A stretch of 64,000 nucleotides of DNA from contig NZ_CP010407.1 in the NCBI RefSeq assembly GCF_000830005.1, forward strand, positions 2,461,001-2,525,000, written 5' to 3'. Made by a program: the position numbers and the translations under genes. Below the pieces are notes generated by a model. It was not told the DNA's origin. It saw only the letters and a program-made list of their open reading frames with translations, and ran no database searches. The DNA comes from Streptomyces vietnamensis (GTDB lineage: Bacteria > Actinomycetota > Actinomycetes > Streptomycetales > Streptomycetaceae). Positions 1-64,000 of the stretch are shown here, in pieces. Position 1 is the first letter of the stretch, and every line of letters starts with the position of its first letter.

Positions 1-2567
1 GAGCTCGCGCCGTCCGCCAGCGGCACCTCGTAGACCGCGCCGTACGCGTCGACGCGCGTCGGCATCAGCGGCCGTGACCAGTCGGTGGGCTGGGCGGCGC
101 CGGTCCACAGGTGGAGGCCCCAGCCGTCGTAGTCGCCGTCCTCGCGCTTGTAGTGGATGACGGCCTTGGTCTTGTCCGGGGTGGCGGGGGCCGGGTTCGT
201 GTCGGACTGGCCGTCGGAGCCCTGCGTGATCCAGACCTCGCCGGTGCGGCCGAGGGTGATGCCGCGCTGCGGGCCGTCGGCGGTGCCGTCCTTCTCGACG
301 GTGTACGTGACGGTGGAGGCGCCCTCGGGGACCTTCACCCAGGCGAAGGCGCCGAAGGCGTCGCGGCCGGTGAAGGCGGCTTCCTGGCCCGCGGCCTTCA
401 GCTTCCAGCCGTCGTAGTTCCCGTCCGCGCGCTTGTAGTGCACGACGGCGTACGCCCGCTCGACGGCGACCGGCTTCTCCGGGGCCGGGGGCGCGCCGGC
501 CGTGGTGGCGGCGAGGGCGCTCGCGGTGCGGCCCGTGCTGTCCACGACGACGGCCTTGTAGCGCAGGGCGGTGCCGGCGGGGGCGGTGACGTGCTGGGTG
601 ACCTTGTAGGGGGTGTGGTCGGCGGTGCCGAGGGTCTGCCAGCGGCCGTCGCCGACCTGGGCGGCGAAGACGACCCGGTTCAGGCCGCCGCCGGTGACGT
701 CGGCGGAGAGCTCGACGGTGCCGGTGGAGCCGGCGGCCGGGGCCTTGAGCGTCACGGTGGGCTGGGCCGCCGGGGCGGGCAGCGGGGCGTCGGCCTTGAG
801 GACCAGGGAGGAGAGGGCGGGGACGGTGACGGTCACCTTGCCGTCGACGGCCGTGACGGCGCCCTGACCCCCGTACAGGGTGCGGAAGGCGGCGGAGTCG
901 ACGGGGACGGTGACGGTCTTCGGCTCGGTGGCGCCGTTGACGGCGACCAGGTACTCGGTGCGCGTCTTCGGGTCCGTACGGGTGAAGGCGTAGACGGAGC
1001 CCTCGGCGTGACGCTCCTGCTGGACGCCGTCGCGGAGGGCAGGGTTCTCCCGCGTGAGCTTCGAGAGCGCGGCGATCGAGCGGTACAGGGGGTGCGTGGT
1101 GTCGTACGCGTCGGAGGCGTGCGTGCGGTCGGTGCCGAGCTGGTCGTCGTCGAGGTAGTCGGCGGTCTTCGAGGCGAAGAGGGTCTGGCGGGCGTCCTTG
1201 TCGCCGCCGGGGCCCGTGAAGCCCTGCTCGTCGCCGTAGTAGATCACCGGGTTGCCCCGGGAGAGGAACATCAGCTCGTTGGCGAGCCGGTCGCGGCGGA
1301 CGAGTTCCTCGTCGGAGGCGTTCGGGTTGTCCTGCTTCAGGAACGTGCCGATGCGGCCCATGTCGTGGTTGCCGAGGAAGGTCACCTGCTCGTAGGCGTT
1401 GGCCTTGTCGGTGGTGTACCGGTAGTCCTCGGCGAAGACCTTGGCGAGGCGGTCGGCTCCGGCGCCCTGGGAGGCGAAGGCGCGGGCCGCGTCCTGGAAG
1501 GGGAAGTCGAGGGTGGCGTCGAGCCGGCCCCGGGTGACGTACGGGGAGGTGACGGCGGTGTCGGCGGAGTAGACCTCGCCGAACATGAAGAAGTCCTCAC
1601 GGCCCTGCTCGGCCGCGTACTTGTCCAGGGCGGTGGCCCACTGGGTCCAGAAGTCCAGGTTCACGTGCTTGACGGTGTCGATGCGGAAACCGTCGATTCG
1701 GAAGTCCCGGACCCACTTCTCGTAGATCTTCTTCATGCCCTCGACGACCTCGGGGCGCTCGGTCCACAGGTCGTCGAGGCCGACGAAGTCGCCGTACTCG
1801 GCGGACTCCCCGGCCCAGGTGGAGTCGCCCCGGTTGTGGTACATCGTCGGGTCGTTCAGCCAGGACGGGACCTTCCCTCCGGTCGTCGTCGGCGTGTACG
1901 GGAAGGAGTCCGCGTCGACCTTCCCGATCTTCGTACGGTCGTCGAAGGGGCGGCCCGAGGCGTCGAGGTACGGGTAGGCGCCCTTGGGGCGGTAGCCGTA
2001 CTTCTTCTCCGCGTAGTCGACGGTGTCGGCGGTGTGGTTGGTGATGACGTCGAAGAAGACCTTCATGCCCTTGGCGTGGGCGGCGGCGATCAGCCGCTCC
2101 AGGTCCTCGTTGGTCCCGAAGTGCGGGTCGACCTGGGTGAAGTCGGTGATCCAGTAGCCGTGGTAGCCGGCGCTCGCGTCCTTGCCGGTGCCCTGCACGG
2201 GCCGGTTCTTGAAGATCGGCGCCATCCAGATGGCGGTGGTGCCGAGGCCCTTGATGTAGTCGAGCCGCTCGGTGAGGCCCTTGAGGTCGCCGCCCTGGTA
2301 GAAGCCCTTGTCGCTCGGGTCGAAGCCGGTCTCCGTGCGGCTGCCGGTGAGGCCGCCGCGGTCGTTTCCGGTGTCGCCGTTGGCGAAGCGGTCGGGCAGG
2401 ACGAAGTAGAACTGCTCGCGGGTGAGGTCCTGGCGGGCGGGCTGGGCGGCGAGGGCCTTGTCGGAGGGCGGGGCGGGCGGCCGGGGTGCCGCCGTCGCGG
2501 GGACGGCGGGCACGAGGGCGGCACACAGGGCGGCGGCCAGCGCGACCGCCGTTCTCTTGGGTATCAC
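1..2567 (-). CDS. pulA: Secreted pullulanase-type glycoside hydrolase (C-terminal part off window)
   Basis: Secreted enzyme of starch and pullulan breakdown; only the first ~855 codons are in the window. The GTG start at 2567 has GGGAG about 8 bases upstream. A signal peptide (residues ~1-27, cut near ATAA) is followed by a GH13 alpha-amylase module with all four conserved regions: DVITNH ~175, GFRIDTVKH ~292 (nucleophile Asp), FGEVYS ~330 (acid/base Glu) and FLGNHD ~399. An Ig-like segment and two similar CBM41/PUD-type modules (VVHYKRADGNYDGW and VIHYKREDGDYDGW) come next. In Streptomyces this layout precedes a C-terminal pullulanase module, giving a protein of roughly 1,800 residues; that half is inferred. 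It is last in a minus-strand group with the amylase and glucosidase genes. Confidence 0.88.
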   Translation of the reverse strand, partial: MIPKRTAVALAAALCAALVPAVPATAAPRPPAPPSDKALAAQPARQDLTREQFYFVLPDRFANGDTGNDRGGLTGSRTETGFDPSDKGFYQGGDLKGLTERLDYIKGLGTTAIWMAPIFKNRPVQGTGKDASAGYHGYWITDFTQVDPHFGTNEDLERLIAAAHAKGMKVFFDVITNHTADTVDYAEKKYGYRPKGAYPYLDASGRPFDDRTKIGKVDADSFPYTPTTTGGKVPSWLNDPTMYHNRGDSTWAGESAEYGDFVGLDDLWTERPEVVEGMKKIYEKWVRDFRIDGFRIDTVKHVNLDFWTQWATALDKYAAEQGREDFFMFGEVYSADTAVTSPYVTRGRLDATLDFPFQDAARAFASQGAGADRLAKVFAEDYRYTTDKANAYEQVTFLGNHDMGRIGTFLKQDNPNASDEELVRRDRLANELMFLSRGNPVIYYGDEQGFTGPGGDKDARQTLFASKTADYLDDDQLGTDRTHASDAYDTTHPLYRSIAALSKLTRENPALRDGVQQERHAEGSVYAFTRTDPKTRTEYLVAVNGATEPKTVTVPVDSAAFRTLYGGQGAVTAVDGKVTVTVPALSSLVLKADAPLPAPAAQPTVTLKAPAAGSTGTVELSADVTGGGLNRVVFAAQVGDGRWQTLGTADHTPYKVTQHVTAPAGTALRYKAVVVDSTGRTASALAATTAGAPPAPEKPVAVERAYAVVHYKRADGNYDGWKLKAAGQEAAFTGRDAFGAFAWVKVPEGASTVTYTVEKDGTADGPQRGITLGRTGEVWITQGSDGQSDTNPAPATPDKTKAVIHYKREDGDYDGWGLHLWTGAAQPTDWSRPLMPTRVDAYGAVYEVPLADGAS

Positions 2568-2622
2568 GGGGGTGCTCCCTGGAAAGTCCCTGAAAGGTCC
2601 CTGGAGAGGGGGACGGGGGACG

Positions 2623-4311
2623 TCAGTTGCGGAAGGTGTCGTTCAGGACGATCTGGCCCGAGACGGGCACGGTCGCGGTGCGGTTGGCACCGGACTCCCA
2701 GGTCACGTTCCCGGCCGCGTCCTTGCGGAGGTACTTGTACTCGAAGGCCGTTCCGGCGGGCAGGTTCACCGTCAGCTTCCAGACGGGGTACGCGGCCGGG
2801 TCGAGCTTGAGGGCGGAGGCGGGGGCCCAGTTGCCGAGCTCGGCGCGGTTGCCGGTGACGTAGATGTTCTGGCCGGTGACCGTGGTGGCGTTGACGTTGA
2901 AGGACGCGCCGGCGGTGGCGGGCTGGGTGGTGCCGCAGTTCATGGCGCCGGTGTGGAGGGCGACGGCGGTGTTCGCGGCGAGGGTGGCGGTGAACTGGCC
3001 GTTCGTGCCGACGGTGACCGGGGTGTTCGACTGCACGTCGCAGTAGGTGCCGGCGGCGAGGGAGGTCTGGAAGGTGCGGGTGAGGGCGGAGGACTCGTGG
3101 TTGATCGCCACGTACGCCTTGGAGCCGCGGCCGAACGCGATCGCGTTGTTGCCGTTGTCCCACCAGTCGGTGACGGCCTGCCCGCGGGCGGTGTTGCGGA
3201 AGGCCACCATGGAGGAGATCTCGCGCCAGGCGTGCTGGCACTTCCAGCCGTCGGTGTAGCAGGCGTTCACCTGACCGTTGTTGGGCGGGCCCGCGTCCTT
3301 GTCGGTCCACTCGTAGCCGGAGTGGACGTCCGGGGAGCCGTAGGGCCAGGCGAGCATGAAGACGGAGGCGAGGGTGTAGTTCGCGCCGTCCTTGTAGTTG
3401 AGGGTGTCGCCGCCGCGCTCGGTGTCGTGGTTGTCGACGAAGACGCCGGACCGGTCGGAGGGCATGTAGCCCCAGGCCTCGCCGAAGTTCTTGAGGTAGG
3501 CGAGCTTCTCGTTCTGCAGGACGCGCTTGAGGTCGCGGGCGTAGCGGAACTCCTGGACGTCGCCGTTGCCGAGGTACTCGCTGGGCTGGACGGCCTCGCC
3601 GGCGCCGTAGATGGCCTCCTGCTTCCAGAAGACGTTCGGGTTCGTCAGGCGCGACTTGATGTTGGCGAGGTCGGTGGCCGGCATGTGCTTGGCGGCGTCG
3701 ATGCGGAAGCCGTCGACGCCGAGGGAGGCCAGGTCGTTGAGGTAGCCGGCTATCTTCCCGCGGACGTAGTCCTCGCCCGTGTCGAGGTCGGGGAGCTGGA
3801 CCAGTTCGCAGTTCTGGACGTTGGCGCGGTCCTGGTAGTTGGAGATGGTGGCCCGGCAGTCGTCCATGTCGGCGCCCGAGTAGAGGCCGGGGTAGTCGTA
3901 CTTGGAGAACGGGGTCCCGCCCGTTCCCGTGCCCGATCCGTTCGCCATGTGGTTGATGACGGAGTCGGCGACGACCTTGACCCCCGCCGCGTGGCAGGTG
4001 TCGATCATGTTCTTGAAGGCGGTGCGGTCGCCGAGGCGTCCGGCGATCTTGTAGCTGACCGGCTGGTACGAGGTCCACCACTGGCTGCCCTGGAGGTGTT
4101 CCTGGGGCGGGGAGACCTGGACGTATCCGTATCCGGCGGGGCCGAGGCGGTCGGTGCACTCCCGGGCGACGGAGGCGAAGTTCCATTCGAACATCACCGC
4201 GGTGACGTCCTTCACGCCGGGCGGGGCGGCCTGCGCCGGGGCGTTGCCCGTGACGGCCACAGCGGCTCCCGCCACGAGGGCGAGTGCAGCGGCCACGGTC
4301 TTTCTGGCCAT
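2623..4311 (-). CDS. Secreted alpha-amylase with C-terminal CBM20 starch-binding domain
   Basis: Endo-acting GH13 alpha-amylase that hydrolyses starch outside the cell. The ATG at 4311 follows AGGAGGAAGC; an in-frame GTG at 4332 is a weaker choice. Residues 1-29 are a signal peptide ending APAQAA. The GH13 regions are visible: ADSVINH ~115-121, GFRIDAAKH ~202 with the nucleophile Asp, [10 protein letters not shown] ~230 with the acid/base Glu, and FVDNHDTER ~290. Residues ~467-562 form a CBM20 domain ([14 protein letters not shown], then FEYKYLRKD). The total of 562 residues suits Streptomyces amylases with this module. A LacI-type palindrome (4344-4364) lies just upstream, so control by MalR or its paralogue is likely. 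Confidence 0.95.
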
Positions 4312-4343
4312 GCTTCCTCCTGCTGACTTCACTGTCGCAAGAA

Positions 4344-4364
4344 GTTGCCGAAAGGTTCAGCAAC
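4344..4364. promoter_or_regulatory. Putative MalR-type operator of the amylase gene
   Basis: On the minus strand this reads GTTGCTGAA, CCT, TTCGGCAAC, a 9+3+9 inverted repeat with one mismatch. It sits 33-53 bases before the amylase ATG, where a repressor would block the promoter. An adjacent CTTGCGACA at 4334-4342 (minus strand) resembles the CTTGC half-sites before malE. The match to LacI/MalR sites is by eye. Confidence 0.6.
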
Positions 4365-4433
4365 TGTTTTCAGCCGTGACCGTACGAGTGCCCCGGCGCC
4401 CGGTCAACCCTCCGGACACCCCGACGCAACTTG

Positions 4434-5504
4434 TTACGAAAGGACTTGCGGGAGCCGGCCGGGCGGCTGTGCGGTGGAACCGCGCACGACCAGCTCCGGC
4501 TGGAAGACGAACTCCGTGCGCTGCACCGGGTTCCCCTCGATCTCCTCCAGGAGCGCGCCGACGGCCGCCGTCGCCATGGCCTGCACGGGCTGGCGCACGG
4601 TGGAGAGCGGGGGGCTGGTGAAGGCGATGAGCGGGGAGTCGTCGAAGCCGACGACGGAGACGTCGCCGGGCACGTCGAGGCCGCGGGCGCGGACGGCCCG
4701 GATGACGCCGAGCGCCATCAGGTCGGAGCCGCAGACGATGCCCGTGCAGCCCTCGCGGAGCAGGATCTCGGCGGCCGCGTGCCCGCCCTCGACGCCGAAG
4801 AGCGTGGGCCTGATGAACCGTTCGGCCTCGGTGCGGTCGACGCCGAGGAGCTCGTACAGCTCGGCGGTGAAGCCCTCGGCCTTGCGGCGCGAGGGCACGT
4901 AGCGGGTGGGGCCGATGGCGAGGCCGATCCGCTCGTGGCCCAGCTCGACCAGGTGCCGGACGGCCATCCGGGCCGCGGCCCGGTCGTCCGGGGAGACGAA
5001 GTTGGCGTCGATGTGCTCGTTGTAGCCGTTGATGAGGACGTACGGGACGCCCCGGTCCGACAGCCTGGCGTAGCGGGCGGGGTCGGCGGTGGCGTCGGCG
5101 TGCAGCCCGGAGAGGAAGACGATGCCGGCCACCCCGCGCTCCACGAGCTGTTCGACGAGCTCGTCCTCGGTGGCGCCGCCGGGCATCTGGGTGCAGAGCA
5201 CCGGGGTGTAGCCGTGCCCGGCGAGGACCTGTTCGACGACCTGCGCGAAGGCCGGGAAGATCGGGTTGGTCAGCTCGGGCACGACGAGCCCGACGAGGCC
5301 CGCGCTGCGGCGTTTGAGCCGTACGGGACGCTCGTAGCCGAGCACGTCGAGGGCCGCGAGCACCTTGTGCCGGGTCGCGCCGGCCACCCCCGCCTTGCCG
5401 TTGAGGACGCGGCTGACGGTGGCCTCGCTGACCCCGGACTGGGCCGCGATGTCCGCGAGCCGCGGGGCGCCGTTCCCGGCGCCCCGCGGCAGGGGGATCG
5501 TCAC
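4434..5504 (-). CDS. LacI-family regulator, MalR paralogue
   Basis: Sugar-responsive DNA-binding repressor of 356 residues. The GTG start at 5504 overlaps the glucosidase stop by four bases (GTGA), so translation is coupled. Residues ~12-35 are the LacI helix-turn-helix (LADIAAQSGVSEATVSRVLN), followed by the hinge (VLGYERPVR) and a periplasmic-binding-like sensor domain ending with VVGFDDSPLIAFTSPPLSTV. It matches MalR (10739-11773) along its whole length, including the recognition helix, so both may bind the same CTTGC-type operators. It lies downstream of the gene it probably controls, which would give feedback. The ligand is inferred to be maltose or maltodextrin. Confidence 0.93.
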   Translation of the reverse strand: MTIPLPRGAGNGAPRLADIAAQSGVSEATVSRVLNGKAGVAGATRHKVLAALDVLGYERPVRLKRRSAGLVGLVVPELTNPIFPAFAQVVEQVLAGHGYTPVLCTQMPGGATEDELVEQLVERGVAGIVFLSGLHADATADPARYARLSDRGVPYVLINGYNEHIDANFVSPDDRAAARMAVRHLVELGHERIGLAIGPTRYVPSRRKAEGFTAELYELLGVDRTEAERFIRPTLFGVEGGHAAAEILLREGCTGIVCGSDLMALGVIRAVRARGLDVPGDVSVVGFDDSPLIAFTSPPLSTVRQPVQAMATAAVGALLEEIEGNPVQRTEFVFQPELVVRGSTAQPPGRLPQVLS

Positions 5505-7174
5505 ACCGCCCACCAGACGGTGGTGTCGGCGGGCAGCTCCACCGTCCCCTCCACGGCGGAGCCGTCCACCTCCTCGTTGGAGAGGAGATACCGGCCGGGC
5601 AGCGGGACGGTGATGGCCCGGCCGGTGGTGTTGGCGGTGCAGACGAAGCCGTCGCGGCGGAAGGAGAGCACACCCTCGGGTGCCTCCAGCCACTCGACGG
5701 CGTCGCCCGCACCGAGTTCGGGGCGCTCGCGCCGGACGGCGAGGGCGCTGCGGTAGAGCTCCAGGGTGGAGCCGGGGTCGCCGGTCTGCGCCTCGACGCT
5801 CAGGGCGCTCCAGGTCGCGGGCTGCGGCAGCCAGGAGCCGCCGTCGCCGAAGCCGTACGAGGAGCCCTCGACGGTCCACGGGATCGGCACGCGGCAGCCG
5901 TCGCGGAAGCCGTCCTGGCCGCTGGCCCGCCAGAACGACGGGTCCTGGCGGACCTCGTCGGGCAGGTCGGTGACGTCCGGGAGGCCGAGCTCCTCGCCCT
6001 GGTAGACGTACGCGGAGCCGGGCAGGGCCAGCATGAGGAGGGTCGCGGCGCGGGCGCGGCGCAGGCCGAGTTCGCGGTCGCCGGCCTCGCGGAGCTGGGT
6101 GCCGAGGCCCGCCGGGTTGGCGAAGCGGGTGGCGTGCCGGGTGACATCGTGGTTGGACAGCACCCAGGTGGTGGGGGCGCCGACCGGGCGCATCGCGTCG
6201 AGGGAGGCGTCGATGACGGCGCGGAGTTCGGCGGCGTCCCAGTGGGTGCCCAGGTACTGGAAGTTGAAGGCCTGGTGCATCTCGTCGGGGCGCACGTAGT
6301 TGGCGGTGCGGTCGACGGTGGGGGTCCAGGCCTCGGCGACGAGGATGCGCTCCCCGTCGTACTCGGCGAGGATCCGCCGCCAGGAGCGGTAGATCTCGTG
6401 GACGCCGTCCTGGTCGAAGAAGGGCATGACGTCGTTGCCGAGCAGCTTCAGCTGGTCGTGGGCGCCGATGTCCGGGAGGCCGGCGGCCTTGACGAGGCCG
6501 TGGGCGACGTCGACGCGGAAGCCGTCGACGCCCATGTCGAGCCAGAAGCGCAGGATGGAGCGGAACTCGTCGCGGACGGCGGGGTGTTCCCAGTTGAAGT
6601 CGGGCTGCTCAGGGGCGAAGAGGTGGAGGTACCAGTCGCCGGGGGTGCCGTCCGGGTTCTCCGTACGGGTCCAGGCGGGGCCGCCGAAGATGGACTCCCA
6701 GTCGTTGGGCGGGAGTTCGCCGTTCGCGCCCTGGCCGGGGCGGAAGTGGTAGCGCTCGCGGAGCACCGAGCCGGGGCCCTCGCGCAGGGCGCGCTGGAAC
6801 CACTCGTGCTGGTCGGAGGAGTGGTTGGGGACCAGGTCGACGATGATGCGCAGGCCCAGTTCGTGGGCCTCGCGGATCAGGGCGTCGGCGTCGAGGAGCG
6901 AGCCGAACATGGGGTCGATGGCCCGGTAGTCGGCGACGTCGTAGCCGGCGTCGGCCTGCGGCGAGGCGTAGAACGGGGAGAGCCAGACGGCGTCGACGCC
7001 GAGCTCCTTGAGGTACGGCAGCCGGCTGCGGATGCCCTCCAGGTCGCCCATGCCGTCGCCGTTGCCGTCGGCGAAGGAGCGCGGGTAGACCTGGTAGATC
7101 ACCGCGTCTCTCCACCAGCCCGTGTGCGTGCCGGTGGTCGGGGCGGCGGCGGGGGTGGCGAGGTGCTGGGTCAT
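5501..7174 (-). CDS. GH13 alpha-glucosidase (intracellular)
   Basis: Hydrolyses maltose and maltodextrins taken up by MalEFG to glucose in the cytoplasm. There is no signal peptide. The ATG at 7174 is preferred because AAGGAAG lies just upstream; the first in-frame ATG at 7198 has no visible Shine-Dalgarno site. Family regions: DLVPNHSS ~113, GFRVDVAHG ~218 (nucleophile Asp), VAEAW ~276 (acid/base Glu) and LSNHDVTRH ~338. At 557 residues it has the usual length of oligo-1,6-/alpha-glucosidases. It follows malG by 54 bases and overlaps the next regulator by four, so it is probably part of the malEFG operon. Exact linkage specificity cannot be read from sequence. Confidence 0.92.
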   Translation of the reverse strand: MTQHLATPAAAPTTGTHTGWWRDAVIYQVYPRSFADGNGDGMGDLEGIRSRLPYLKELGVDAVWLSPFYASPQADAGYDVADYRAIDPMFGSLLDADALIREAHELGLRIIVDLVPNHSSDQHEWFQRALREGPGSVLRERYHFRPGQGANGELPPNDWESIFGGPAWTRTENPDGTPGDWYLHLFAPEQPDFNWEHPAVRDEFRSILRFWLDMGVDGFRVDVAHGLVKAAGLPDIGAHDQLKLLGNDVMPFFDQDGVHEIYRSWRRILAEYDGERILVAEAWTPTVDRTANYVRPDEMHQAFNFQYLGTHWDAAELRAVIDASLDAMRPVGAPTTWVLSNHDVTRHATRFANPAGLGTQLREAGDRELGLRRARAATLLMLALPGSAYVYQGEELGLPDVTDLPDEVRQDPSFWRASGQDGFRDGCRVPIPWTVEGSSYGFGDGGSWLPQPATWSALSVEAQTGDPGSTLELYRSALAVRRERPELGAGDAVEWLEAPEGVLSFRRDGFVCTANTTGRAITVPLPGRYLLSNEEVDGSAVEGTVELPADTTVWWAV

Positions 7175-7228
7175 GTCTTCCTTGGGTCGTAAGGACATGG
7201 GGAGGGGTTCGGCCGGACGCAGCCGGGA

Positions 7229-8098
7229 TCAGCCCTTGACGGCGCCGGCCGACATGCCGGTGACGAGGTGGCGCTGGGCGAAGAGGAACACCAGGGCGGC
7301 GGGGACGGCGATGAGCACGGAGGCCGCGGACATCGGGCCCCACTGGGCGCCGTACTGGTTGACGAACTTCTGGAGTCCGCCGGCGAGCGTGAGGTTCTCG
7401 TCGCCGACCATGAAGGCGGAGGCGTAGGCGACCTCGCCCCAGGCGGTGATGAAGGAGTAGAAGGCGGTGACGGCGATGCCCGGCTTGGCGAGCGGCAGGA
7501 TGAGCCGCCAGAAGGTGCCGAAGGGGGTGAGGCCGTCGACGTAGCCGGACTCGTCGATCTCGCGCGGGATGGTGTCGAAGAAGCCCTTCATCATCCAGGC
7601 GCAGAACGGGACGGCGATGGTCAGGTACGTGATGACCAGGCCGGCCGGCTGGTTGAGCAGGCCCATCGACGCCATGATGTTGTAGATCGGCACGATCAGG
7701 ACGGCGACCGGGAACATCTGGGTGACGAGCAGCGTCCACATCAGGCCGCGCTTGCCGGGGAACCGGAAGCGGCTGACGGCGTAGCCCGTGGTGGCGGAGA
7801 TGAACACGCCGACGACGGTGGTGAGTCCCGCGACGAGCAGCGAGTTGCCGAACCAGGTGAGGAACGGGGTGTCGTTCAGCAGGTTCGTGTAGTTCTCGAA
7901 CGTCGTCTCTTTGAAGAAGTCCGTGGTGGTGGCGAACTTCGCGGGCTTCAGCGAGGTCAGCAGCACCCACAGGACCGGGAAGACGGCGATCACGGACGCC
8001 ACGATCAGCGTGACGTGCAGGCCGACCGAGGCGAGCGGGGAGCGACGCCCCCGGACCGGGGTGTTCAGGGCCTGGGGGGTGGGGGTCGTGGTGGTCAC
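7229..8098 (-). CDS. malG: Maltose/maltodextrin ABC transporter permease MalG
   Basis: Inner-membrane permease of the maltodextrin importer, 289 residues. The GTG start at 8098 overlaps the malF stop by four bases (GTGA), a standard coupling; the open frame continues further upstream but only as a shadow of malF. About six membrane segments are visible, and the EAA loop that contacts the ATPase reads EIDESGYVDGLTPFGTFWRL followed by ILPLAKPG. No ATP-binding subunit gene is present here; in Streptomyces the shared ATPase MsiK is usually encoded elsewhere. Confidence 0.95.
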   Translation of the reverse strand: MTTTTPTPQALNTPVRGRRSPLASVGLHVTLIVASVIAVFPVLWVLLTSLKPAKFATTTDFFKETTFENYTNLLNDTPFLTWFGNSLLVAGLTTVVGVFISATTGYAVSRFRFPGKRGLMWTLLVTQMFPVAVLIVPIYNIMASMGLLNQPAGLVITYLTIAVPFCAWMMKGFFDTIPREIDESGYVDGLTPFGTFWRLILPLAKPGIAVTAFYSFITAWGEVAYASAFMVGDENLTLAGGLQKFVNQYGAQWGPMSAASVLIAVPAALVFLFAQRHLVTGMSAGAVKG

Positions 8099-9108
8099 CA
8101 GACTTCTCCCTGCTTGCGGAGGACGCGCTGGTAGAACGCGGCGAAGACCATCAGGAGGACCAGGATGAGCACGCCCCACGTGGACGACTGGGCGAAGTCG
8201 CGCGGGCTGACCTCGAAGGAGAACTTGTAGGCCTGGGTGACGAGGATCTGGGTGGCCTCGCCGGGCCCGCCCCGGGTGAGCAGGAAGATCACCGGGAACA
8301 TGTTGAAGGTCCAGATGGTGCTCAGCAGGATCACGGTGGTGCTGACGGACCGCAGCCCCGGCATGGTGATGTGCCGGAAGCGCTGCCAGGGGTTGGCGCC
8401 GTCCATCTCGGCGGCCTCGTACAGCTCGCCGGGGATGGACTGGAGTCCGCCGAGGAGGGCGACCATCATGAACGGCACGCCGAGCCAGACGTTGGTCGCG
8501 ATGACCGAGAGCTTGGCCCAGGTGGGGTCGTTGAGCCACGGGACGGCGTCGATGCCGCCGCCCGCGAGGACCTTGTTGAGCAGGCCGTTGTCCTGGTTGT
8601 AGAGGAAGCGCCAGGCGAAGACGGAGACGAAGCCGGGCACGGCCCAGGGCAGGATCAGCAGCAGCCGGTAGGCGGAGCGGCCGGCGATCCTGCGGTTCAG
8701 GATGTTGGCGAGGCCGAGGCCGAGGGCGAAGGTCAGGGCCACGCAGGACACGGTCCAGACGATCGTCCAGCCGAGGGTCCCGAGGAACTGGCTGCCGGTG
8801 AGCGCGTCGGTGTAGTTGTCCAGACCGACGAACTCGTAGGTGGCCGGGATCTGGTTGACACCGATCGACCGCGCGACGTTCCGCTCGTTGGCGTCGGTCA
8901 GCGACAGGTAGATGCCGCGGACCAGCGGGTAGCCGATGATCACGGCGATCACCACGGTCACCGGGGCGACCATCGCCCAGGCGTACCAGTGGGTGGAGAG
9001 GGAGCGCTTCGCCGCGCCCCGCGACTTGCCAGTTCCGCGGCTCCGGCCGCGGGCGACGTGGTCGCCCGCGGCCTTCGCCACCGACTGGCCGGTGGTGTCC
9101 ACGGCCAT
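8095..9108 (-). CDS. malF: Maltose/maltodextrin ABC transporter permease MalF
   Basis: First permease of the importer, 337 residues. A basic cytoplasmic N-terminus (~35 residues) precedes about six membrane segments. The EAA motif YEAAEMDGANPWQRFRHI followed by TMPGL lies in the C-terminal half, as expected for carbohydrate uptake permeases. It starts 19 bases after malE and overlaps malG by four bases. It lacks the large periplasmic P2 loop of enterobacterial MalF, as is usual in Gram-positive homologues. Confidence 0.95.
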   Translation of the reverse strand: MAVDTTGQSVAKAAGDHVARGRSRGTGKSRGAAKRSLSTHWYAWAMVAPVTVVIAVIIGYPLVRGIYLSLTDANERNVARSIGVNQIPATYEFVGLDNYTDALTGSQFLGTLGWTIVWTVSCVALTFALGLGLANILNRRIAGRSAYRLLLILPWAVPGFVSVFAWRFLYNQDNGLLNKVLAGGGIDAVPWLNDPTWAKLSVIATNVWLGVPFMMVALLGGLQSIPGELYEAAEMDGANPWQRFRHITMPGLRSVSTTVILLSTIWTFNMFPVIFLLTRGGPGEATQILVTQAYKFSFEVSPRDFAQSSTWGVLILVLLMVFAAFYQRVLRKQGEVW

Positions 9109-9127
9109 CAGCCGGCCTGCCTTCCTG

Positions 9128-10402
9128 TTACTTCCAGTCCTTCAGGAGCTTGCGGTAGCCGTCGCCGACCGTCTTGGCTCCCTTCTCCGGGGTGGTCTGG
9201 CCGGTCAGGACCTTGGTGTACTCGGTGACGAGCGGCGCGAAGAGGCTGCCGGTCTCCGGGATCCAGGGGCGCTCGACGGCCTTGTCGACGACCGGCTTGA
9301 AGAAGGCGATCTGCTCGTTCAGCGCGACGTCCGACTTGAGGTAGACCGACTCACGGGTGGGGAGGAGGCTGAGCTCCTTGGAGATCTTCGCCTGGGTCTC
9401 GGCCGAGGTCATGTACTCGGCGAAGGCGTAGGAGGCGTCGAGGTTCTTGGAGCCCGCGTAGACGGCGAGGTTGTGGCCGCCCTGCGGGGCGCCCTGGCCG
9501 GCCGAGCCGGCCGGGACCGGGGCGATGCCCAGGTTGGCCTTGTCGGCGAACTCCTTGCCGGCGTAGGTGTCGGCGACGGCCCACGGGCCGTTGATCATCA
9601 TGGCGACCTTGCCTTCCTTGAAGGCGGTCTGCATGTTGTTCCAGCCGTCGGTCGCGTCCGTCTTGGCCGCGCCGGAGTCCACCAGGTCCTTGACGACCTT
9701 GAAGGCCTTCACGCCGGCCGGGCTGTCGATGGTGACCTTCTTGTTGGGGGCGTCGACCAGGTCGCCGCCCTCGCCGTACAGGAAGGAGAGGAACCAGTAG
9801 GCGTCGTCGCCGCGCAGGTACAGGCCGGTCTTGCCGGTCTTCTGCTTGATCTTGGCGGAGACGGCCTTGAGCTCGTCGACGGTCTTGGGGACCTGGACGC
9901 CGGCCTCCTTGAAGATCTTCTTGTTGTAGAAGATGCCCATGGAGTCGATGACCTGCGGGACGGCGTAGGTCTTGCCCTTGTACTTGGTGGAGGCCGCGGC
10001 CTGCTTGAGGAAGTCGTCCTGGTTCTTGAGGGCGGCGGTGCCGTCCAGCGGGGCGAGGTAGCCGAGGTCGGCGAACTCGGGGGTCCAGGCGACCTCGGAG
10101 CGGATGACGTCGGGCGCGCCGGAGCCGGACTGCGCGGCGTTCTTGAACTTGTTCTGCGCCTCACCGAAGGGCACGTTCACGTACTTGACGGTGACCTTGG
10201 GGTGCGCCTTGGTGAAGTCCTCGGCGACCTTCTTGAAGACCTTGTCCTCGGAGCCGACCGTGGAGGTGTCCCACCAGGTCACGGTGCCGGAGAGCTCGCC
10301 CGAGCCCTTCGAACCGCTGGAACCGCTGTCGCTGCCGCCGCACGCCGCCAGGGTCACGCCCAGGGCCGCGACCAGCGCGGTAGCCGCTATGCCACGCCGC
10401 AT
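9128..10402 (-). CDS. malE: Maltose/maltodextrin-binding lipoprotein MalE
   Basis: Extracellular solute-binding lipoprotein that captures maltodextrins for MalFG, 424 residues. The signal peptide ends in a lipobox LAAC with the lipidated Cys at residue 21, followed by a flexible Gly/Ser linker. The body is a family-1 solute-binding protein (TVTWWDTS at the start, MMINGPWAV in the middle). It is the first gene of the malEFG-glucosidase operon and is divergent from malR; the 336-bp gap between them holds several CTTGC-containing inverted repeats. Confidence 0.95.
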   Translation of the reverse strand: MRRGIAATALVAALGVTLAACGGSDSGSSGSKGSGELSGTVTWWDTSTVGSEDKVFKKVAEDFTKAHPKVTVKYVNVPFGEAQNKFKNAAQSGSGAPDVIRSEVAWTPEFADLGYLAPLDGTAALKNQDDFLKQAAASTKYKGKTYAVPQVIDSMGIFYNKKIFKEAGVQVPKTVDELKAVSAKIKQKTGKTGLYLRGDDAYWFLSFLYGEGGDLVDAPNKKVTIDSPAGVKAFKVVKDLVDSGAAKTDATDGWNNMQTAFKEGKVAMMINGPWAVADTYAGKEFADKANLGIAPVPAGSAGQGAPQGGHNLAVYAGSKNLDASYAFAEYMTSAETQAKISKELSLLPTRESVYLKSDVALNEQIAFFKPVVDKAVERPWIPETGSLFAPLVTEYTKVLTGQTTPEKGAKTVGDGYRKLLKDWK

Positions 10403-10521
10403 GTGAACTCCTTCGATGATCCCGGGGGTGACGAGGGGCTGGAACCTTCCTCATGCGACCGCTCCCTCGCGGCGCTCCGGGTTGCCAGGAACGTAACAGG
10501 GATGAAAACGCGCCGAAAGAC

Positions 10522-10542
10522 CTTGCGAGAACTTTCTGCAAG
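10522..10542. promoter_or_regulatory. Putative MalR operator upstream of malE
   Basis: CTTGCGAGAA, C, TTTCTGCAAG forms an imperfect 10+1+10 inverted repeat with perfect CTTGC/GCAAG ends. It lies about 120 bases before the malE ATG, next to a likely malE promoter (TTACGTT near 10491-10497, minus strand). It resembles the repeat reported for MalR control in Streptomyces; assignment is by similarity recalled from memory. Confidence 0.6.
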
Positions 10543-10631
10543 ACCCGGCGATCGTTACATTCGCGTGTCCCGAAGGTTGCCGAAGGATCGCTTGACAGGG
10601 GCGGTCGGCCCCTTTTCCCGCCCGAATGCCC

Positions 10632-10670
10632 CCGCAAGGCGCCCGCAAGGACTGCAAGAGCTTGCGCAAG
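10632..10670. promoter_or_regulatory. Cluster of GCAAG/CTTGC half-sites near malR
   Basis: Five GCAAG or CTTGC half-sites fall within about 40 bases: two direct copies of CCGCAAGG, then GCAAG-AG-CTTGC, then the perfect palindrome CTTGCGCAAG (10661-10670). The cluster lies 70-110 bases before the malR start and probably serves autoregulation or DNA looping with the site at 10522. The rest of the malE-malR gap (10403-10738) holds no gene. Confidence 0.5.
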
Positions 10671-10724
10671 GGACCTGCGGTGACGGTACGTGGGGTGGCA
10701 GTGGGCAATACGCCCCGTGACCGG

Positions 10725-10730
10725 TACAGT
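10725..10730 (+). promoter_or_regulatory. -10 box (TACAGT) for apparently leaderless malR mRNA
   Basis: TACAGT ends eight bases before the malR ATG, so transcription would begin at or next to the A of the start codon. No Shine-Dalgarno sequence lies upstream. Leaderless mRNAs are common in Streptomyces. The -35 element is weak. Confidence 0.45.
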
Positions 10731-10738
10731 CCACGTTC

Positions 10739-11773
10739 ATGACCGCGCGGCTCTCAGACATCGCAGCCCAGGCGGGGGTCAGTGAGGCCACAGTCAGCCG
10801 CGTGCTCAACGGCAAGCCGGGTGTGGCCGCCGCCACCCGCGAGTCCGTCCTTGCCGCGCTCGACGTGCTCGGCTACGAGCGGCCCGTACGGCTGCGCCAG
10901 CGCAGCGCGGGGCTCGTCGGCCTCATCACCCCCGAGCTGGACAACCCGATCTTCCCCGCCCTCGCCCAGGTCATCGGGCAGGCCCTGACCCGGCAGGGGT
11001 ACACGCCGGTCCTCGCCACCCAGACCCCCGGCGGGTCCACCGAGGACGAGCTCACCGACATGCTGGTGGAGCGGGGCGTCGCCGGCATCATCTTCGTCTC
11101 CGGACTGCACGCCGACACCACCGCCGACATGACGCGCTACGACCAGCTGCGCGGCAAGGGCGTCCCGTACGTCCTCCTCAACGGCTTCTCCCCCAAGGTC
11201 CAGGCGCCGTTCGTCTCGCCCGACGACCGGGCGGCGATGCGCCTCGCCGTGACGCACCTGGCCGCGCTCGGCCACACCCGGATCGGCCTGGCCGTCGGCC
11301 CGAAGCGGTTCGTGCCGGTGCTGCGCAAGATAGAGGGCTTCCAGCAGGGCATGCAGGAGCGGCTCGGCCTGGCCCCCGAGGAGTCCGAGGCGCTGATCCA
11401 GCACTCCCTCTACACCCTGGAGGGCGGCCAGGCCGCGGCCGGGGCGCTGATCTCCCGCGGCTGCACGGCGGTCGTCTGCGCGAGCGACATGATGGCGCTC
11501 GGCGCGATCCGGGCGGCCCGGCAGCAGGGTCTCGACGTCCCCCGGGACGTCTCGGTCGTCGGCTTCGACGACTCTCCGCTCATAGCGTTCACCGATCCGC
11601 CGCTGACCACGATCCGGCAGCCGGTGCAGGCGATGGGGCAGGCCGCGGTCCGCGCGCTCCTGGAGGAGGTCGGGGGCACCCCCGCCCCGCACTCCGAGTT
11701 CGTCTTCATGCCTGAGCTGGTCGTTCGCGGTTCGACCGCATCGGCTCCGGCGTCCTCCCGCACTCCTTCCTGA
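10739..11773 (+). CDS. malR: Maltose operon repressor MalR (LacI family)
   Basis: Transcriptional repressor of the maltose genes, 344 residues. Residues ~4-24 form the LacI helix-turn-helix (RLSDIAAQAGVSEATVSRVL), followed by the hinge and a sugar-binding sensor domain with GVAGIIFVSGLHAD and VVGFDDSPLIAFTDPPLTTI. It is divergent from malE with operator-like repeats between them, the usual Streptomyces arrangement. A close paralogue at 4434-5504 shares nearly the same recognition helix. A 9-bp stem-loop follows the gene (11796-11820). Confidence 0.93.
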   Translation: MTARLSDIAAQAGVSEATVSRVLNGKPGVAAATRESVLAALDVLGYERPVRLRQRSAGLVGLITPELDNPIFPALAQVIGQALTRQGYTPVLATQTPGGSTEDELTDMLVERGVAGIIFVSGLHADTTADMTRYDQLRGKGVPYVLLNGFSPKVQAPFVSPDDRAAMRLAVTHLAALGHTRIGLAVGPKRFVPVLRKIEGFQQGMQERLGLAPEESEALIQHSLYTLEGGQAAAGALISRGCTAVVCASDMMALGAIRAARQQGLDVPRDVSVVGFDDSPLIAFTDPPLTTIRQPVQAMGQAAVRALLEEVGGTPAPHSEFVFMPELVVRGSTASAPASSRTPS

Positions 11774-11795
11774 GGTGGAGCGGGTGCACCCGGCA

Positions 11796-11820
11796 CCCGA
11801 CCGAGGGATGATCGGTCGGG
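11796..11820 (+). terminator. Stem-loop after malR
   Basis: CCCGACCGA pairs perfectly with TCGGTCGGG across a 7-base loop, 23 bases after the malR stop codon. No T-run follows, as is common for Streptomyces terminators. It also precedes the next gene by about 30 bases. Confidence 0.5.
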
Positions 11821-11848
11821 GGAACGGGATCTGGCAGACTCTCTCGCT

Positions 11849-12766
11849 ATGGGTGAAACGACCGTGAAGAGCTTGGACAGCCGGACGACCCCGTCGTCAC
11901 CCATCGTGGCCGACGAGGGCCGGTTCGCGCGGCTGCGCGCGCACACGCCCCGGCGCCCGACGATCTGGTTCGAGATCGTGCTCATCGCGGTGAGCTACTG
12001 GGTGTACTCGCTCACGCGCAACGCGGTGCCGGAGCAGAAGGCCGAGGCGCTCAGGAACGCCGACTGGATCTGGAAGACCGAGCAGTCCCTCGGCCTCGCC
12101 TTCGAGCACGCCGTCAACCATGCCGTGAACTCGGTGACGTGGCTGATCGTCTCGATGAACTACTACTACGCCACGCTGCACTTCATCGTGACCATCGGTG
12201 TGCTCGTGTGGCTGTACCGATGGCATCCGGGCCGTTACGCGGCGTTCCGCACGGTCCTGTTCGCCACCACCGCCGTGGCCCTGGTCGGTTACTACCTGTA
12301 CCCGCTCGCGCCGCCCCGGCTCATGGACGGCCAGAACTTCGTCGACACCGTGCTGGTCCACCACACCTGGGGCTCGATGGCCTCGGGCAACCTCAAGCAC
12401 GTGTCGAACCAGTACGCGGCGATGCCGTCGATGCACATCGGCTGGTCGCTCTGGTGCGGAGTGACCATCTTCCTGCTCGCCCGGGCGCCCTGGGCGAAGA
12501 TCCTCGGCCTGCTCTACCCGGCGGCGACCCTCGTCGTCATCGTCTCCACCGCCAACCACTTCTGGATGGACGCGGTCGGCGGCATGCTCTGCCTCTCCTT
12601 CGGCTTCGCCGTCTCCTACTTCTGGTACGGCTCCCGCCCGCACCGGCTGCCGAAGCTGGTGGAGCCGGCGGCGTCGACCCCGCAGCGGAGCGGTCCGCCC
12701 CCGGCGGACGCGGGGACGGACCGTGAGAAGGAAACGGCCGAGGAGCCGGTCGGCTCCGGCAAGTGA
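11849..12766 (+). CDS. PAP2-family membrane protein (phosphatase/inositolphosphotransferase-like)
   Basis: Integral membrane protein of 305 residues with about six hydrophobic segments and a charged Pro-rich tail. It shows the PAP2 superfamily signatures: YPLAPPRL (C1-like), MPSMHIGWSLW with the catalytic His (C2) and NHFWMDAVGG (C3). This version, PAP2_3, includes inositolphosphotransferases that act on phospholipids and lipid phosphate phosphatases. The substrate cannot be told from sequence. The gene appears to be monocistronic. Confidence 0.85.
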   Translation: MGETTVKSLDSRTTPSSPIVADEGRFARLRAHTPRRPTIWFEIVLIAVSYWVYSLTRNAVPEQKAEALRNADWIWKTEQSLGLAFEHAVNHAVNSVTWLIVSMNYYYATLHFIVTIGVLVWLYRWHPGRYAAFRTVLFATTAVALVGYYLYPLAPPRLMDGQNFVDTVLVHHTWGSMASGNLKHVSNQYAAMPSMHIGWSLWCGVTIFLLARAPWAKILGLLYPAATLVVIVSTANHFWMDAVGGMLCLSFGFAVSYFWYGSRPHRLPKLVEPAASTPQRSGPPPADAGTDREKETAEEPVGSGK

Positions 12767-12778
12767 CCCGGCCTCCGG

Positions 12779-12894
12779 TCAGCTCCTGTACGTGATCCGG
12801 CCGCCCGGCCGTCCCGGTACGTGATCCGGCCGCCCGTCAGTCCCGGTACGTGATCCGGCCGCCCGTCAGTCCCGGTACGTGATCCGGCCGCCCG
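12779..12894. repeat. Four tandem copies of a 29-bp unit covering the amidohydrolase 3' end
   Basis: The core GTACGTGATCCGGCCGCCC starts at 12788, 12817, 12846 and 12875, an exact 29-bp period. The two copies nearest the gene are identical; the outer two have diverged slightly. The innermost copy encodes the last codons (GGRITYRD) and stop of the minus-strand amidohydrolase, so the end of the gene has been copied into the intergenic space. 29 is not a multiple of three, but the real stop codon precedes the extra copies. Confidence 0.9.
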
Positions 12895-14434
12895 CGACCG
12901 TCAGCCGGACCGGGGTCTCCGCCGTCTCGTCCGCCGGGGCCTCCACCGGGTCCACGGCGAAGGCGGCGAGGTCGGCCCGGAAGCCCGGGGCGATCCGGCC
13001 CGCGACCGTCTCCTCCCCCGCGGCGACCGCCGCGTGCGTGGTCATCCCCTCCAGGGCCATCAGGCCGGTGAGCCCGTGGTGGGCCGAGGCCGCGCCGCGC
13101 GGGGCCTGCGCGGTGGCGAGGACCTGCCGGGCGTCGTAGTGGGCGATGGGCCAGTCGGAGCCGAGCGCGAGGTGCGCGCCCGCGTCCCGCAGGTCGCGGC
13201 AGCGCCAGGCGCGGGCGGCCCGCTCCTCGCCGAGCCGCTTGGACCACTCGTCGGTGTGGTCGGCGCGGGTGTACGCGGTGTGCGGGGGCTGCATGGAGGC
13301 GACGACGCCGAGTGCGGCGAAGCGGCCGAGCTGGTCGTCGGGAACGGTCTCGATGTGCTCGATGCGGTGGCGGGGACCGCCCGTACCGAGGGATTCCACG
13401 GTGTCGAGGACGTGTCGTACCGCCGCGTCGCCGATGGCGTGGGTGGCGGTGCCGACGCCGGCCCGGTGGAGCCGGCGTACGGCGGCGGAGTACGCGGCCG
13501 GGTCGGGCCAGAAGGCGTCGGTGCCCTGGCCGTGGCAGTCGGCGTGCTCCAGCCAGGCGGTGCCGCCCTCGACGGTGCCGTCCATGAAGAACTTCACGCC
13601 GCCGATCGCCCACAGGCGTCCGGCCCGCTCCTGGAGCCGTACGAAGGCGTCGAGCTCCTCGGCGGTGGCGCCGGGCATGCACCAGGGGGCGAGGCGGAGC
13701 CGGACCGGCAGGTCGCCGTCCTCCTCGATGCCGGCGAGCAGGCCGGGGACGTCGTGTCCGCCGAGGTCCATGACGTGGGCGGCGGTGAGGCCGGTGGCGG
13801 CCATGCCGGAGAGCAGCTCGACGAGCCGGTCGCGGCGCTCGGCGTACGGCTGGGTGGGCAGGGCCGGGGTCATCAGGTCCATGGCGGCGTGCTCGACGAG
13901 GTGCCCGGTGGGGCGGCCGTCGGCGTCGCAGACGATCTCGGAGTGCTGGGCGAAGGCACGGGGGCCTTCGATGCCGGCGGCCTTGAGGGCGGTGGCGCTG
14001 ACGAGGACGGAGTGTCCGTCGTAGAGGCGCAGGTGGGCGGGGGCGCCGCCGAGGACGTCCTCGATGAGGTCGTGGTGGACGGGGCGGCCGCCGAAGACGT
14101 TGTGGTCGAGGCCGAAGCCGAGGATCCAGCCGTCGCGGCGTTCGGCGTTCCGGAGGGCGGCGCGGAGTCCTTCGAGGTCGGTGACGGCCGAGAGGTCGGT
14201 GCCGGTGAACATCTCCAGGCCCCAGACGGGGTGGCTGTGGGAGTCGGTGAGGCCGGGGGTGAGGGTGGCGCCGCCGAGGTCGACGGTCTCGGTGCCGGGT
14301 CCGGTCCAGGTGCGGGCCTCGGCGTCGCTGCCGAGGGCGGTGATCAGTCCGCCATGGACGGCGACGGCGGTGTGGCCGGTGAGCTCGGGGTCGCGGACGC
14401 GGGCGTTGACGAGGACGAGGTCGGGTGCGGACAC
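12866..14434 (-). CDS. Amidohydrolase family 3 protein (YtcJ-like)
   Basis: Metal-dependent hydrolase of the amidohydrolase-3 (YtcJ/DUF1446-distinct) type, 522 residues, cytoplasmic. The GTG start at 14434 has GGAG about nine bases upstream. Conserved features are DSHSHP near residue 70 (metal ligands), a long central insert, THAIGDAAV and HRIEHIE (further His ligands) and LGSDWP near the end. Substrates in this family are usually N-acyl or cyclic amide compounds; none can be assigned. It overlaps the upstream permease gene by 91 bases and probably shares its transcript, suggesting that the permease imports its substrate. Confidence 0.88.
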   Translation of the reverse strand: MSAPDLVLVNARVRDPELTGHTAVAVHGGLITALGSDAEARTWTGPGTETVDLGGATLTPGLTDSHSHPVWGLEMFTGTDLSAVTDLEGLRAALRNAERRDGWILGFGLDHNVFGGRPVHHDLIEDVLGGAPAHLRLYDGHSVLVSATALKAAGIEGPRAFAQHSEIVCDADGRPTGHLVEHAAMDLMTPALPTQPYAERRDRLVELLSGMAATGLTAAHVMDLGGHDVPGLLAGIEEDGDLPVRLRLAPWCMPGATAEELDAFVRLQERAGRLWAIGGVKFFMDGTVEGGTAWLEHADCHGQGTDAFWPDPAAYSAAVRRLHRAGVGTATHAIGDAAVRHVLDTVESLGTGGPRHRIEHIETVPDDQLGRFAALGVVASMQPPHTAYTRADHTDEWSKRLGEERAARAWRCRDLRDAGAHLALGSDWPIAHYDARQVLATAQAPRGAASAHHGLTGLMALEGMTTHAAVAAGEETVAGRIAPGFRADLAAFAVDPVEAPADETAETPVRLTVAGGRITYRD

Positions 14435-15879
14435 GAGGGGTCTCCAGGGTCGGACGGTTCGGCGGCGAAGCGGGCGTAGGTCTCGGGGCGGGTGCGGCGG
14501 AGCCGGTGGGCGAGGAGGAGCCCGAGGAGGAAGACGGCGGGGGCGAGGGAGACGAGCACCGTGTTGACGGTGGTCGAGGCCCCGGTGAAGAGGTCGACGT
14601 GGGCGGTGACCAGGCCGATCGCCCCGGCGAGCAGGACGAACGCGGCGACGGGGGCGACGACCGTGCGGAGCGCGCCCTCCCGGTGGTCGATCTTCCGGAA
14701 GAAGCAGGGCACGGCGAGCGCGGCGAGCAGCTGGAGGAGCATCAGGCCGATCATCCCGGGCGTGTTCACCCAGAGCAGGAGCTGCTGGTACGGGTCGGCC
14801 CCGGCGAACGCGAAGGCGAGGACCACGAGGGCGCCGAGCGCGGTCTGGGCGGCTCCGGCGAGGTACGGGGAGCGGTGGCGGGGGTGGATCCGGCCGAGGG
14901 CCTTCGGCAGCACGCCCTCCTCGGAGAGGGAGAGGGCGTAGCGGTTGATGGCGTTGTGGAAGGCGAGGAGGGAGGCGAGGATGCTCGTGATGATGAGCAG
15001 GTGCATCAGGTCGGCGGCCCAGGCTCCGACGTACGTGGTGATGGCGGCGAAGAAGAGGCCGCCGGGGTCGTCGGCGGCGGCCTGGACGACCTTGTCCTCG
15101 CCGAAGGCCTGGATGACGGTCCAGACGACGAAGGCGTAGAAGAGGCCGAGGAAGGCGACCGCGATGTAGGTGGCGCGGGGGATGGTGCGCTCGGGGTTCT
15201 TCGCCTCGCGCCGGTAGATGACGGTGGACTCGAAGCCGGTGAAGGCGGCGAAGGCGAAGGCCAGGACGGCGGCGGTGCCGCCGGTGAGGACGTGCGCGGG
15301 GGCGAGGCCCGCGAGGGAGAGGCCGTGGGCCCCGCCGTCGAGGAGGACGCCGCCGGCGAGGAGGACGAGGATGCCGGTCTCGGCGACGAGGAGGACGCCG
15401 AGGACCTTGGCGCCGAAGTCGATGGAGCGGTAGCCGCCGTACCAGATGAGCAGGAGCCCGGCGAGGGAGATGGGCAGCCACGGTATGTGGTGGCCGAGGG
15501 CGGCGGCGGTGTCGGAGGTGGCGGAGCCGAGGAGTCCGTAGACGCCGATCTCCATGCCGTTGTAGCCGAGCATGGCGACGAGGGCGGCGGCGATGCCGAC
15601 GGGTTTGCCGAGGCCGCGGGTGATGTACGCGTAGAAGGCGCCGGCGCTGCGGACGTGGCGGCTCATGGTGGTGAAGCCGACGGCGAAGACGGCGAGGGTG
15701 AGGCCGGCGAGGAGGTAGCCGACGGGGGCACCGATGCCGCCGAGCAGGATGGCGACGGGGGCGACGCCGGCCATGACGGTGAGCGGGGCGGCGGCGGAGA
15801 CGACGAAGAAGGAGATGTCGGCGGTGGTGAGGGTGCCGGTTCTCAGTCCTGGGGGCTCGTCGGAGGTGGGTGAGGACAT
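14344..15879 (-). CDS. APC-superfamily amino acid/amine permease
   Basis: Membrane transporter of 511 residues with about 12 membrane segments and the APC-family sequences (FFVVSAAAPLTVMAGVAPVA at the N-terminus, FAFAAFTGFESTVIYRREAKNP in the middle). Its last ~30 codons are Ser/Pro/Thr-rich and run out of frame over the start of the amidohydrolase gene. It is divergent from a TetR gene, and the 116-bp gap contains a 21-bp palindrome at 15906-15926. The transported compound is probably an amine or amino-acid derivative; specificity is inferred only from family. Confidence 0.9.
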   Translation of the reverse strand: MSSPTSDEPPGLRTGTLTTADISFFVVSAAAPLTVMAGVAPVAILLGGIGAPVGYLLAGLTLAVFAVGFTTMSRHVRSAGAFYAYITRGLGKPVGIAAALVAMLGYNGMEIGVYGLLGSATSDTAAALGHHIPWLPISLAGLLLIWYGGYRSIDFGAKVLGVLLVAETGILVLLAGGVLLDGGAHGLSLAGLAPAHVLTGGTAAVLAFAFAAFTGFESTVIYRREAKNPERTIPRATYIAVAFLGLFYAFVVWTVIQAFGEDKVVQAAADDPGGLFFAAITTYVGAWAADLMHLLIITSILASLLAFHNAINRYALSLSEEGVLPKALGRIHPRHRSPYLAGAAQTALGALVVLAFAFAGADPYQQLLLWVNTPGMIGLMLLQLLAALAVPCFFRKIDHREGALRTVVAPVAAFVLLAGAIGLVTAHVDLFTGASTTVNTVLVSLAPAVFLLGLLLAHRLRRTRPETYARFAAEPSDPGDPSCPHPTSSSSTPASATPSSPATPPSPSMAD

Positions 15880-15905
15880 GGCGGGGGAAGCCTTTCCGCG
15901 ACAGG

Positions 15906-15926
15906 AAACCTAAAGGCTTTCGGTTT
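15906..15926. promoter_or_regulatory. Putative TetR operator between permease and tetR genes
   Basis: AAACCTAAAG, G, CTTTCGGTTT is a 10+1+10 inverted repeat with one mismatch. It lies 27 bases before the permease start and 70 bases before the TetR start, and is the most AT-rich stretch in the neighbourhood. Position and symmetry suit a TetR site acting on the divergent permease-amidohydrolase operon. Confidence 0.7.
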
Positions 15927-15995
15927 GCGCAATGTAGCCTCGCGTTCATCGATTCGGGAAGACCCGACGGGCATCTGAACAGGGAGTGACGACTC

Positions 15996-16610
15996 ATGGG
16001 CCGGCCGCGCAGACCCCTCCTCGACCGGGAGCGGATCACCACCACGGCGCTCGAGATCGTCGACGAGCTGGGCGAGTTCAGCGTCCCGCAGATCGCGAAG
16101 CGCCTCGGGGTGCAGACGGCCTCCGTCTACCACCACGTGGATGGCCGGGACGGCATCGTCGAGCTGCTGCGCGAGCGGGTGGCCGCCGCCATCGACGACG
16201 CGGCCTTCGACCAGGAGCCCTGGGACGCCGCCATGGCCGCCTGGGCCCGCTCCTACCGGGCCGCCTTCGCCGCCCACCCGCGCGCGATCCCGCTGCTCAC
16301 CACCTCACCGGTGCGCGCGCCGCAGGTCCTCGGCCAGTACGAGCGGGCCGTCGGCCGCCTGCTCGACGCGGGCTTCGCCCTGCCGGACGTCATGCCGGTG
16401 ATCATCGCCCTGGAGAACATCGTCCTCGGCTCGGCCCTCGACATGGCCGCCCCCGAGGCGATGTGGGAGCTGGCCGACGAGACGGCCACCCCCCGGCTGG
16501 CCCGCGCCCTCGGCGCGGCCACGGAGGGCCGCACCGACCAGGCCTTCGAGCTGGCCCTCACCGGCTATCTGAGCCATGTCCGGGGGCTGTTGGAATCGGG
16601 TCAGCTGTAG
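15996..16610 (+). CDS. TetR/AcrR-family regulator (TetR_C-like ligand domain)
   Basis: Regulator of 204 residues. The N-terminal helix-turn-helix reads FSVPQIAKRLGVQTASVYHH (residues ~28-47), close to that of TetR itself, and the ligand domain (residues ~75-200) is of the TetR_C type. It is divergent from the permease-amidohydrolase operon and likely binds the palindrome at 15906-15926. Its stop codon overlaps the convergent VOC gene by 10 bases. Confidence 0.9.
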   Translation: MGRPRRPLLDRERITTTALEIVDELGEFSVPQIAKRLGVQTASVYHHVDGRDGIVELLRERVAAAIDDAAFDQEPWDAAMAAWARSYRAAFAAHPRAIPLLTTSPVRAPQVLGQYERAVGRLLDAGFALPDVMPVIIALENIVLGSALDMAAPEAMWELADETATPRLARALGAATEGRTDQAFELALTGYLSHVRGLLESGQL

Positions 16611-17011
16611 GACTGGAGCTCGATCAAGTACCCCTCGGGGTCGCGGAGATGGGCGGTCCGCAGGCCGGGCCCCCACTCCGGGCGGTCGACCGCGCCGAGC
16701 ATGGGAACCCCGCCGGCCTCCAGGCAGCGGGCGAGGGCCTCGTCCACGTCGGTCACCCGCAGCACGAGCATCGCGGCGTCCTGGGCCGGCGCGGGCCGGG
16801 CCGGCAGGTCCCCGGTGCCGAGGACGGAGGCCATCGCGGCGCGGTCGAACAGCACCAGGACGGCCCGGCCGCCCACCTCCCAGTTGGCGTACGGCCCCTC
16901 CGGCCCGCCCTTGTCGAGGTCCGCGCCGGTCAGCGGCGGCAGGACGGATGCGTAGAACCGGAAGCAGTCGGCGAAGCGGGTGACGAGCAGGCGGGGGTAC
17001 GGGACGTCCAC
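16601..17011 (-). CDS. VOC/glyoxalase-fold family protein
   Basis: Small cytoplasmic protein of 136 residues with the vicinal-oxygen-chelate fold. The GTG start at 17011 has GAGGAG seven bases upstream. Two beta-alpha-beta halves are recognisable: the first contains RFADCFRFYASVL; the second ends LRTAHLRDPEGYLIELQSY, with the typical DPEGYLIEL metal-ligand strand. Family members include glyoxalases, dioxygenases and antibiotic-binding resistance proteins. It is divergent from a MarR gene with overlapping palindromes between them, so it may respond to a toxic compound. Confidence 0.85.
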   Translation of the reverse strand: MDVPYPRLLVTRFADCFRFYASVLPPLTGADLDKGGPEGPYANWEVGGRAVLVLFDRAAMASVLGTGDLPARPAPAQDAAMLVLRVTDVDEALARCLEAGGVPMLGAVDRPEWGPGLRTAHLRDPEGYLIELQSYS

Positions 17012-17028
17012 GGCGGGCTCCTCGAAAA

Positions 17029-17062
17029 ATAGTAGGTCCGCACCCACTATAGGAGCGGACCT
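17029..17062. promoter_or_regulatory. Overlapping palindromes between VOC and MarR genes
   Basis: ATAGTAGGT (17029-17037), CCGC, ACCCACTAT (17042-17050) is a 9+4+9 inverted repeat with one mismatch. A second perfect inverted repeat, AGGTCCGC (17034-17041) with GCGGACCT (17055-17062), overlaps it. The gap is only 63 bases, so one MarR dimer site would control both divergent promoters. The two repeats share bases and cannot both be extruded or bound symmetrically at once. Confidence 0.65.
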
Positions 17063-17074
17063 TAGACTTCGGTC

Positions 17075-17515
17075 ATGCCTTCCGCGCGATCCACCCCGCC
17101 CGCCCTGCTCGGCCTCAGCACCTATCTGCTCTCCAGGATCGGCAAGACGGCCCGGGGCAGACTGGCGGACCGGCTGGCCGAACGCGGCCTGCGCCTCTGG
17201 GACATGGCGGTCCTCGCCGCCCTCTCCGACTTCGGGCCGCACGCCCAGCGCGACCTCGCCGTCCGGCTCGGCGTCGACCCCAGCGACATGGCCAAGGTGG
17301 TCGAGCAGCTGGCCGGCGGCGGATACGTCGAGCGGGCCCGCGACCCCGAGGACCGAAGGCGGGTCTCCGTCACCCTCGCCCCCGCCGGCCGTGACCTCCT
17401 CGCGGAGCTCGACGCCGAGGCGCGAGCCGTCCAGGACACGCTGCTCGCACCCCTGAGCCCGGAGGAACGGGACCTGCTCCAGGGCCTGTTGCTCCGCGTG
17501 CACGAGGGGCTCTAG
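17075..17515 (+). CDS. MarR-family transcriptional regulator
   Basis: Dimeric winged-helix regulator of 146 residues. The recognition region QRDLAVRLGVDPSDMAKVVE and the wing RARDPEDRRRVSVTL are typical of MarR, with dimerisation helices at both ends. It is divergent from the VOC gene, which it probably controls through the palindromes at 17029-17062. The stop codon lies within the stem of a bidirectional terminator shared with glnE. Confidence 0.92.
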   Translation: MPSARSTPPALLGLSTYLLSRIGKTARGRLADRLAERGLRLWDMAVLAALSDFGPHAQRDLAVRLGVDPSDMAKVVEQLAGGGYVERARDPEDRRRVSVTLAPAGRDLLAELDAEARAVQDTLLAPLSPEERDLLQGLLLRVHEGL

Positions 17516-17551
17516 GGCCTGCCCGGCCCTGCTCCACCGGACAGGCCCTAG
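17512..17551. terminator. Bidirectional terminator between marR and glnE
   Basis: CTAGGGCCTG (17512-17521) pairs perfectly with CAGGCCCTAG (17542-17551), with an inner CCGG/CCGG pair shortening the loop. Both converging stop codons (TAG of marR and TAG of glnE) lie inside the stem. The hairpin works in either direction. Confidence 0.7.
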
Positions 17552-20535
17552 GCCCCGTAGAAGAGCTCCTCCACCACCGCGCGGGCACGGCGGGTGATCC
17601 GGCGGTAGTCGTCGACCATCTCGCCGACGTGACCCGGCTCGTACCCCAAGTACCGTGCCACCGCCGCGAGTTCACGCGGGTCCGAGGGGAAGGTGTCGCC
17701 GGGGCGGCCGCGGACCAGCATCACCGCGTTGCGCACGCGGGTGGCGAGCACCCAGGCCTCGTCGAGGGTCTGGGCCTCCTCCGTCGGGATCAGGCCCGCC
17801 GCGTGGGCGGCGGCCAGGGCCTCGCGGGTACGGGTCGTCCGCAGGCCCGGTTCGGCCCAGCCGTGCCGCATCTGGAGCAGCTGGACCGTCCACTCGACGT
17901 CGCTGAGACCGCCGCGCCCGAGCTTGGCGTGGAGCGTCGGGTCGGCGCCGCGCGGCAGCCGCTCGGACTCCATCCGGGCCTTGAGGCGGCGGATCTCGCG
18001 GACCGCGTCCTCGCCGAGCCCCTCGGCCGGGTAGCGCAGCGGGTCGACGAGTTCGATGAAGCGGTCCGCCAGCTCCTGGTCCCCCGCCATCGGTGCGGCG
18101 CGCAGCAGCGCCTGGCTCTCCCAGACGAGCGACCAGCGGCGGTAGTAGGCCTCGTACGACTTCAGGCTGCGCACCAGGGGGCCGCTCTTGCCCTCCGGAC
18201 GCAGGTCCGCGTCGATCAGCAACGGCGGGTCGGCGGTGGGCAGTTGGAGCAGCCGACGCATCTCGGCGACCACCCGGTTCGCGGCCTTCGCGGCCTCCTG
18301 CTCGTCGACGCCCTCGCGCGGCTCGTGCACGAACAGCACGTCGGCGTCGGAGCCGTACCCCAGCTCGTGGCCGCCGAAGCGGCCCATGCCGATGACCGCG
18401 AACCGGGTCGGCAGCTCCTCGCCCCACTCGGCGCGCACGGCGGCCCGCAGGGCGCCGGCGATCGTCACCGCGTTGAGGTCGGTGACGGCCTCCCCCACCC
18501 GGTCGACGAGCGCGCCCGGGTCCGGCTCGCGGGGGTTGTCCTCGGTGCCGTACGAGCGGATCAGGTCGGCGGCGGCGGTACGGAACAGCTCCCTGCGGCG
18601 CACCCCGCGGGCCGCCGCGACCGCGTGCTCGGCGTCGTCCGCGCGGCCCACCGCCGCGAGGACCTCCTGCTCCAGATGGTCCCGGCCGCGCGGCTTGAGC
18701 CCTTCCGGGTCGCCGAGGAGGGCGACGGCCTCGGGGGCGCGGAGCAGCAGGTCGGGGGCGAGGCGCCCGGCGGAGAGGACGCGCGCGAGGTTCTCGGCGG
18801 CGGCGCCCTCGTCGCGGAGCAGCCGCAGGTACCAGGGGGTCTTGCCGAGGGCGTCGGAGACCTTGCGGAAGCCGAGGAGTCCGGCGTCCGGGTCGGCCGA
18901 GTCGGCGAACCAGCCGAGGAGGACGGGGAGCAGGGTCCGCTGGATCGCGGCCTTGCGGGTGACGCCGGAGGCCAGCGCCTCCAGGTGGCGCAGGGCGGCG
19001 GCGGGGTCCGCGTACCCGAGGGCTTCGAGGCGCTGCCCGGCGGCCCTCGGGCTGAGCCGGATCTCGCCGGGGGCGAGCTGGGCGACGGCGTCGAGCAGCG
19101 GCCGGTAGAAGAGCTTCTCGTGCAGCCGGCGGACGACGGCGGCGTGCCGCTTCCACTCCCTGTTGAGCTCGGCGACCGGGTCGGTGCGCAGGCCCAGGGA
19201 GCGGCCGAGGCGGCGCAGGTCGGCCTCGTCCTCGGGGACGAGGTGGGTGCGGCGCAGCCGGTAGAGCTGGATGCGGTGCTCCATGGCGCGCAGGAAGCGG
19301 TAGGCCTCGTCGAGCTGGGAGGCGTCGGCGCGGCCGACGTAGCCGCCGGCGGCGAGGGCGGCGAGCGCGTCGAGGGTGGTGCCGCTGTGCAGGGTGGCGT
19401 CGCTGCGGCCGTGGACCAGCTGGAGCAGCTGGACGGCGAACTCCACGTCCCTGAGGCCGCCGGGGCCGAGCTTGAGCTCGCGCTCGACCTGGGCGGCCGG
19501 GATGTTGGCGACGACGCGGCGGCGCATCTGCTGCACGTCGGGGACGAAGTTCTCGCGTTCGGCGGCCTGCCAGACGAGCGGGGAGACGGCGTCGATGTAC
19601 TGGGCGCCGAGCTCCAGGTCGCCGGCGACCGCGCGCGCCTTCAGGAGGGCCTGGAACTCCCAGGTCTTCGCCCACCGCTGGTAGTAGGCGAGGTGGGAGG
19701 AGAGGGTGCGGACGAGGGGGCCGTTGCGGCCCTCGGGGCGCAGATTGGCGTCGACCGGCCAGATGGTGCCCTCGACGGTGGTCTCCGAGCAGATCCGCAT
19801 CAGGTGCGAGGCGAGCCGGGTCGCGGCCTGGATGGCCTTGCCCTCGTCGGCGCCCTCCGAGGGCTCCCCGACGAAGATCACGTCGACGTCGGAGACGTAG
19901 TTCAGCTCGTGGCCGCCGCACTTGCCCATCGCGATCACCGCGAGCCGGCACATGGCGGCGTCGGCGGGCTCGGCCGAACGGGCGATGGCGAGCGCGGCCC
20001 GCAGGGTCGCCGTCGCCAGGTCGGCGAGCTCCGCGGCGGCCTGGGCGACGTCGGTGGTGCCGCACACGTCACGGGCCGCTATGGCGAGGAGGCAGCGGCG
20101 GTAGGCGACCCGCAGCGACACCGCGTCGGTGGCCTCGGCGAGCCCCTGCTCGAACTCGGCGACCCCCGGGTGCAGATCGGCCGCCTCGTACGTGACGAGG
20201 GACTCCCAGTCGCGGGGATGCCGGGCCAGGTGGTCGGCGAGCGCCTCGGAGGCGCCGAGCACCCCGAGGAGCCGGTCCCGGAACGGCTTCGCGGAGAGCA
20301 GCGTGGTGGTGAGGGTCTGCCGCTCGGTCTCGGGCTGCGCCTCGACGAGCCGGACCAGGCCGCGCAGGGCGAGGTCGGGGTCGGCGGTGGCGCCGAGGGC
20401 GTCGAGGAGGACGGGGTCGTCGCGCAGCGCGGACAGTTCGGGCACGTCGAGGAGCCGCTCGGCGCCCGAGGGGTCGGTGAACCCGTGCCGCAGCAGACGT
20501 GAGAACGTACTGCTCCTGCGTCCCGGCACCGTCAT
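17548..20535 (-). CDS. glnE: Bifunctional glutamine synthetase adenylyltransferase/deadenylase
   Basis: Adds and removes AMP on a tyrosine of glutamine synthetase I according to nitrogen status, 995 residues. The ATG at 20535 starts MTVPGRRSSTFSRLLRHGF, the usual actinobacterial N-terminus; the open frame upstream has no support. Two nucleotidyltransferase domains each show the metal-binding motif: NYVSDVDVIF (~212-221) and GYGSDADVLF (~730), separated by GlnD-like helical domains. The length equals that of other Streptomyces GlnE proteins. The related synthetase gene glnA2 is 8 kb away, but whether it is a target is not known from sequence. Confidence 0.97.
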   Translation of the reverse strand: MTVPGRRSSTFSRLLRHGFTDPSGAERLLDVPELSALRDDPVLLDALGATADPDLALRGLVRLVEAQPETERQTLTTTLLSAKPFRDRLLGVLGASEALADHLARHPRDWESLVTYEAADLHPGVAEFEQGLAEATDAVSLRVAYRRCLLAIAARDVCGTTDVAQAAAELADLATATLRAALAIARSAEPADAAMCRLAVIAMGKCGGHELNYVSDVDVIFVGEPSEGADEGKAIQAATRLASHLMRICSETTVEGTIWPVDANLRPEGRNGPLVRTLSSHLAYYQRWAKTWEFQALLKARAVAGDLELGAQYIDAVSPLVWQAAERENFVPDVQQMRRRVVANIPAAQVERELKLGPGGLRDVEFAVQLLQLVHGRSDATLHSGTTLDALAALAAGGYVGRADASQLDEAYRFLRAMEHRIQLYRLRRTHLVPEDEADLRRLGRSLGLRTDPVAELNREWKRHAAVVRRLHEKLFYRPLLDAVAQLAPGEIRLSPRAAGQRLEALGYADPAAALRHLEALASGVTRKAAIQRTLLPVLLGWFADSADPDAGLLGFRKVSDALGKTPWYLRLLRDEGAAAENLARVLSAGRLAPDLLLRAPEAVALLGDPEGLKPRGRDHLEQEVLAAVGRADDAEHAVAAARGVRRRELFRTAAADLIRSYGTEDNPREPDPGALVDRVGEAVTDLNAVTIAGALRAAVRAEWGEELPTRFAVIGMGRFGGHELGYGSDADVLFVHEPREGVDEQEAAKAANRVVAEMRRLLQLPTADPPLLIDADLRPEGKSGPLVRSLKSYEAYYRRWSLVWESQALLRAAPMAGDQELADRFIELVDPLRYPAEGLGEDAVREIRRLKARMESERLPRGADPTLHAKLGRGGLSDVEWTVQLLQMRHGWAEPGLRTTRTREALAAAHAAGLIPTEEAQTLDEAWVLATRVRNAVMLVRGRPGDTFPSDPRELAAVARYLGYEPGHVGEMVDDYRRITRRARAVVEELFYGA

Positions 20536-20776
20536 TCCGCCGCTCCCTCCGAGCAGGTCCGACCCCAGGAACGAACCTTGGGCATCGAGCCTATCCGCAG
20601 CCGGGGGTGCGGGCGTCCAGGGCGGCCGGTCGCGGCGGACCGCGGCGGATGACACGTGACGTCTCACACAGTGGTCGCTTTTTGGGGGCGATGAACCGTA
20701 TTCCTTGAAAGTTCGTCTTGCTTTCCGCAAGAGCACCCCGCCCGTCCGACCTCATGTGAAAGCACGCCACCGAGAC

Positions 20777-22900
20777 ATGCCCCGCCGCCTCCGCCGCCCC
20801 GCCCTCCCGTCCCGCCGCAGGACCGCCGCGACGGTGGTGGCGGCCGCCCTCCTCGGCGGCACCTTCGTCGGGCTCCTCTCGGTGAGCGCGACCTCGCACG
20901 CACCTTCGGCGCAGGCGGGTCCTCCGGAGACGCACCCGCCGGTGAAGGTCCTGCCGGCCGAGGCGCACGGGAAGGGCGAGACGCGCGGGAAGGCCGGGGC
21001 GCACGGGAAGGGTCTGCAGCCCGGGAAGGGCCCCGGCTCCGCGGTCTCCGTGGTGCAGATCGTGGCCCACCCGGACGACGACCTGTTCTTCATGAACCCG
21101 GACGTCTCCCAGTCCCTGCACTCCGGCAGCCCCCTCACCGGCATCTACCTCACCGCCGGCGAGTCCGACGGGGTCAACTCGCGCCCCCACGACCGCCACC
21201 TGGTCGCCCCTGACAAGGCGGGCTACGCCGAGGCCCGGCAGAACGGCATACGCGCCGCGTACGCCGAGATGGCGACGGGCAGCCGGACCAGCGTCTGGGA
21301 CCGGGAGGCGATACCGACGGCCGGCGGCGGGTGGGCCGAACTGGACACCCTGCGTGCCCAGCCGCAGATCAAGCTGGTGTGGCTGCAGATACGCGAGGCC
21401 GGTGCCACCAACGGCAACCGGCCGCACAGTCTCCACGGCCTCTGGGACGGCCGGATCACCACCCTGGAGTCCCAGCGCTCCTCCGGCACCCCGGTCCCCA
21501 CCGACTTCGCCTACACGAAGGAGCAGGTCGTCGCCACGGTGACCGGGCTCCTGGAGCGGTTCCGGCCGACCTTCGTCCGGATGCAGGACCCGAGCCCCGG
21601 CACGTACCCGAAGAGCGGGAAGTTCCGGGACCACCAGGACCACCTGTACGGGGCGCGCTTCGTCCAGACCGCGCTCGCCCGGTACGAGCAGCTGCCCGGG
21701 CACCCGCACGTCGGCGTGCAGAACTACCTCGGCTACCCGACCACCGTCCTGCCGCACACCCTCGACGCGGCGGCGGCCGAGGCGAAGCTGAACACCCTCA
21801 AGACGTACTCCTGGCTGAACGGCGTCCACGACTGCGAGGCCGACGCGGGCTGCGGCGACCTGAAGGTGTCCGTGCGGCCCACCGGGCGGGGCTGGACGAA
21901 GACCGTCCGGTACGCCCGGGGCACCTCCACCTCCTGGGTCCAGCGCGACCCCGACGGCGGGCTGCACGCCTTCTCCGTCCTCGACGGGCGCCTCGCGACC
22001 TGGCGGAAGCCGGCCGACGCCGTGACCTGGCAGGGCCCGGAGCTGCTGCCCGGCGGCGGCCTCGACAGCGGCATCACCTCCGTGACGCTGCCCGACGGGC
22101 GCATAGCCGTCTTCGGCACCCGCACGATCCTCGGCGCGGCCGCGGCCGACTACCGGCGCGAGGTGGTCACCACCGTCCAGTCGGCGCCCGGCGGCGCCTT
22201 CGGCCCCTGGACCTCGCTCGGCACTCCCGAACGGAACGACGCCTCCGGCACCTCGGACATCAGCGCGCCCGCCGTGACCGTGGCCCCCGACGGCCGGGCC
22301 ACCCTGGTCCTGCGCGACAGCCTCCACCAGTTGGCCGCCCGCGAGCAGCGGGCCGACGGCGGCTGGGGTCCGTGGCGGTCCCTGGGCGGCACGGAGGTGT
22401 ACGGCGACCCGGTGGCGGCGACGGACGCGAACGGCCGCGGATACGTCTTCATCAGCACCCCGAGCACCGTCCTCGCCTGGGCCGAGCAGACCCCCGGCGG
22501 GCCGCTGACGGGGCCGGCGCCGACCGGGCTGCCGCCGACGACCCTCGCGCTGAGCGCGAGCGCCGCGCCGGACGGGAACGGCGTACGGCTCTGGTTCCGC
22601 AAGCCGTCCTCCGGCGACCTGCGGAGCGCCGACTTCTCCGGTACGCGCCCGGTCTCGCCGTTCACGGAACTGCCCGGCACCGGCGTCGCGGGCTTCGGCC
22701 CGGTGAGCGGCGGCGACGACCTGCTCGCGGTCCGGTCCCGCACCGGCTTCCTGGCGACGGCCTCCCACGGCCGGGCGGGGGTGCGGCCGGTGTGGACCCT
22801 GGAGAAGTTCCTGTTCTCCGGCGCGCCGGACGCCGGTACGGACGGGGTGGCGGCGATCGGCCTGGACGGCCACCTGCACTGGACCCCGGCCAGCCACTGA
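20777..22900 (+). CDS. Secreted PIG-L family deacetylase with C-terminal propeller-like domain
   Basis: Predicted secreted zinc-dependent N-acetyl sugar deacetylase, 707 residues from the ATG at 20777; in-frame TTG 20705 and GTG 20756 are alternatives. The N-terminus has twin arginines (PSRRRTAATV) and a hydrophobic stretch, suggesting Tat or Sec export, then a Gly/Lys-rich linker. The zinc motif AHPDDD is at 97-102, with YLTAGESDG and the C-terminal ligand region KFRDHQDHL. Residues ~370-707 carry repeats such as GGWGPWRSLGG and APAVTVAPDGRATLVLRD, resembling a bacterial lectin-like beta-propeller. The target may be a cell-surface glycan; this is inference. Confidence 0.85.
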   Translation: MPRRLRRPALPSRRRTAATVVAAALLGGTFVGLLSVSATSHAPSAQAGPPETHPPVKVLPAEAHGKGETRGKAGAHGKGLQPGKGPGSAVSVVQIVAHPDDDLFFMNPDVSQSLHSGSPLTGIYLTAGESDGVNSRPHDRHLVAPDKAGYAEARQNGIRAAYAEMATGSRTSVWDREAIPTAGGGWAELDTLRAQPQIKLVWLQIREAGATNGNRPHSLHGLWDGRITTLESQRSSGTPVPTDFAYTKEQVVATVTGLLERFRPTFVRMQDPSPGTYPKSGKFRDHQDHLYGARFVQTALARYEQLPGHPHVGVQNYLGYPTTVLPHTLDAAAAEAKLNTLKTYSWLNGVHDCEADAGCGDLKVSVRPTGRGWTKTVRYARGTSTSWVQRDPDGGLHAFSVLDGRLATWRKPADAVTWQGPELLPGGGLDSGITSVTLPDGRIAVFGTRTILGAAAADYRREVVTTVQSAPGGAFGPWTSLGTPERNDASGTSDISAPAVTVAPDGRATLVLRDSLHQLAAREQRADGGWGPWRSLGGTEVYGDPVAATDANGRGYVFISTPSTVLAWAEQTPGGPLTGPAPTGLPPTTLALSASAAPDGNGVRLWFRKPSSGDLRSADFSGTRPVSPFTELPGTGVAGFGPVSGGDDLLAVRSRTGFLATASHGRAGVRPVWTLEKFLFSGAPDAGTDGVAAIGLDGHLHWTPASH

Positions 22901-22922
22901 CCCTTGCGGGCCCGCGCCCGTC

Positions 22923-23300
22923 GTTGTGGGCAATCGTTCCGCTGGGGCGGAACGGGTGGGCACAACGGACCCGCGCCCTGCCGGCGCCCGAGGCTTCCGC
23001 GCCCGAACCCGCACGTGCGGTGCGACGCGCTGGTGGTGCGGGTCCAGGCTCGGGACGCGGAGGCGCCGCTGAAGGGCGCCGTCCCGTGTGCCCACCCGTC
23101 CCGCCCCAGCGGGACGATTGCCCACACGGGCGCGGGGCGACGCCCAGCCAGGCGCGGGACCGCACGGCGGCGGGGCACCGGTCCGTCGGGCGCGGGCCGC
23201 ACGAGGCGCGGGGCGGAGGCCCAGCCGGGCGCGGGGCGAAGGCCCAGCCGGGCGCGGGCCCCGCACGGCCGGCACGGACCGCGCGGGCGGCCGCCGGAGC
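22923..23300 (+). repeat. Long near-palindromic dispersed repeat, copy A
   Basis: Left arm 22923-22966 and right arm 23086-23127 are inverted copies of each other. Each arm contains a small hairpin (GTTCCGC-TGGG-GCGGAAC on the left; GTCCCGC/GCGGGAC on the right). The bases between the arms also pair, so 22923-23127 is one roughly 205-bp imperfect palindrome. A tail (23128 to ~23300) holds degenerate ~40-bp GC-rich repeats containing GGCCCAGCCGGGCGCGGG. It fills the gap between two converging genes. Copies B and C begin at 37956 and 46575. No coding signal was seen. Confidence 0.85.
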
Positions 23301-23322
23301 CGCGCAGGTCCTGGAACAGGTC

Positions 23323-23811
23323 CTAGAAGCCGAGGTAGAAGTGTCGGAGCTGCTCGTCCTCCGCCACGCACCGCATCCCGGCGGCCTCCATCACCCGGTG
23401 CGAGGCCGGGTTGTCCAGGTCGGCGTCGCCCTTCACCCCGGCGACGCCGGCCCTCCGGGCCAGTTCGAGGACGGCCCGCAGCGCCTCGGAGGCGTACCCG
23501 TTCCCCCGTACCCCGGGGACCAGTCCGTACCCGATGGTCGCGACACCGATCTCGTCCGGCGGCCCGTGGAACCCGATGCCGCCGACGGCGACGCCGTCGA
23601 GCCGTATCTCGTAGGGCCGGAACGCCCCCGGGTCGCCGCGCTCGGCAAGCCCACGCAGGAACCCGGTGTTCGCCCGGATGTCTCCGTCCCCGGGGTACCC
23701 CTCCCCCCACAGGTCCCCGTCCCCGGGTTCCCGGGCGACGATGCGCTCGGCCTCGGCGGCGGTCAGGGGGTGCAGTACAAGCCGCGCGGTGGCGACGGAA
23801 TCGATCTTCAC
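23323..23811 (-). CDS. GNAT-family N-acetyltransferase (RimJ/RimL-like)
   Basis: Acetyl-CoA-dependent acetyltransferase of 162 residues. The GTG at 23811 begins MKIDSVATARLVLHPLTAAE, the usual N-terminus for this group. Motif A (LVPGVRGNGYASEALRAVLE) contains the acetyl-CoA pyrophosphate-binding loop, and the C-terminus has NPASHRVMEAAGMRCVAED, typical of RimJ/RimL-like enzymes. The substrate is unknown. It lies 41 bases downstream of the PH-like gene and may be co-transcribed with it. Confidence 0.88.
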   Translation of the reverse strand: MKIDSVATARLVLHPLTAAEAERIVAREPGDGDLWGEGYPGDGDIRANTGFLRGLAERGDPGAFRPYEIRLDGVAVGGIGFHGPPDEIGVATIGYGLVPGVRGNGYASEALRAVLELARRAGVAGVKGDADLDNPASHRVMEAAGMRCVAEDEQLRHFYLGF

Positions 23812-23852
23812 CGCGGAAGTGTGGACCGCCCACGGGGAGCCGGGCAACGGGT

Positions 23853-24290
23853 TTAGCCCCGGGCCGCCCAGCGCCGCAGCCGCGCCGTGTTGCTCCGCTT
23901 GCGCGCCCGCGCCCCGTCGAGCTCGCCGGAGACCTCCGCGAACGCCACGACCGGCGTCCACCGGCGCCGGCCTCCGGGCGAGGTCCAGCGGACGGCCGGG
24001 AAGCCGGTGACCTCCGTGACGGCCGCCCGCGGTATCACCCGCGTCCACGCGTACCCGCGGACCACGAGCCGCTCGCCCTCGCACCGGACGCCCGCGCGGA
24101 ACCCGCGCACGGCGAGGACCGCGCACGCCAGGACGGCGACCGCCGCCGCCGTCCGCTCCCCCGCGGTCCCGGCCTCCGCCCCGTACACGAGGCAGCCGGG
24201 ACCGAGCACCAGGCCGGGCGCCGTGTTGGCCACCCGGTTCGCGCGCGTGGGCACGAGTTCCGTGCCGCCGGCACGTCGGGGAACGCCCAC
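23853..24290 (-). CDS. Small PH-domain-like membrane protein
   Basis: Protein of 145 residues from the GTG at 24290. Two hydrophobic stretches (APGLVLGPGCLVY and AAAVAVLACAVLAV) precede a bacterial PH-like segment (VRCEGERLVVRGYAWTRVIP, then AVTEVTGFPAVRW). Such proteins are common, poorly understood actinobacterial membrane proteins. Its start lies just six bases after the TAA that ends the left copy of the glnA2 3' end, so before the element inserted it was probably the second gene of a glnA2 operon. Its present promoter is unclear. Confidence 0.7.
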   Translation of the reverse strand: MGVPRRAGGTELVPTRANRVANTAPGLVLGPGCLVYGAEAGTAGERTAAAVAVLACAVLAVRGFRAGVRCEGERLVVRGYAWTRVIPRAAVTEVTGFPAVRWTSPGGRRRWTPVVAFAEVSGELDGARARKRSNTARLRRWAARG

Positions 24291-24296
24291 CGCCCT

Positions 24297-24383
24297 TACA
24301 GCACCGGCAGGTTCTTGCGGAGCTCGAAGGCGGTGACCTCGGAGCGGTACTCCTCCCACTCCTGCTTCTTGTTCCGCAGGAAG
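24297..24383. repeat. Left attachment-site copy: 87 bp of the glnA2 3' end
   Basis: These 87 bases are identical to 28481-28567, which encode the C-terminus of glnA2 (KKQEWEEYRSEVTAFELRKN then LPVL). The identity stops abruptly at both edges: the outer base gives TAA here and TAG in the intact gene, and past 24383 the sequences differ entirely. A direct repeat of a gene's 3' end around an integrase gene is the usual sign of site-specific integration. Confidence 0.88.
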
Positions 24384-24487
24384 TGACGAGACACCGAGGG
24401 CACCTCAGCTACAGCTGAAGCGAGCACTTGAGATCGTCTCCCATGTGGTTGTTGTTGGGTATCCCTGGCTACCGATGGCGACCCTGG

Positions 24488-24506
24488 GACGGCCCACAGA
24501 CGGCCC
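24488..24506. repeat. Putative integrase arm site, left
   Basis: GACGGCCCACAGACGGCCC contains GACGGCCC twice in direct orientation 11 bases apart. An almost identical sequence in the same orientation lies near the other end of the element (28375-28393, one base different). Paired repeats of this kind next to attachment sites often bind the integrase N-terminal domain; that role is inferred. The surrounding 24384-24600 stretch has no gene. Confidence 0.4.
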
Positions 24507-24518
24507 AGCCCTGCCCGG

Positions 24519-24546
24519 TTACTGAACTTGAACTCGTGATGTCGGT
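24519..24546 (-). repeat. Copy 1 (inverted) of a ~30-40 bp motif within the element
   Basis: On the minus strand it begins ACCGACATCACGAGTTCAAG and ends TTCAGTAA, matching the 3' part of the motif at 25061-25102 and 26715-26755. It is in the opposite orientation to those two. It may be a terminal inverted repeat left by a lost insertion sequence. Confidence 0.5.
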
Positions 24547-24600
24547 CGACTCGTGGTGGCGGCGTCAGGGTCCGAGACGTCGGCTGTTACCGGCTCGGGT

Positions 24601-24963
24601 TCAGGACGACGGCTGTAGCCAGCGCCGCGCCGCGGAGAGGTTCACCTCGACGTCATCGCTCCAAGAACAGACCTCCAGCCATGAGAGGTAGCCGCCTTGC
24701 GCGAAGACCAAGACCTCACCAGGGCACTCGCCGGTTTCGGTGAACAGCTGCACGTCGGCAGCCACGACGGTGCCGGGGCCCGTTGGCGCGGGCTCCAACG
24801 CGTCGGCGTCAAGGTCGAAGTAGGCAGTGCCGCACCCGCACTTGCAGCGGGATTGCACCCTGAGTTGGGGCACCTGCCGTCGGAGGGCGACGTGAATCGG
24901 CTCGTCCGGGTTCAGGACGAGGCCAAGCACGTCGGCTACATCCTCGGGCAGACTTTCAGGCAT
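24601..24963 (-). CDS. Hypothetical acidic protein with CxCGCG motif
   Basis: Predicted protein of 120 residues beginning MPESLPEDVADVLGLVL. A short cysteine cluster (SRCKCGCGTAYFDLD) at ~38-52 could bind a metal, followed by an acidic body (VEVCSWSDDVEVNLSAARRW near the end). The Shine-Dalgarno site is weak. I do not recognise the family. It is element cargo with no obvious partner; an overlapping forward open frame looks like its shadow. Confidence 0.5.
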   Translation of the reverse strand: MPESLPEDVADVLGLVLNPDEPIHVALRRQVPQLRVQSRCKCGCGTAYFDLDADALEPAPTGPGTVVAADVQLFTETGECPGEVLVFAQGGYLSWLEVCSWSDDVEVNLSAARRWLQPSS

Positions 24964-25060
24964 GCCGCCACCGTAGCTGACCAGCAGCTTCGGGCTTCGA
25001 CCAATTTCGGGTCCGTCGACCCGACGCTCACAGGGCCAGGTCGGTGCCGCCGGCCAGCTG

Positions 25061-25102
25061 TCAGGCGAACGGCACCGACATCACTCAATCGAGTTCAGTA
25101 GC
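25061..25102 (+). repeat. Copy 2 of the element motif
   Basis: The motif starts TCAGGCGAACGGCACCGACA and ends GAGTTCAGTAGC. It matches 26715-26755 in the same orientation over ~41 bases with a few differences, and the two copies bracket the IS630-containing segment. The last bases overlap the stop region of the small membrane protein gene. Confidence 0.6.
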
Positions 25103-25310
25103 GGGCGAGGGTCCAGTTCGTGAGGCGGTCCACGATGTCGAGAACCGACCTGCGTGCCCCGGCGGAGATGAACGCGAAGACGACGAACGAGGGGATGAGC
25201 GCCACGATCACGACCAACGCGGGCAGCAGACGGACCACGATGGTGCAGAAGTCCAGCAGGGCGCGGAGGGTCCGGGTCTGAAACAGGAGGTCGATCAAAC
25301 GGTCCAGCAA
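25095..25310 (-). CDS. Small membrane protein, unknown function
   Basis: Seventy-one residues from a TTG at 25310, chosen because GAGGAG lies seven bases upstream; the longer open frame begins 41 codons earlier without a ribosome site. One or two hydrophobic segments (VVRLLPALVVIVALIPSFVV) are flanked by amphipathic basic sequence (LIDLLFQTRTLRALLDF). I do not recognise it. It is cargo of the integrated element. Confidence 0.45.
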   Translation of the reverse strand: MLDRLIDLLFQTRTLRALLDFCTIVVRLLPALVVIVALIPSFVVFAFISAGARRSVLDIVDRLTNWTLARY

Positions 25311-25442
25311 GGTGTACTCCTCGGATACGCGAGCGGGGTCACCTGGTGTCCGACTGAGGGCATACGTCTCCCTCGGACGGTGCCTTGTCAGGGCAACCAA
25401 GCTAATGAAGAACCCCGCTGGCCCGCGTTTCACGAGTCAGCG

Positions 25443-25466
25443 GCAGGTTCGAAACCTGCTGCGCAT
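25443..25466 (+). other. tRNA T-arm-like relic
   Basis: GCAGG, TTCGAAA, CCTGC has the exact geometry and loop consensus of a tRNA T-arm, followed by seven bases that could be half an acceptor stem. No D-arm, anticodon arm or matching 5' acceptor half lies upstream, so this is not a tRNA gene. It could be a leftover attachment core from a tRNA-targeting element, or chance. Confidence 0.25.
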
Positions 25467-25564
25467 CCCTGTCTCCCTGCATATCGACCTACGGCGCCGG
25501 ACAACAGTCCGGCGGGCAGCTGAATTTACTGACCGCCACACTGTCATTCAAGGGCGAATTTTAG

Positions 25565-26682
25565 TCACTGTCTAGAAACGCTCGAAGCTATTGCCTGAGC
25601 TTGAATGCGTGATGCCGGCCAGTCGTCCGTGATCAGGCCGGTGCTGGTCAGGCAGCCGTCGACCAGGTCCGGACGGTACTGGATCTGCTTGAGCCTGCGC
25701 TTGACGGCGCGAGTGATCTGGCCGAGGTCGGCTGCGGCAAGGTTGCCGATGTCGCGTTTGACCAGTGACCAAATGCCCTCTTGCGGGTTCAAGTCCGGTG
25801 CGTAACTCGGAAGTTGGAAGACGGTGAGCCAGTCCGCGTGGTCGGCGATGAATCGGCGCATCGCCTCGACCAGGTGCATGCGCAGGTTGTCCCAGACCAG
25901 CACGATCGGGCCGCCGAGCTGGATGTGCGCTCTGACCAGCAGGTCGCACAGGTCGCGCCAGCCGATGCCCTTCGGCTCGCCCTTGCGGCCCCGGTACTCG
26001 CGGACCGAGTAGAGCGTCCGGGACCGCTTCCCCGGCTTGTAGCAGGTCAGCCCGGCTATGGACACCCGGCCCGAGCCCCGGCCACGGACCCGGACCACTG
26101 GCGTTGAGCCCTTGCGTCCCCAGCTTCTCGCTCGCGGCGGCGTCATCGACTGCCCGGCTTCGTCCTCGAAGACGATCCAGCCGTCACATGCCGCCGCGGT
26201 GCTCTCACCCGCGGCCAGGTCTCCTTCTTCCAGACCTCGACCGCCGCGTCGCCACGCTCGATCGCCCGCCGAGCCGGCTGCTGCCAGGACCAGCCGTGCC
26301 GCTTCAGCAGCAGCCACGTCCCCTCCACGGTGTAGCTCACGTGGAACAGCCGGCCGATCAGCGTCTTGATCCGGGCCAGTGTCCACCGCTGGTCGGCCCA
26401 GCCGTGGACCAGCGGCCCACGCTCCAGTTCCCGTTCCAGCCTCGCGATCTGTGCTTCGCCGAGCCTCGGCCGCCCCGGCGATCCCTTCGACAGGACCCCC
26501 GCTTCACCGCGCTCGCGCCACTGACGGCGCCACCGTTCCACAGACCGCTCACTGACCCGCAGCGTCGCAGCGATGTCCCTGTTCTTCTGCCCGCCTTGGA
26601 AGCGTGTCACGGCCTGCAGCCGGACCCGCTCCCTCGCGGCCCTTCCGATGTCGGTCAACCCGCCGCCCTGCGCGTATCTCAC
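25565..26682 (-). pseudogene. IS630-family transposase, split by a -1 frameshift
   Basis: The N-terminal frame (GTG 26682 to 26143) has the helix-turn-helix QKNRDIAATLRVSERSVERW and a linker to VWKKETWP. The catalytic domain continues in another frame ending at 25565, with the DDE residues in GWIVFEDEAGQSM, LVLVWDNLRMHL and APDLNPQEGIWS. The frames overlap between 26143 and ~26290, and a -1 shift joins them. No canonical A-AAA-AAG slippery site is visible, so a disabling indel is more likely than programmed frameshifting, though the latter occurs in this family. I could not identify terminal inverted repeats or a TA duplication. Confidence 0.75.
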
Positions 26683-26714
26683 AGTTCAGGGCTACCGGAA
26701 CGGACCGACCACCA

Positions 26715-26755
26715 TCAGGCGAACGGTCCGACATCACCCAATCAAGTTCCGTAGC
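26715..26755 (+). repeat. Copy 3 of the element motif, at the truncated integrase start
   Basis: The sequence from TCAGGCGAAC to AAGTTCCGTAGC repeats 25061-25102 in the same orientation. The recognisable integrase reading frame begins immediately after it, so this motif marks the breakpoint where the integrase gene lost its 5' end. Confidence 0.6.
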
Positions 26756-27770
26756 GCCAGCCGGATCACGTTCCGGCAGTACGGCGAGAAGTGGCTCGCC
26801 TCCCAGACCACGGATACGACGACACGCACGACAGTGGGCGTTCACCTTCGGCTGCACGCGTTCCCGTACCTCGGTACTCGGCCGATCGACTCATTCCGCC
26901 CCGAGCACATCCGTGAGTGGCTTGCGGGGTTGGAGAAGTCGCTGCCTGTGTCGTCGTACCGGCGCGTCATCTTCGCCAGCGTCTCGGCCGTCCTCGCCGC
27001 GGCGCGCGGCGGTCGATGACGACCTGCTCGCCAAGAATCCGTGCAAGTCCCGCTCCGTCGGGCCGCCGGCGCTGGTCCCGCCCCGCGTGAAGCCGTGGAC
27101 CGCTGCGCGCGTGTTCGCAGTGCGGTCCGCGCTCCCGAAGCAGTACCAGACGATGGTCCACCTCGGCAGTGGGTGCGGGCTCCGTCAAGGGGAGGTCTTT
27201 GGGCTCGCCGAGGAGCACGTCCGGTTCGACACTGGCTGGCTTCATGTGGCCAATCAGGTGAAGGTGGTCAACGGTCGCCTGATATTCGGCCTGCCGAAGC
27301 GTGGAAAGGAGCGGGACGTCCCCCTCCCCCGCCAGGTCGCCCATGTTCTCCGCGAGCACGCCAAGGAATTCTCGCCGGTTGACGTCTCTCTGCCCTGGCT
27401 GAAGCTCGACGGGCCGCTCGTAACCAAGCGGCTGCTCTTCTCCCTAAAGGGCGGCTGCACCGTACGGCGAACTGACTTCAACACCCGTGCGTGGAAGTCC
27501 GCGCTCGTCCAGGCAGGCGTCATTCCGGAGCCCAAGGAGGGCGAGCGACACCTGGCCGCCCGCGAGCACGGGATGCACGCGCTGCGGCACTTCTACGCTT
27601 CGGTCCTGCTGGACGCCGGCGAGAACATCAAGGCCCTGAGTCACTACCTCGGGCACCCAGACCCGGGCTTCACGCTCCGGGTCTACACCCACCTCATGCC
27701 AAGCAGTGACGCGCGCACACGCAAAGCCGTGGACGCCATCTACACCCTCCACAAGGTACGCAAGGAGTAA
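26756..27770 (+). pseudogene. Tyrosine integrase, 5'-truncated and frameshifted
   Basis: Site-specific recombinase of the Streptomyces integrative-element type. The SAM-like core-binding domain (TFRQYGEKWLASQ to SSYRRVIFASVSAVLAAA) reads in one frame to ~27004. The catalytic domain continues in another frame with GCGLRQGE (Arg I), HALRHF (His-x-x-Arg), HYLGH and VYTHLM (nucleophile Tyr). The break is a 7-bp tandem duplication, CGCGGCG at 26998-27004 and 27005-27011; removing one copy restores a continuous frame through AAAVDDDLLAKNP. The expected ~60-residue N-terminal arm-binding domain is missing. The gene should be non-functional. Confidence 0.88.
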
Positions 27771-28027
27771 TGAAACTTAGTCACAATTAATATTCAATGG
27801 TCAATCAAGGGTCGTCATATCATCGACCAGACAGCCTCACTGACGCCCTGGATTACCATCACCCGAGACAAAGGCGCCCAATTCGACAGAGCCGATCTGC
27901 GGGTGTAGGACGGAAGACGGGAAGGTTGGTTACGCATCTTTCTCCGGCTTGAGTCAAAAGTGCACCTATTGTGCAGACTCGCCGGAGGGTAATGGGGACA
28001 CGCTCCACCAATACGTGGGGAGCAGCA

Positions 28028-28306
28028 ATGCACATCAAGCAGATATTCAGCGTGGTCGTCGGCCTGGCTCTCGCCGCATCCGTGCTGCTGTTCGCACCGA
28101 TGTCACAGGCCGCCACACCGTCAGTGACCGATCCGTGTGCGGGGCAGCCGATTCTCACGAAGATTCACTGCCTCGCCGGTAAGCCGAGCGCCCGTAGCCT
28201 GCTGAACTACTACTGCCAGGTCGCAGTGTCTATCGGGCTCGTCACACACAACAATCCGCAGCTGGAGGCTTACAAGATCTGCAGCAAGATCGTCCCCGTG
28301 AAGTGA
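28028..28306 (+). CDS. Small secreted four-cysteine protein, unknown function
   Basis: Ninety-two residues from the ATG at 28028, with GGGGAG six bases upstream. Residues 1-29 are a clear signal peptide (MHIKQIFSVVVGLALAASVL, then cleavage near SQA-AT). The mature ~63 residues contain four cysteines (DPCAGQ, KIHCLAG, NYYCQVAV, YKICSKI), suggesting two disulfides. I do not recognise the family. It is the best-formed gene in the integrated element, between the dead integrase and the right attachment copy; 27771-28027 upstream is AT-rich and gene-free, perhaps its promoter region. Confidence 0.65.
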   Translation: MHIKQIFSVVVGLALAASVLLFAPMSQAATPSVTDPCAGQPILTKIHCLAGKPSARSLLNYYCQVAVSIGLVTHNNPQLEAYKICSKIVPVK

Positions 28307-28374
28307 ACCGCCACGGCCGGCGGCGCATGCTCAGATCGACAGTCAGCACCTAGCCACTCCCCTCTGAGTCGCCA

Positions 28375-28393
28375 GACGGCCCGCAGACGGCCC
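28375..28393. repeat. Putative integrase arm site, right
   Basis: GACGGCCCGCAGACGGCCC matches the left-end copy at 24488-24506 in 18 of 19 bases and in the same orientation. It lies 87 bases inside the right attachment copy. The rest of 28307-28479 has no gene. Confidence 0.4.
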
Positions 28394-28479
28394 CGCATGA
28401 CGGCGGCCGCATCCGGGTCGGCGTTGCCTCATCGTCGACCCGGACGCTGGCATACGCCAGAACCTATTTTGACCTGCGA

Positions 28480-29847
28480 CTACAGCACCGGCAGGTTCTT
28501 GCGGAGCTCGAAGGCGGTGACCTCGGAGCGGTACTCCTCCCACTCCTGCTTCTTGTTCCGCAGGAAGAAGTCGAAGACGTGCTCGCCGAGCGTCTCCGCC
28601 ACCAGTTCGCTCTTCTCCATCAGGGCGATCGCCTCTCCCAGGTTCTGCGGGAGCGGCTCGATGCCCATCGCGCGGCGCTCCGCGTCGGAGAGGGCCCAGA
28701 CGTCGTCGTCGGCGCCCGCCGGGAGTTCGTAGCCCTCCTCGATGCCCTTGAGGCCGGCGGCGAGGAGGACCGCGTACGTCAGGTACGGGTTGGCGCCCGA
28801 GTCGATGGAGCGGACCTCGACGCGGGAGGAGCCCGTCTTGCCCGGCTTGTACATGGGGACGCGGATGAGCGCGGAGCGGTTGTTGTGGCCCCAGCAGATG
28901 TACGAGGGGGCCTCGCCGCCCGAGCCGGCCGTGCGGGAGGAGCCGCCCCAGATGCGCTTGTACGAGTTGACCCACTGGTTGGTGACGGCGGAGGTCTCGC
29001 CCGCGTGGCGCAGGAGGCCCGCGATGAAGGAGCGGCCCACCTTCGACAGCTGGTACTCGGCGCCCGACTCGTAGAAGGCGTTCCGGTCGCCCTCGAAGAG
29101 CGACAGGTGGGTGTGCATGCCCGAGCCCGGGTAGTCCGAGAACGGCTTCGGCATGAACGTGGCCTGCACGCCCTGCTCGAGCGCCACCTGCTTCATGACC
29201 AGGCGGAAGGTCATGATGTTGTCCGCCGTGGACAGGGCGTCGGCGTAGCGGAGGTCGATCTCCTGCTGGCCGGGCGCGCCCTCGTGGTGGGAGAACTCCA
29301 CCGAGATGCCCATCGACTCCAGCATGGTGATGGCCTGGCGGCGGAAGTCCATGCCGACGTTCTGCGGGGTGTGGTCGAAGTAGCCCGAGTTGTCGGCCGG
29401 GGTGGGCCGGGTGCCGTCGAGCGGCTTGTCCTTCAGGAGGAAGAACTCGATCTCGGGGTGGGTGTAGAAGGTGAAGCCGAGGTCGGAGGTCTTGGCGAGG
29501 GCGCGCTTGAGGACGTACCGCGGGTCGGCGAAGGACGGCGAGCCGTCCGGCATGAGGATGTCGCAGAACATCCGGGCCGTGCCCGGGGCCTCGGCGCGCC
29601 ACGGCAGGATCTGGAAGGTGCCCGGGTCCGGCTTGGCGATCATGTCGGACTCGTAGACGCGGGCGAAGCCCTCGATCGCGGAGCCGTCGAAGCCGATGCC
29701 CTCGTCGAAGGCCTGCTCCAGTTCGGCGGGGGCCACGGCCACCGACTTCAGGAAGCCGAGCACGTCGGTGAACCACAGACGTACGAAGCGGATGTCGCGC
29801 TCCTCGAGCGTACGGAGCACAAATTCCTGCTGCTTGTCCATTTCCAC
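28480..29847 (-). CDS. glnA2: Glutamine synthetase-like gamma-glutamylpolyamine synthetase
   Basis: GSI-family ligase of 455 residues that forms a gamma-glutamyl amide from glutamate, ATP and an amine. By neighbourhood with glnE and sequence type it corresponds to Streptomyces GlnA2, reported as a gamma-glutamylpolyamine synthetase; this rests on memory. Landmarks: GIGFDGSAIEGF, THPEIEFFLL and PGQQEIDLRYAD (metal and glutamate ligands), GMHTHLSLF, and NRSALIRVPMYK (ATP site). GTG 29847 is preferred (GAGG six bases upstream) over ATG 29841 or 29853. Its last 28 codons and most of the stop lie in the 87-bp attachment repeat (28481-28567), so this C-terminus came with the integrated element; coding is unaffected. 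Confidence 0.9.
   Translation of the reverse strand: MEMDKQQEFVLRTLEERDIRFVRLWFTDVLGFLKSVAVAPAELEQAFDEGIGFDGSAIEGFARVYESDMIAKPDPGTFQILPWRAEAPGTARMFCDILMPDGSPSFADPRYVLKRALAKTSDLGFTFYTHPEIEFFLLKDKPLDGTRPTPADNSGYFDHTPQNVGMDFRRQAITMLESMGISVEFSHHEGAPGQQEIDLRYADALSTADNIMTFRLVMKQVALEQGVQATFMPKPFSDYPGSGMHTHLSLFEGDRNAFYESGAEYQLSKVGRSFIAGLLRHAGETSAVTNQWVNSYKRIWGGSSRTAGSGGEAPSYICWGHNNRSALIRVPMYKPGKTGSSRVEVRSIDSGANPYLTYAVLLAAGLKGIEEGYELPAGADDDVWALSDAERRAMGIEPLPQNLGEAIALMEKSELVAETLGEHVFDFFLRNKKQEWEEYRSEVTAFELRKNLPVL
28481..28567. repeat. Right attachment-site copy inside the glnA2 3' end
   Basis: Identical over 87 bases to 24297-24383. It encodes the C-terminal residues of GlnA2 and the last two bases of its complement-strand stop. 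Integration at this point recreates the coding end, so the host keeps a working gene. See the element entry. Confidence 0.88.
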
Positions 29848-30086
29848 ACCCATCCTCGCTGGTCAGGCCGCCTGCTCCCACCGCCTCCGGTACATCGGGG
29901 GGCACCTGAGCATCCCACCACATGGTTTCGCGCACGTTGCACACCCATACTGCCTGCTCGGGTGTGACTCAGGTAACGGGGGAGCGTCCGGATTCGGACG
30001 GCGGGAGGTGCCTCGTTCGCCCGTCCGGCGGTTGCCCTTCGCTACCGAGTGGTACCCCGTTCGGCCCATACGGGCTCCTCTCCCAC

Positions 30087-30092
30087 TACGAT
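30087..30092 (+). promoter_or_regulatory. -10 box (TACGAT) giving a leaderless transcript
   Basis: TACGAT ends eight bases before the ATG at 30101, and no Shine-Dalgarno site is present. The mRNA would start at or beside the start codon. The upstream gap 29848-30086 shows no other gene. Confidence 0.45.
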
Positions 30093-30100
30093 CTGCGCCC

Positions 30101-30508
30101 ATGGGGGCCCCACGGCTCGTACGCCCGTTCCGACACGCGCGTCCCATGGCACTGGCGAGTGCCGTGGCGACGCTCCTCGCCGCGCTCTTCCTCTGTCTGG
30201 GGACGGGGCCGGCGCGGCAGGACGCCCATCACGAGGCGGGTCCGCGGGCGAAGGCCACGACCACCGCCGTCACCGTCGAGGCCACCGCCCTCACCGGCGA
30301 GTACGTCTGCCCGTACGACCGCGGCGGCTGCTCCCTCTTCCCCTCCCTGTCCCCCGCGGTGCTCAGCGCGCCCCCGCTCGACCCCCCGCTCGACGCGGCC
30401 GGCGGGCTCCCGCGTCTCGCGCCGCCCTCCGGTGACGGGCAGGCGCGCCGTTCGGACGCCCGGCCGCGCGCGCCGGGTCTGCACGTCCTTCAAGTTCTCC
30501 GGACATAG
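30101..30508 (+). CDS. Small secreted or membrane-anchored actinobacterial protein
   Basis: Protein of 135 residues. A basic N-terminus and one hydrophobic helix (ALASAVATLLAALFLCLGTG) at ~16-35 suggest export. The mature part has a conserved-looking VCPYDRGGCSLFPSLSPAVL, with a Cys pair, and a C-terminal LHVLQVLRT that I recall from other Streptomyces hypothetical proteins. No Shine-Dalgarno site; leaderless start inferred. It lies 74 bases before the DUF3105 gene and may be co-transcribed. Function unknown. Confidence 0.65.
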   Translation: MGAPRLVRPFRHARPMALASAVATLLAALFLCLGTGPARQDAHHEAGPRAKATTTAVTVEATALTGEYVCPYDRGGCSLFPSLSPAVLSAPPLDPPLDAAGGLPRLAPPSGDGQARRSDARPRAPGLHVLQVLRT

Positions 30509-30582
30509 CGGCGACGGGCGCCCCGCCCCCCGCATGTCCACCCCCGAACTCCACCCCACTCCTGAAGAAGGACGACCTCACC

Positions 30583-31263
30583 ATGGCCGCACCCCGCACC
30601 GCCTCCTCCGCCGACCGCCGCGCCCGAATAGAGGCCGCGCGCCGTGCCGAGCAGGCCCGCGAGCGCCGCAACCGCTTCCTCACCATCGGCATCTCCTCCG
30701 TCGTCGTGCTGAGCCTCGTCGGCTTCGGCACCTTCATCCTGATGAAGGAGTCCGACAAGCGGGACGCGGAGAAGGCCGCCGCCAACGCCCCCATCGCCGC
30801 CGAGAAGTCCTGGGACCCGAAGAAGCTCGGCCGCAACCACGTCCAGACGGCCGTGAAGTACGAGATGGAGCCGCCGGTCGGCGGTGACCACAGCCCGGTC
30901 TGGATGAACTGCGACGGCGTGGTCTACGACAAGAAGATCGCCAACGTGAACGCCGTGCACTCCCTGGAGCACGGCGCCGTCTGGGTGACGTACAACAAGA
31001 AGGCCTCCCAGGCCGATGTGAAGAAGCTGGCCGACAAGGTCAAGAACACCAAGTACTCGCTGATGAGCCCCGTGGACGACCAGGCCGGGGCGATCATGCT
31101 GTCCGCCTGGGGCAAGCAGGTGACCGTGGACGGCGCGAGCGACCCGCGCGTCGACGCCTTCTTCACCAAGTACGTGAACGGCCCGCAGACCCCGGAGCCG
31201 GGCGCGGCCTGCACCGGAGGCCTGGACGCCAGCGGCCAGGGCGGTACGGGGATGGGCCAGTGA
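30583..31263 (+). CDS. DUF3105 membrane-anchored protein
   Basis: Protein of 226 residues with a charged coiled N-terminus (RRARIEAARRAEQARERRNR), one membrane helix at ~34-54 and an extracytoplasmic DUF3105 domain. The domain shows PPVGGDHSPVWMNCDGVVYD and NAVHSLEHGAVWVTY, whose His residues and Cys may bind a metal. The start follows GAAGAAGGACGACCTCACC. The next gene, DUF305, overlaps by four bases (GTGA), and this pair is conserved in actinobacteria as far as I recall. Function not established. Confidence 0.9.
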   Translation: MAAPRTASSADRRARIEAARRAEQARERRNRFLTIGISSVVVLSLVGFGTFILMKESDKRDAEKAAANAPIAAEKSWDPKKLGRNHVQTAVKYEMEPPVGGDHSPVWMNCDGVVYDKKIANVNAVHSLEHGAVWVTYNKKASQADVKKLADKVKNTKYSLMSPVDDQAGAIMLSAWGKQVTVDGASDPRVDAFFTKYVNGPQTPEPGAACTGGLDASGQGGTGMGQ

Positions 31264-31886
31264 AGCTGAACCGTACGCAGGGGGCCGCGGTCGCCGCCGT
31301 CGCCCTCGCGGTGCTGTTCGCCGGGGGCGCGGTCACCGTCGCCTCCGCCGACCGTGACGAGGCCCCGAGCACCCCGGTCTCCTCGTCGGCGGACGCCGGC
31401 TTCGCCCGGGACATGTCCGTGCACCACCAGCAGGCCGTCGAGATGTCGTTCATCGTCCGGGACCGGACGAAGGACGAGGAGGTCCGGCGGCTCGCGTACG
31501 ACATCGCCAACACGCAGGCCAACCAGCGGGGCATGATGCTCGGCTGGCTCGACCTGTGGGGTCTGCCGAAGAACGTGTCCGGGGTCGCGCCGATGGCCTG
31601 GATGGGCATGGGCGACATGGGTTCGATGGACATGGACGGGGCCCTGATGCCGGGCATGGCGACCAATGCGCAGCTGGACGAGTTGCGCAGGGCGAGCGGC
31701 CGGGAGGCCGAGGTCCTGTACCTGAAGCTCATGACCGAGCACCACAGGGGCGGGGTCCACATGGCCGAGGGCTGCGTCCAGAAGTGCTCGGTGGACATCG
31801 AGCGGAACCTGGCGCAGGGCATGGTCGACGCGCAGAAGTCCGAGATGGCGCTGATGGCGGACATGCTGAAGAAGCGCGGGGCCTGA
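31260..31886 (+). CDS. DUF305 secreted His/Met-rich protein
   Basis: Exported or membrane-anchored protein of 208 residues: N-terminal hydrophobic segment (~8-30), then a four-helix DUF305 domain with ferritin-like pattern. Putative metal ligands are in SVHHQQAVEMS and MTEHHRGGVHMAEGC. The middle is Met-rich (WMGMGDMGSMDMDGALMPGM), a pattern seen in copper-handling proteins. The GTG start overlaps the DUF3105 stop (GTGA). Copper handling is inferred, not shown. A strong hairpin follows at 31910-31940. Confidence 0.9.
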   Translation: MKLNRTQGAAVAAVALAVLFAGGAVTVASADRDEAPSTPVSSSADAGFARDMSVHHQQAVEMSFIVRDRTKDEEVRRLAYDIANTQANQRGMMLGWLDLWGLPKNVSGVAPMAWMGMGDMGSMDMDGALMPGMATNAQLDELRRASGREAEVLYLKLMTEHHRGGVHMAEGCVQKCSVDIERNLAQGMVDAQKSEMALMADMLKKRGA

Positions 31887-31909
31887 CACCCCCTGTACGC
31901 AGGGCCTAC

Positions 31910-31940
31910 GGCCCCCGTGACCGCTGCGGTCGCGGGGGCC
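31910..31940 (+). terminator. Hairpin terminator after the DUF305 gene
   Basis: GGCCCCCGTGACCG pairs with CGGTCGCGGGGGCC across CTG with a single G-T pair, giving a 14-bp GC-rich stem 24 bases after the stop codon. No T-run. Confidence 0.65.
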
Positions 31941-32008
31941 GGGTCGTCCGCCGACAATGGGTGGGCTCGGGGATTCGTACGACACGTTCGACGAAAGGTA
32001 CGCACCCC

Positions 32009-32428
32009 ATGACCACGGCGAAGGACATCATGCATCCCGGGGCCCAGTGGATCCCGGCACACGAGACGCTCGACCGTGCCGCGCAGATGATGCGCGACCT
32101 GAACGTGGGCGCACTGCCCATCGCCGACCAGAACGAACGGCTGACCGGCATCATCACGGACCGCGACATCGTCGTCGGCTGTGTGGCCATGGGCCACGAC
32201 CCGTCGGAGGTCACCTGCGGCGAGATGGCGAAGGGCACCCCGCGCTGGATCGAGGCGGACGCGGACGTGGGCGCCGTCCTCGAGGAGATGGAGAGCCACC
32301 AGATCCGGCGGCTGCCGGTCATCGAGGACAAGCGGCTCGTCGGCATGATCAGCGAGGCCGACCTGGCCCAGCACCTCTCCGACGAGCAGCTCAAGGCGTT
32401 CTGCGCGAGCGTGTACGCCGCCTCCTGA
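32009..32428 (+). CDS. CBS-domain pair protein
   Basis: Small cytoplasmic protein of 139 residues made of two CBS motifs (residues ~5-65 and ~72-130), a module that usually binds adenosine nucleotides. Typical segments are IPAHETLDRAAQMMRDLNVG, LTGIITDRDIVV and RRLPVIEDKRLVGMISEADL. The ATG at 32009 has AAAGG 11 bases upstream. Stand-alone CBS pairs in Streptomyces are often stress- or dormancy-related; the partner here is unknown. Confidence 0.93.
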   Translation: MTTAKDIMHPGAQWIPAHETLDRAAQMMRDLNVGALPIADQNERLTGIITDRDIVVGCVAMGHDPSEVTCGEMAKGTPRWIEADADVGAVLEEMESHQIRRLPVIEDKRLVGMISEADLAQHLSDEQLKAFCASVYAAS

Positions 32429-32447
32429 CCGTCAAGCGGGACCTGTG

Positions 32448-32474
32448 CCGCCCGGACGCACCGCGTCCGGGCGG
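32448..32474. terminator. Bidirectional terminator between CBS gene and permease
   Basis: CCGCCCGGACGC and GCGTCCGGGCGG form a perfect 12-bp stem with a three-base loop between two converging genes. Confidence 0.75.
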
Positions 32475-32488
32475 TCGGGGCTGTCGGG

Positions 32489-33967
32489 TCAGGGCGCTGC
32501 CGTCGGTTCCCGGTGGTCGGGGTGGACCCAGCCGGGCTTGCGGTACTTGAGGAGCGCGGCCGGGATCACGATGCCGAGGAGCAGCAGGCCGCCGCCGACG
32601 ATCAGCAGGTAGCGCCAGAGCGGCTGGTTCCCGAACTGGTCGGGCGGGACGAAGCCGATGACGAGCGCGGCGACGGAGGCGACGAAGCCGATGCCGGCGA
32701 CCCATTCGACGGCGGGGACGCGGAAGCCCCGGTCGACGTCCGGCTGGGTCCTGCGGAGCTTGACGACGGCCGCGAACATCAGCAGGTAGGCGATCAGATA
32801 GATCTGCACGGTGATGACGGAGAACATCCAGTAGGCGCTGGAGACGTCGTCGCTGAAGGCGTAGAGGATGCCGATCAGGGTGGTGATGACGCCCTGCGCG
32901 ATCATGATGTTCTGCGGGGCGCCGTCCTTGTTGAACTTCTGCAGCGAGGGCGGCAGGTAGCCCTCCTGCCGGGAGAGCAGGACGAGGCCCTTGGCGGGTC
33001 CGGCGAGCCAGGTGAGCATGCCGCCGAGGGCGGCGCAGACCAGCATGATGCCGACGACCTTGGTCATCCAGCCGATGGAGAAGTGGTCGAAGAAGGCCTG
33101 GAAGGCCTGCATCAGACCGGCGGTCAGGCTGAGCTGCTCGGAGGGCATCACCCAGGCGATGGCCAGGGCCGGAAGGATGAAGATCAGCAGGACGAGGCCG
33201 GTCGCCAGGAACATCGACTTCGGGTACTCGCGCTTGGGCTCGCGCAGCGAGGAGACGTGGACGCCGTTCATCTCCATGCCCGCGTAGGACAGGAAGTTGT
33301 TGACGATGAGGACCAGGCTGGCGAGTCCGGTCCACGGCGGGAGCCAGTGGTCGGCGCTCATGGGCTGGGCGGAGGGGTTGCCCTGGGCGAGGAAGACGAT
33401 GCCGAGGGCGACGAGCAGCACGCCGGGGATGAGGGTGCCGACGATCAGGCCGAAGGAGGACAGGCCGGCGATCGTCTTCGTACCGCGCGAGGAGATCCAG
33501 ACCCCGGACCAGTAGATGACGATGATGACGACGGCGACGTAGAGCCCGTTCTCCGCGAGGGAGGGGTCGATGACGTACGCGAAGGTCGAGGCGACGTACG
33601 CGAGCAGGCTCGGGTAGTACGCGATGGTCATGGCGAACTGGCACCAGACGGCGAGGAAGCCGAGGGGCTTGCCGAGGGCTTCGCTGACCCAGCGGTAGAG
33701 GCCGCCGGACCAGCCGGAGGCGAGCTCGGCGCCGACGAGGGCGGTGGGGAGCAGGAAGACGAGGGCGGGGAGCAGGTAGAGGAAGATCGCGGCGAGTCCG
33801 TAGATGGCCATGGACGGCGAGGGCCGCAGGCTGGCGACGGACGCGGTCGTCATGAAGGCGAGCGTCAGCCAGCTGATGAACTGCCTCTTGGTGCCGTCGT
33901 CCGGTGGGGCCGCGGTGTCGGTCGCGGTGGGCCGTGCCGACTCTGCCGGTTCGTCAGTGGTCGTCAT
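32489..33967 (-). CDS. APC-superfamily amino acid permease (glutamate/GABA-antiporter type)
   Basis: Membrane transporter of 492 residues with about 12 membrane segments. The start at 33967 (MTTTDEPAES) is favoured because the 42 codons upstream look non-coding. The run LPALVFLLPTALVGAELASG and the following GGLYRWVSEALGKPLGF is the APC signature as seen in glutamate:GABA antiporters and related permeases. The tail ends LLKYRKPGWVHPDH. It is divergent from nadE. The substrate is inferred only at family level. Confidence 0.9.
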   Translation of the reverse strand: MTTTDEPAESARPTATDTAAPPDDGTKRQFISWLTLAFMTTASVASLRPSPSMAIYGLAAIFLYLLPALVFLLPTALVGAELASGWSGGLYRWVSEALGKPLGFLAVWCQFAMTIAYYPSLLAYVASTFAYVIDPSLAENGLYVAVVIIVIYWSGVWISSRGTKTIAGLSSFGLIVGTLIPGVLLVALGIVFLAQGNPSAQPMSADHWLPPWTGLASLVLIVNNFLSYAGMEMNGVHVSSLREPKREYPKSMFLATGLVLLIFILPALAIAWVMPSEQLSLTAGLMQAFQAFFDHFSIGWMTKVVGIMLVCAALGGMLTWLAGPAKGLVLLSRQEGYLPPSLQKFNKDGAPQNIMIAQGVITTLIGILYAFSDDVSSAYWMFSVITVQIYLIAYLLMFAAVVKLRRTQPDVDRGFRVPAVEWVAGIGFVASVAALVIGFVPPDQFGNQPLWRYLLIVGGGLLLLGIVIPAALLKYRKPGWVHPDHREPTAAP

Positions 33968-34059
33968 GGGGCCATGATCAGCGGGGTGCGGCCGCCCCGC
34001 ATGTCGGCGGTCGGGACACGGCCCGTCCGTATCCCAGGACATAGTGTCGGTCTGACGAT

Positions 34060-34065
34060 TACACT
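34060..34065 (+). promoter_or_regulatory. -10 box (TACACT) for apparently leaderless nadE mRNA
   Basis: TACACT ends six bases before the nadE GTG and no Shine-Dalgarno site is visible, so the transcript probably starts at the GTG. The -35 region is weak. Confidence 0.45.
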
Positions 34066-34071
34066 GGGCGG

Positions 34072-35826
34072 GTGCCTCAACTACGCCTCGCACTGAATCA
34101 GATCGACTCGACCGTCGGAGACATCGCCGGGAACGCCGAGGCGATCGTGCACTGGACCCGGCACGCCGCCGGGCAGGGCGCGCATCTCGTCGCGTTCCCC
34201 GAGATGGCGCTGACCGGATATCCCGTCGAGGACCTCGCGCTGCGCTCCTCCTTCGTCGAGGCGTCCCGGACCGCCCTGCGCGGTCTGGCCCGGCGTCTCG
34301 CGGACGAGGGGTTCGGGGAGCTGCCGGTCGTCGTCGGCTACCTCGACCGCTCGGAGCGGGCCGAGCCGCGGCTCGGCCGGCCCGCCGGGTCGCCGGAGAA
34401 CGCCGCCGCCGTGCTGTACGGCGGCGAGGTGGCGCTGCGCTTCGCCAAGCACCACCTGCCGAACTACGGCGTCTTCGACGAGTACCGCTACTTCGTGCAG
34501 GGCGACACCCTGCCGGTCGTCCGCGTCCACGGCGTCGACGTGGCCCTGGCGATCTGCGAGGACCTCTGGCAGGAGGGCGGCAGGGTGCCGGCGGCGCGCA
34601 GCGCCAAGGCCGGTCTGCTGCTCTCGGTCAACGCCTCGCCGTACGAGCGGAACAAGGACGACACCCGGCTCGAACTGGTCCGCAAGCGGGCCCAGGAGGC
34701 CGGGTGCGTCACCGCGTACCTGGCGATGACGGGCGGTCAGGACGAGCTGGTCTTCGACGGCGACTCGATCGTCGTGGACGCCGCCGGCGAAGTGATCGCG
34801 CGCGCCCCGCAGTTCGTGGAGGGCAGCGTGATCCTCGACCTGGACCTTCCGGCGGCCGAACCGGACGCGCCCGAGGGCGTGGTCGACGACGGGCTGCGGA
34901 TCGACCGGGTGGTGCTCTCCGAGGAGCCGCTGCCCGCGTACGAGCCGGAGCTGACGGGCGGTTACGCGCACCGGCTCGACGACGACGAGGAGGTGTACTC
35001 GGCGCTGGTGATCGGGCTGCGGGCGTACGTCGCGAAGAACGGTTTCCGCTCGGTCCTGATCGGCCTGTCCGGCGGCATCGACTCGGCGCTCGTCGCGGCG
35101 ATCGCCTGCGACGCGCTCGGCGCGGACCAGGTGTACGGGGTGTCGATGCCCTCGAAGTACTCCTCCGACCACTCGCGCGGCGACGCCGAGGAGCTGGCCC
35201 GCCGCACCGGGCTGCACTTCCGCACCGTGTCGATCGAGCCGATGTTCGACGCGTACATGGGTGCGCTCGGGCTCACCGGTCTCGCCGAGGAGAACCTCCA
35301 GTCGCGGCTGCGCGGCACGATGCTGATGGCGCTCTCCAACCAGGAGGGCCACATCGTCCTCGCGCCCGGCAACAAGTCGGAGCTGGCGGTGGGCTATTCG
35401 ACGCTGTACGGCGACTCCGTCGGCGCGTTCGGGCCCATCAAGGACGTCTACAAGTCGGACGTCTTCCGGCTCGCCCGCTGGCGGAACCGGGCGGCCGAGG
35501 AGCGCGGCCAGACCCCGCCGATCCCGGAGGCCTCGATCGTCAAGCCGCCCAGCGCCGAGCTGCGCCCGGGCCAGGTCGACACGGACTCGCTGCCGGACTA
35601 CGACCTCCTGGACGCGGTCCTCTCGCTGTACGTGGACCAGGACCGGGGCCGGGACGCCATCGTGGCGGCCGGGTTCGACGAGGAGCTGGTGACGCAGACG
35701 CTGCGGATGGTGGACATGGCGGAGTACAAGCGGCGCCAGTACCCGCCGGGCACCAAGATCTCGGCGAAGGGCTTCGGCAAGGACCGGCGCCTGCCGATCA
35801 CGAACGGCTGGCGGGAGACGGTCTGA
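34072..35826 (+). CDS. nadE: Glutamine-dependent NAD+ synthetase
   Basis: Final step of NAD synthesis: amidates nicotinate adenine dinucleotide using ammonia released from glutamine, 584 residues. The N-terminal nitrilase-type glutaminase has the triad Glu44 (FPEMALTGYP), Lys126 (RFAKHHLPNYGVFDE) and Cys162 (AICEDLW). The C-terminal synthetase has the pyrophosphate loop GLSGGIDSAL at ~333 and the family segment LAPGNKSELAVGYSTLYGD. The GTG start gives the MPQLRLALNQID N-terminus usual for the family. Convergent with the EEP gene, sharing a terminator stem. Confidence 0.97.
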   Translation: MPQLRLALNQIDSTVGDIAGNAEAIVHWTRHAAGQGAHLVAFPEMALTGYPVEDLALRSSFVEASRTALRGLARRLADEGFGELPVVVGYLDRSERAEPRLGRPAGSPENAAAVLYGGEVALRFAKHHLPNYGVFDEYRYFVQGDTLPVVRVHGVDVALAICEDLWQEGGRVPAARSAKAGLLLSVNASPYERNKDDTRLELVRKRAQEAGCVTAYLAMTGGQDELVFDGDSIVVDAAGEVIARAPQFVEGSVILDLDLPAAEPDAPEGVVDDGLRIDRVVLSEEPLPAYEPELTGGYAHRLDDDEEVYSALVIGLRAYVAKNGFRSVLIGLSGGIDSALVAAIACDALGADQVYGVSMPSKYSSDHSRGDAEELARRTGLHFRTVSIEPMFDAYMGALGLTGLAEENLQSRLRGTMLMALSNQEGHIVLAPGNKSELAVGYSTLYGDSVGAFGPIKDVYKSDVFRLARWRNRAAEERGQTPPIPEASIVKPPSAELRPGQVDTDSLPDYDLLDAVLSLYVDQDRGRDAIVAAGFDEELVTQTLRMVDMAEYKRRQYPPGTKISAKGFGKDRRLPITNGWRETV

Positions 35827-35839
35827 GGCCGGGCCTCAG
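35823..35839. terminator. Hairpin containing both stop codons of nadE and the EEP gene
   Basis: CTGAGGCC, G, GGCCTCAG is a perfect 8+1+8 palindrome. The TGA of nadE and the TGA of the opposing gene are both within its arms, only nine bases apart. Confidence 0.55.
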
Positions 35840-36858
35840 AGCTTCACCCGGGCGGCGAGCGGCAGATGGTCGCTCGCCGTCTCCGGCAGCGCCCAGGAGG
35901 ACACCGGCTCCACGCCCTTGACCATGATCTGGTCGATGCGGGCCATCGGGAACGAGGCCGGCCAGCTGAAGCCGAAGCCGTCGCCCGCCGCGCCCTGGGT
36001 GGAGCGCAGCTGCGAGGTGACGGCGTTGAGGGCGCGGTCGTTCATGGTGCCGTTGAGGTCGCCGAGGAGGACGATCCGCTCGTGCCGGTCCTTGGAGATG
36101 GCCTCGCCGAGCGCGTTGGCGCTGGTGTCGCGCTGGTTGGCGGTGAAGCCGGCGTTCATCTTGACCCGTACGGAGGGCAGGTGGGCCACGTACACGGCCA
36201 CTTCGCCCTTCGGGGTGACCACCGAGGCGCGCATGGCGCGGGTCCAGCCCATGTGGATGTCGACGGGCTGCGCGGCGCGCAGCGGAAGCCTGCTCCAGAG
36301 CCCGACCGTGCCCTGGACGGAGTGGTACGGGTAGGTGGCGGCGAGGCCCTTCTCGTAGACCGGCACCATGTCGCCCTTCAGCTCCTCCAGGGCGAGCACG
36401 TCGGCGCCGGAGGCGGCGAGGGCGCGGGCCGTGCCCTCGGGGTCGGCGTTGTCGGCGTTCACGTTGTGGGTGGCGACGGTCAGGTCGCCGCCCGGGGCCG
36501 ACTTGTCGGCGACGAGACCGCCGAAGAGGTTCAGCCACACCACGGCCGGCAGCAGCAGGGCGATCAGCGCGGTGGCCGAGCGGCGCACGAGCGCGAGCAC
36601 GAGGAGGAGCGGCACGAAGAGGCCGAACCAGGGCAGGAAGGTCTCGGTGAGGCTGCCCAGGTTGCCGATCCGGTTCGGGATGTCCGAGTGGAACACCATG
36701 AGCAGCGTGACCGCCACGGCGATCACGGCGAGCAGGATGCCCCGGCGCCAGATCCCCGGATCGCGGCGGAGCCGGCCGAGCGCGGCCCGGAACCGGGACC
36801 GGGGACGCTCGCTCCCCGCGCCGCCGTGATCGGTCTCCGTCATGTCCACCCGCGCCAT
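35836..36858 (-). CDS. Membrane-anchored endonuclease/exonuclease/phosphatase-family protein
   Basis: Protein of 340 residues (or 335 from ATG 36843). Three membrane helices (~40-60, 70-90, 94-115) precede an outward-facing EEP domain. Catalytic motifs are VATHNVNADN, LALEELKGD (metal Glu), LLGDLNGTMND (Asp/Asn) and the final SDHLPLAARV (His). EEP proteins cleave phosphodiesters in nucleic acids, phospholipids or sphingomyelin; the substrate is unknown. The topology resembles Streptomyces secreted phosphodiesterases. Confidence 0.88.
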   Translation of the reverse strand: MARVDMTETDHGGAGSERPRSRFRAALGRLRRDPGIWRRGILLAVIAVAVTLLMVFHSDIPNRIGNLGSLTETFLPWFGLFVPLLLVLALVRRSATALIALLLPAVVWLNLFGGLVADKSAPGGDLTVATHNVNADNADPEGTARALAASGADVLALEELKGDMVPVYEKGLAATYPYHSVQGTVGLWSRLPLRAAQPVDIHMGWTRAMRASVVTPKGEVAVYVAHLPSVRVKMNAGFTANQRDTSANALGEAISKDRHERIVLLGDLNGTMNDRALNAVTSQLRSTQGAAGDGFGFSWPASFPMARIDQIMVKGVEPVSSWALPETASDHLPLAARVKL

Positions 36859-37048
36859 CGCACTGTCCTCACTGCCTTGCTGCCTTGCCGCACTGCTGTC
36901 CCGCTCCGTGACCCGACGTCGACACTAGGCGATGACGGGTCCGTCGTACTCCCCCAGGGACGACACGGGCGCGTGGCGGGTTCCTGCAGGTGGCGCGGGC
37001 GGGGAGGCTGTGACAGAACGCGCACATTCGTACGGTTCTTCGTACGGT

Positions 37049-37867
37049 TCAGGGCCGGGGGCGCAGGCCCTCCATGACGGCGTCGACGACCTGCTCGGCG
37101 AGACCGGGCTCCAGGTCTGCGCCGGGCCGGATGACGGTACGGAGGAGCAGCGGGCCGGTGAAGAGGTCGTTGACGAACTCGACGTCGAGGTCGTCGCGGA
37201 TCTCCCCCAGCTCCATGCCGCGCCGCACCGTGTCGAGGCCGAGGCGGCGGCGCGGCTCGATGACGGTGTTCTGGTAGGCCTCCCACAGCTTGGGATAGGC
37301 CTGCATCTGCGAGAACACGTTGTGGAGCAGGGCGGAGGAGCGCTTGGCGAGGCCGCGCTGCCGCAGCATCTCCAGGAGCATGACGAGGTCGTCCCGGACG
37401 GAGGTGCCGGTGAGCACGGGGTCCCGGGGCTCCACGGAGCGGACCAGCTCGACGAAGAGCTCCTCCTTGCCGGGCCAGCGGCGGTAGATGGTGGCCTTGC
37501 CGACGCCGGCGGTACGGGCGATCCGCTCGATGGACAGCTCGGTGAGCGGGACGCCGTCCTCCAGGAGGCCGACGACGGCGTCGAAGATGGCCTGCTCGAC
37601 GGCCTCGGACCGCGGACGCCCCCGCCGGACCGCCTCCGGCGCGGGCACGGGCCGGGCCCCGGTCGCTTCCGGCGCGGGCGCAGGGCGGGCCCCGGTCGCT
37701 TCCGGCGCGGGCGCAGGGCGGGTCCCGGTCGCTTCCGGCGCGGGCGCAGGGCGGGTCCCGGTCGCTGCGGGCCTTGCCTGAACCGGCCCGTCGTCCTGGG
37801 GTTCGGGGATCCCGCCGTCCTGCAGGGGCACGTGCGCTCCGTCTCTCGTCCGTCCGGGTACTGCCAT
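37049..37867 (-). CDS. TetR-family regulator with repetitive Pro/Ala N-terminus
   Basis: Regulator of 272 residues from the ATG at 37867. Residues ~35-80 are four tandem copies of an 11-residue unit (EATGxRPAPAP), then the helix-turn-helix LSIERIARTAGVGKATIYRR and a TetR_C_11-like ligand domain (GLDTVRRGMELGEIRDDLD). The long disordered extension is unusual, and a start nearer the DNA-binding domain cannot be excluded. It lies downstream of a DHA2 exporter whose promoter carries a 29-bp palindrome, and probably represses it. Copy B of the dispersed repeat separates the two genes. Confidence 0.85.
   Translation of the reverse strand: MAVPGRTRDGAHVPLQDGGIPEPQDDGPVQARPAATGTRPAPAPEATGTRPAPAPEATGARPAPAPEATGARPVPAPEAVRRGRPRSEAVEQAIFDAVVGLLEDGVPLTELSIERIARTAGVGKATIYRRWPGKEELFVELVRSVEPRDPVLTGTSVRDDLVMLLEMLRQRGLAKRSSALLHNVFSQMQAYPKLWEAYQNTVIEPRRRLGLDTVRRGMELGEIRDDLDVEFVNDLFTGPLLLRTVIRPGADLEPGLAEQVVDAVMEGLRPRP
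37632..37765. repeat. 33-bp minisatellite in the tetR 5' coding region
   Basis: Units starting GGTCGCTTCC recur at 37661, 37694, 37727 and 37760, exactly 33 bases apart, with a diverged partial unit before the first. The period keeps the reading frame and adds 11 residues per copy. Copy number probably varies between strains. Confidence 0.88.
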
Positions 37868-37955
37868 GTGGTCCCCCGATTCTCCCGCGTCCCCCCTGCC
37901 CCGACCACCACGCCCGGCCTGAGCCGCCCCCCGTTGTGGGCCTGCGCCCGCCCCC

Positions 37956-38350
37956 GTTGTGGGCAATCGTTCCGCTGGGGCGGAACGGGTGGGCACAACG
38001 GACCCGCGCCCTGCCGGCGCCAGAGGCTTCCGCGCCCGAACCCGCACCCCCGTGCACGGTGCTCGGTCGGTGCGGGTCCAGGCACAGGGGGCGGAGGCGC
38101 CGCTGAAGGGCGCCGTCCCGTGTGCCCACCCGTCCCGCCCTGCGGGACGATTGCCCACACGGCAGCGGGTGCGGGCCCACACGGCGGTGGGCAACGCCCA
38201 GCCAGGCGCGGGCCCGCACGGCGGCGGGGCACCGCCCGGCTCGGCGCGGGGCCACACGGCGGGCGGCGAAGGGCGCCGCCCAGCACGGGCGCGGGCCACA
38301 CGGGGCGGGGCGAAGCCCCGGGCGGGGGCGCCGCCCTGCCGGGTGCGGGC
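37956..38350 (+). repeat. Long near-palindromic dispersed repeat, copy B
   Basis: Left arm 37956-37999 is identical to copy A's; right arm 38120-38160 differs by one base in its loop (GTCCCGC-CCT-GCGGGAC). The middle pairs internally as in copy A, and a tail of degenerate ~40-bp GC-rich repeats reaches about 38350. It occupies the space between the exporter and the tetR gene; 37868-37955 shows a shorter fragment (CGTTGTGGGCCTGCGCCCG) and no gene. Confidence 0.85.
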
Positions 38351-38369
38351 CCGGACGGGCGGGGCGGGG

Positions 38370-39989
38370 TCAGCTGGTTGGGGTTGTGGCCGGGGTCTGG
38401 TTCGGGGTGGTCGCGCCCTGGCCCGGAGCCCCCGTCGGCGCCCGGCCCGGAAGGAACAGCGCCACCACCACCGCGCCCACCACACCGATCACCGCCGAGG
38501 CCAGCGCCGTGACGTGCATCGCGTCCAGGAAGGCCGTGTACGCGGGCGCGACCAGGTCCTTGCCCGCCGGGCCGAGCCTCGCCGCGACCGCGAGCGTCGC
38601 CTCGACGGACTCGCCCGCCGTGTCGCGCAGGGCCGCCGGGACGGCACCGAGGTGTCCCTCGATCTCGCCCCGGTACGTGGAGGAGAGCACCGAGCCGAGG
38701 ACGGCCACGCCCAGCGCGCCGCCGACCTGCCGGAAGGTGTTGTTGACGGCGGAGCCGGAGCCCGCCTTCTCGCGGGGCAGCGCCTGCATGATCGAGACCG
38801 TGACCGGCGGCATGATGTGCGCCATGCCCGCGCCCTGGAGGAAGAAGACGACCTCCAGGACCCAGACGGGCGTGTCGGCCTCGAAGAAGGCGAAGGCGGC
38901 CAGGCCGAGGGCGACGAGCAGCATGCCGGCGGTGCAGACCGCCCGCGCGCCGAAGCGTTCGACGACGAGCCGGGCCCGGGGCGCGAAGACCATCTGCGCG
39001 ACGGCGAGCGGCAGGATGAGCAGCCCGGACTCCAGCGCGCTGTAGCCGCGGACGCTCTGCAGGTAGAAGGCGGAGAAGAAGGTGACGCCCATGAGGGCGA
39101 AGAAGACGAGGGCGATCGCGGCGACGGCCGCCGAGAACGCGGGCTTCTTGAAGTACGACATGTCGATGGCCGGGTGGTCGCTGCGCCGCTCGTGGAGGAC
39201 GAAGACGACGAGGACCGCGAGGCCGCCGAGGACTGGCGCGAGGACGGTGACGTCGGTGAAGCTCGCCAGTTCGCCGCCGCGGATGATCCCGTACACGAGG
39301 AGGACGAGTCCGACGACGGAGAGCAGCACGCCGGGTATGTCGACGCGGCCGGGGTTCGGGTCGCGGGAGTCGGGGACGAGCCACAGCATCAGGGCGAGGG
39401 CGAGGAGCACCACGGGCACGTTGACGAGGAAGATCGATCCCCACCAGAAGTGTTCGAGGAGGATGCCGCCGGTGATGGGGCCGATGGCGATGGCGAGGCC
39501 GACGCTGCCGGCCCAGATGCCGATGGCCTTGGGCTGCTCGTCGCGCTCGAAGACGTTCATGAGGACGGCGAGCGTCGCGGGCATGACGAAGGCGGCGCCG
39601 AGGCCCATGACGGCCCGGTAGGCGATGAGTTCGCCCGGGGAGCCGGAGAGGGCGGCGAGGGCGGAGCCGATGCCGAAGACGGTGATGCCGAAGAGCAGGA
39701 CCTTCTTGCGGCCGAGGCGGTCGCCGAGGAGGCCGGAGGTGAAGAGGAGTCCGGCGAAGACGAGCGTGTAGGAGTTGATGGACCACTCCAGCTCGCTCTG
39801 GGTGGCGCCGATGCCGGTGGGCGCGGGGGCCGCGATCGTCTTGACGGCGACGTTCAGGATCGAGTTGTCGAGGACGACGATGAGCAGGCTGAGCATGAGG
39901 ACGCCGAGGACGGCCCAGCGGCGCCGGTGGACGGCCTCGGGGACGCGGGGCCCGGCGGGCCTGGCGGGTGCGGTGGACGGCTGTGACAT
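38370..39989 (-). CDS. MFS drug exporter, DHA2 family (EmrB/QacA type)
   Basis: Proton-driven multidrug exporter of 539 residues with 14 membrane segments. Family motifs: [13 protein letters not shown] in helix 1 (motif D1-like), [14 protein letters not shown] (motif A) and GVALLGSVLSS-like motif near the end ([15 protein letters not shown]). The ATG at 39989 is chosen over an in-frame GTG at 39998. The promoter carries a perfect 29-bp palindrome (40009-40037), so it is inducible by loss of TetR binding. Confidence 0.93.
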
Positions 39990-40008
39990 GCCCACCACCC
40001 TAGAACCA

Positions 40009-40037
40009 TTTCGATACGAGACCGTCTCGTATCGAAA
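40009..40037. promoter_or_regulatory. Perfect 29-bp palindrome, TetR operator
   Basis: TTTCGATACGAGAC, C, GTCTCGTATCGAAA: both 14-base arms match perfectly around a single central base. It lies 20 bases before the exporter start. Arms of the GATACGAGAC type are typical targets of TetR repressors of DHA2 exporters in actinobacteria. The likely binder is the regulator at 37049-37867. Confidence 0.88.
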
Positions 40038-40178
40038 ATCAAGGAGAAGTCTTTACGTTGCGGCGGTGTGAACAGCGCCACTCCGGCCCACTTCCCCGCC
40101 CGCCCGGCGAAGTGCCACCATGGACATGGTCCGGGGACGCCACAGGGCGCCTCGAGATGACAAGAGGAGCCGTTCACC

Positions 40179-41042
40179 ATGACGCTTCAGGCTGCCCAGA
40201 AAAAGCCCACCGACAGCAGCAAGGCGCTGTACGGAGGGAAGGGCACGCGCCGCATCACCGTCCACGACATCGCCGCCGCCAAGGTCCGCGGCGAGAAGTG
40301 GCCCATGCTCACCGCCTACGACGCGATGACCGCCTCCGTCTTCGACGAGGCAGGCATCCCGGTGATCCTCGTCGGCGACTCGATGGGCAACTGTCACCTC
40401 GGCTACGACACCACCGTGCCCGTCACGATGGACGAGATGACGCTGCTCTCCGCCGCCGTCGTCCGGGGCACCAAGCGCGCCCTCGTCGTCGGCGACCTGC
40501 CGTTCGGCTCGTACCAGGAGGGGCCCGTCCAGGCCCTGCGCAACGCCACCCGGCTCGTCAAGGACGCGGGCGTCGGCGCGATCAAGCTGGAGGGCGGCGA
40601 GCGCTCGCTGCCGCAGACCGAGCTGCTCGTCCAGGCCGGCATCCCCGTCATGTCCCACCTGGGCCTGACCCCGCAGTCCGTCAACACCATGGGCTACCGG
40701 GTCCAGGGCCGCAGCGACGAGGCCGCCCACCGGCTGCTCAGCGACGCCAAGGCGGCGCAGGACGCGGGCGCCTTCGCCGTCGTCCTGGAGCTCGTCCCGG
40801 CCGAGCTGGCCGCCGAGGTCACCCGCTCCCTGCACATCCCGACCATCGGCATCGGTGCCGGCGCCGGCACCGACGCGCAGGTCCTCGTCTGGACCGACAT
40901 GGCCGGCCTGACCGGCGGCAAGGTGCCGCGCTTCACCAAGCAGTACGCCAACCTCCGCGAGACGCTCGGCGACGCCGCCCGCGCCTTCGCCGAGGACGTC
41001 AGCGGCGGGGCGTTCCCCGCCGAGGAGCACACCTTCCACTAG
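40179..41042 (+). CDS. panB: 3-methyl-2-oxobutanoate hydroxymethyltransferase
   Basis: First committed step of pantothenate and coenzyme A synthesis: transfers a hydroxymethyl group from methylenetetrahydrofolate to ketoisovalerate, 287 residues. A Streptomyces-type N-terminal extension of ~25 residues precedes the TIM barrel. Key segments are MLTAYDAMTASVFDEAG, VGDSMGN (Mg-binding Asp), GAIKLEGGE (active-site Glu region) and MSHLGLTPQSVNTMGGYRVQ-like loop (SHLGLTPQS). Followed by a strong hairpin terminator. Confidence 0.97.
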   Translation: MTLQAAQKKPTDSSKALYGGKGTRRITVHDIAAAKVRGEKWPMLTAYDAMTASVFDEAGIPVILVGDSMGNCHLGYDTTVPVTMDEMTLLSAAVVRGTKRALVVGDLPFGSYQEGPVQALRNATRLVKDAGVGAIKLEGGERSLPQTELLVQAGIPVMSHLGLTPQSVNTMGYRVQGRSDEAAHRLLSDAKAAQDAGAFAVVLELVPAELAAEVTRSLHIPTIGIGAGAGTDAQVLVWTDMAGLTGGKVPRFTKQYANLRETLGDAARAFAEDVSGGAFPAEEHTFH

Positions 41043-41076
41043 GTCCAGCAGGACGCACAGAGCCACTGCGGCACCT

Positions 41077-41115
41077 CCGACAGCCCGCCGACATCCCCCA
41101 TCGGCGGGCTGTCGG
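41077..41115 (+). terminator. panB terminator hairpin
   Basis: CCGACAGCCCGCCGA (41077-41091) and TCGGCGGGCTGTCGG (41101-41115) form a perfect 15-bp stem around a nine-base loop, 35 bases after the panB stop. Confidence 0.8.
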
Positions 41116-41160
41116 TCGTCTGTCGGAGGCTTGTCGGTGGCGCCCTGTTCCATGGTGGAC

Positions 41161-42162
41161 ATGACGCGATCACACACCAACGCCGTCGAGGTCCGGGGCC
41201 TCGTGAAGCACTTCGGCGCCACCAGGGCCCTCGACGGGGTCGACCTGGACGTCCGGGAGGGCACCGTCCTCGGGGTCCTCGGGCCCAACGGCGCCGGGAA
41301 GACCACCCTCGTCCGCTGCCTGTCCACCCTCCTCGTCCCGGACGCCGGGACCGCCACCGTCGCCGGCTACGACGTGGTGAAGCACCCCCGCCAGCTGCGC
41401 CGCACCATCGGCCTCACCGGCCAGTACGCCTCGGTCGACGAGAAGCTGTCCGGCTGGGAGAACCTGTACATGATCGGGCGGCTGCTCGACCTCTCCCGCA
41501 AGGACTCCCGCGCCCGCGCCGACGAGATGCTGGAGCGCTTCTCCCTCACCGAGGCCGCCAAGCGCCCGGCGATGAACTACTCCGGCGGCATGCGGCGCCG
41601 CCTCGACCTCGCCGCCTCGATGATCGGGCAGCCCGCCGTCCTCTACCTGGACGAGCCGACCACCGGCCTCGACCCCCGCACCCGCAACGAGGTGTGGGAC
41701 GAGGTCCAGCGGATGGTCTCCGAGGGCGCGACCGTCCTCCTCACCACCCAGTACATGGAGGAGGCGGAGCAGCTCGCGAGCGAGCTGACCGTCATCGACA
41801 AGGGCAAGGTCATCGCCAAGGGCGGCGTCGACGAGCTCAAGGCCAAGGTCGGCGGCCGGACCCTCAAGGTCCGCCCCGTGGACCCGGCGCAGCTGCCCGC
41901 CATGGCCGCCGCGCTCCGCGAGACCGGCCTCGACGGGGTCGCCGGCTCGACCGTCGTCCCCGACGAGGGCGTGCTGTACGTGCCGATCCTCACCGACGAG
42001 CAGCTGACGGCCGTCGTGGGCCTGCTCGGCGCGCGCGGCTTCGGCATCGCCCACATCGGCACCCATCTGCCCAGCCTGGACGAGGTGTTCCTCGCGATCA
42101 CCGGCCAGAAGACCGCCGACGCCGAGCTTTCCGACGCGATCAACGAGGAGGTCGCCGCGTGA
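41161..42162 (+). CDS. ABC transporter ATP-binding protein (DrrA-like)
   Basis: ATPase of a two-gene exporter, 333 residues from ATG 41161 (in-frame ATG 41152 possible). Walker A GPNGAGKTT, signature NYSGGMRRRLDLAASM, Walker B VLYLDEPTTGLDP, then the DrrA-type C-terminal region ending LPSLDEVFLAITGQ. This group, named after daunorubicin resistance, exports hydrophobic drugs or lipids. The stop overlaps the permease start by four bases (GTGA). Confidence 0.95.
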   Translation: MTRSHTNAVEVRGLVKHFGATRALDGVDLDVREGTVLGVLGPNGAGKTTLVRCLSTLLVPDAGTATVAGYDVVKHPRQLRRTIGLTGQYASVDEKLSGWENLYMIGRLLDLSRKDSRARADEMLERFSLTEAAKRPAMNYSGGMRRRLDLAASMIGQPAVLYLDEPTTGLDPRTRNEVWDEVQRMVSEGATVLLTTQYMEEAEQLASELTVIDKGKVIAKGGVDELKAKVGGRTLKVRPVDPAQLPAMAAALRETGLDGVAGSTVVPDEGVLYVPILTDEQLTAVVGLLGARGFGIAHIGTHLPSLDEVFLAITGQKTADAELSDAINEEVAA

Positions 42163-43010
42163 GCACGACCACTGTCACCAAGTCCCCCGCGCAGACAGGC
42201 GGTTCCCGCCCGGCCGCCGCGCCCGCCGCGGAGGGCCGGATCGGCCTGCGGGCCAACCTGCGCCACATCGGCGCCCTGGCCCGGCGCAACGCCCTGCAGA
42301 TCAAGCAGGACCCGGAGTCGATGTTCGACGCCGTCCTGATGCCGATCATCTTCATCCTGCTGTTCGTGTACGTCTTCGGCGGCGCGATCGCGGGCAAGGG
42401 CCACAACGACGTCTACGTGAACTACGTGACGCCCGGCCTGATGGCCATGATGGGCATGAACATCGCGATGGGCGTCGGCACCGGCATCAACGACGACTTC
42501 AAGAAGGGCGTCATGGACCGGTTCCGGACCATGCCGATCGCCCGCTCCTCGGTCCTCATCGCGAAGATCGTCGTCGAGGTGGGCCGGATGCTCATCGCCA
42601 CCGCGATCCTGCTCGGCATGGGCTTCCTGCTCGGCCTGACGATCCACACCTCGGTCCTGCACCTCTTCGCCGCGATCGGCCTGTCGATGGTCTTCGGCGC
42701 CGCCCTGATGTGGATCTTCATCCTGCTCGGCCTCACCATGAAGACGGCCCAGGCCGTCCAGGGCGTGGCCATGCTCGTCCTGATGCCGCTCCAGTTCGGC
42801 TCCTCGATCTTCGCCCCGCCGACGACGATGCCCGGCTGGCTGCAGACCTTCACCGACTACAACCCGCTGTCCAACCTCGCCGACGCCGCCCGCCGCCTCA
42901 TCAACGGCGGCCCGGTCGCCCACTCGGTGTGGATGACCCTCGGCTGGTCGGTCGTCATCACGGTGATCACGGCACCGCTCGCGGTCGCCAAGTTCCGCAA
43001 GAAGACCTGA
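42159..43010 (+). CDS. ABC-2 type exporter permease (DrrB-like)
   Basis: Permease of 283 residues with six membrane segments; partner of the preceding ATPase, to which it is translationally coupled. Conserved pieces are NALQIKQDPESMFDAVLMPI at the N-terminus, the central DDFKKGVMDRFRTMPIARSS and FTDYNPLSNLADAARRLING near the end, all typical of DrrB. Convergent with the SARP regulator, ending 15 bases before its stop. The cargo is unknown. Confidence 0.95.
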   Translation: MSTTTVTKSPAQTGGSRPAAAPAAEGRIGLRANLRHIGALARRNALQIKQDPESMFDAVLMPIIFILLFVYVFGGAIAGKGHNDVYVNYVTPGLMAMMGMNIAMGVGTGINDDFKKGVMDRFRTMPIARSSVLIAKIVVEVGRMLIATAILLGMGFLLGLTIHTSVLHLFAAIGLSMVFGAALMWIFILLGLTMKTAQAVQGVAMLVLMPLQFGSSIFAPPTTMPGWLQTFTDYNPLSNLADAARRLINGGPVAHSVWMTLGWSVVITVITAPLAVAKFRKKT

Positions 43011-43025
43011 GTCCCGACCGGGGGA

Positions 43026-46000
43026 TCATGACTCGGCGCGCTCACTGATCGCGTCGGCGGCGCGACCGAGCAGGGCGGCGGCCTCCTCGAAGGAGAGGCC
43101 GCCGCCCTCCGCGTACGCGGCCTCGAACTCCCCGTCCGCGAGGGCGGACCGGGCCAGTTCCGTCGCCCGCGCCCGGTTCTCCCGCTCCATGGGCGGCGAC
43201 AGGTGACCGGGCGGCAGCAGCCCCTCGTACGCGCCGAGCAGGACGGCGGCCGTACGGGCCGCAGGACCGCCGAGCCCGGCGAGCGCCCAGGCGGCGGTGA
43301 TCAGGTGGATCGCCGGCATCTGCGGGGCGACCATCAGCGACAGGCCGCCCAGGGCGCGCCCGTACGCCCGCCAGGACAGGTCGAACGCCTCCTCGTACCG
43401 GCCTTCGAGGTCGCACACCCAGGCCAGGCTGCCGAGCGCGAAACCCTCGAAGATGGAGAACGTCTCGGCGCTGAACAGCTTCTGGGCGCTGAACTCGTCG
43501 AGCAGCCGCTCCAGATGCATCCGGGCCTCGGCCGTCCGGCCGGTCCGGCCGAGCAGCAGCCCCAGGAAGATCCGCCCGGCCAGCATCGGCTCGTGGCCGC
43601 GCCCGTGCTCGCCCTCCACCACCTCGCGCAGGATCCGCTCCGCCTCCTCGCCGCGGCCGGTCTCGATCAGCATGTCGGCGTATCGGGCGCGCAGCAGGGC
43701 CATCTGGGACTGGGCGCGGATCCGCTCCGCGTACGTGATGGCCTCGGCGAAGTCCCGGGCGGCGCCCTCGAACTCGAGCCGCCGCTCACGGGCCTCGGCG
43801 CGCGAGGCCAGCGCCTCGGCCGCGCCCCAGGAGTCCCCGAGGCGTACGAAGATCTCCAGGCTCTCCTCGGCGTCGGCGGCGGCCCGCTCGGCCAGGTCGG
43901 CGCGATTGGCGAGCATGTTGGCGCGCAGCTGGAGGGCGTTGGCGAGCTCCCACTCGCCGCCGTGGCGGCGGCAGGCGGCGACGTGCGCCTCCAGGGCCTC
44001 GCCCATGCGGCCCGGCTCGCCGATGAGGAGGACGGCGAAGACCGTGAAGGAGCCGGGCAGCCGGCAGGTCTGCGGGAGTCCCGGCGGATAGACCTCGTTG
44101 ATCCGCCGCAGCCGGGCGAGCCCGGCGGGGGAGGTCCAGTGGCCCGTCTCGTAGTCCATGTTGAGCAGCTCGACCAGCCGCACCCCGCGCCGGGCCTCCC
44201 ACCGCTGCTCCTCGGAGAGCGGCGGAGGCGCGGCGGTGCACGGCTCGTGCAGCGGTACGACGGGAGCGGCGGGCGTCCCGAACGGGTCGGGCCCCAGCAC
44301 GGCGACGGATTCCGCCCAGTGCAGGGCGTCGGCGCGCAGGTCGCGCATCTGCCAGTACCAGAGCAGGGAGTGGACCAGGACCAGCGCCTCGTCCTCCTCC
44401 CGGGCGTCGACGGCCCGGCGCAGGGCGGCGCGGATGTTCCCGTACTCGGTGCCGAACCGGGCGACGGCCTCGACCTGCCCGGGGCCTCGCAGCTCGGGGT
44501 CGGTACGGCGGGCGAGTTCGCGGTAGTACGTGAGGTGCCGGCGCTCGGTGCCGGCCCGCTCCCCCGCCTCGTCGAGCCGCTCCCCCGCGTACTCGGCGAC
44601 GGTCTCCAGGAGCCGGAACCGCATGCCGGCCTCCCCGGGAACGGCGACGACGAGCGACTTGTCGACGAGGGCGCCGAGGAGGTCGAGGACGGGCTGGTCG
44701 TCGACGGATCGGTCGCGTACGGGCCGGGTCGGGCCGGCCTCCCCGCGTGCGCGGGGCTCACCGACGCGGTCCGCGCGAGCGCGCTCCCCGCCGGGGCCCG
44801 GCTCGCCGTCGGCCTCCGCGCCCGGGCGCGGCTCGCCGGCTGCGGCTTCGCGGGCGTCGCCCTTCTCGTCCATGCCCTCGCCGGAGGCGCAGACGGCCTC
44901 CGCGGCCTCCAGGTCGCAGCCGCCCGTGAAGACGGCGAGGCGGCGCAGCACGCCCCGCTCGGCCTCGTCGAGGAGGTCCCACGACCAGTCCACGACGGCT
45001 CGCAGGGTCTGCTGCCGGGGCAGTACGGTCCGGGCGCCGGACGTCAGGAGCCGGAAGCGGTCGTCGAGCCGGTCGGCGATCTGGCGCAGGGTCAGCATCC
45101 GCAGCCGGGCCGCCGCCAGTTCGATCGCCAGCGGCAGGCCGTCGAGGCGCCGCACCACCTCGCCCGCGGCCACCGGGTCGTCCTCGACGCGGAACCCGGG
45201 GCGGACCGCGGCCCCCCGCTCCCCGAGCAGCCGCAGCGCCATCCCGGTCGGCAGCGGGCCCAGGGGCCGTATCGCCTCCCCCGGGACGCCGAGCGGCTCC
45301 CGGCTCGTGGCGAGCACCCGGAGCTCCGGGCAGCGCGCGAGGAGGGTCTCGGCGAGTTCGGCGGCCGCGCCGATCAGGTGCTCGCAGTTGTCGAGGAGGA
45401 GCAGCATCCGCCGCCCGGCGCAGTGCTCGACGAGCCGGGCGATGGGGTCGCCGCCGCCGCGCAGCTCCTCGGCTCCGGCGCCGCGCAGCACGGTCTCGCG
45501 GGCGCCGACGGCCGCGAGGACCGCCTCGGGGACGGCCTCCGGGTCCCGTACGGGCGCGAGTTCCGCCACCCAGACGCCGTCCGGCCAGTCCCCGGCGCCC
45601 CGCTCGGCCGCCTCCTGCGACAGCCGGGTCTTCCCGGCCCCGCCGGGCCCGAGCAGCGTCACGAGCCGCGCGCGGCACAGGTCGTCCCGGACGAGGGCGA
45701 TCTCCTCGTCGCGCCCGACGAAGCTGGTGAGCCGCGCGCGCAGGTTGCCCCGAACGGGCTGGGGCTCGGGGGCGAGGAGCTCCGCGTGGAGGGCGCGCAG
45801 GGCGGGTGACGGATCGGTCCCCAGGCGGGTGGCGAGGGCGCGGCGGACCGACTCGTACGCGGCGAGCGCCTCGGCCTCCCGGCCGGTGTCCCGCAGGGCG
45901 CGGATCCGGAGGGCCTGGAGGGGTTCGTCGAGGGGGTGGGTCTCGCAGAGGGCGGTGAGCTCGGGGAGCGCGTCGGGTGCGTGGCCGAGCGCGAGGGCCG

Positions 46001-46496
46001 CTTCGAGCCTCGCGCGGCGGGCGTCGAGCCGGCGGGCCTCCCAGCGGGCCGCCTCCGCGTCCCGGTCCGGCAGGTCGGCGAGGGCGGGGCCGCGCCAGAG
46101 CCCGAGGGCCTCGTCGAGGAGGGCGGCGGCGCGGGCCGGGTCACCGGCGCCGAGCGCGGCCACGCCCTCGGCGGCGAGGCGCTCGAAACGGCGGGCGTCC
46201 ACGTCCTCGGGCCGGGCGTCGAGCCGGTAGCCGCCCTCCGCGGACAGCACCCTGTCCCGCCCGAGGGCCCGGCGGAGCCGCCCGACGAGGGCCTGGAGCG
46301 CGGCGGGCGCGTCGGCGGGCGGCTCGTCGCCGTGCCACACCTCGTCGACGAGATCGGGCACGGAAACGGTCCGGCCGGCCCGCAGGGCGAGGACGGTGAG
46401 CAGCGCGCGCACGCGGGGGCCGCCTGTGGGGAGGTCGGTGCCGTCGGAATCACGGGCGCTGGTCGAACCGAGCACGAAGTAACGCACGCCCCCCAT
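43026..46496 (-). CDS. SARP/AfsR-type transcriptional regulator with NTPase and TPR-like domains
   Basis: Large regulator of 1156 residues from ATG 46496. Order: winged-helix OmpR-like DNA-binding domain (~1-95, SVPDLVDEVWHGDEPP), bacterial transcriptional activation domain (~97-245), NTPase with Walker A LLGPGGAGKTRLS at ~285 and Walker B-like MLLLLDNCEHL, then a C-terminal helical TPR-like region (~640-1156). A Glu/Arg/Gly-rich insert at ~530-590 interrupts the NTPase-winged-helix region and looks disordered. SARPs usually activate antibiotic pathways, but no such cluster is in the window. Its 5' side carries dispersed repeat copy C. Confidence 0.9.
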   Translation of the reverse strand: MGGVRYFVLGSTSARDSDGTDLPTGGPRVRALLTVLALRAGRTVSVPDLVDEVWHGDEPPADAPAALQALVGRLRRALGRDRVLSAEGGYRLDARPEDVDARRFERLAAEGVAALGAGDPARAAALLDEALGLWRGPALADLPDRDAEAARWEARRLDARRARLEAALALGHAPDALPELTALCETHPLDEPLQALRIRALRDTGREAEALAAYESVRRALATRLGTDPSPALRALHAELLAPEPQPVRGNLRARLTSFVGRDEEIALVRDDLCRARLVTLLGPGGAGKTRLSQEAAERGAGDWPDGVWVAELAPVRDPEAVPEAVLAAVGARETVLRGAGAEELRGGGDPIARLVEHCAGRRMLLLLDNCEHLIGAAAELAETLLARCPELRVLATSREPLGVPGEAIRPLGPLPTGMALRLLGERGAAVRPGFRVEDDPVAAGEVVRRLDGLPLAIELAAARLRMLTLRQIADRLDDRFRLLTSGARTVLPRQQTLRAVVDWSWDLLDEAERGVLRRLAVFTGGCDLEAAEAVCASGEGMDEKGDAREAAAGEPRPGAEADGEPGPGGERARADRVGEPRARGEAGPTRPVRDRSVDDQPVLDLLGALVDKSLVVAVPGEAGMRFRLLETVAEYAGERLDEAGERAGTERRHLTYYRELARRTDPELRGPGQVEAVARFGTEYGNIRAALRRAVDAREEDEALVLVHSLLWYWQMRDLRADALHWAESVAVLGPDPFGTPAAPVVPLHEPCTAAPPPLSEEQRWEARRGVRLVELLNMDYETGHWTSPAGLARLRRINEVYPPGLPQTCRLPGSFTVFAVLLIGEPGRMGEALEAHVAACRRHGGEWELANALQLRANMLANRADLAERAAADAEESLEIFVRLGDSWGAAEALASRAEARERRLEFEGAARDFAEAITYAERIRAQSQMALLRARYADMLIETGRGEEAERILREVVEGEHGRGHEPMLAGRIFLGLLLGRTGRTAEARMHLERLLDEFSAQKLFSAETFSIFEGFALGSLAWVCDLEGRYEEAFDLSWRAYGRALGGLSLMVAPQMPAIHLITAAWALAGLGGPAARTAAVLLGAYEGLLPPGHLSPPMERENRARATELARSALADGEFEAAYAEGGGLSFEEAAALLGRAADAISERAES

Positions 46497-46574
46497 TCTC
46501 CGCGAGCCGGGACCCCGACGATCCCGCACCCACGCCGGCCGCCACCCACCCCGCTGCGGGCCTGCGCCCGCCCC

Positions 46575-46960
46575 GTTGTGGGCAATCGTTCCGCTGGGGC
46601 GGAACGGGTGGGCACAACGGACCCGCGCCCTGCCGGCGCCCGAGGCTCCCGCGCCCGAACCCGCACCCCGTGTGCGCCGCGGCGGTGGTGCGGGTCAGGG
46701 CGCGGAACGCCTAGGCCCGGCTGGGGGCGCCGTCCCGTGTGCCCACCCGTCCCGCCCCAGCGGGACGATTGCCCACACGGCAGCGGGGCAACGCCCCACA
46801 CGGGCGCGGGGCCAGACGGGGCGGCGAAGGGCACCGCCCGGCCAGGTGCGGGCCCACACGGGGCGGGGAGAAGGCCCAGCCGGGCGCGGGCCCACACGGC
46901 AGCGGGGGGACGCCCCGGCGGGGGCGGGCCCGGAAGCGGTGGGGGCCTGGGGGTGGAACT
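46575..46960 (+). repeat. Long near-palindromic dispersed repeat, copy C
   Basis: Left arm 46575-46618 is identical to copies A and B; right arm 46737-46778 is identical to copy A's. The central part has diverged (it contains GGAACGCCTAGGCCCGGCTG) but still pairs partly. Degenerate ~40-bp GC-rich repeats (GGCCCAGCCGGGCGCGGGCC) run to about 46960. It occupies most of the gap between the divergent SARP and M50 genes; 46497-46574 has no gene. Confidence 0.85.
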
Positions 46961-47020
46961 CCGGTCGGGGGGCGGTACGTTTCCCCCGCAGCTGTCCTCC
47001 GTCCCCTGGGAGCCCCCGCC

Positions 47021-47818
47021 ATGACCACCGCCACCACCCGGCGCCACGAGCGGCGGATCAGCCCCGTCTTTCTGGCGATCCTCGCCGTCATGGCCGTCAC
47101 CGGCTGGGCGGTGTGGACGGGCTTCGCCGCCTCGCCCGGGCTCGCGGTGTTCCTGTTCGTGACCTCGGCGTGGGTGGTGTCGCTCTGTCTGCACGAGTAC
47201 GCGCACGCCCGGACCGCCCTGTACGGCGGGGACATCACGGTGGGCGCCAAGGGTTATCTGACGCTCAACCCGCTCGCGTACACGCACGCCGTGCTGAGCA
47301 TCGTCCTGCCGGTGCTGTTCGTGATCATGGGCGGGATCGGTCTGCCGGGCGGCGCGGTCTTCATCGAGCAGGGCCGGATCAGGGGCCGCTGGAAGCACAG
47401 TCTGGTCTCGGCGGCGGGCCCCCTGGCGAACGTGCTGTTCGCGCTCGTGTGCACGGCGCCGTTCTGGCTGGGCGCGCTCGACGGCGTGCCGCTCGCCTTC
47501 CAGTTCGCGCTGGCGTTCCTGGCGTTCCTCCAGGTGACGGCCGCGCTCCTGAACTTCCTGCCGGTGCCGGGGCTCGACGGCTACGGGGTGGTGGAGCCCT
47601 GGCTGTCGTACAAGGTGAAGCGGCAGATCGAGCCGTACGCGCCGTACGGCTTCTTCATCGTGATCGCGCTGCTGTTCGTCCCGCAGATCAACAACGCCTT
47701 CTTCGACGCGATCGACGCCCTGATGCGGGCTCTCGGGGTGCCGGAGCTGAGCCGTTACTGCGGTTCGCAGCTGTTCCGGTTCTGGGAGGAGGCCCCGGAG
47801 TTCTGCCGGGTGGGGTGA
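47021..47818 (+). CDS. M50-family membrane metalloprotease-like protein
   Basis: Site-2-protease-type membrane protein of 265 residues with about six membrane segments. The ATG at 47021 has GGGAG nine bases upstream. The zinc motif is HEYAHA (HExxH) in the second helix at ~66-71, and the third ligand is in PVPGLDGYGVV (NPDG-like) near residue 190. A basic strand GRIRGRWKHSLVSAAGPLANV follows the family pattern. No PDZ domain. Substrate unknown. Confidence 0.9.
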   Translation: MTTATTRRHERRISPVFLAILAVMAVTGWAVWTGFAASPGLAVFLFVTSAWVVSLCLHEYAHARTALYGGDITVGAKGYLTLNPLAYTHAVLSIVLPVLFVIMGGIGLPGGAVFIEQGRIRGRWKHSLVSAAGPLANVLFALVCTAPFWLGALDGVPLAFQFALAFLAFLQVTAALLNFLPVPGLDGYGVVEPWLSYKVKRQIEPYAPYGFFIVIALLFVPQINNAFFDAIDALMRALGVPELSRYCGSQLFRFWEEAPEFCRVG

Positions 47819-47973
47819 GCGGGACTCACCGGGTCACGATGTGCCCACCCCCGTCCGTCGGACCTGGAGCGCCGCTTCCCCGCGTGGGCGTGCCGGCCCC
47901 GGCCGCGACCGGCGAGCGCGCGTAGGTCCGGCCGGCCGGCGCACCCGGCCGGCGCACCGTACGCCCGGCTCGC

Positions 47974-48486
47974 CTAACGGAGCTGGGTGGCCGCCCAGCG
48001 GGCCCACTCGCGCTTCATCTCGTTGAAGCGGAGCCCGTACTCCAGGGCGATGCGGCCGTACACGGACAGCTGGTCGTCGCCCCAGTCGATCGACCGCTCC
48101 AGCTCGCGCAGGGCTTCGAGCTCGCGGTCGGACAGGTCCATCAGCCCGGTGAGGTAGCCGCTCGCCTGCTCCCGCGTCAGCACGCCGAGGAAGAAGACCC
48201 GCAGCAGGGTGTCGCTGCGGGGGTTGCGCTGCGGCTCGGTCTCCGTCAGCCAGTGGCGCAGCTCGGCCAGTCCCTCGTCCGTGAGGGTGTACTCCTTGCG
48301 GCCGCGCGGCCCTTCCGCCGAGACGCTGATCAGTCCGGCGGCGGCGAGCTTGGACAGCTCGCCGTACATCTGGCTCTGCGTGGCGGGCCAGACGTTGGCC
48401 AGCGAGGTCTCGAAGCGTTTCAGCAGGTCGTAGCCGCTGGCGGGGCGCTCGGAGAGAAGGCCCAGGAGGGCGTGTCGAAGGCTCAT
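47974..48486 (-). CDS. PadR-family transcriptional regulator
   Basis: Winged-helix regulator of 170 residues from ATG 48486. The PadR N-terminal domain (SLRHALLGLLSERPASGYDLLKRFE) and wing (GRKEYTLTDEGLAELRHWL) are followed by a Vir_act_alpha_C helical domain. It is divergent from a two-gene operon (membrane protein plus carotenoid oxygenase) and the gap contains paired GACATGTC palindromes it probably binds. Confidence 0.93.
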   Translation of the reverse strand: MSLRHALLGLLSERPASGYDLLKRFETSLANVWPATQSQMYGELSKLAAAGLISVSAEGPRGRKEYTLTDEGLAELRHWLTETEPQRNPRSDTLLRVFFLGVLTREQASGYLTGLMDLSDRELEALRELERSIDWGDDQLSVYGRIALEYGLRFNEMKREWARWAATQLR

Positions 48487-48511
48487 GAGCACCACCCTAC
48501 ATTCCATTCTT

Positions 48512-48562
48512 GACATGTCAGTTCTGGAACGTCTACTTTCGACATGTCAGAACAGGAACGTC
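48512..48562. promoter_or_regulatory. Paired PadR operator repeats
   Basis: GACATGTCAG occurs at 48512-48521 and 48541-48550, each containing the palindrome GACATGTC, and each is followed by GGAACGTC 12 bases further. The direct repeat has a 29-bp period, near three helical turns. ATGT/ACAT half-sites are typical for PadR. The segment lies 26 bases before the PadR start and 31 before the next gene. Confidence 0.75.
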
Positions 48563-48592
48563 AGGGCAGTGAACAGCTACCGGGGGTCTTCG

Positions 48593-49147
48593 ATGTCGTA
48601 CGTGCGCACCTTCCTTCCGTGGATCGTCTTCGCGGTGATCCCGTCCGCCCAGTGGCAGTGGGGCGCGCTCGCCGCCCTGGTGGCCGCCGTCGCGGTGATC
48701 GTGCAGCAGCGCCGCGCGGGGGCCGGGTTCGACGCGCTGATCATCGAGACCGGCTCGGCGCTCTTCTTCGCGGCCCTGGCGGCCGTCGCCTTCGCCGACC
48801 CGCGATCGGCCGTGCACGGCTATTCGGCGGCCCTGTCCTCGGCCACCCTGGCCCTGATCGCCGCGGTCTCGCTGCTCATCCGCAGGCCCTTCACCCTGGG
48901 CATCGCCAAGCGCACCACGCCGCGCGAGGTCTGGGGGCTGCGCCCCTTCGTGCGGGCCAACACCGTCATCACCGCCGTCTGGACGGCCGCCTTCGCGCTG
49001 ACCGCCGGTGTGCTCGCGCTCCTCGCCCACGCCGGGCAGGGCCACTCGACGGCCGCCACGGCCGTCCAGGTCGCCGGGTTCGTCGTCCCGATGCTGTTCA
49101 CCTCCCGCTACGTCGCCTCCCTCCGGACCGAGGCCGGTGCCCGATGA
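48593..49147 (+). CDS. Membrane protein, unknown function
   Basis: Integral membrane protein of 184 residues with five to six hydrophobic segments. The ATG at 48593 has GGGGG six bases upstream. I do not recognise a named family, though the pattern (WIVFAVIP, FDALIIETGSALFFAALAAVAF, KRTTPREVWGLRPFVRAN) recalls septation-protein-like membrane proteins. It overlaps the carotenoid oxygenase gene by four bases (ATGA), so the two are translated together and probably act together, under PadR. Confidence 0.8.
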   Translation: MSYVRTFLPWIVFAVIPSAQWQWGALAALVAAVAVIVQQRRAGAGFDALIIETGSALFFAALAAVAFADPRSAVHGYSAALSSATLALIAAVSLLIRRPFTLGIAKRTTPREVWGLRPFVRANTVITAVWTAAFALTAGVLALLAHAGQGHSTAATAVQVAGFVVPMLFTSRYVASLRTEAGAR

Positions 49148-50457
49148 CCTCCTCCACCGCTCCCCGCCACCTCTCCGGCAACTACGCCCCCGTCACGGAG
49201 GAGCTGACCGCGCACGAGCTGCCCGTCACCGGCCGGATCCCCGAGGAGCTGACCGGCTGGTACCTGCGCAACGGGCCGAACCCGGCCGACGCCGCCTCCG
49301 GCCACTGGTTCTTCGGCGACGGCATGGTCCACGGCGTGCGCCTCGAAGGGGGCCGGGCCGTCTCGTACCGCAACCGCTGGGTCCGCACGAGCGCGTTCAC
49401 CGACGGGGCCCGGATGTACGACGAGCGGGGCCGGCGGGACCTCACCGCCGGGCCGGCCAACACCCACGTCGTCCGGCACGCGGGCCGCACCCTCGCCCTC
49501 GTCGAGACGGCCCTGCCCCACGAGCTCACCCCCGCGCTGGACACCGTCGGCCCGTACGACTTCGGCGGCCGGCTGACGACCGCGATGACCGCGCACCCCA
49601 AGGCCTGCCCCCTCACCGGGGAGCTGCACTTCTTCGGCTACGGGATCGCGGAGGCCCCGTACCTCACCTACCACCGGGCCGACGCCTCCGGCGAGCTGAC
49701 GGTCAGCCGGCCGGTGGAGGTGCCGGGGCCGACGATGATGCACGATTTCGCCCTCACCGCCGGGCACGTCGTCTTCCTGGACCTTCCGGTGGTCCTCGAC
49801 CTCGGCCTCGTCGGCACCGGCACGATGCCGTACCGCTGGGACGACGGCTACGGGGCCCGGATCGGCGTGCTGCGCCGCGACGACCCGTACGGGCGGGTGC
49901 GCTGGTTCGCCCTCGACCCCTGCTACGTGTTCCACGTGCTCAACGCGTACGACGCGGCGGACGGGACGATCGTCGTGCACGTCATGCGCTACCCCGAGCT
50001 GTGGCGGCGCGCCGCGGACGGGACCGTCGACCGGGGCCGGGAGGCCGTGCTGTGGAAGTGGACGGTCGACCCCGCCACGGGGACCGTCCGGGAGGAGCAG
50101 TGCGACGACCGGCCGGGCGAGTTCCCGAGGACGGACGACCGGCTGGTCGGGCTGCGGGCGACGCACGGGCACGTGACCTGCGGGAACTCGCTGGTGCGCT
50201 ACGACCTGGACGCGGGGGCGTCCGTCGGCCACGACTTCGGGCCGGCCCGCACGCCCGGTGAGGCCGCGTTCGCCCCGGCCGCCGACGGGTCTTCCGCCGG
50301 CTGGCTCATGACGTACGTCCACGACGCCGGCTCCGGCCGCAGCGACCTGGTCGTCCTGGACGCCGACGACCTCACGGCCGGACCGGTGGCCGTGATCCAC
50401 CTGCCGGCCCGGGTTCCGCACGGCTTCCACGGCAACTGGCTGCCGGACCTGCCGTAG
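49144..50457 (+). CDS. Carotenoid oxygenase family protein
   Basis: Non-heme iron dioxygenase that cleaves polyene or stilbene double bonds, 437 residues. The N-terminus (ELTGWYLRNGPNP) and all four iron-binding histidines are visible: TAHPKACP, MMHDFALT, FHVLNAYD and the final HGFHGNWLPD. Substrates include carotenoids, apocarotenals and lignostilbenes; no carotenoid gene is adjacent. Translationally coupled to the upstream membrane protein. Confidence 0.95.
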   Translation: MTSSTAPRHLSGNYAPVTEELTAHELPVTGRIPEELTGWYLRNGPNPADAASGHWFFGDGMVHGVRLEGGRAVSYRNRWVRTSAFTDGARMYDERGRRDLTAGPANTHVVRHAGRTLALVETALPHELTPALDTVGPYDFGGRLTTAMTAHPKACPLTGELHFFGYGIAEAPYLTYHRADASGELTVSRPVEVPGPTMMHDFALTAGHVVFLDLPVVLDLGLVGTGTMPYRWDDGYGARIGVLRRDDPYGRVRWFALDPCYVFHVLNAYDAADGTIVVHVMRYPELWRRAADGTVDRGREAVLWKWTVDPATGTVREEQCDDRPGEFPRTDDRLVGLRATHGHVTCGNSLVRYDLDAGASVGHDFGPARTPGEAAFAPAADGSSAGWLMTYVHDAGSGRSDLVVLDADDLTAGPVAVIHLPARVPHGFHGNWLPDLP

Positions 50458-50474
50458 CCCCGCCGTGGCCTCCG

Positions 50475-50660
50475 TCAGCCCTGGGCTGCGGCGGCCTTCT
50501 CTGCCTTCGCGCGGCGGATGTAGTACCAGGCCATGTTGGAGGACAGGCCCGCGAGGAGGACCCAGATCACGCCCAGGAAGCTGCCCTGGACGAAGGAGAC
50601 GACCGCCGCGGCGACGGCCAGGGCGCAGACCACGAGGGCGTAGAGGGCGAGGCGGGGCAT
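50475..50660 (-). CDS. Small conserved membrane protein
   Basis: Sixty-one residues with two membrane helices (LYALVVCALAVAAAVVSFV and VIWVLLAGLSSNMAWYYI) and a basic, Ala-rich tail. The ATG at 50660 has AGGAG eight bases upstream. Similar short proteins are widespread in Streptomyces; function unknown. Confidence 0.75.
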   Translation of the reverse strand: MPRLALYALVVCALAVAAAVVSFVQGSFLGVIWVLLAGLSSNMAWYYIRRAKAEKAAAAQG

Positions 50661-50751
50661 GGGGTCGGCTCCTGTCGGACGGTACGGCTGATGCTGCCCG
50701 TCCAGTGTCCCCCATGCCCCGATCCGTGACGGGACCGGCTCAGATGTCTGC

Positions 50752-51450
50752 TCAGACGTCGGTGACCCGCAGGCCCGCGTGCGCCTTGTAGCGGCGGTTG
50801 ACGGAGATCAGGTTGGCGACGAGCGACTCGACCTGGTGGGCGTTGCGCAGCCGGCCCGCGAAGACGCCGCGCATGCCGGCGATGCGTCCTGCGAGGGCCT
50901 GGACGATCTCGACGTCGGCGCGCTCCTCGCCGAGGACCATGACGTCCGTGTCGATCTCCTCGATGGAGGTGTCCTTGAGGAGGACGGCGGAGAGGTGGTG
51001 GAAGGCGGCGGCGACCCGGGAGTCCGGGAGGAGCGCGGCGGCCTGCTCGGCGGCGGAGCCCTCCTCGGGCTTGAGGGCGTAGGCGCCCTTCTTGTCGAAG
51101 CCGAGCGGGTTGACGCAGTCCACGACGAGCTTGCCGCGGAGCTCCTCGCGCAGGGACTCCAGGGTCTTGGCGTGGCCGTCCCACGGCACGGCGACGATGA
51201 CGACGTCGCTGCGGCGGGCGGTCTCGGCGTTGTCGGCGCCCTCGACGCCGTGGCCGATCTCCGCGGCGACGTCCTGTGCGCGCTCGGCGGCGCGGGAGCC
51301 GATGATCACCTTCTGGCCGGCCTTGGCGAGCCGGTAGGCGAGGCCGCGGCCCTGGTCGCCGGTGCCGCCGAGGACGCCGACGACGAGACCGGAGACGTCG
51401 GGGAGGTCCCACGGGTCCTTGGGGGCGGGCTTGCTCTCAGTCGTAGTCAT
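50752..51450 (-). CDS. npdG: NADPH-dependent F420 reductase
   Basis: Transfers hydride between NADPH and coenzyme F420, 232 residues. The N-terminal Rossmann fold has GVLGGTGDQGRGLAYRLAKA, followed by IIGSRAAERA for the NADP phosphate. VVDCVNPLGFDKKGAY, AFHHLSAVLL and the C-terminal ANLISVNRRYKAHAGLRVTD are family landmarks. The ATG at 51450 starts MTTTESKPAPKDPW. F420-dependent enzymes are common in Streptomyces. Confidence 0.93.
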   Translation of the reverse strand: MTTTESKPAPKDPWDLPDVSGLVVGVLGGTGDQGRGLAYRLAKAGQKVIIGSRAAERAQDVAAEIGHGVEGADNAETARRSDVVIVAVPWDGHAKTLESLREELRGKLVVDCVNPLGFDKKGAYALKPEEGSAAEQAAALLPDSRVAAAFHHLSAVLLKDTSIEEIDTDVMVLGEERADVEIVQALAGRIAGMRGVFAGRLRNAHQVESLVANLISVNRRYKAHAGLRVTDV

Positions 51451-51523
51451 GGCCCCGACATTACCGATCGGTCGGGTCCGTCGGGGACGGCCGCGCGCCA
51501 TCGGCCGGAGACGGCCGCGCCGT

Positions 51524-52126
51524 CTACCACCGCGCCGGCGGCGGGGCCGTCAGCCGGTCGGCGAGGCCCGAGAGGCGATCCCTGAAGCGGCGGCTGCCCC
51601 GTGGTGACGGCAGGCTGTTCTCGCCCGCCGCCGCGCTGACCAGGTGTTGCACCGTGTCCAGGTCGACCTCGGCGCCCTCGGCCACGGTGAGCGTCTCGTG
51701 CGCGAGGCCCCGGACCTCCTCGTCGCCGCCGTCGAGCGAGAGCACGGTCGCCCCCGCCCGCCGGGCGTCGTGCACCCGCTGGAGCAGCCCCGCGTCCGGG
51801 CGCTCCGGCGCCACCATGAGCAGCGTCGCCCCGCGCCCTGCGGCCTCCAGGCGGCCGAGGCCGACCGCCAGGTGCGCCGGGGCGCCGGGCCGCACCCGGT
51901 GCCGTACCAGCGTGGGCGCCAGCTCCGGGAGGCCCGACCAGGCGGACTCGTCGACGAGGTGCGCCGCGAGGTGCCAGGGCTCGTACTCCTCCGTGCCGAC
52001 CAGGAGCAGTCCGCCCCGGTGCGGTACGACGGAGGACCGGAGCGCGCCCGCGAACCGGCGGGCCGCCCCGGGCCACTCCGTCCCGGCGAGCACTTCCCGC
52101 AACAAGGCGACCCGTACGGCATCCAT
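51524..52126 (-). CDS. Hypothetical conserved actinobacterial protein
   Basis: Cytoplasmic protein of 200 residues. No named domain recognised. It has an alpha/beta pattern with GATLLMVAPERPDAGLLQRV and GATVLSLDGGDEEVRGLAHE, reminiscent of SIS-like or receiver-type folds, and a basic C-terminus (RGSRRFRDRLSGLADRL). Divergent from the MFS gene, with a 12-bp tandem repeat array in between. Confidence 0.7.
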   Translation of the reverse strand: MDAVRVALLREVLAGTEWPGAARRFAGALRSSVVPHRGGLLLVGTEEYEPWHLAAHLVDESAWSGLPELAPTLVRHRVRPGAPAHLAVGLGRLEAAGRGATLLMVAPERPDAGLLQRVHDARRAGATVLSLDGGDEEVRGLAHETLTVAEGAEVDLDTVQHLVSAAAGENSLPSPRGSRRFRDRLSGLADRLTAPPPARW

Positions 52127-52181
52127 GGGCCCGCATCCTGCCGGAGTCGGGGGCCGCGCGCGGCGGATCGGGGAGCTTCCA

Positions 52182-52265
52182 CCCGTACGGGAGCCCGCAT
52201 GGGAGCCCGTACGAGAGTCCGTGCGGGAGTCCGTGCGGGAGCCCCGTACGAGAGCCCCGTACGGG
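52182..52265. repeat. 12-bp minisatellite between divergent genes
   Basis: Seven units of the form CCCGTACGGGAG run head to tail (five of 12 bases, then one of 13 and one of 11). Most units contain an internal GTAC and inverted CCCG/CGGG, so each is itself nearly palindromic. It occupies the promoter region of the MFS gene. Confidence 0.8.
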
Positions 52266-52313
52266 CCGTAATTCGGTTGCCCCCTCCATCCATCGGTCGG
52301 AGCATGACCCTTT

Positions 52314-53609
52314 GTGTCCGCCAAGCTCTCCGCCCTGCTGCCCGATCTCGCGCCCTGGCGTTCGTCCTCCGACTTCCGGCTCCTGTGGGTGCAGGGGATC
52401 GTCACGTACTTCGGCAGCGCGATGGCGATGATCGCCCTGCCGCTGCAGATCAAGGAGCTGACGGGTTCGCCGCTCGCGGTCGGCGCGATGGGCGCGGTCG
52501 AGCTGGTGCCGCTGGTGGTGTTCGGCCTGTACGGCGGGGCGCTCGCGGACGCGGTCGACCGGCGGAAGGTGATCCTCTGGACGGAGGCGGGGCTCGGGCT
52601 GCTCGCCGTGCTCCTGCTGCTCAACTCGCTGTTCCCGGAGCCGATGCTGTGGCCGCTGTACGTGGTGGCGGCCGGGGTGTCGATGCTCGCGGGGCTCCAG
52701 CGTCCGGCGCTCGACTCGCTGCTCTCCCGGATCGTGCCGCACGAGCAGCAGACGGCGGCGGCCGCGCTGAACTCGCTGCGCTGGCAGGTCGGCTCGATCG
52801 CGGGTCCGGCGCTCGGCGGCCTGGTGGTGGCGTACGCGGGTCACGCGTCCGCGTACGGGGTGACGGTCGCCTGTTTCGCGGTCTCGGTCCTGATGTGCCG
52901 CCGCCTGTCCCCCGCACCGCCCGCGCACGACGCGGAGAAGCCCTCGCTGCGGGGCATCGCGGAGGGCGCGCGGTACGCCTGGTCGCGGCCGGTGCTGCTC
53001 GGCACGTACGTGATCGACATGGCGGCGATGTTCTTCGCGTTCCCGAACACGATCTTCCCGTTCCTCGCGGACGAGCTGGACGCGGACTGGTCGCTCGGTC
53101 TGATGTACGCGGCGGGCTCGGTCGGCTCCCTGGTCCTCGGCCTGACCAGCGGCTGGACCTCGAAGGTCCGGCGGCACGGGCTGCTCGTGGCCGGGGGCGC
53201 GGCCGGCTGGGGTCTGGCGATCGCGGCGGCCGGCTGGTTCGGGAACGTGTGGCTGGTGCTGCTGTGCCTGGCCTTCGCGGGCGCGGGCGACATGCTGAGC
53301 GGGCTCGGCCGGGCCACGATCTGGAACCAGACGATCCCGGAGGAGCTGCGCGGCCGGCTCGCCGGCATCGAGGTCCTCTCCTGGAGCATCGGCCCGCAGC
53401 TGGGCCAGGTCCGGGCGGGCGCGATGGCCGGCTGGACCGGCACGCGGACGGCCGTCTGGACGGGTGGCGTGGCGTGCGTGGCCTCGGTGGGGCTGCTCTG
53501 CCTGGCGCTGCCGAAGCTGCTCTCGTACGACTCCGAGACGGACGAGGACTCGCTGCGCCGCAAGGCCCAGCAGGAGGCGACCCGGCGGGAGGCCGCCGAG
53601 GCCGCCTGA
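52314..53609 (+). CDS. MFS exporter (EntS/MFS_3-like)
   Basis: Transporter of 431 residues with about 12 membrane segments, starting GTG at 52314. Motif A-like GGALADAVDRRKVILWTEA and the N-terminal DFRLLWVQGIVTYFGSAMAM match the MFS_3 group that includes enterobactin exporters. The tail is charged (DSETDEDSLRRKAQQEATRR). Substrate unknown; siderophore export is one possibility. Confidence 0.9.
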   Translation: MSAKLSALLPDLAPWRSSSDFRLLWVQGIVTYFGSAMAMIALPLQIKELTGSPLAVGAMGAVELVPLVVFGLYGGALADAVDRRKVILWTEAGLGLLAVLLLLNSLFPEPMLWPLYVVAAGVSMLAGLQRPALDSLLSRIVPHEQQTAAAALNSLRWQVGSIAGPALGGLVVAYAGHASAYGVTVACFAVSVLMCRRLSPAPPAHDAEKPSLRGIAEGARYAWSRPVLLGTYVIDMAAMFFAFPNTIFPFLADELDADWSLGLMYAAGSVGSLVLGLTSGWTSKVRRHGLLVAGGAAGWGLAIAAAGWFGNVWLVLLCLAFAGAGDMLSGLGRATIWNQTIPEELRGRLAGIEVLSWSIGPQLGQVRAGAMAGWTGTRTAVWTGGVACVASVGLLCLALPKLLSYDSETDEDSLRRKAQQEATRREAAEAA

Positions 53610-53719
53610 ACGGCCCCGACGGCCCCCGCGGGGTCCTGTACTCCGCGAAACCGGGTCCCCGCGGAGCCCGAGCCCGCCCAAGGAGTCCCGGGCCCAAGGG
53701 GCCCCGGCCCCGCGGGGTC

Positions 53720-53953
53720 CTAGTCCTCCGGTGTCTGGTCCTTCCCCGCGGCGTCGTGCCACTTGGGGTCGGTCTCCCACTCCAGGTTCCGCTCGCGGGC
53801 GGTCTCCATGGCGTGGGAGGCCTCCTCACGGCTGGCGTACGGGCCGAAGCGGTTCTTCGCCGGGCACTCGGGGCCCTCCTCGACCTTCTTGTGCTCCAGG
53901 CAGTAGTACCACTCGCCCGGTTTGCCCGTGGGGCGCTTCTTGAACAGGGCCAT
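53720..53953 (-). CDS. Small conserved protein with Cys/His residues
   Basis: Protein of 77 residues beginning [20 protein letters not shown]. One Cys and one His per half ([18 protein letters not shown]) might bind metal. The second half ([20 protein letters not shown]) resembles an SPOR-like or stress motif. The ATG at 53953 has GGAG nine bases upstream. Common in Streptomyces next to map; function unknown. The gap 53610-53719 is GC-rich and gene-free. Confidence 0.78.
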
Positions 53954-54001
53954 CGTCTTCGGCTCCTTCCTTCGGGACCATGCTGCCCCAGACCCGGTCG
54001 T

Positions 54002-54007
54002 TAGACT
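54002..54007 (+). promoter_or_regulatory. -10 box (TAGACT) for apparently leaderless map mRNA
   Basis: TAGACT ends seven bases before the map ATG at 54015 and there is no Shine-Dalgarno site. The start of transcription is inferred to be at the A of ATG. Confidence 0.45.
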
Positions 54008-54014
54008 CGCTGGC

Positions 54015-54872
54015 ATGTCTGGCCAGTCGCTTCTCGTACCGGGGGAGCTCTCCCCCCACCGCTCCGTTCCGGGCTCCATCCGCCGCCCCGAGTACGTCGG
54101 GAAGCCCGCACCGGCCCCGTACACCGGGCCCGAGGTGCAGGATTCCGACACCATCGAACGGATGCGGATCGCCGGCCGCATCGCCGCGCAGGCGATGGAG
54201 GAGGCCGCCAAGCACATCGCTCCGGGTGTCACCACCGACGAGCTCGACCGGGTCGCGCACGAGTACATGTGCGACCACGGCGCCTATCCGTCCACGCTGG
54301 GCTACCGCGGCTTCCCGAAGTCGCTGTGCGCCTCGATCAACGAGGTCATCTGCCACGGCATCCCGGACTCCACCGTCCTGCGGGACGGCGACATCGTGAA
54401 CCTGGACGTCACCGCGTACATCAACGGCGTCCACGGCGACAACAACGCCACCTATCTCTGCGGTGACGTCGACGAGGAGTCGCGGCTGCTCGTGGAGCGC
54501 ACCCGGGAGTCCCTGAACCGGGCGATCAAGGCGGTGAAGCCGGGCCGCCAGATCAACATCATCGGGCGGGTCATCGAGTCGTACGCCAAGCGCTTCGGCT
54601 ACGGCGTCGTGCGCGACTTCACCGGGCACGGCATCAACTCGTCGTTCCACTCCGGCCTGATCGTCCCGCACTACGACTCGCCCCACCACACCACCGAGAT
54701 CAAGACCGGCATGACGTTCACGATCGAGCCGATGCTGACGCTCGGCACCCACGACTACGACATGTGGGACGACGGCTGGACCGTGGTGACCAAGGACCGG
54801 AAGCGGACGGCGCAGTTCGAGCACACGCTCGTGGTGACCGACAACGGGGCCGAAATCCTTACGTTGCCCTGA
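54015..54872 (+). CDS. map: Type I methionine aminopeptidase
   Basis: Removes the initiator Met from nascent proteins, 285 residues. The N-terminal ~40-residue extension with a proline-rich SH3-ligand-like stretch ([14 protein letters not shown]) is the actinobacterial MapA/MapB type. Metal ligands are all present: Asp in NLDVTAY and HGDNNATY, His in [10 protein letters not shown], Glu in FTIEPML and in [10 protein letters not shown]; the S1 His is in VICHGIP. Likely leaderless start. Confidence 0.96.
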
Positions 54873-54873
54873 G

Positions 54874-54895
54874 CCCGTGAGCGGGTAGCGTTTTT
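54874..54895 (+). terminator. Possible intrinsic terminator after map
   Basis: CCCG-TGAG-CGGG is a short hairpin followed by TAGCGTTTTT, one of the few T-runs in the window. Immediately after the map stop codon. Confidence 0.45.
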
Positions 54896-54923
54896 ACCGA
54901 CAGGACGTCGGGAACCGGTTGAC

Positions 54924-54937
54924 TTAGGCAAGCCTAA
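54924..54937. promoter_or_regulatory. Iron-box-like site upstream of heme oxygenase
   Basis: TTAGGC-AA-GCCTAA is a 6+2+6 inverted repeat that closely matches the DtxR/DmdR iron-box half-sites (TTAGGC/GCCTAA). It overlaps a TTGACT -35 element at 54919-54924. Iron-loaded repressor here would block the promoter; the role is inferred from the motif and the downstream genes. Confidence 0.75.
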
Positions 54938-54987
54938 CTCGGCAGGATCGTCACCGGTTCCCGTCCCATCGGTCTCGGAGGCACGCC

Positions 54988-55638
54988 TTGGACACGCCCT
55001 TCTCCACGCTCATCCGCACGGCCTCGCACGAGCAGCACACGGAGGCGGAGACCTCGTCCTTCATGGGCGACCTCCTGGGCGGACGCCTCGCCGTCGACGC
55101 GTACGCGCGGTACACGGAGCAGCTCTGGTTCGTGTACCGGGCCCTGGAGGAGGGCGCCGAGGCGCTCCGCGCGGACCCGGTCGCGGGGCCGTTCATACAG
55201 CCCGAGCTGTTCCGCACGGCCGCCCTGGAGCAGGACCTCGCCCACCTGCGCGGGCCCGGCTGGCGCGCGGGGGTCTCCCCGCTGCCCGCCACCGCGGCGT
55301 ACGCCGAGCGGGTCGCCGAGTGCGCCCGCGACTGGCCGGCCGGCTATGTGGCCCACCACTACACGCGCTACCTGGGCGACCTGTCGGGCGGTCAGATCAT
55401 CCGCGACAGGGCGGAGCGGACCTGGGGCTTCGACCGCAAGGGCGACGGCGTCCGGTTCTACGTGTTCGAGGAGATCTCCAACCCGGCGGCGTTCAAGCGG
55501 GCGTACCGGGAGCTGCTCGACCGGGTGAACGCCGACGACCTGGAGAAGCAGCGGATCGTCGACGAGTGCAAGCGCGCCTTCGACTTCAACAGCGCGGTCT
55601 TCCGCGAGCTGGGCGGGGAGTACCCCCTCAGCGCCTGA
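54988..55638 (+). CDS. Heme oxygenase (biliverdin-producing)
   Basis: Opens heme to release iron, CO and biliverdin, 216 residues, cytoplasmic. The TTG start has GGAGG seven bases upstream. Proximal ligand His17 lies in SHEQHTEAE; the distal helix reads YLGDLSGGQ, the HO signature. C-terminal YRELLDRVN and FNSAVFRELG are typical. The iron-box-like site at 54924-54937 points to iron repression, in keeping with the nearby efe genes. Confidence 0.95.
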   Translation: MDTPFSTLIRTASHEQHTEAETSSFMGDLLGGRLAVDAYARYTEQLWFVYRALEEGAEALRADPVAGPFIQPELFRTAALEQDLAHLRGPGWRAGVSPLPATAAYAERVAECARDWPAGYVAHHYTRYLGDLSGGQIIRDRAERTWGFDRKGDGVRFYVFEEISNPAAFKRAYRELLDRVNADDLEKQRIVDECKRAFDFNSAVFRELGGEYPLSA

Positions 55639-55662
55639 GCCCCCGGGGCGGCGCCGGATCGT

Positions 55663-56331
55663 TCAGAGCTGGATCGTTCCCTCCAGGCGGACCCGGCCGC
55701 CCAACTCCACGATGCCGTCGGGGCCGGGAGCGGTGAGCAGCTGCGAGCCCTGCCCCTGGATGATGTTCAGGGCCCGCCCCAGCTCCGCCGTGAGGAGCAG
55801 CGCCGCCGCGCCGGTCGCCTCGTCCTCGTCGATGCCGTCGCCGCGGCCCGGGAAGGCCCGCGCCCTGATCCGGCCCGCGGCCTCCTCCTCCCAGGCCCAG
55901 GCGTAGATCCACTCCCCCGGCTCGGGCACGTCGAGGGCCTCGACCTCGGCGACGGAGCCGTACTGGCGCAGCGTGCGGGGCGGCGCCCATTCGGCGCGCG
56001 CCTCGATCCAGGTGAACTCCCCGTCGCCGCGCACCCAGACCTCGCCGGCCGGAGGCTGGACGACCTCCAGGTCGAGGAGCCAGGCGGTGCCGACGAGCGG
56101 GTGTCCGGCGAAGGGCAGTCGCAGGCCGGGCGTGTAGATGTCGACGATCCCGCGCTCCGGGTCGTCCACGAAGACCGTCTCGCTGAAGCCGAGTTCCTTG
56201 GCGAGCGCCTGCCGGGAGGACTCGTCGGGGTGGGTACGGGCGTCCCGTACGACTCCGAGACGGTTGCCGTGCCGGCCGTCGCCCGCACAGAAGACCCGGA
56301 GGACGTCGATGTCAGTGGCGGTCGTGTTCAT
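55663..56331 (-). CDS. PhzF-family isomerase/epimerase-like protein
   Basis: Protein of 222 residues, somewhat short for PhzF (~260-290). It has the two-fold diaminopimelate-epimerase fold hallmarks: GNRLGVV near residue 22, the active-site Glu in LGFSETVFV, the loop PFAGHPLVGTA and DEATGAAALLL in the second half. Function of most PhzF proteins is unknown. Set on the opposite strand between the heme oxygenase gene and efeO. Confidence 0.88.
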   Translation of the reverse strand: MNTTATDIDVLRVFCAGDGRHGNRLGVVRDARTHPDESSRQALAKELGFSETVFVDDPERGIVDIYTPGLRLPFAGHPLVGTAWLLDLEVVQPPAGEVWVRGDGEFTWIEARAEWAPPRTLRQYGSVAEVEALDVPEPGEWIYAWAWEEEAAGRIRARAFPGRGDGIDEDEATGAAALLLTAELGRALNIIQGQGSQLLTAPGPDGIVELGGRVRLEGTIQL

Positions 56332-56527
56332 GTCGGAATTGAATCATCGACCGGTCCCGCGCGGAGGGCTTCCTTCCTCCGTACCGGCGCGTAACGAGAA
56401 TCCGGACAATCCGCCGCGCTTGACCTTCCCTTGACCAAGACATGAGGGCCCCATGGAGACTCTGTGACCCGGTCGTGTCCGGTACGCCCGGCCTGAGAGC
56501 TGAATCACTGGACCGGTGGGTATTGCT

Positions 56528-56560
56528 GAGGTAAGCCTCGGTTAAGTTAGGTCCGCCTCA
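56528..56560. promoter_or_regulatory. Iron-box-like repeats upstream of efeO
   Basis: GAGGTAAGCCTC (56528-56539) and the nearby GTTAAGTTAGGT followed by GCCTCA (to 56560) resemble overlapping DmdR-type iron boxes. They sit 28-60 bases before the efeO start. The wider gap 56332-56527 contains no gene. Confidence 0.5.
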
Positions 56561-56587
56561 GTCCGTCCCCGCGTTCCTGGAGTCCCC

Positions 56588-57742
56588 ATGCGAGCCGTCC
56601 GCCTCTCCGTCGTCACCGCCGCCGCGACCGCGGCGGCTCTGACCGCCGTCACGGGCTGCGCCGAGAAAAGCGACTCCAAGGCGAGCGACGACGCGATCAC
56701 CGTCGTCGCCAAGGACGACTCCTGCGAGGTCTCGAAGAAGGAGTTCCCGGCCGGGCACGTGAAGCTCGCCGTCGAGAACCGCGGCTCCAAGATCACCGAG
56801 GTCTACGCCCTCTTCCCGGACGACCGGATCGTCGCCGAGCGCGAGAACATCGGCCCCGGCACCAAGGCCACCATCACCGCCGAGTTCAAGGCCGGCGACT
56901 ACGTCATCGCCTGCAAGCCCGGCATGAAGGGCGACGGCATCCGCCAGACCGTCAAGGCCACCGGCGGCAAGGCCGCCGCCAAGCGCTCCCCCGAGATGGA
57001 CGCCGCCGTCGCCGCCTACCGCCAGTACGTCCAGGCGCAGGCCGACGAGACCCTCCCCAAGGTGAAGGTCTTCACCGACGCCGTCCGCGCCGGTGACGTC
57101 GAGGCCGCGAAGAAGGCCTACGCCGAGTCCCGCATCGGCTGGGAGCGCACCGAGCCGGTCGCCGAGTCCTTCGGCGACATCGACCCCAAGGTCGACGTCC
57201 GCGAGGACGGCCTGGAGGACGGCCAGGACCCGGCGAAGGACTGGACCGGCTGGCACCGCCTGGAGAAGGCGCTCTGGCAGGACAAGAAGATCGGCGACCG
57301 CGAGAAGCAGCTCGCCGACCTCCTCGACAAGGACCTCGCGGACTGGCAGAAGCGGGTCGGCAAGGCCGAGATCACCCCGACCTCCATGGCCAACGGCGCC
57401 AAGGAACTCCTGGACGAGGTCGCCACCGGCAAGGTCACCGGCGAGGAGGAGCGCTACTCCCACACCGACCTCGTCGACTTCAAGGCGAACGTCGAGGGCG
57501 CGCAGAAGTCCTTCGACCTGCTCAAGCCGGTCGCCTCGAAGAACGACCCGAAGCTGGTCGCCGAACTCGACAAGCAGTTCGCCGCGCTGAACGCGCTGCT
57601 CGACAAGTACCGCACGGACAAGAGCGGTTACGTCTTCACCTCGTACGAGAAGGTCGGCAAGGCCGAGCGCAAGGAGCTCTCCGACGGCGTCAACGCGCTC
57701 GCCGAGCCGCTCTCCAAGCTCGCCGCCGCGGTCGTCAAGTAA
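56588..57742 (+). CDS. efeO: Iron uptake system component EfeO
   Basis: Iron-binding component of the EfeUOB ferrous/ferric uptake system, 384 residues. Lipoprotein signal ending VTGC with Cys24. An N-terminal cupredoxin-like domain (~38-120, SCEVSKKEFPAGHVKLAVEN) is followed by an M75 imelysin-like domain (~135-384) with the HxxE motif in GWHRLEKALW and ESRIGWERTEP. First gene of a tight efeO-efeB-efeU operon preceded by iron-box-like sites. Confidence 0.95.
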   Translation: MRAVRLSVVTAAATAAALTAVTGCAEKSDSKASDDAITVVAKDDSCEVSKKEFPAGHVKLAVENRGSKITEVYALFPDDRIVAERENIGPGTKATITAEFKAGDYVIACKPGMKGDGIRQTVKATGGKAAAKRSPEMDAAVAAYRQYVQAQADETLPKVKVFTDAVRAGDVEAAKKAYAESRIGWERTEPVAESFGDIDPKVDVREDGLEDGQDPAKDWTGWHRLEKALWQDKKIGDREKQLADLLDKDLADWQKRVGKAEITPTSMANGAKELLDEVATGKVTGEEERYSHTDLVDFKANVEGAQKSFDLLKPVASKNDPKLVAELDKQFAALNALLDKYRTDKSGYVFTSYEKVGKAERKELSDGVNALAEPLSKLAAAVVK

Positions 57743-57762
57743 TCGGAAGGGAGCTGCACCGG

Positions 57763-59025
57763 ATGTCCGAGAACACCACTGAGGAGCAGGGCGCCGCGCC
57801 CTCCCGCCGCAAGGTCATCGGCTGGGGCGGTGCCGGGCTCGCGCTCGGTGCCGCCGCGGCCGGCGGCGCCGTCGCGCTGACCCGCGACGGCGACCACACC
57901 GCCCCGGTCGCCGACAGCGGCGGGGCCGTGCCCTTCCACGGCCCGCACCAGGCCGGCATCGCCACCGCCGTGCAGGACCGGCTGCACTTCGCGTCCTTCG
58001 ACGTGAAGACGAAGGACCGCGACGAGCTGATCCAGCTCCTCAAGGACTGGACGCGGGCCGCCGAGCGGATGACGGCCGGCGCCGAGGTCGGCGAGGGCGC
58101 CTACGGCGGCCTGCCGGAGGCCCCGCCGGACGACACGGGCGAGGCCCTCGGCCTCAAGCCCTCCCGCCTCACCCTCACGATCGGCTTCGGCCCCTCGCTC
58201 TTCGACGGGCGCTTCGGGCTGAAGGACAAGCGGCCCGGGGCCCTGGTGGAGCTGCCCAAGTTCCCGGGCGACAACCTGGATCCGGCGCGCAGCGGCGGCG
58301 ACATCTGCGTGCAGGCCTGCGCGGACGACCCGCAGGTCGCCGTGCACGCCATCCGCAACCTCGCCCGGATCGGCTTCGGCAAGGTCGCGGTGCGCTGGTC
58401 GCAGCTGGGCTTCGGCAAGACGTCCTCGACGACCCCGGACGCCCAGACCCCGCGCAACCTCTTCGGCTTCAAGGACGGCACCCGCAACATCGCGGGCACC
58501 GAGACCGACCGGCTCGCGAAGCACGTGTGGGTCTCCGGCAAGGACGCCGAGGGCGCCGCGGCCTGGATGGACGGCGGCTCGTACCTCGTCGCCCGCCGCA
58601 TCCGCATGAACGTCGAGACCTGGGACCGCACTCCGCTCTCCGAGCAGGAGGACATCTTCGGCCGGGACAAGAAGGAAGGCGCTCCGGTCGGCAAGGCCAA
58701 GGAGCACGACGAGCCGTTCCTGAAGGCGATGAAGCCGGACTCGCACGTCCGGCTCGCGCACCCGGACAGCAACAACGGGGCGACGATCCTGCGCCGCGGC
58801 TACTCCTTCACCGACGGCACGGACGGCCTCGGCCGGCTGGACGCGGGCCTGTTCTTCCTGGCGTACATGAAGGACGTCCGCACCGGCTTCATCCCGGTGC
58901 AGACCTCGCTGGCCAAGAACGACGCGCTCAACGAGTACACACAGCACGTGGGTTCGGCGCTGTTCGCCGTCCCGCCGGGCGTCCGCGACAAGGACGACTG
59001 GTGGGGCCGGGCGCTGTTCGCGTAA
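57763..59025 (+). CDS. efeB: Deferrochelatase/DyP-type peroxidase EfeB
   Basis: Heme-containing DyP peroxidase exported with EfeO, 420 residues. Twin-arginine signal (SRRKVIGWGGAGLALGAAAA, Arg15-Arg16). The DyP motif GFKDGTRN (GxxDG) is at ~235 and the likely proximal His lies in RLAHPDSNNG. EfeB oxidises ferrous iron or may extract iron from heme. Starts 20 bases after efeO. Confidence 0.95.
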   Translation: MSENTTEEQGAAPSRRKVIGWGGAGLALGAAAAGGAVALTRDGDHTAPVADSGGAVPFHGPHQAGIATAVQDRLHFASFDVKTKDRDELIQLLKDWTRAAERMTAGAEVGEGAYGGLPEAPPDDTGEALGLKPSRLTLTIGFGPSLFDGRFGLKDKRPGALVELPKFPGDNLDPARSGGDICVQACADDPQVAVHAIRNLARIGFGKVAVRWSQLGFGKTSSTTPDAQTPRNLFGFKDGTRNIAGTETDRLAKHVWVSGKDAEGAAAWMDGGSYLVARRIRMNVETWDRTPLSEQEDIFGRDKKEGAPVGKAKEHDEPFLKAMKPDSHVRLAHPDSNNGATILRRGYSFTDGTDGLGRLDAGLFFLAYMKDVRTGFIPVQTSLAKNDALNEYTQHVGSALFAVPPGVRDKDDWWGRALFA

Positions 59026-59043
59026 CCGAGGAGGAGAACCGAC

Positions 59044-59913
59044 GTGTTCGGAAACTATCTGATCGGCCTGCGTGAGGGCCTCGAAGCCAGCCTGGTCGTC
59101 TGCATCCTCATCGCGTACCTGGTGAAGACCGGGCGCAAGGACGCGCTGAAGCCGATCTGGATCGGCATCGGCGTGGCCGTCGGCGTGGCCCTGGCCTTCG
59201 GCGCGGGCCTGGAGTTCGGCTCCCAGGAGCTGACCTTCGAGGCGCAGGAGGCGCTCGGCGGCTCGCTGTCGGTCCTCGCCGTGGGCCTGGTGACCTGGAT
59301 GGTCTTCTGGATGCGTCGGACCGCCCGGCACCTGAAGACGGAGCTGCACGGCAAGCTCGACGCGGCCCTGCAGATGGGCACCGGCGCGCTGGTCGCCACC
59401 GCCTTCCTCGCGGTGGGCCGCGAGGGCCTGGAGACGGCGCTCTTCGTGTGGGCGTCGGTCCGGGCCTCCTCGGACGGCTCGTACGCGCCGCTGGCCGGCG
59501 TCATCCTCGGCCTGCTCACGGCCGTCTTCCTCGGCTGGCTGTTCTACCGGGGCGCGCTGAAGATCAACCTGGCGAAGTTCTTCACCTGGACCGGCGGGAT
59601 GCTGGTCGTGGTGGCGGCGGGCGTGCTCGCGTACGGCGTGCACGACCTCCAGGAGGCCGGCTTCATCAGCGGCCTCGCGGACAAGGCCTTCGACATCTCG
59701 GCGACGATCCCGCCGGACAGCTGGTACGGCACGCTCCTCAAGGGCGTCTTCAACTTCCAGCCGGATCCGACGGTCGTTCAGGTCACGGTGTGGGCGCTGT
59801 ATCTGATCCCGACGCTCGCGCTGTTCCTGGCCCCGATAGGGTCGGGTCCGTCCGTGCGGGTGAAGAAGCAGAAGGCGACCGATGAGAAGGCTGAGGCTGA
59901 GGCGAGCGCTTGA
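59044..59913 (+). CDS. efeU: High-affinity iron permease EfeU (FTR1 family)
   Basis: Membrane permease of 289 residues with seven helices. The two iron-transport REGLE motifs are present: LREGLEASLV at ~9-18 and GREGLETALF at ~124-133. The GTG start at 59044 has GAGGAG nine bases upstream. It completes the efe operon and imports iron bound by EfeO and oxidised by EfeB. Confidence 0.95.
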   Translation: MFGNYLIGLREGLEASLVVCILIAYLVKTGRKDALKPIWIGIGVAVGVALAFGAGLEFGSQELTFEAQEALGGSLSVLAVGLVTWMVFWMRRTARHLKTELHGKLDAALQMGTGALVATAFLAVGREGLETALFVWASVRASSDGSYAPLAGVILGLLTAVFLGWLFYRGALKINLAKFFTWTGGMLVVVAAGVLAYGVHDLQEAGFISGLADKAFDISATIPPDSWYGTLLKGVFNFQPDPTVVQVTVWALYLIPTLALFLAPIGSGPSVRVKKQKATDEKAEAEASA

Positions 59914-60907
59914 GCGGTGGTCGCCCTCCGGGGACCGCCGGCCGGCGAGGTTCCTCGCGGCGACGGCGGCGGCGACCGTCCTGTCGCTGACGGCGAGCGG
60001 CTGCGTGACCGTGCACGGCGAGCTGGCACTGCTGCCGCCGGCGTCGAAGGCCGAGGCCGCGCAGGCGCTCGCCGACTTCACGGCGGCCTACAACAAGGCC
60101 GACAAGGCCTATGACCCGGCCCTCGACAGGGACCGGGTCACCGGTCCGCTCGGGGCGATCAACCAGGCGGGCCTGCGCGCCCGCTCGATCAACACCCCCG
60201 GCGGCAACCCGGACCACAAGCCCCTCGCCCTCACCGACGCGCGGTTCGTGCTGCCCCGGAAGGCGGGCTGGCCGCGCTGGTTCGTCGCCGACACCGCGTC
60301 CAACCGGGGCTCCGGCGGCGACCGCTGGCTCCTGGCCTTCGTGCGCAACGGCCCCGGGCAGCCGTGGGAGGCCGCCTACCTCACGATCCTCCCCCGGGGC
60401 GACGTCCCCGAGTTCGCCGAGGAGGAGGGGTACGCGGTGCCGGTCGCCGCGGACACCGACACGCTCGCCGTCGCGCCCGGGGAGCTCGGCGCGAAGTACG
60501 TCGCGTACCTGAAGGACGGGCAGCCGGGGCCGTTCGCTCCGGGCATGCACACCACGGAGTGGCGGGCGCAGCGGCAGAAGGCCGCCAAGCGGCCGGGCAT
60601 GGCCACCCAGTACATCGACCGGACCACGGACCAGGGGGACTTCGCGCCGCTCGGGCTTCGGACCCGGGACGGCGGCGCGCTCGTCTTCTTCGCGACCCGG
60701 TACTACGAGCGGCAGACGGCGGCGAAGGGCTACCGGCCGAAGGTCGGCGCCGACACCAGGGCGCTGCTGACCGGCGAGATCAAGAACACGGTCACCCGGG
60801 AGTGGGTGTCCAGCCAGGCGGTCCTGGTGAAGCCGGCGGGCACGGACCGGAACGGCGTCACGGTCGCGAGCCGGCTCCAGGGCGTGGTGGGCGCGGAGGG
60901 CTCGTAG
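59882..60907 (+). CDS. Predicted lipoprotein, unknown function
   Basis: Protein of 341 residues with a lipobox LTASGC (Cys41) after an unusually long basic N-terminus. The start overlaps efeU by 32 bases; a later start would shorten the basic region. The mature part is well ordered (RWLLAFVRNGPGQPWEAAYL, GALVFFATRYYERQTA, EIKNTVTREWVSSQAVLVKP) but I do not recognise the fold. Position in the efe operon suggests co-expression, not necessarily a role in iron uptake. Confidence 0.8.
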   Translation: MRRLRLRRALERWSPSGDRRPARFLAATAAATVLSLTASGCVTVHGELALLPPASKAEAAQALADFTAAYNKADKAYDPALDRDRVTGPLGAINQAGLRARSINTPGGNPDHKPLALTDARFVLPRKAGWPRWFVADTASNRGSGGDRWLLAFVRNGPGQPWEAAYLTILPRGDVPEFAEEEGYAVPVAADTDTLAVAPGELGAKYVAYLKDGQPGPFAPGMHTTEWRAQRQKAAKRPGMATQYIDRTTDQGDFAPLGLRTRDGGALVFFATRYYERQTAAKGYRPKVGADTRALLTGEIKNTVTREWVSSQAVLVKPAGTDRNGVTVASRLQGVVGAEGS

Positions 60908-60923
60908 TCCTCCTCCCCCGGTG

Positions 60924-61697
60924 TCAGCGGGTCATCGGCCAGGCGATCTCGTGGGCCGTGTGCCCCCCGTCCGCCTCGCGCTCGGCCGCGTGGCGGGCGC
61001 AGGCGTCCTGGAGGGCCTCCAGGAGGTTCAGCGGGTCGGGCAGCGGGTGCTCGGGGCCGCGGAGCCAGGCGACGACCGGGTGGGCGTCCTCGTCGCCGGG
61101 GAGCCGGGCCGGCGGTACGAGGACGTAGCTGCCGCGGCAGTGCCAGCGCAGCCCCGGGTGCTCGTCCATCGTCTCCGGGTGGCAGTCCAGCTCACACGGC
61201 CACCACTCGTCCTCGTCCTCGGGGGTGCCGCGGGTGGCGGTGAAGAAGAGCATCCGGCCGCCGACCGTGTCGACGTCGGCGGACTCGGCGACGGGCCCGA
61301 CCTCGACGCCCTCGGCGAGGAGGCGCTCGAGGGCGGCGCGGCCGGCGGCGAGGGGCACGTCGAGGACGTCGTGGACCATGCCGGTGGCGGTGATGAAGTT
61401 CGCCTCGGGCTCGTTCCGCGCCCAGCGCTCGATCTGCGCGCGGTCGGTGGTCGACTGCGTCTGCCAGGCGAAGGAGACGGGGTGCCGGGCGGGGGTGGGA
61501 CAGCCGATCCGCTCACAGGAACAGCTGTAGCCGACGGGGTACGCGGCGGGGGCCAGGGGCAGCCCGGCGGCGGCGGTGGCCAGGAGCAGCTTCTCGCGGT
61601 CGTTCTCGTCGTCGGCCGCGGTGCGTTTGGGGCGCCTGCGCAGCCACTGTGCGAGTCTGCTCTCCGTGCCGCGGTAGCGGCCGATGCCGTCGCCCAT
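60924..61697 (-). CDS. Primase-polymerase-like protein
   Basis: Cytoplasmic protein of 257 residues resembling the N-terminal bifunctional DNA primase/polymerase domain. Landmarks are CERIGCPTPARHP, ANFITATGMVHDVLDVPLAA (a Prim-pol-type segment, though the usual catalytic DxD appears as DVPL) and a Trp-Cys-rich EWWPCELDCHPE. Many Streptomyces carry such stand-alone copies in the core genome. With the degenerate active site it may bind nucleic acid without synthesising it. Function not known. Confidence 0.75.
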   Translation of the reverse strand: MGDGIGRYRGTESRLAQWLRRRPKRTAADDENDREKLLLATAAAGLPLAPAAYPVGYSCSCERIGCPTPARHPVSFAWQTQSTTDRAQIERWARNEPEANFITATGMVHDVLDVPLAAGRAALERLLAEGVEVGPVAESADVDTVGGRMLFFTATRGTPEDEDEWWPCELDCHPETMDEHPGLRWHCRGSYVLVPPARLPGDEDAHPVVAWLRGPEHPLPDPLNLLEALQDACARHAAEREADGGHTAHEIAWPMTR

Positions 61698-61790
61698 CTA
61701 TCCCCTCACACCTCATGCTCGCCCGTTCGGCTCTGCCCATGGTCCCACCATCCTGCGCCCCGGGTGACCGGAGTGCGGAACCGGGGTCGG

Positions 61791-62471
61791 TCAGGTGCGC
61801 GGGGCGAGTCCGCGCAGGGCGTGGTCGACGAGGGCGTCGGCGTAGGCGTGGGTGAGCGGTCCGGTGCGGTGGAGCCAGCGGTGGTGGAGCGGTCCGACGA
61901 GGAGTTCGACGGCGATCCGGAGGTCGGCGTCGGGGTCGATGTCGCCCTTGGCCCGGGCGGCCTCGAGACGGCGGACGTAGTACCGGAGCTGGGGTTCGAG
62001 GAGGGCCTCGGTGAAGCGGGCGCCGAGCTCGGGGTCGACGATTCCCTCGGCGGCGAGGGCGCGGGTGGGGGCGTCGAAGGCGGGGTCGTTCAGCTCGTCG
62101 ACGGTGGCGCGCAGGACGTGCTTGAGGTCGGCGGCGAGGTCCCCGGTGTCGGGGATCTCACTGTCGGCGTCGCCTCCGAGCGCCTCGTTCGCGCGGGCCG
62201 CGAGGTCGAGGAAGGCGTCGAGGAGGACGGCCGCCTTGGAGGGCCACCAGCGGTAGATGGTCTGCTTGCCGACGCCGGCGCGGGCGGCGATGCCCTCGAT
62301 GGTGGTCTTCGCGTAGCCGGTCTCGGAGACGAGGGCGAGGGCGGCGTCGAAGATGGCGCGGCGGGAGCGCTCGCTGCGGCGGGAGGCGTCGGGGGCGGCC
62401 TTGGCGGGCCTGGACGCGGACATGGGCGCGGACTTGGGATCGGGCATGGGATCGGGCCTGGTCTCGGACAT
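61791..62471 (-). CDS. TetR/AcrR-family regulator
   Basis: Regulator of 226 residues with a long N-terminal tail (PDPKSAPMSASRPAKAAP). Helix-turn-helix TTIEGIAARAGVGKQTIYRW (~56-75), then a TetR_C_33-like ligand domain. A 21-bp palindrome at 62490-62510 lies directly upstream, so autoregulation is likely, as is control of the divergent amidinohydrolase gene. Confidence 0.9.
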   Translation of the reverse strand: MSETRPDPMPDPKSAPMSASRPAKAAPDASRRSERSRRAIFDAALALVSETGYAKTTIEGIAARAGVGKQTIYRWWPSKAAVLLDAFLDLAARANEALGGDADSEIPDTGDLAADLKHVLRATVDELNDPAFDAPTRALAAEGIVDPELGARFTEALLEPQLRYYVRRLEAARAKGDIDPDADLRIAVELLVGPLHHRWLHRTGPLTHAYADALVDHALRGLAPRT

Positions 62472-62489
62472 GGCCTCAATCTAGCAGCG

Positions 62490-62510
62490 GGCGAGACGAG
62501 ACGTCTCGCC
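62490..62510. promoter_or_regulatory. Palindromic operator between TetR and dimethylargininase-like genes
   Basis: GGCGAGACG, AGA, CGTCTCGCC is a perfect 9+3+9 inverted repeat, 19 bases before the TetR start. The half-site GAGAC/GTCTC also occurs in the exporter palindrome at 40009-40037. Confidence 0.75.
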
Positions 62511-62625
62511 ACTCGAACAGGCCCGAACCACCCGAACGGTCCACTGCGCGAAGCCCGCCGAGAGCGGACCATGGGGTCCTCCGATCGTCAACCGATCACC
62601 GACCGTTCTCCGTGAGGAGGCTTCA

Positions 62626-63456
62626 TTGCGCACCACTCCGCGCACGTCCTCGCCCCGCCGTTATCTGATGTGCCCACCCACGCACTTCACGGTGACGTAC
62701 TCCATCAACCCCTGGATGGACCCCACGAAACCGGTCGACCTGCCGCTCGCCCTCGCCCAGTGGGAGGACCTGCGCGACCGCTACCGCTCGCTCGGCCACA
62801 CCGTGGAGCTCCTGGAGCCCGACCCGGCGCTGCCGGACATGGTCTTCGCGGCGAACGGCGCGACGGTCGTCGAGGGCCGGGTCCTCGGCGCGAAGTTCGC
62901 CCACCAGGAGCGCGCGGCCGAGGCCGACGCCCATCTGTCCTGGTTCCGCAGGAACGGTTGGCCGGACGACGCCGTGCGGGCCCCGGAGCACGTGAACGAG
63001 GGCGAGGGCGACTTCGCCGTCACCGCCTCCTGGATCCTCGCCGGCCGCGGCTTCCGCTCCAGCCCGCTCTCCCACGACGAGGCGCAGGAGTTCTTCGGCC
63101 GCCCGGTGATCGGCCTGGAGCTGGTGGACCCGCGCTACTACCACCTGGACACGGCACTGTGCGTCCTGGACGACGCCCGGGACGAGGTCATGTACTACCC
63201 GGACGCCTTCTCGCCCGGCAGCCGCAAGGTGCTCGCCCGGCTCTTCCCGGACGCCCTGATCGCGACGGGGACGGACGCCGCCGCCCTCGGCCTCAACGCG
63301 GTCAGCGACGGCCGGAACGTCCTGCTGCCGCAGGCCGCGGTGGGTCTCTTCGACCCGCTCCGCGCCCGCGGCTTCGAACCGGTCGGCATGGACCTGGGCG
63401 AACTCCTCAAGGGCGGCGGCAGCGTGAAGTGCTGCACCCAGGAGCTGCGGCCCTAG
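62626..63456 (+). CDS. Dimethylargininase/amidinotransferase-family hydrolase
   Basis: Protein of 276 residues in the arginine-modifying superfamily (N,N-dimethylarginine dimethylaminohydrolase-like). The TTG start has GAGGAGG five bases upstream. Catalytic candidates are Asp/Asn in DMVFAANGA, His in YYHLDTALCVL and the nucleophile Cys in SVKCCTQEL close to the C-terminus; NPWMDPTKPVD is also typical. It would hydrolyse methylated arginine to citrulline and dimethylamine. Divergent from a TetR gene. Confidence 0.88.
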   Translation: MRTTPRTSSPRRYLMCPPTHFTVTYSINPWMDPTKPVDLPLALAQWEDLRDRYRSLGHTVELLEPDPALPDMVFAANGATVVEGRVLGAKFAHQERAAEADAHLSWFRRNGWPDDAVRAPEHVNEGEGDFAVTASWILAGRGFRSSPLSHDEAQEFFGRPVIGLELVDPRYYHLDTALCVLDDARDEVMYYPDAFSPGSRKVLARLFPDALIATGTDAAALGLNAVSDGRNVLLPQAAVGLFDPLRARGFEPVGMDLGELLKGGGSVKCCTQELRP

Positions 63457-63469
63457 AGCCGGGCAGGCC

Positions 63470-64000
63470 CTAGTCCTCGTCCTCCGGCGGCCAGGCGTCG
63501 CCCCACTCCGCGTCACGGGCCTGCTTGTACAGGGGCCCGTGCCGCTTGGTGACCGTGTCGCGGCCGAGGCCCTCGGGCCCGCAGAGCTCGAGCAGCACCT
63601 GGCCCTTGCGGATCTGCGGCCTGCGGATGATGCGGGAGGCCGCCGGGGTCACCGGGAGGGGGGTCCCCCCTGCTCGAGCGAAGCCGAGAGCTTGGGGGAG
63701 GACGGCGACGACGTACGCGTATTTCTCGTCCTCGTACGGCAGCGAACCGCCCTTCACCTTCCGGTGCAGCGAGGAGCGGCTGACCCGGGCGGAGAAGTGG
63801 CACCAGTCCGTGCCGGGCACGATCGGGCAGGCCCCGCTGTGCGGGCAGGGCGCGGCGACGGTGAAGCCGGCCTCGATCAGCTGCGTACGGGCCGCGATGA
63901 TCCGCTCGTAGCCGTCGGGGGTGCCGGGCTCGACGATCACGACGGCCTGCGCGGCGCGGGCCGCCTCGGTGACGAGCGCCGTCCTGTCCGCCTCGGTCAG
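63470..64000 (-). CDS. Rsm22-type small-subunit rRNA methyltransferase-like protein (5' part off window)
   Basis: C-terminal part of a gene that runs off the right edge; the frame is open from 64000 to the stop at 63470. The cysteine cluster CPHSGACPIVPGTDWCHFS and the SSLHRKVKGG, EDEKYAYVV, RRPQIRKGQVLLELC segments are typical of the Rsm22 family linked to ribosome assembly. An in-frame insert of about 16-18 residues (LPQALGFARAGGTPLPV) is encoded by a Streptomyces dispersed repeat at 63651-63703. Confidence 0.85.
   Translation of the reverse strand: MTEADRTALVTEAARAAQAVVIVEPGTPDGYERIIAARTQLIEAGFTVAAPCPHSGACPIVPGTDWCHFSARVSRSSLHRKVKGGSLPYEDEKYAYVVAVLPQALGFARAGGTPLPVTPAASRIIRRPQIRKGQVLLELCGPEGLGRDTVTKRHGPLYKQARDAEWGDAWPPEDED
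63651..63703. repeat. Streptomyces CTCGAG-type dispersed repeat inside a coding region
   Basis: The segment runs through GGTCCCCCCTGCTCGAGCGA and AGCCGAGAGCTTGGGGGAGG. Reverse-complemented it is the CTCCCCCAAGCTCTCGGCTT type of hairpin repeat I recall from many Streptomyces intergenic regions. C5/G5 and GCTC/GAGC pairs form its stem. Here it lies inside an open reading frame and keeps the frame. Confidence 0.7.

Follow-up and report, generated by a model that had tools for sequence, protein, structure and literature searches.

We consider it very likely (probability of approximately 0.9) that the segment described here is the remnant of an actinomycete integrative and conjugative element (AICE) that was inserted by a tyrosine integrase at the 3′ end of glnA2 and that later decayed. 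The crossover probably lay near codons 431–434 and would have replaced the C-terminus of GlnA2. After such an insertion, the element would provide the terminal ∼23 codons of GlnA2 with their stop codon, leaving the enzyme whole, and would also bring the hairpin behind glnA2, while the old host end of the gene would remain as the far copy of the repeat. The element would afterwards have lost most of its genes and its working integrase and gained one or two insertion sequences.

In the window (the whole 64-kb stretch of DNA analysed), the 3′ end of glnA2 occurs twice, as identical blocks of 87 bp located at 24297–24383 and 28481–28567 (both on the minus strand; 4184 bp start to start), exactly as originally predicted. 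The near copy forms the 3′ terminus of the intact glnA2 (28480–29853, minus strand), which encodes a glutamine-synthetase-family ligase of 457 aa, whereas the far copy is a duplicate of this end and borders the host flank at its low-numbered side. Besides the last 28 sense codons (430–457), the 87-bp block includes a single base of codon 429 and two stop-codon bases; the stop codon is TAG at the intact glnA2 but TAA at the far copy. Exactly two copies, both in the window, are present in the whole genome (9.15 Mb, 2 contigs, completeness of 100). The product passes the NCBIfam GlnA cut-off (438 versus 429 bits), and the gene most likely deserves the name glnA2, judging from its family and from synteny with S. 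coelicolor, in which we take SCO2234 to be glnE and SCO2241 to be glnA2; the GlnE gene of the present genome is located ∼8 kb from glnA2 (genome positions 2479058–2481274). We presume the product to be a gamma-glutamylpolyamine synthetase and the gene to be involved in polyamine detoxification. No tRNA gene was detected by ARAGORN in the 64-kb window, and a tRNA gene was therefore rejected as the integration site.

Comparison with a close relative, G307, defined the empty site. The left flank of the window (87.2% identity over 1061 bp) and glnA2 (97.7% over 1420 bp) both match G307, and the two matches overlap there by exactly 87 bp, so that the two flanks meet at precisely the 87-bp block. 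The element itself (24384–28480) has no match in the 12-kb G307 stretch spanning the empty site, and its G + C content is 0.65 versus 0.72 for the whole window. The two copies enclose ∼4.1 kb of foreign DNA.

The search for duplicated glnA2 3′ ends and adjoining integrases that had been proposed with the original prediction revealed that the glnA2 end is a recurring docking site, as judged from genome sequences, because many related bacteria hold better-preserved relatives of the element there. Of the 392 Streptomyces genomes sampled, 388 contain the glnA2 3′ end and at least 54 a strong second copy; the latter figure is a lower bound because the first scan scored only two candidates per genome. 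Two matches were obtained in 89 genomes; the second had an E-value of 1.3e-9 or better in 54 (next weakest, 4.6e-5), and none of the 89 contained three strong copies when 20 candidates were scored per genome. Forty-four of the 54 second copies are on the same contig as the first, at 0.8–26.2 kb, and 42 of these 44 are in direct orientation. Homology between the copies ends just inside position 87 in 37 of 39 aligned pairs and at the stop codon in all 39 (not counted were G234 and G356, with <60 of 87 positions identical, G231, whose sequence was too short, and seven entries set aside from the outset). In ten further genomes with an integrase of the clade described below, mostly on long contigs, a second copy was present 8.7–33 kb away in every case; Nonomuraea, Acrocarpospora and Kitasatospora are among these ten.

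One integrase clade is tied to this site. Among the best 80 of 368 integrase relatives, 47 of the 50 with ≥69% identity to the G015 integrase adjoin a glnA2 end, whereas none of the 30 with <69% identity does so; in L113 and L117, the clade integrase is located elsewhere, and L102 runs into a contig end. Of the 47 linked loci, 43 have the integrase 81–94 bp from the glnA2 end. Each of the top 23 profile matches (757 bits or more) adjoins a duplicated glnA2 end, and in 20 cases the distance is no more than ∼0.1 kb. In the integrase tree, only 4 site changes were counted versus 25.7 in shuffles, and the catalytic fragment of the window integrase falls in the glnA2 clade (98). When 43 spacers between integrase and glnA2 were compared (excluding the four linked loci L121, L133, L137 and L140, in which the spacer is longer), 42 contained a hairpin. 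Sister integrases with 62–68% identity to the G015 integrase (L261, L263, L264 and L265) likewise adjoin a duplicated coding-sequence end, in blocks of 87–91 bp, but they use another target gene, and the far copy belongs to the longer coding sequence. Of the 44 on-contig loci, 29 contain an integrase relative, which in 18 of them matches over at least 406 residues; none was detectable at the remaining 15, some of which could represent other elements.

What is left of the element in the window no longer encodes an intact integrase. The predicted 4.18-kb flanked segment is present, but the tyrosine integrase gene that it was said to carry exists only as two plus-strand fragments. Fragment 1 (26756–27019; Phage_int_SAM_3, E = 6e-7) corresponds to the G015 integrase from approximately residue 78 onwards, with 94.6% identity over residues 78–151, and fragment 2 (27012–27770; Phage_integrase, E = 6e-12) carries the catalytic domain in another frame, with 83.6% identity over residues 162–405. 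Approximately 77 N-terminal codons are missing beside the right end of an insertion sequence (25589–26753, minus strand, approximate ends with end repeats), which we take to be IS630-like from its Pfam families DDE_3 and HTH_33, and whose transposase is split into two frames (25565–26386 and 26143–26682). Repeat comparison also identified a 584-bp segment with IS-like ends (24519–25103), which holds a 120-aa ORF; over 43 bp, one of its ends shares 88% identity with the right end of the IS630-like sequence. An ORF of 111 aa (27971–28306, plus strand), with a start that by inspection resembles a signal peptide, gave no family match in profile searches. Close to the near copy lie a hairpin-forming stretch (28407–28444), which resembles the hairpin of related elements, and TGACCTGCG beside the glnA2 stop (28470–28478, plus strand). 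Because most genes and the working integrase have been lost, the element is probably immobile unless another integrase helps.

A survey of AICEs, including pSAM2, SLP1 and their relatives, was presented by Ghinet et al. 2011 (PMC3218068), and in the portion of it covered here they are defined by Int, Tra and Rep functions, with a tyrosine or serine integrase next to att, Tra of the FtsK/SpoIIIE type and RepSA, RepAM or Prim-Pol for replication. An intact set is not present in the window, where the integrase adjoining the att copies is truncated and frameshifted and family matches to the ORFs of the element revealed neither tra nor rep; the AICE label therefore rests on the relatives, in which the integrase lies next to att. 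Two better-preserved elements were examined, and both contain AICE parts, with Tra, replication and Int functions together in one of them. Family searches of the G346 element identified FtsK_SpoIIIE (PF01580), Prim-Pol (PF09250), DUF3987 and NUDIX/GntR genes. The G015 element contains an excisionase-like HTH gene, an integrase and a weak TraB match (NF041214, E = 3.5e-7), with no Pfam match for the TraB candidate and no family match for the replication candidate. In addition, an attP-type junction (integrase, 87 bp, element) was found in one assembly of S. harenosi and could represent either a circle or two elements in tandem. The phage and plasmid record collections gave no match to the 87-bp block. 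Together with the empty site, the recurrence and the site-tied integrase clade, this junction supports the integrative element that was predicted at the glnA2 3′ end.

Duplication of the glnA2 end by chance or during assembly, with no role for an integrase, would fit the 15 loci that lack an integrase relative. However, the empty site in G307, the block edges that are fixed in divergent genomes and the link of the integrase clade to the site make it so improbable that it can practically be dismissed. Chance was rejected because the next longest direct repeat is only 40 nt at 75% (20 largest of 37 families, 13 kb around the repeat pair), and an assembly artefact, one of two outcomes that would have spoken against the original prediction, was rejected because divergent copy pairs occur in many other genomes, in addition to the G307 empty site; the other outcome, absence of an element at this position elsewhere, is contradicted by its recurrence. 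Somewhat more credible, yet still quite improbable, is the view that the remnant stems from a prophage or a phage satellite and not from a conjugative element. The integrase does match phage integrase families, and the window contains no tra or rep gene, but relatives carry FtsK_SpoIIIE and Prim-Pol genes, the matches in 638 phage records are all <60% identical, and a circular Streptomyces plasmid of 18.5 kb (NZ_CP107792.1) shows the same gene order as the relatives, with an integrase of 61% identity. This plasmid looks like an AICE circle, and no glnA2-like att was present among its matches listed.

Strand exchange might instead have occurred at the stop codon, in which case glnA2 would be wholly host-encoded, the far 87 bp would be a passenger copy of the element and no C-terminus would have been replaced. 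We regard this as unlikely but as the most serious alternative. In its favour, GACCTGC, which is found ≤16 nt from the glnA2 stop in 34 of the 43 related spacers, pairs in inverted orientation with GCAGGT at positions 11–16 of the block. Against it, mismatches in 29 well-preserved pairs are absent at positions 72–83 (p ∼0.015 if the pairs are taken to be independent), even though species differ at position 81, and are in excess at positions 85–87 and 1–15 (32 versus 18 expected at the latter). Comparison of 37 pairs with 99 empty relatives (leaving out G307, G339a, G339b, G285a, G285b, G350, G207, G234, G356, G154 and G308) gave a mixed result: where the two copies differ, the nearest empty relatives agree with the near copy at 88 positions and with the far copy at 42. 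At positions 16–30, the host allele equals the near copy in 14 cases and the far copy in 2, which counts against an inner crossover and favours exchange at the stop codon, whereas at positions 1–15 there are 16 cases of agreement with the far copy and 12 with the near copy. A partial Mantel test of 19 elements detected no tracking of the integrase tree by either copy, with a weak host signal. Replacement of the last ∼23 codons of GlnA2 upon insertion, as in the element-supplied C-terminus of the original prediction, is thus favoured by the mismatch pattern, which places the crossover near codons 431–434; with one test in disagreement, it is probable, not proven.

The glnA2 elements resemble the AICEs in the covered portion of PMC3218068 in having a tyrosine integrase beside att, excisionase-like and FtsK/TraB-like transfer genes, a Prim-Pol replication gene and NUDIX and GntR genes, but differ in their site, a protein-coding 3′ end. 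According to that survey, the one integrase subfamily that does without tRNA genes as targets is that of pSLS; no record of that name was among the 40 plasmid matches listed. Integration at protein-coding 3′ ends of Streptomyces is already known from bacA and rlmN, according to the parts of PMC4057263 and PMC9513070 covered here. PAISt of Streptomyces turgidiscabies also depends on a tyrosine integrase and duplicates 138–141 bp of a coding 3′ end, but it is a 674-kb island at bacA with an 8-bp palindrome as its core (PMC4057263). AICE03 of strain RLB3-6 similarly lies inside a protein-coding gene, as do 14 of 51 elements, but at rlmN and with 11-bp repeats; decay to direct repeats and a partial integrase, as in the window, has also been described (PMC9513070). 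The claim that no case had been described at glnA2 agrees with our literature search, in which no report of this site was found in the sources as covered (Table S1 of PMC3218068 and the supplement of PMC9513070 lie outside that coverage), whereas the use of protein-coding 3′ ends as such is not new.

The analysis defines a new chromosomal attachment site and its integrase clade, a candidate for integration vectors, in which the conserved 3′ coding end of an enzyme gene does the job usual for tRNA 3′ ends. We tentatively suggest, as an idea that may well prove wrong, that the glnA2 end is a dedicated landing site in Streptomycetaceae and Streptosporangiaceae for one clade of conjugative-element integrases, that each arrival rewrites the last ∼23 codons, adds a hairpin and could tune what is presumably a polyamine-detoxification gene, and that the host and element att blocks are kept alike. 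With one integrase clade directed to one gene and sister clades to other coding sequences, the evolution of target choice is open to study.

The 87-bp 3' end of glnA2 is present twice in the window, and a repeat search bore out the claim that the two copies (24297-24383 and 28481-28567) are identical. The block comprises codons 430-457 of a 457-residue protein of the glutamine-synthetase family, encoded on the minus strand at 28480-29853. The gene was named glnA2 from this family match, from its place among the five members of that family in the genome, and from a GlnE gene located ∼8 kb away, a gene order that we take to be that of S. coelicolor. The S. coelicolor GlnA2 (SCO2241) is described as a gamma-glutamylpolyamine synthetase (PMC8998196). 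The segment between the copies has a G+C content of 0.65, versus 0.72 in the window. The tyrosine integrase gene predicted in it is present, but as two fragments in different frames, which match residues 78-151 and 162-405 of the full-length integrase of a relative in Streptomyces genome G015; no counterpart of the first 77 residues was found in the window. An IS630-like element ends at this break, its transposase being split over two frames. A second IS-like segment (24519-25103, 584 bp) contains a 120-aa ORF, and its ends resemble the neighbouring insertion sequence, of which it may be a non-autonomous relative carrying a gene. Because the integrase is broken and no tra or rep gene was recognized in the segment, the window element is a remnant, and we infer that it is unable to move alone. 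The left host flank contains a 46-nt inverted repeat (22925-22970 and 23081-23126; 91% complementary, 110 nt spacing).

An empty site was identified in a close relative (G307), where matches to the left flank (87.2% over 1061 bp) and to the glnA2 side (97.7% over 1420 bp) run directly into each other, with exactly the 87 bp in common, and the 4.1-kb segment has no match within the stretch spanning the site. This arrangement is the one predicted by site-specific insertion.

Duplicated glnA2 3' ends, which the original prediction proposed to seek in other genomes, recur in at least 54 of 392 Streptomyces genomes (one per species). The 87-bp query matched in 388 of these and twice in 89; the second match had an E value of 1.3e-9 or better in 54, a lower bound with only two candidates scored per genome in this first look, and the other second matches were short stretches (4.6e-5 or weaker). 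In 44 of the 54, the copies are 0.8-26.2 kb apart on the same contig, 42 in direct and two in inverted orientation. In the remainder, they are on different contigs (eight genomes: G188, G202, G211, G237, G299, G330, G339 and G391) or far apart on one contig (G285 and G375). At the two inverted loci (L073 in G207 and L072 in G350), the second copy is 8-9 kb away, and no integrase relative was found.

A relative of the G015 integrase was detected by tblastn at 29 of the 44 same-contig loci (at least 406 residues in 18, 384 residues in G091 and partial in 10) and not at the other 15. When 384 genomes were searched with a profile built from six of these integrases, the top 23 matches (757 bits or more) all adjoined a duplicated glnA2 end, at a distance of ∼0.1 kb or less in 20 and of 1.0, 1.9 and 4.5 kb in the others. 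Lower matches, where placeable, were elsewhere, such as that at 2585179 in the genome of the window, ∼96 kb from glnA2. The wider integrase family has two more members in this genome (C1:2585179-2586438 and C1:3550524-3551747, with 67 and 63% identity to that of G015), and no flanking repeats were found in the 20 kb examined for each. A separate search of named genomes yielded 368 relatives, of which the best 80 were retained. In this set, the glnA2 end adjoined 47 of the 50 integrases with at least 69% identity to that of G015 and none of the 30 below this value. The locus includes at least 100 residues of glnA2 in 44 of the 47, is cut by the contig end in two (L116 and L136) and contains an attP-type junction in one (L119). 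In the integrase tree, the site label requires 4 changes, versus 25.7 after shuffling. The 47 and the three exceptions all fall to the same side of a branch supported at 95, and the window's catalytic fragment clusters with S. omiyaensis and S. toxytricini (support 98). The exceptions are L117, L102, whose contig runs out at the expected position, and L113 (Streptosporangium), whose integrase is not at glnA2; near 5064-5210 of L113, downstream of another gene, TGACCTGC precedes a stretch with weak resemblance to att, which may be a secondary site. As predicted beforehand, all of ten named genomes with such an integrase beside glnA2 carried a second block at a distance of 8.7-33 kb within the contig. 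They include Nonomuraea, Acrocarpospora and Kitasatospora; therefore, the site is in use in two families of actinomycetes.

The original prediction knew of no described case at glnA2, and our literature search likewise found no report of this gene end as an attachment site, but protein-coding sites have already been described. tRNA genes are the usual sites of actinomycete integrative and conjugative elements (AICEs), the exception named being the pSLS subfamily (PMC3218068). PAISt uses the 3' end of bacA and duplicates it, resembling the glnA2 elements in the duplicated 3' end of a protein-coding gene (PMC4057263), and 14 of 51 elements in a Streptomyces population are in protein-coding genes, with rlmN named (PMC9513070). 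We call the glnA2 end a new site, insertion into protein-coding genes being itself known (bacA, rlmN) and an earlier listing being possible in the supplementary site tables of PMC3218068 and PMC9513070.

Positions in the block are counted from the stop-codon side (1) to the inner edge within glnA2 (87). In all 39 aligned pairs, the stop codon marks one limit of homology. The other limit is just inside position 87 for 37 pairs, and homology continues in G141 and G051; in these two (L041 and L050), the far copy extends into a longer, degenerate glnA2 stretch, and the inner edge is sharp elsewhere. Over 29 well-preserved pairs, positions 72-83 have no mismatch although position 81 varies between species (p about 0.015, pairs treated as independent), and mismatches are in excess at positions 85-87 and 1-15. 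This pattern favours a putative exchange near codons 431-434. These codons are flanked in the window by TCCTGC and GCAGGA; this inverted pair is not conserved in all species, and we therefore attach no weight to it. Comparison with the alleles of 99 empty relatives was mixed, the near copy (the end of intact glnA2) being host-like at 88 positions and the far copy at 42. The near-to-far ratio is 26 to 3 at positions 76-87, as expected under both models, and 12 to 16 at positions 1-15, in favour of an inner crossover, whereas that of 14 to 2 at positions 16-30 counts against it. Neither copy follows the integrase tree, and rare host-type variants are common to both copies of one genome (e.g. G064, G130 and G336), which suggests that conversion or repeated exchange may make the two copies alike. 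We place the odds of an inner crossover near codons 431-434 at about three to one.

The attP-type junction is on a contig of S. harenosi PRKS01-65 (L119), where the integrase gene, a hairpin and the 87 bp are followed by element sequence, not by the gene or host sequence. The last 87 bp of glnA2 in this strain are identical to those at the junction, and the next 40 bp, beyond the stop codon, are identical to the integrase side of the element. Thus, in addition to the occupied site, there is an attP-type junction, which represents either a free circle or two elements in tandem. Only one integrase of the clade was found in this strain; a second integrase, 61% identical, is located elsewhere.

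Gene content was checked in two relatives. The G346 element encodes FtsK_SpoIIIE, Prim-Pol, DUF3987 and a NUDIX/GntR protein; with its integrase, it qualifies as an AICE by the Int + Tra + Rep definition (as quoted in PMC3218068). In the G015 element, the integrase is accompanied by a NUDIX/GntR protein and an excisionase-like HTH protein, and there is a weak TraB match. A circular 18.5-kb plasmid record contains a 61% identical integrase in a similar gene order and no match to the glnA2 block.

The integrase gene and glnA2 are convergent. Of 43 linked loci with a short spacer between the two genes, 42 have a strong hairpin in it (z below -2 versus simple shuffles), and the element thereby introduces a probable terminator. 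Because a similar hairpin is apparent by eye with related integrases at other sites, it would seem to be part of the integrase module, not of glnA2. At five loci with sister integrases (L256, L261, L263, L264 and L265), 83-91 bp blocks are duplicated at the end of another coding sequence (NFIYFWPL...TWI), presumably protein O-mannosyltransferase-like, the far copy being part of the longer coding sequence. At L154, a sister integrase adjoins a coding sequence ending in VELSFDQIQKN, which we take to be NusG.
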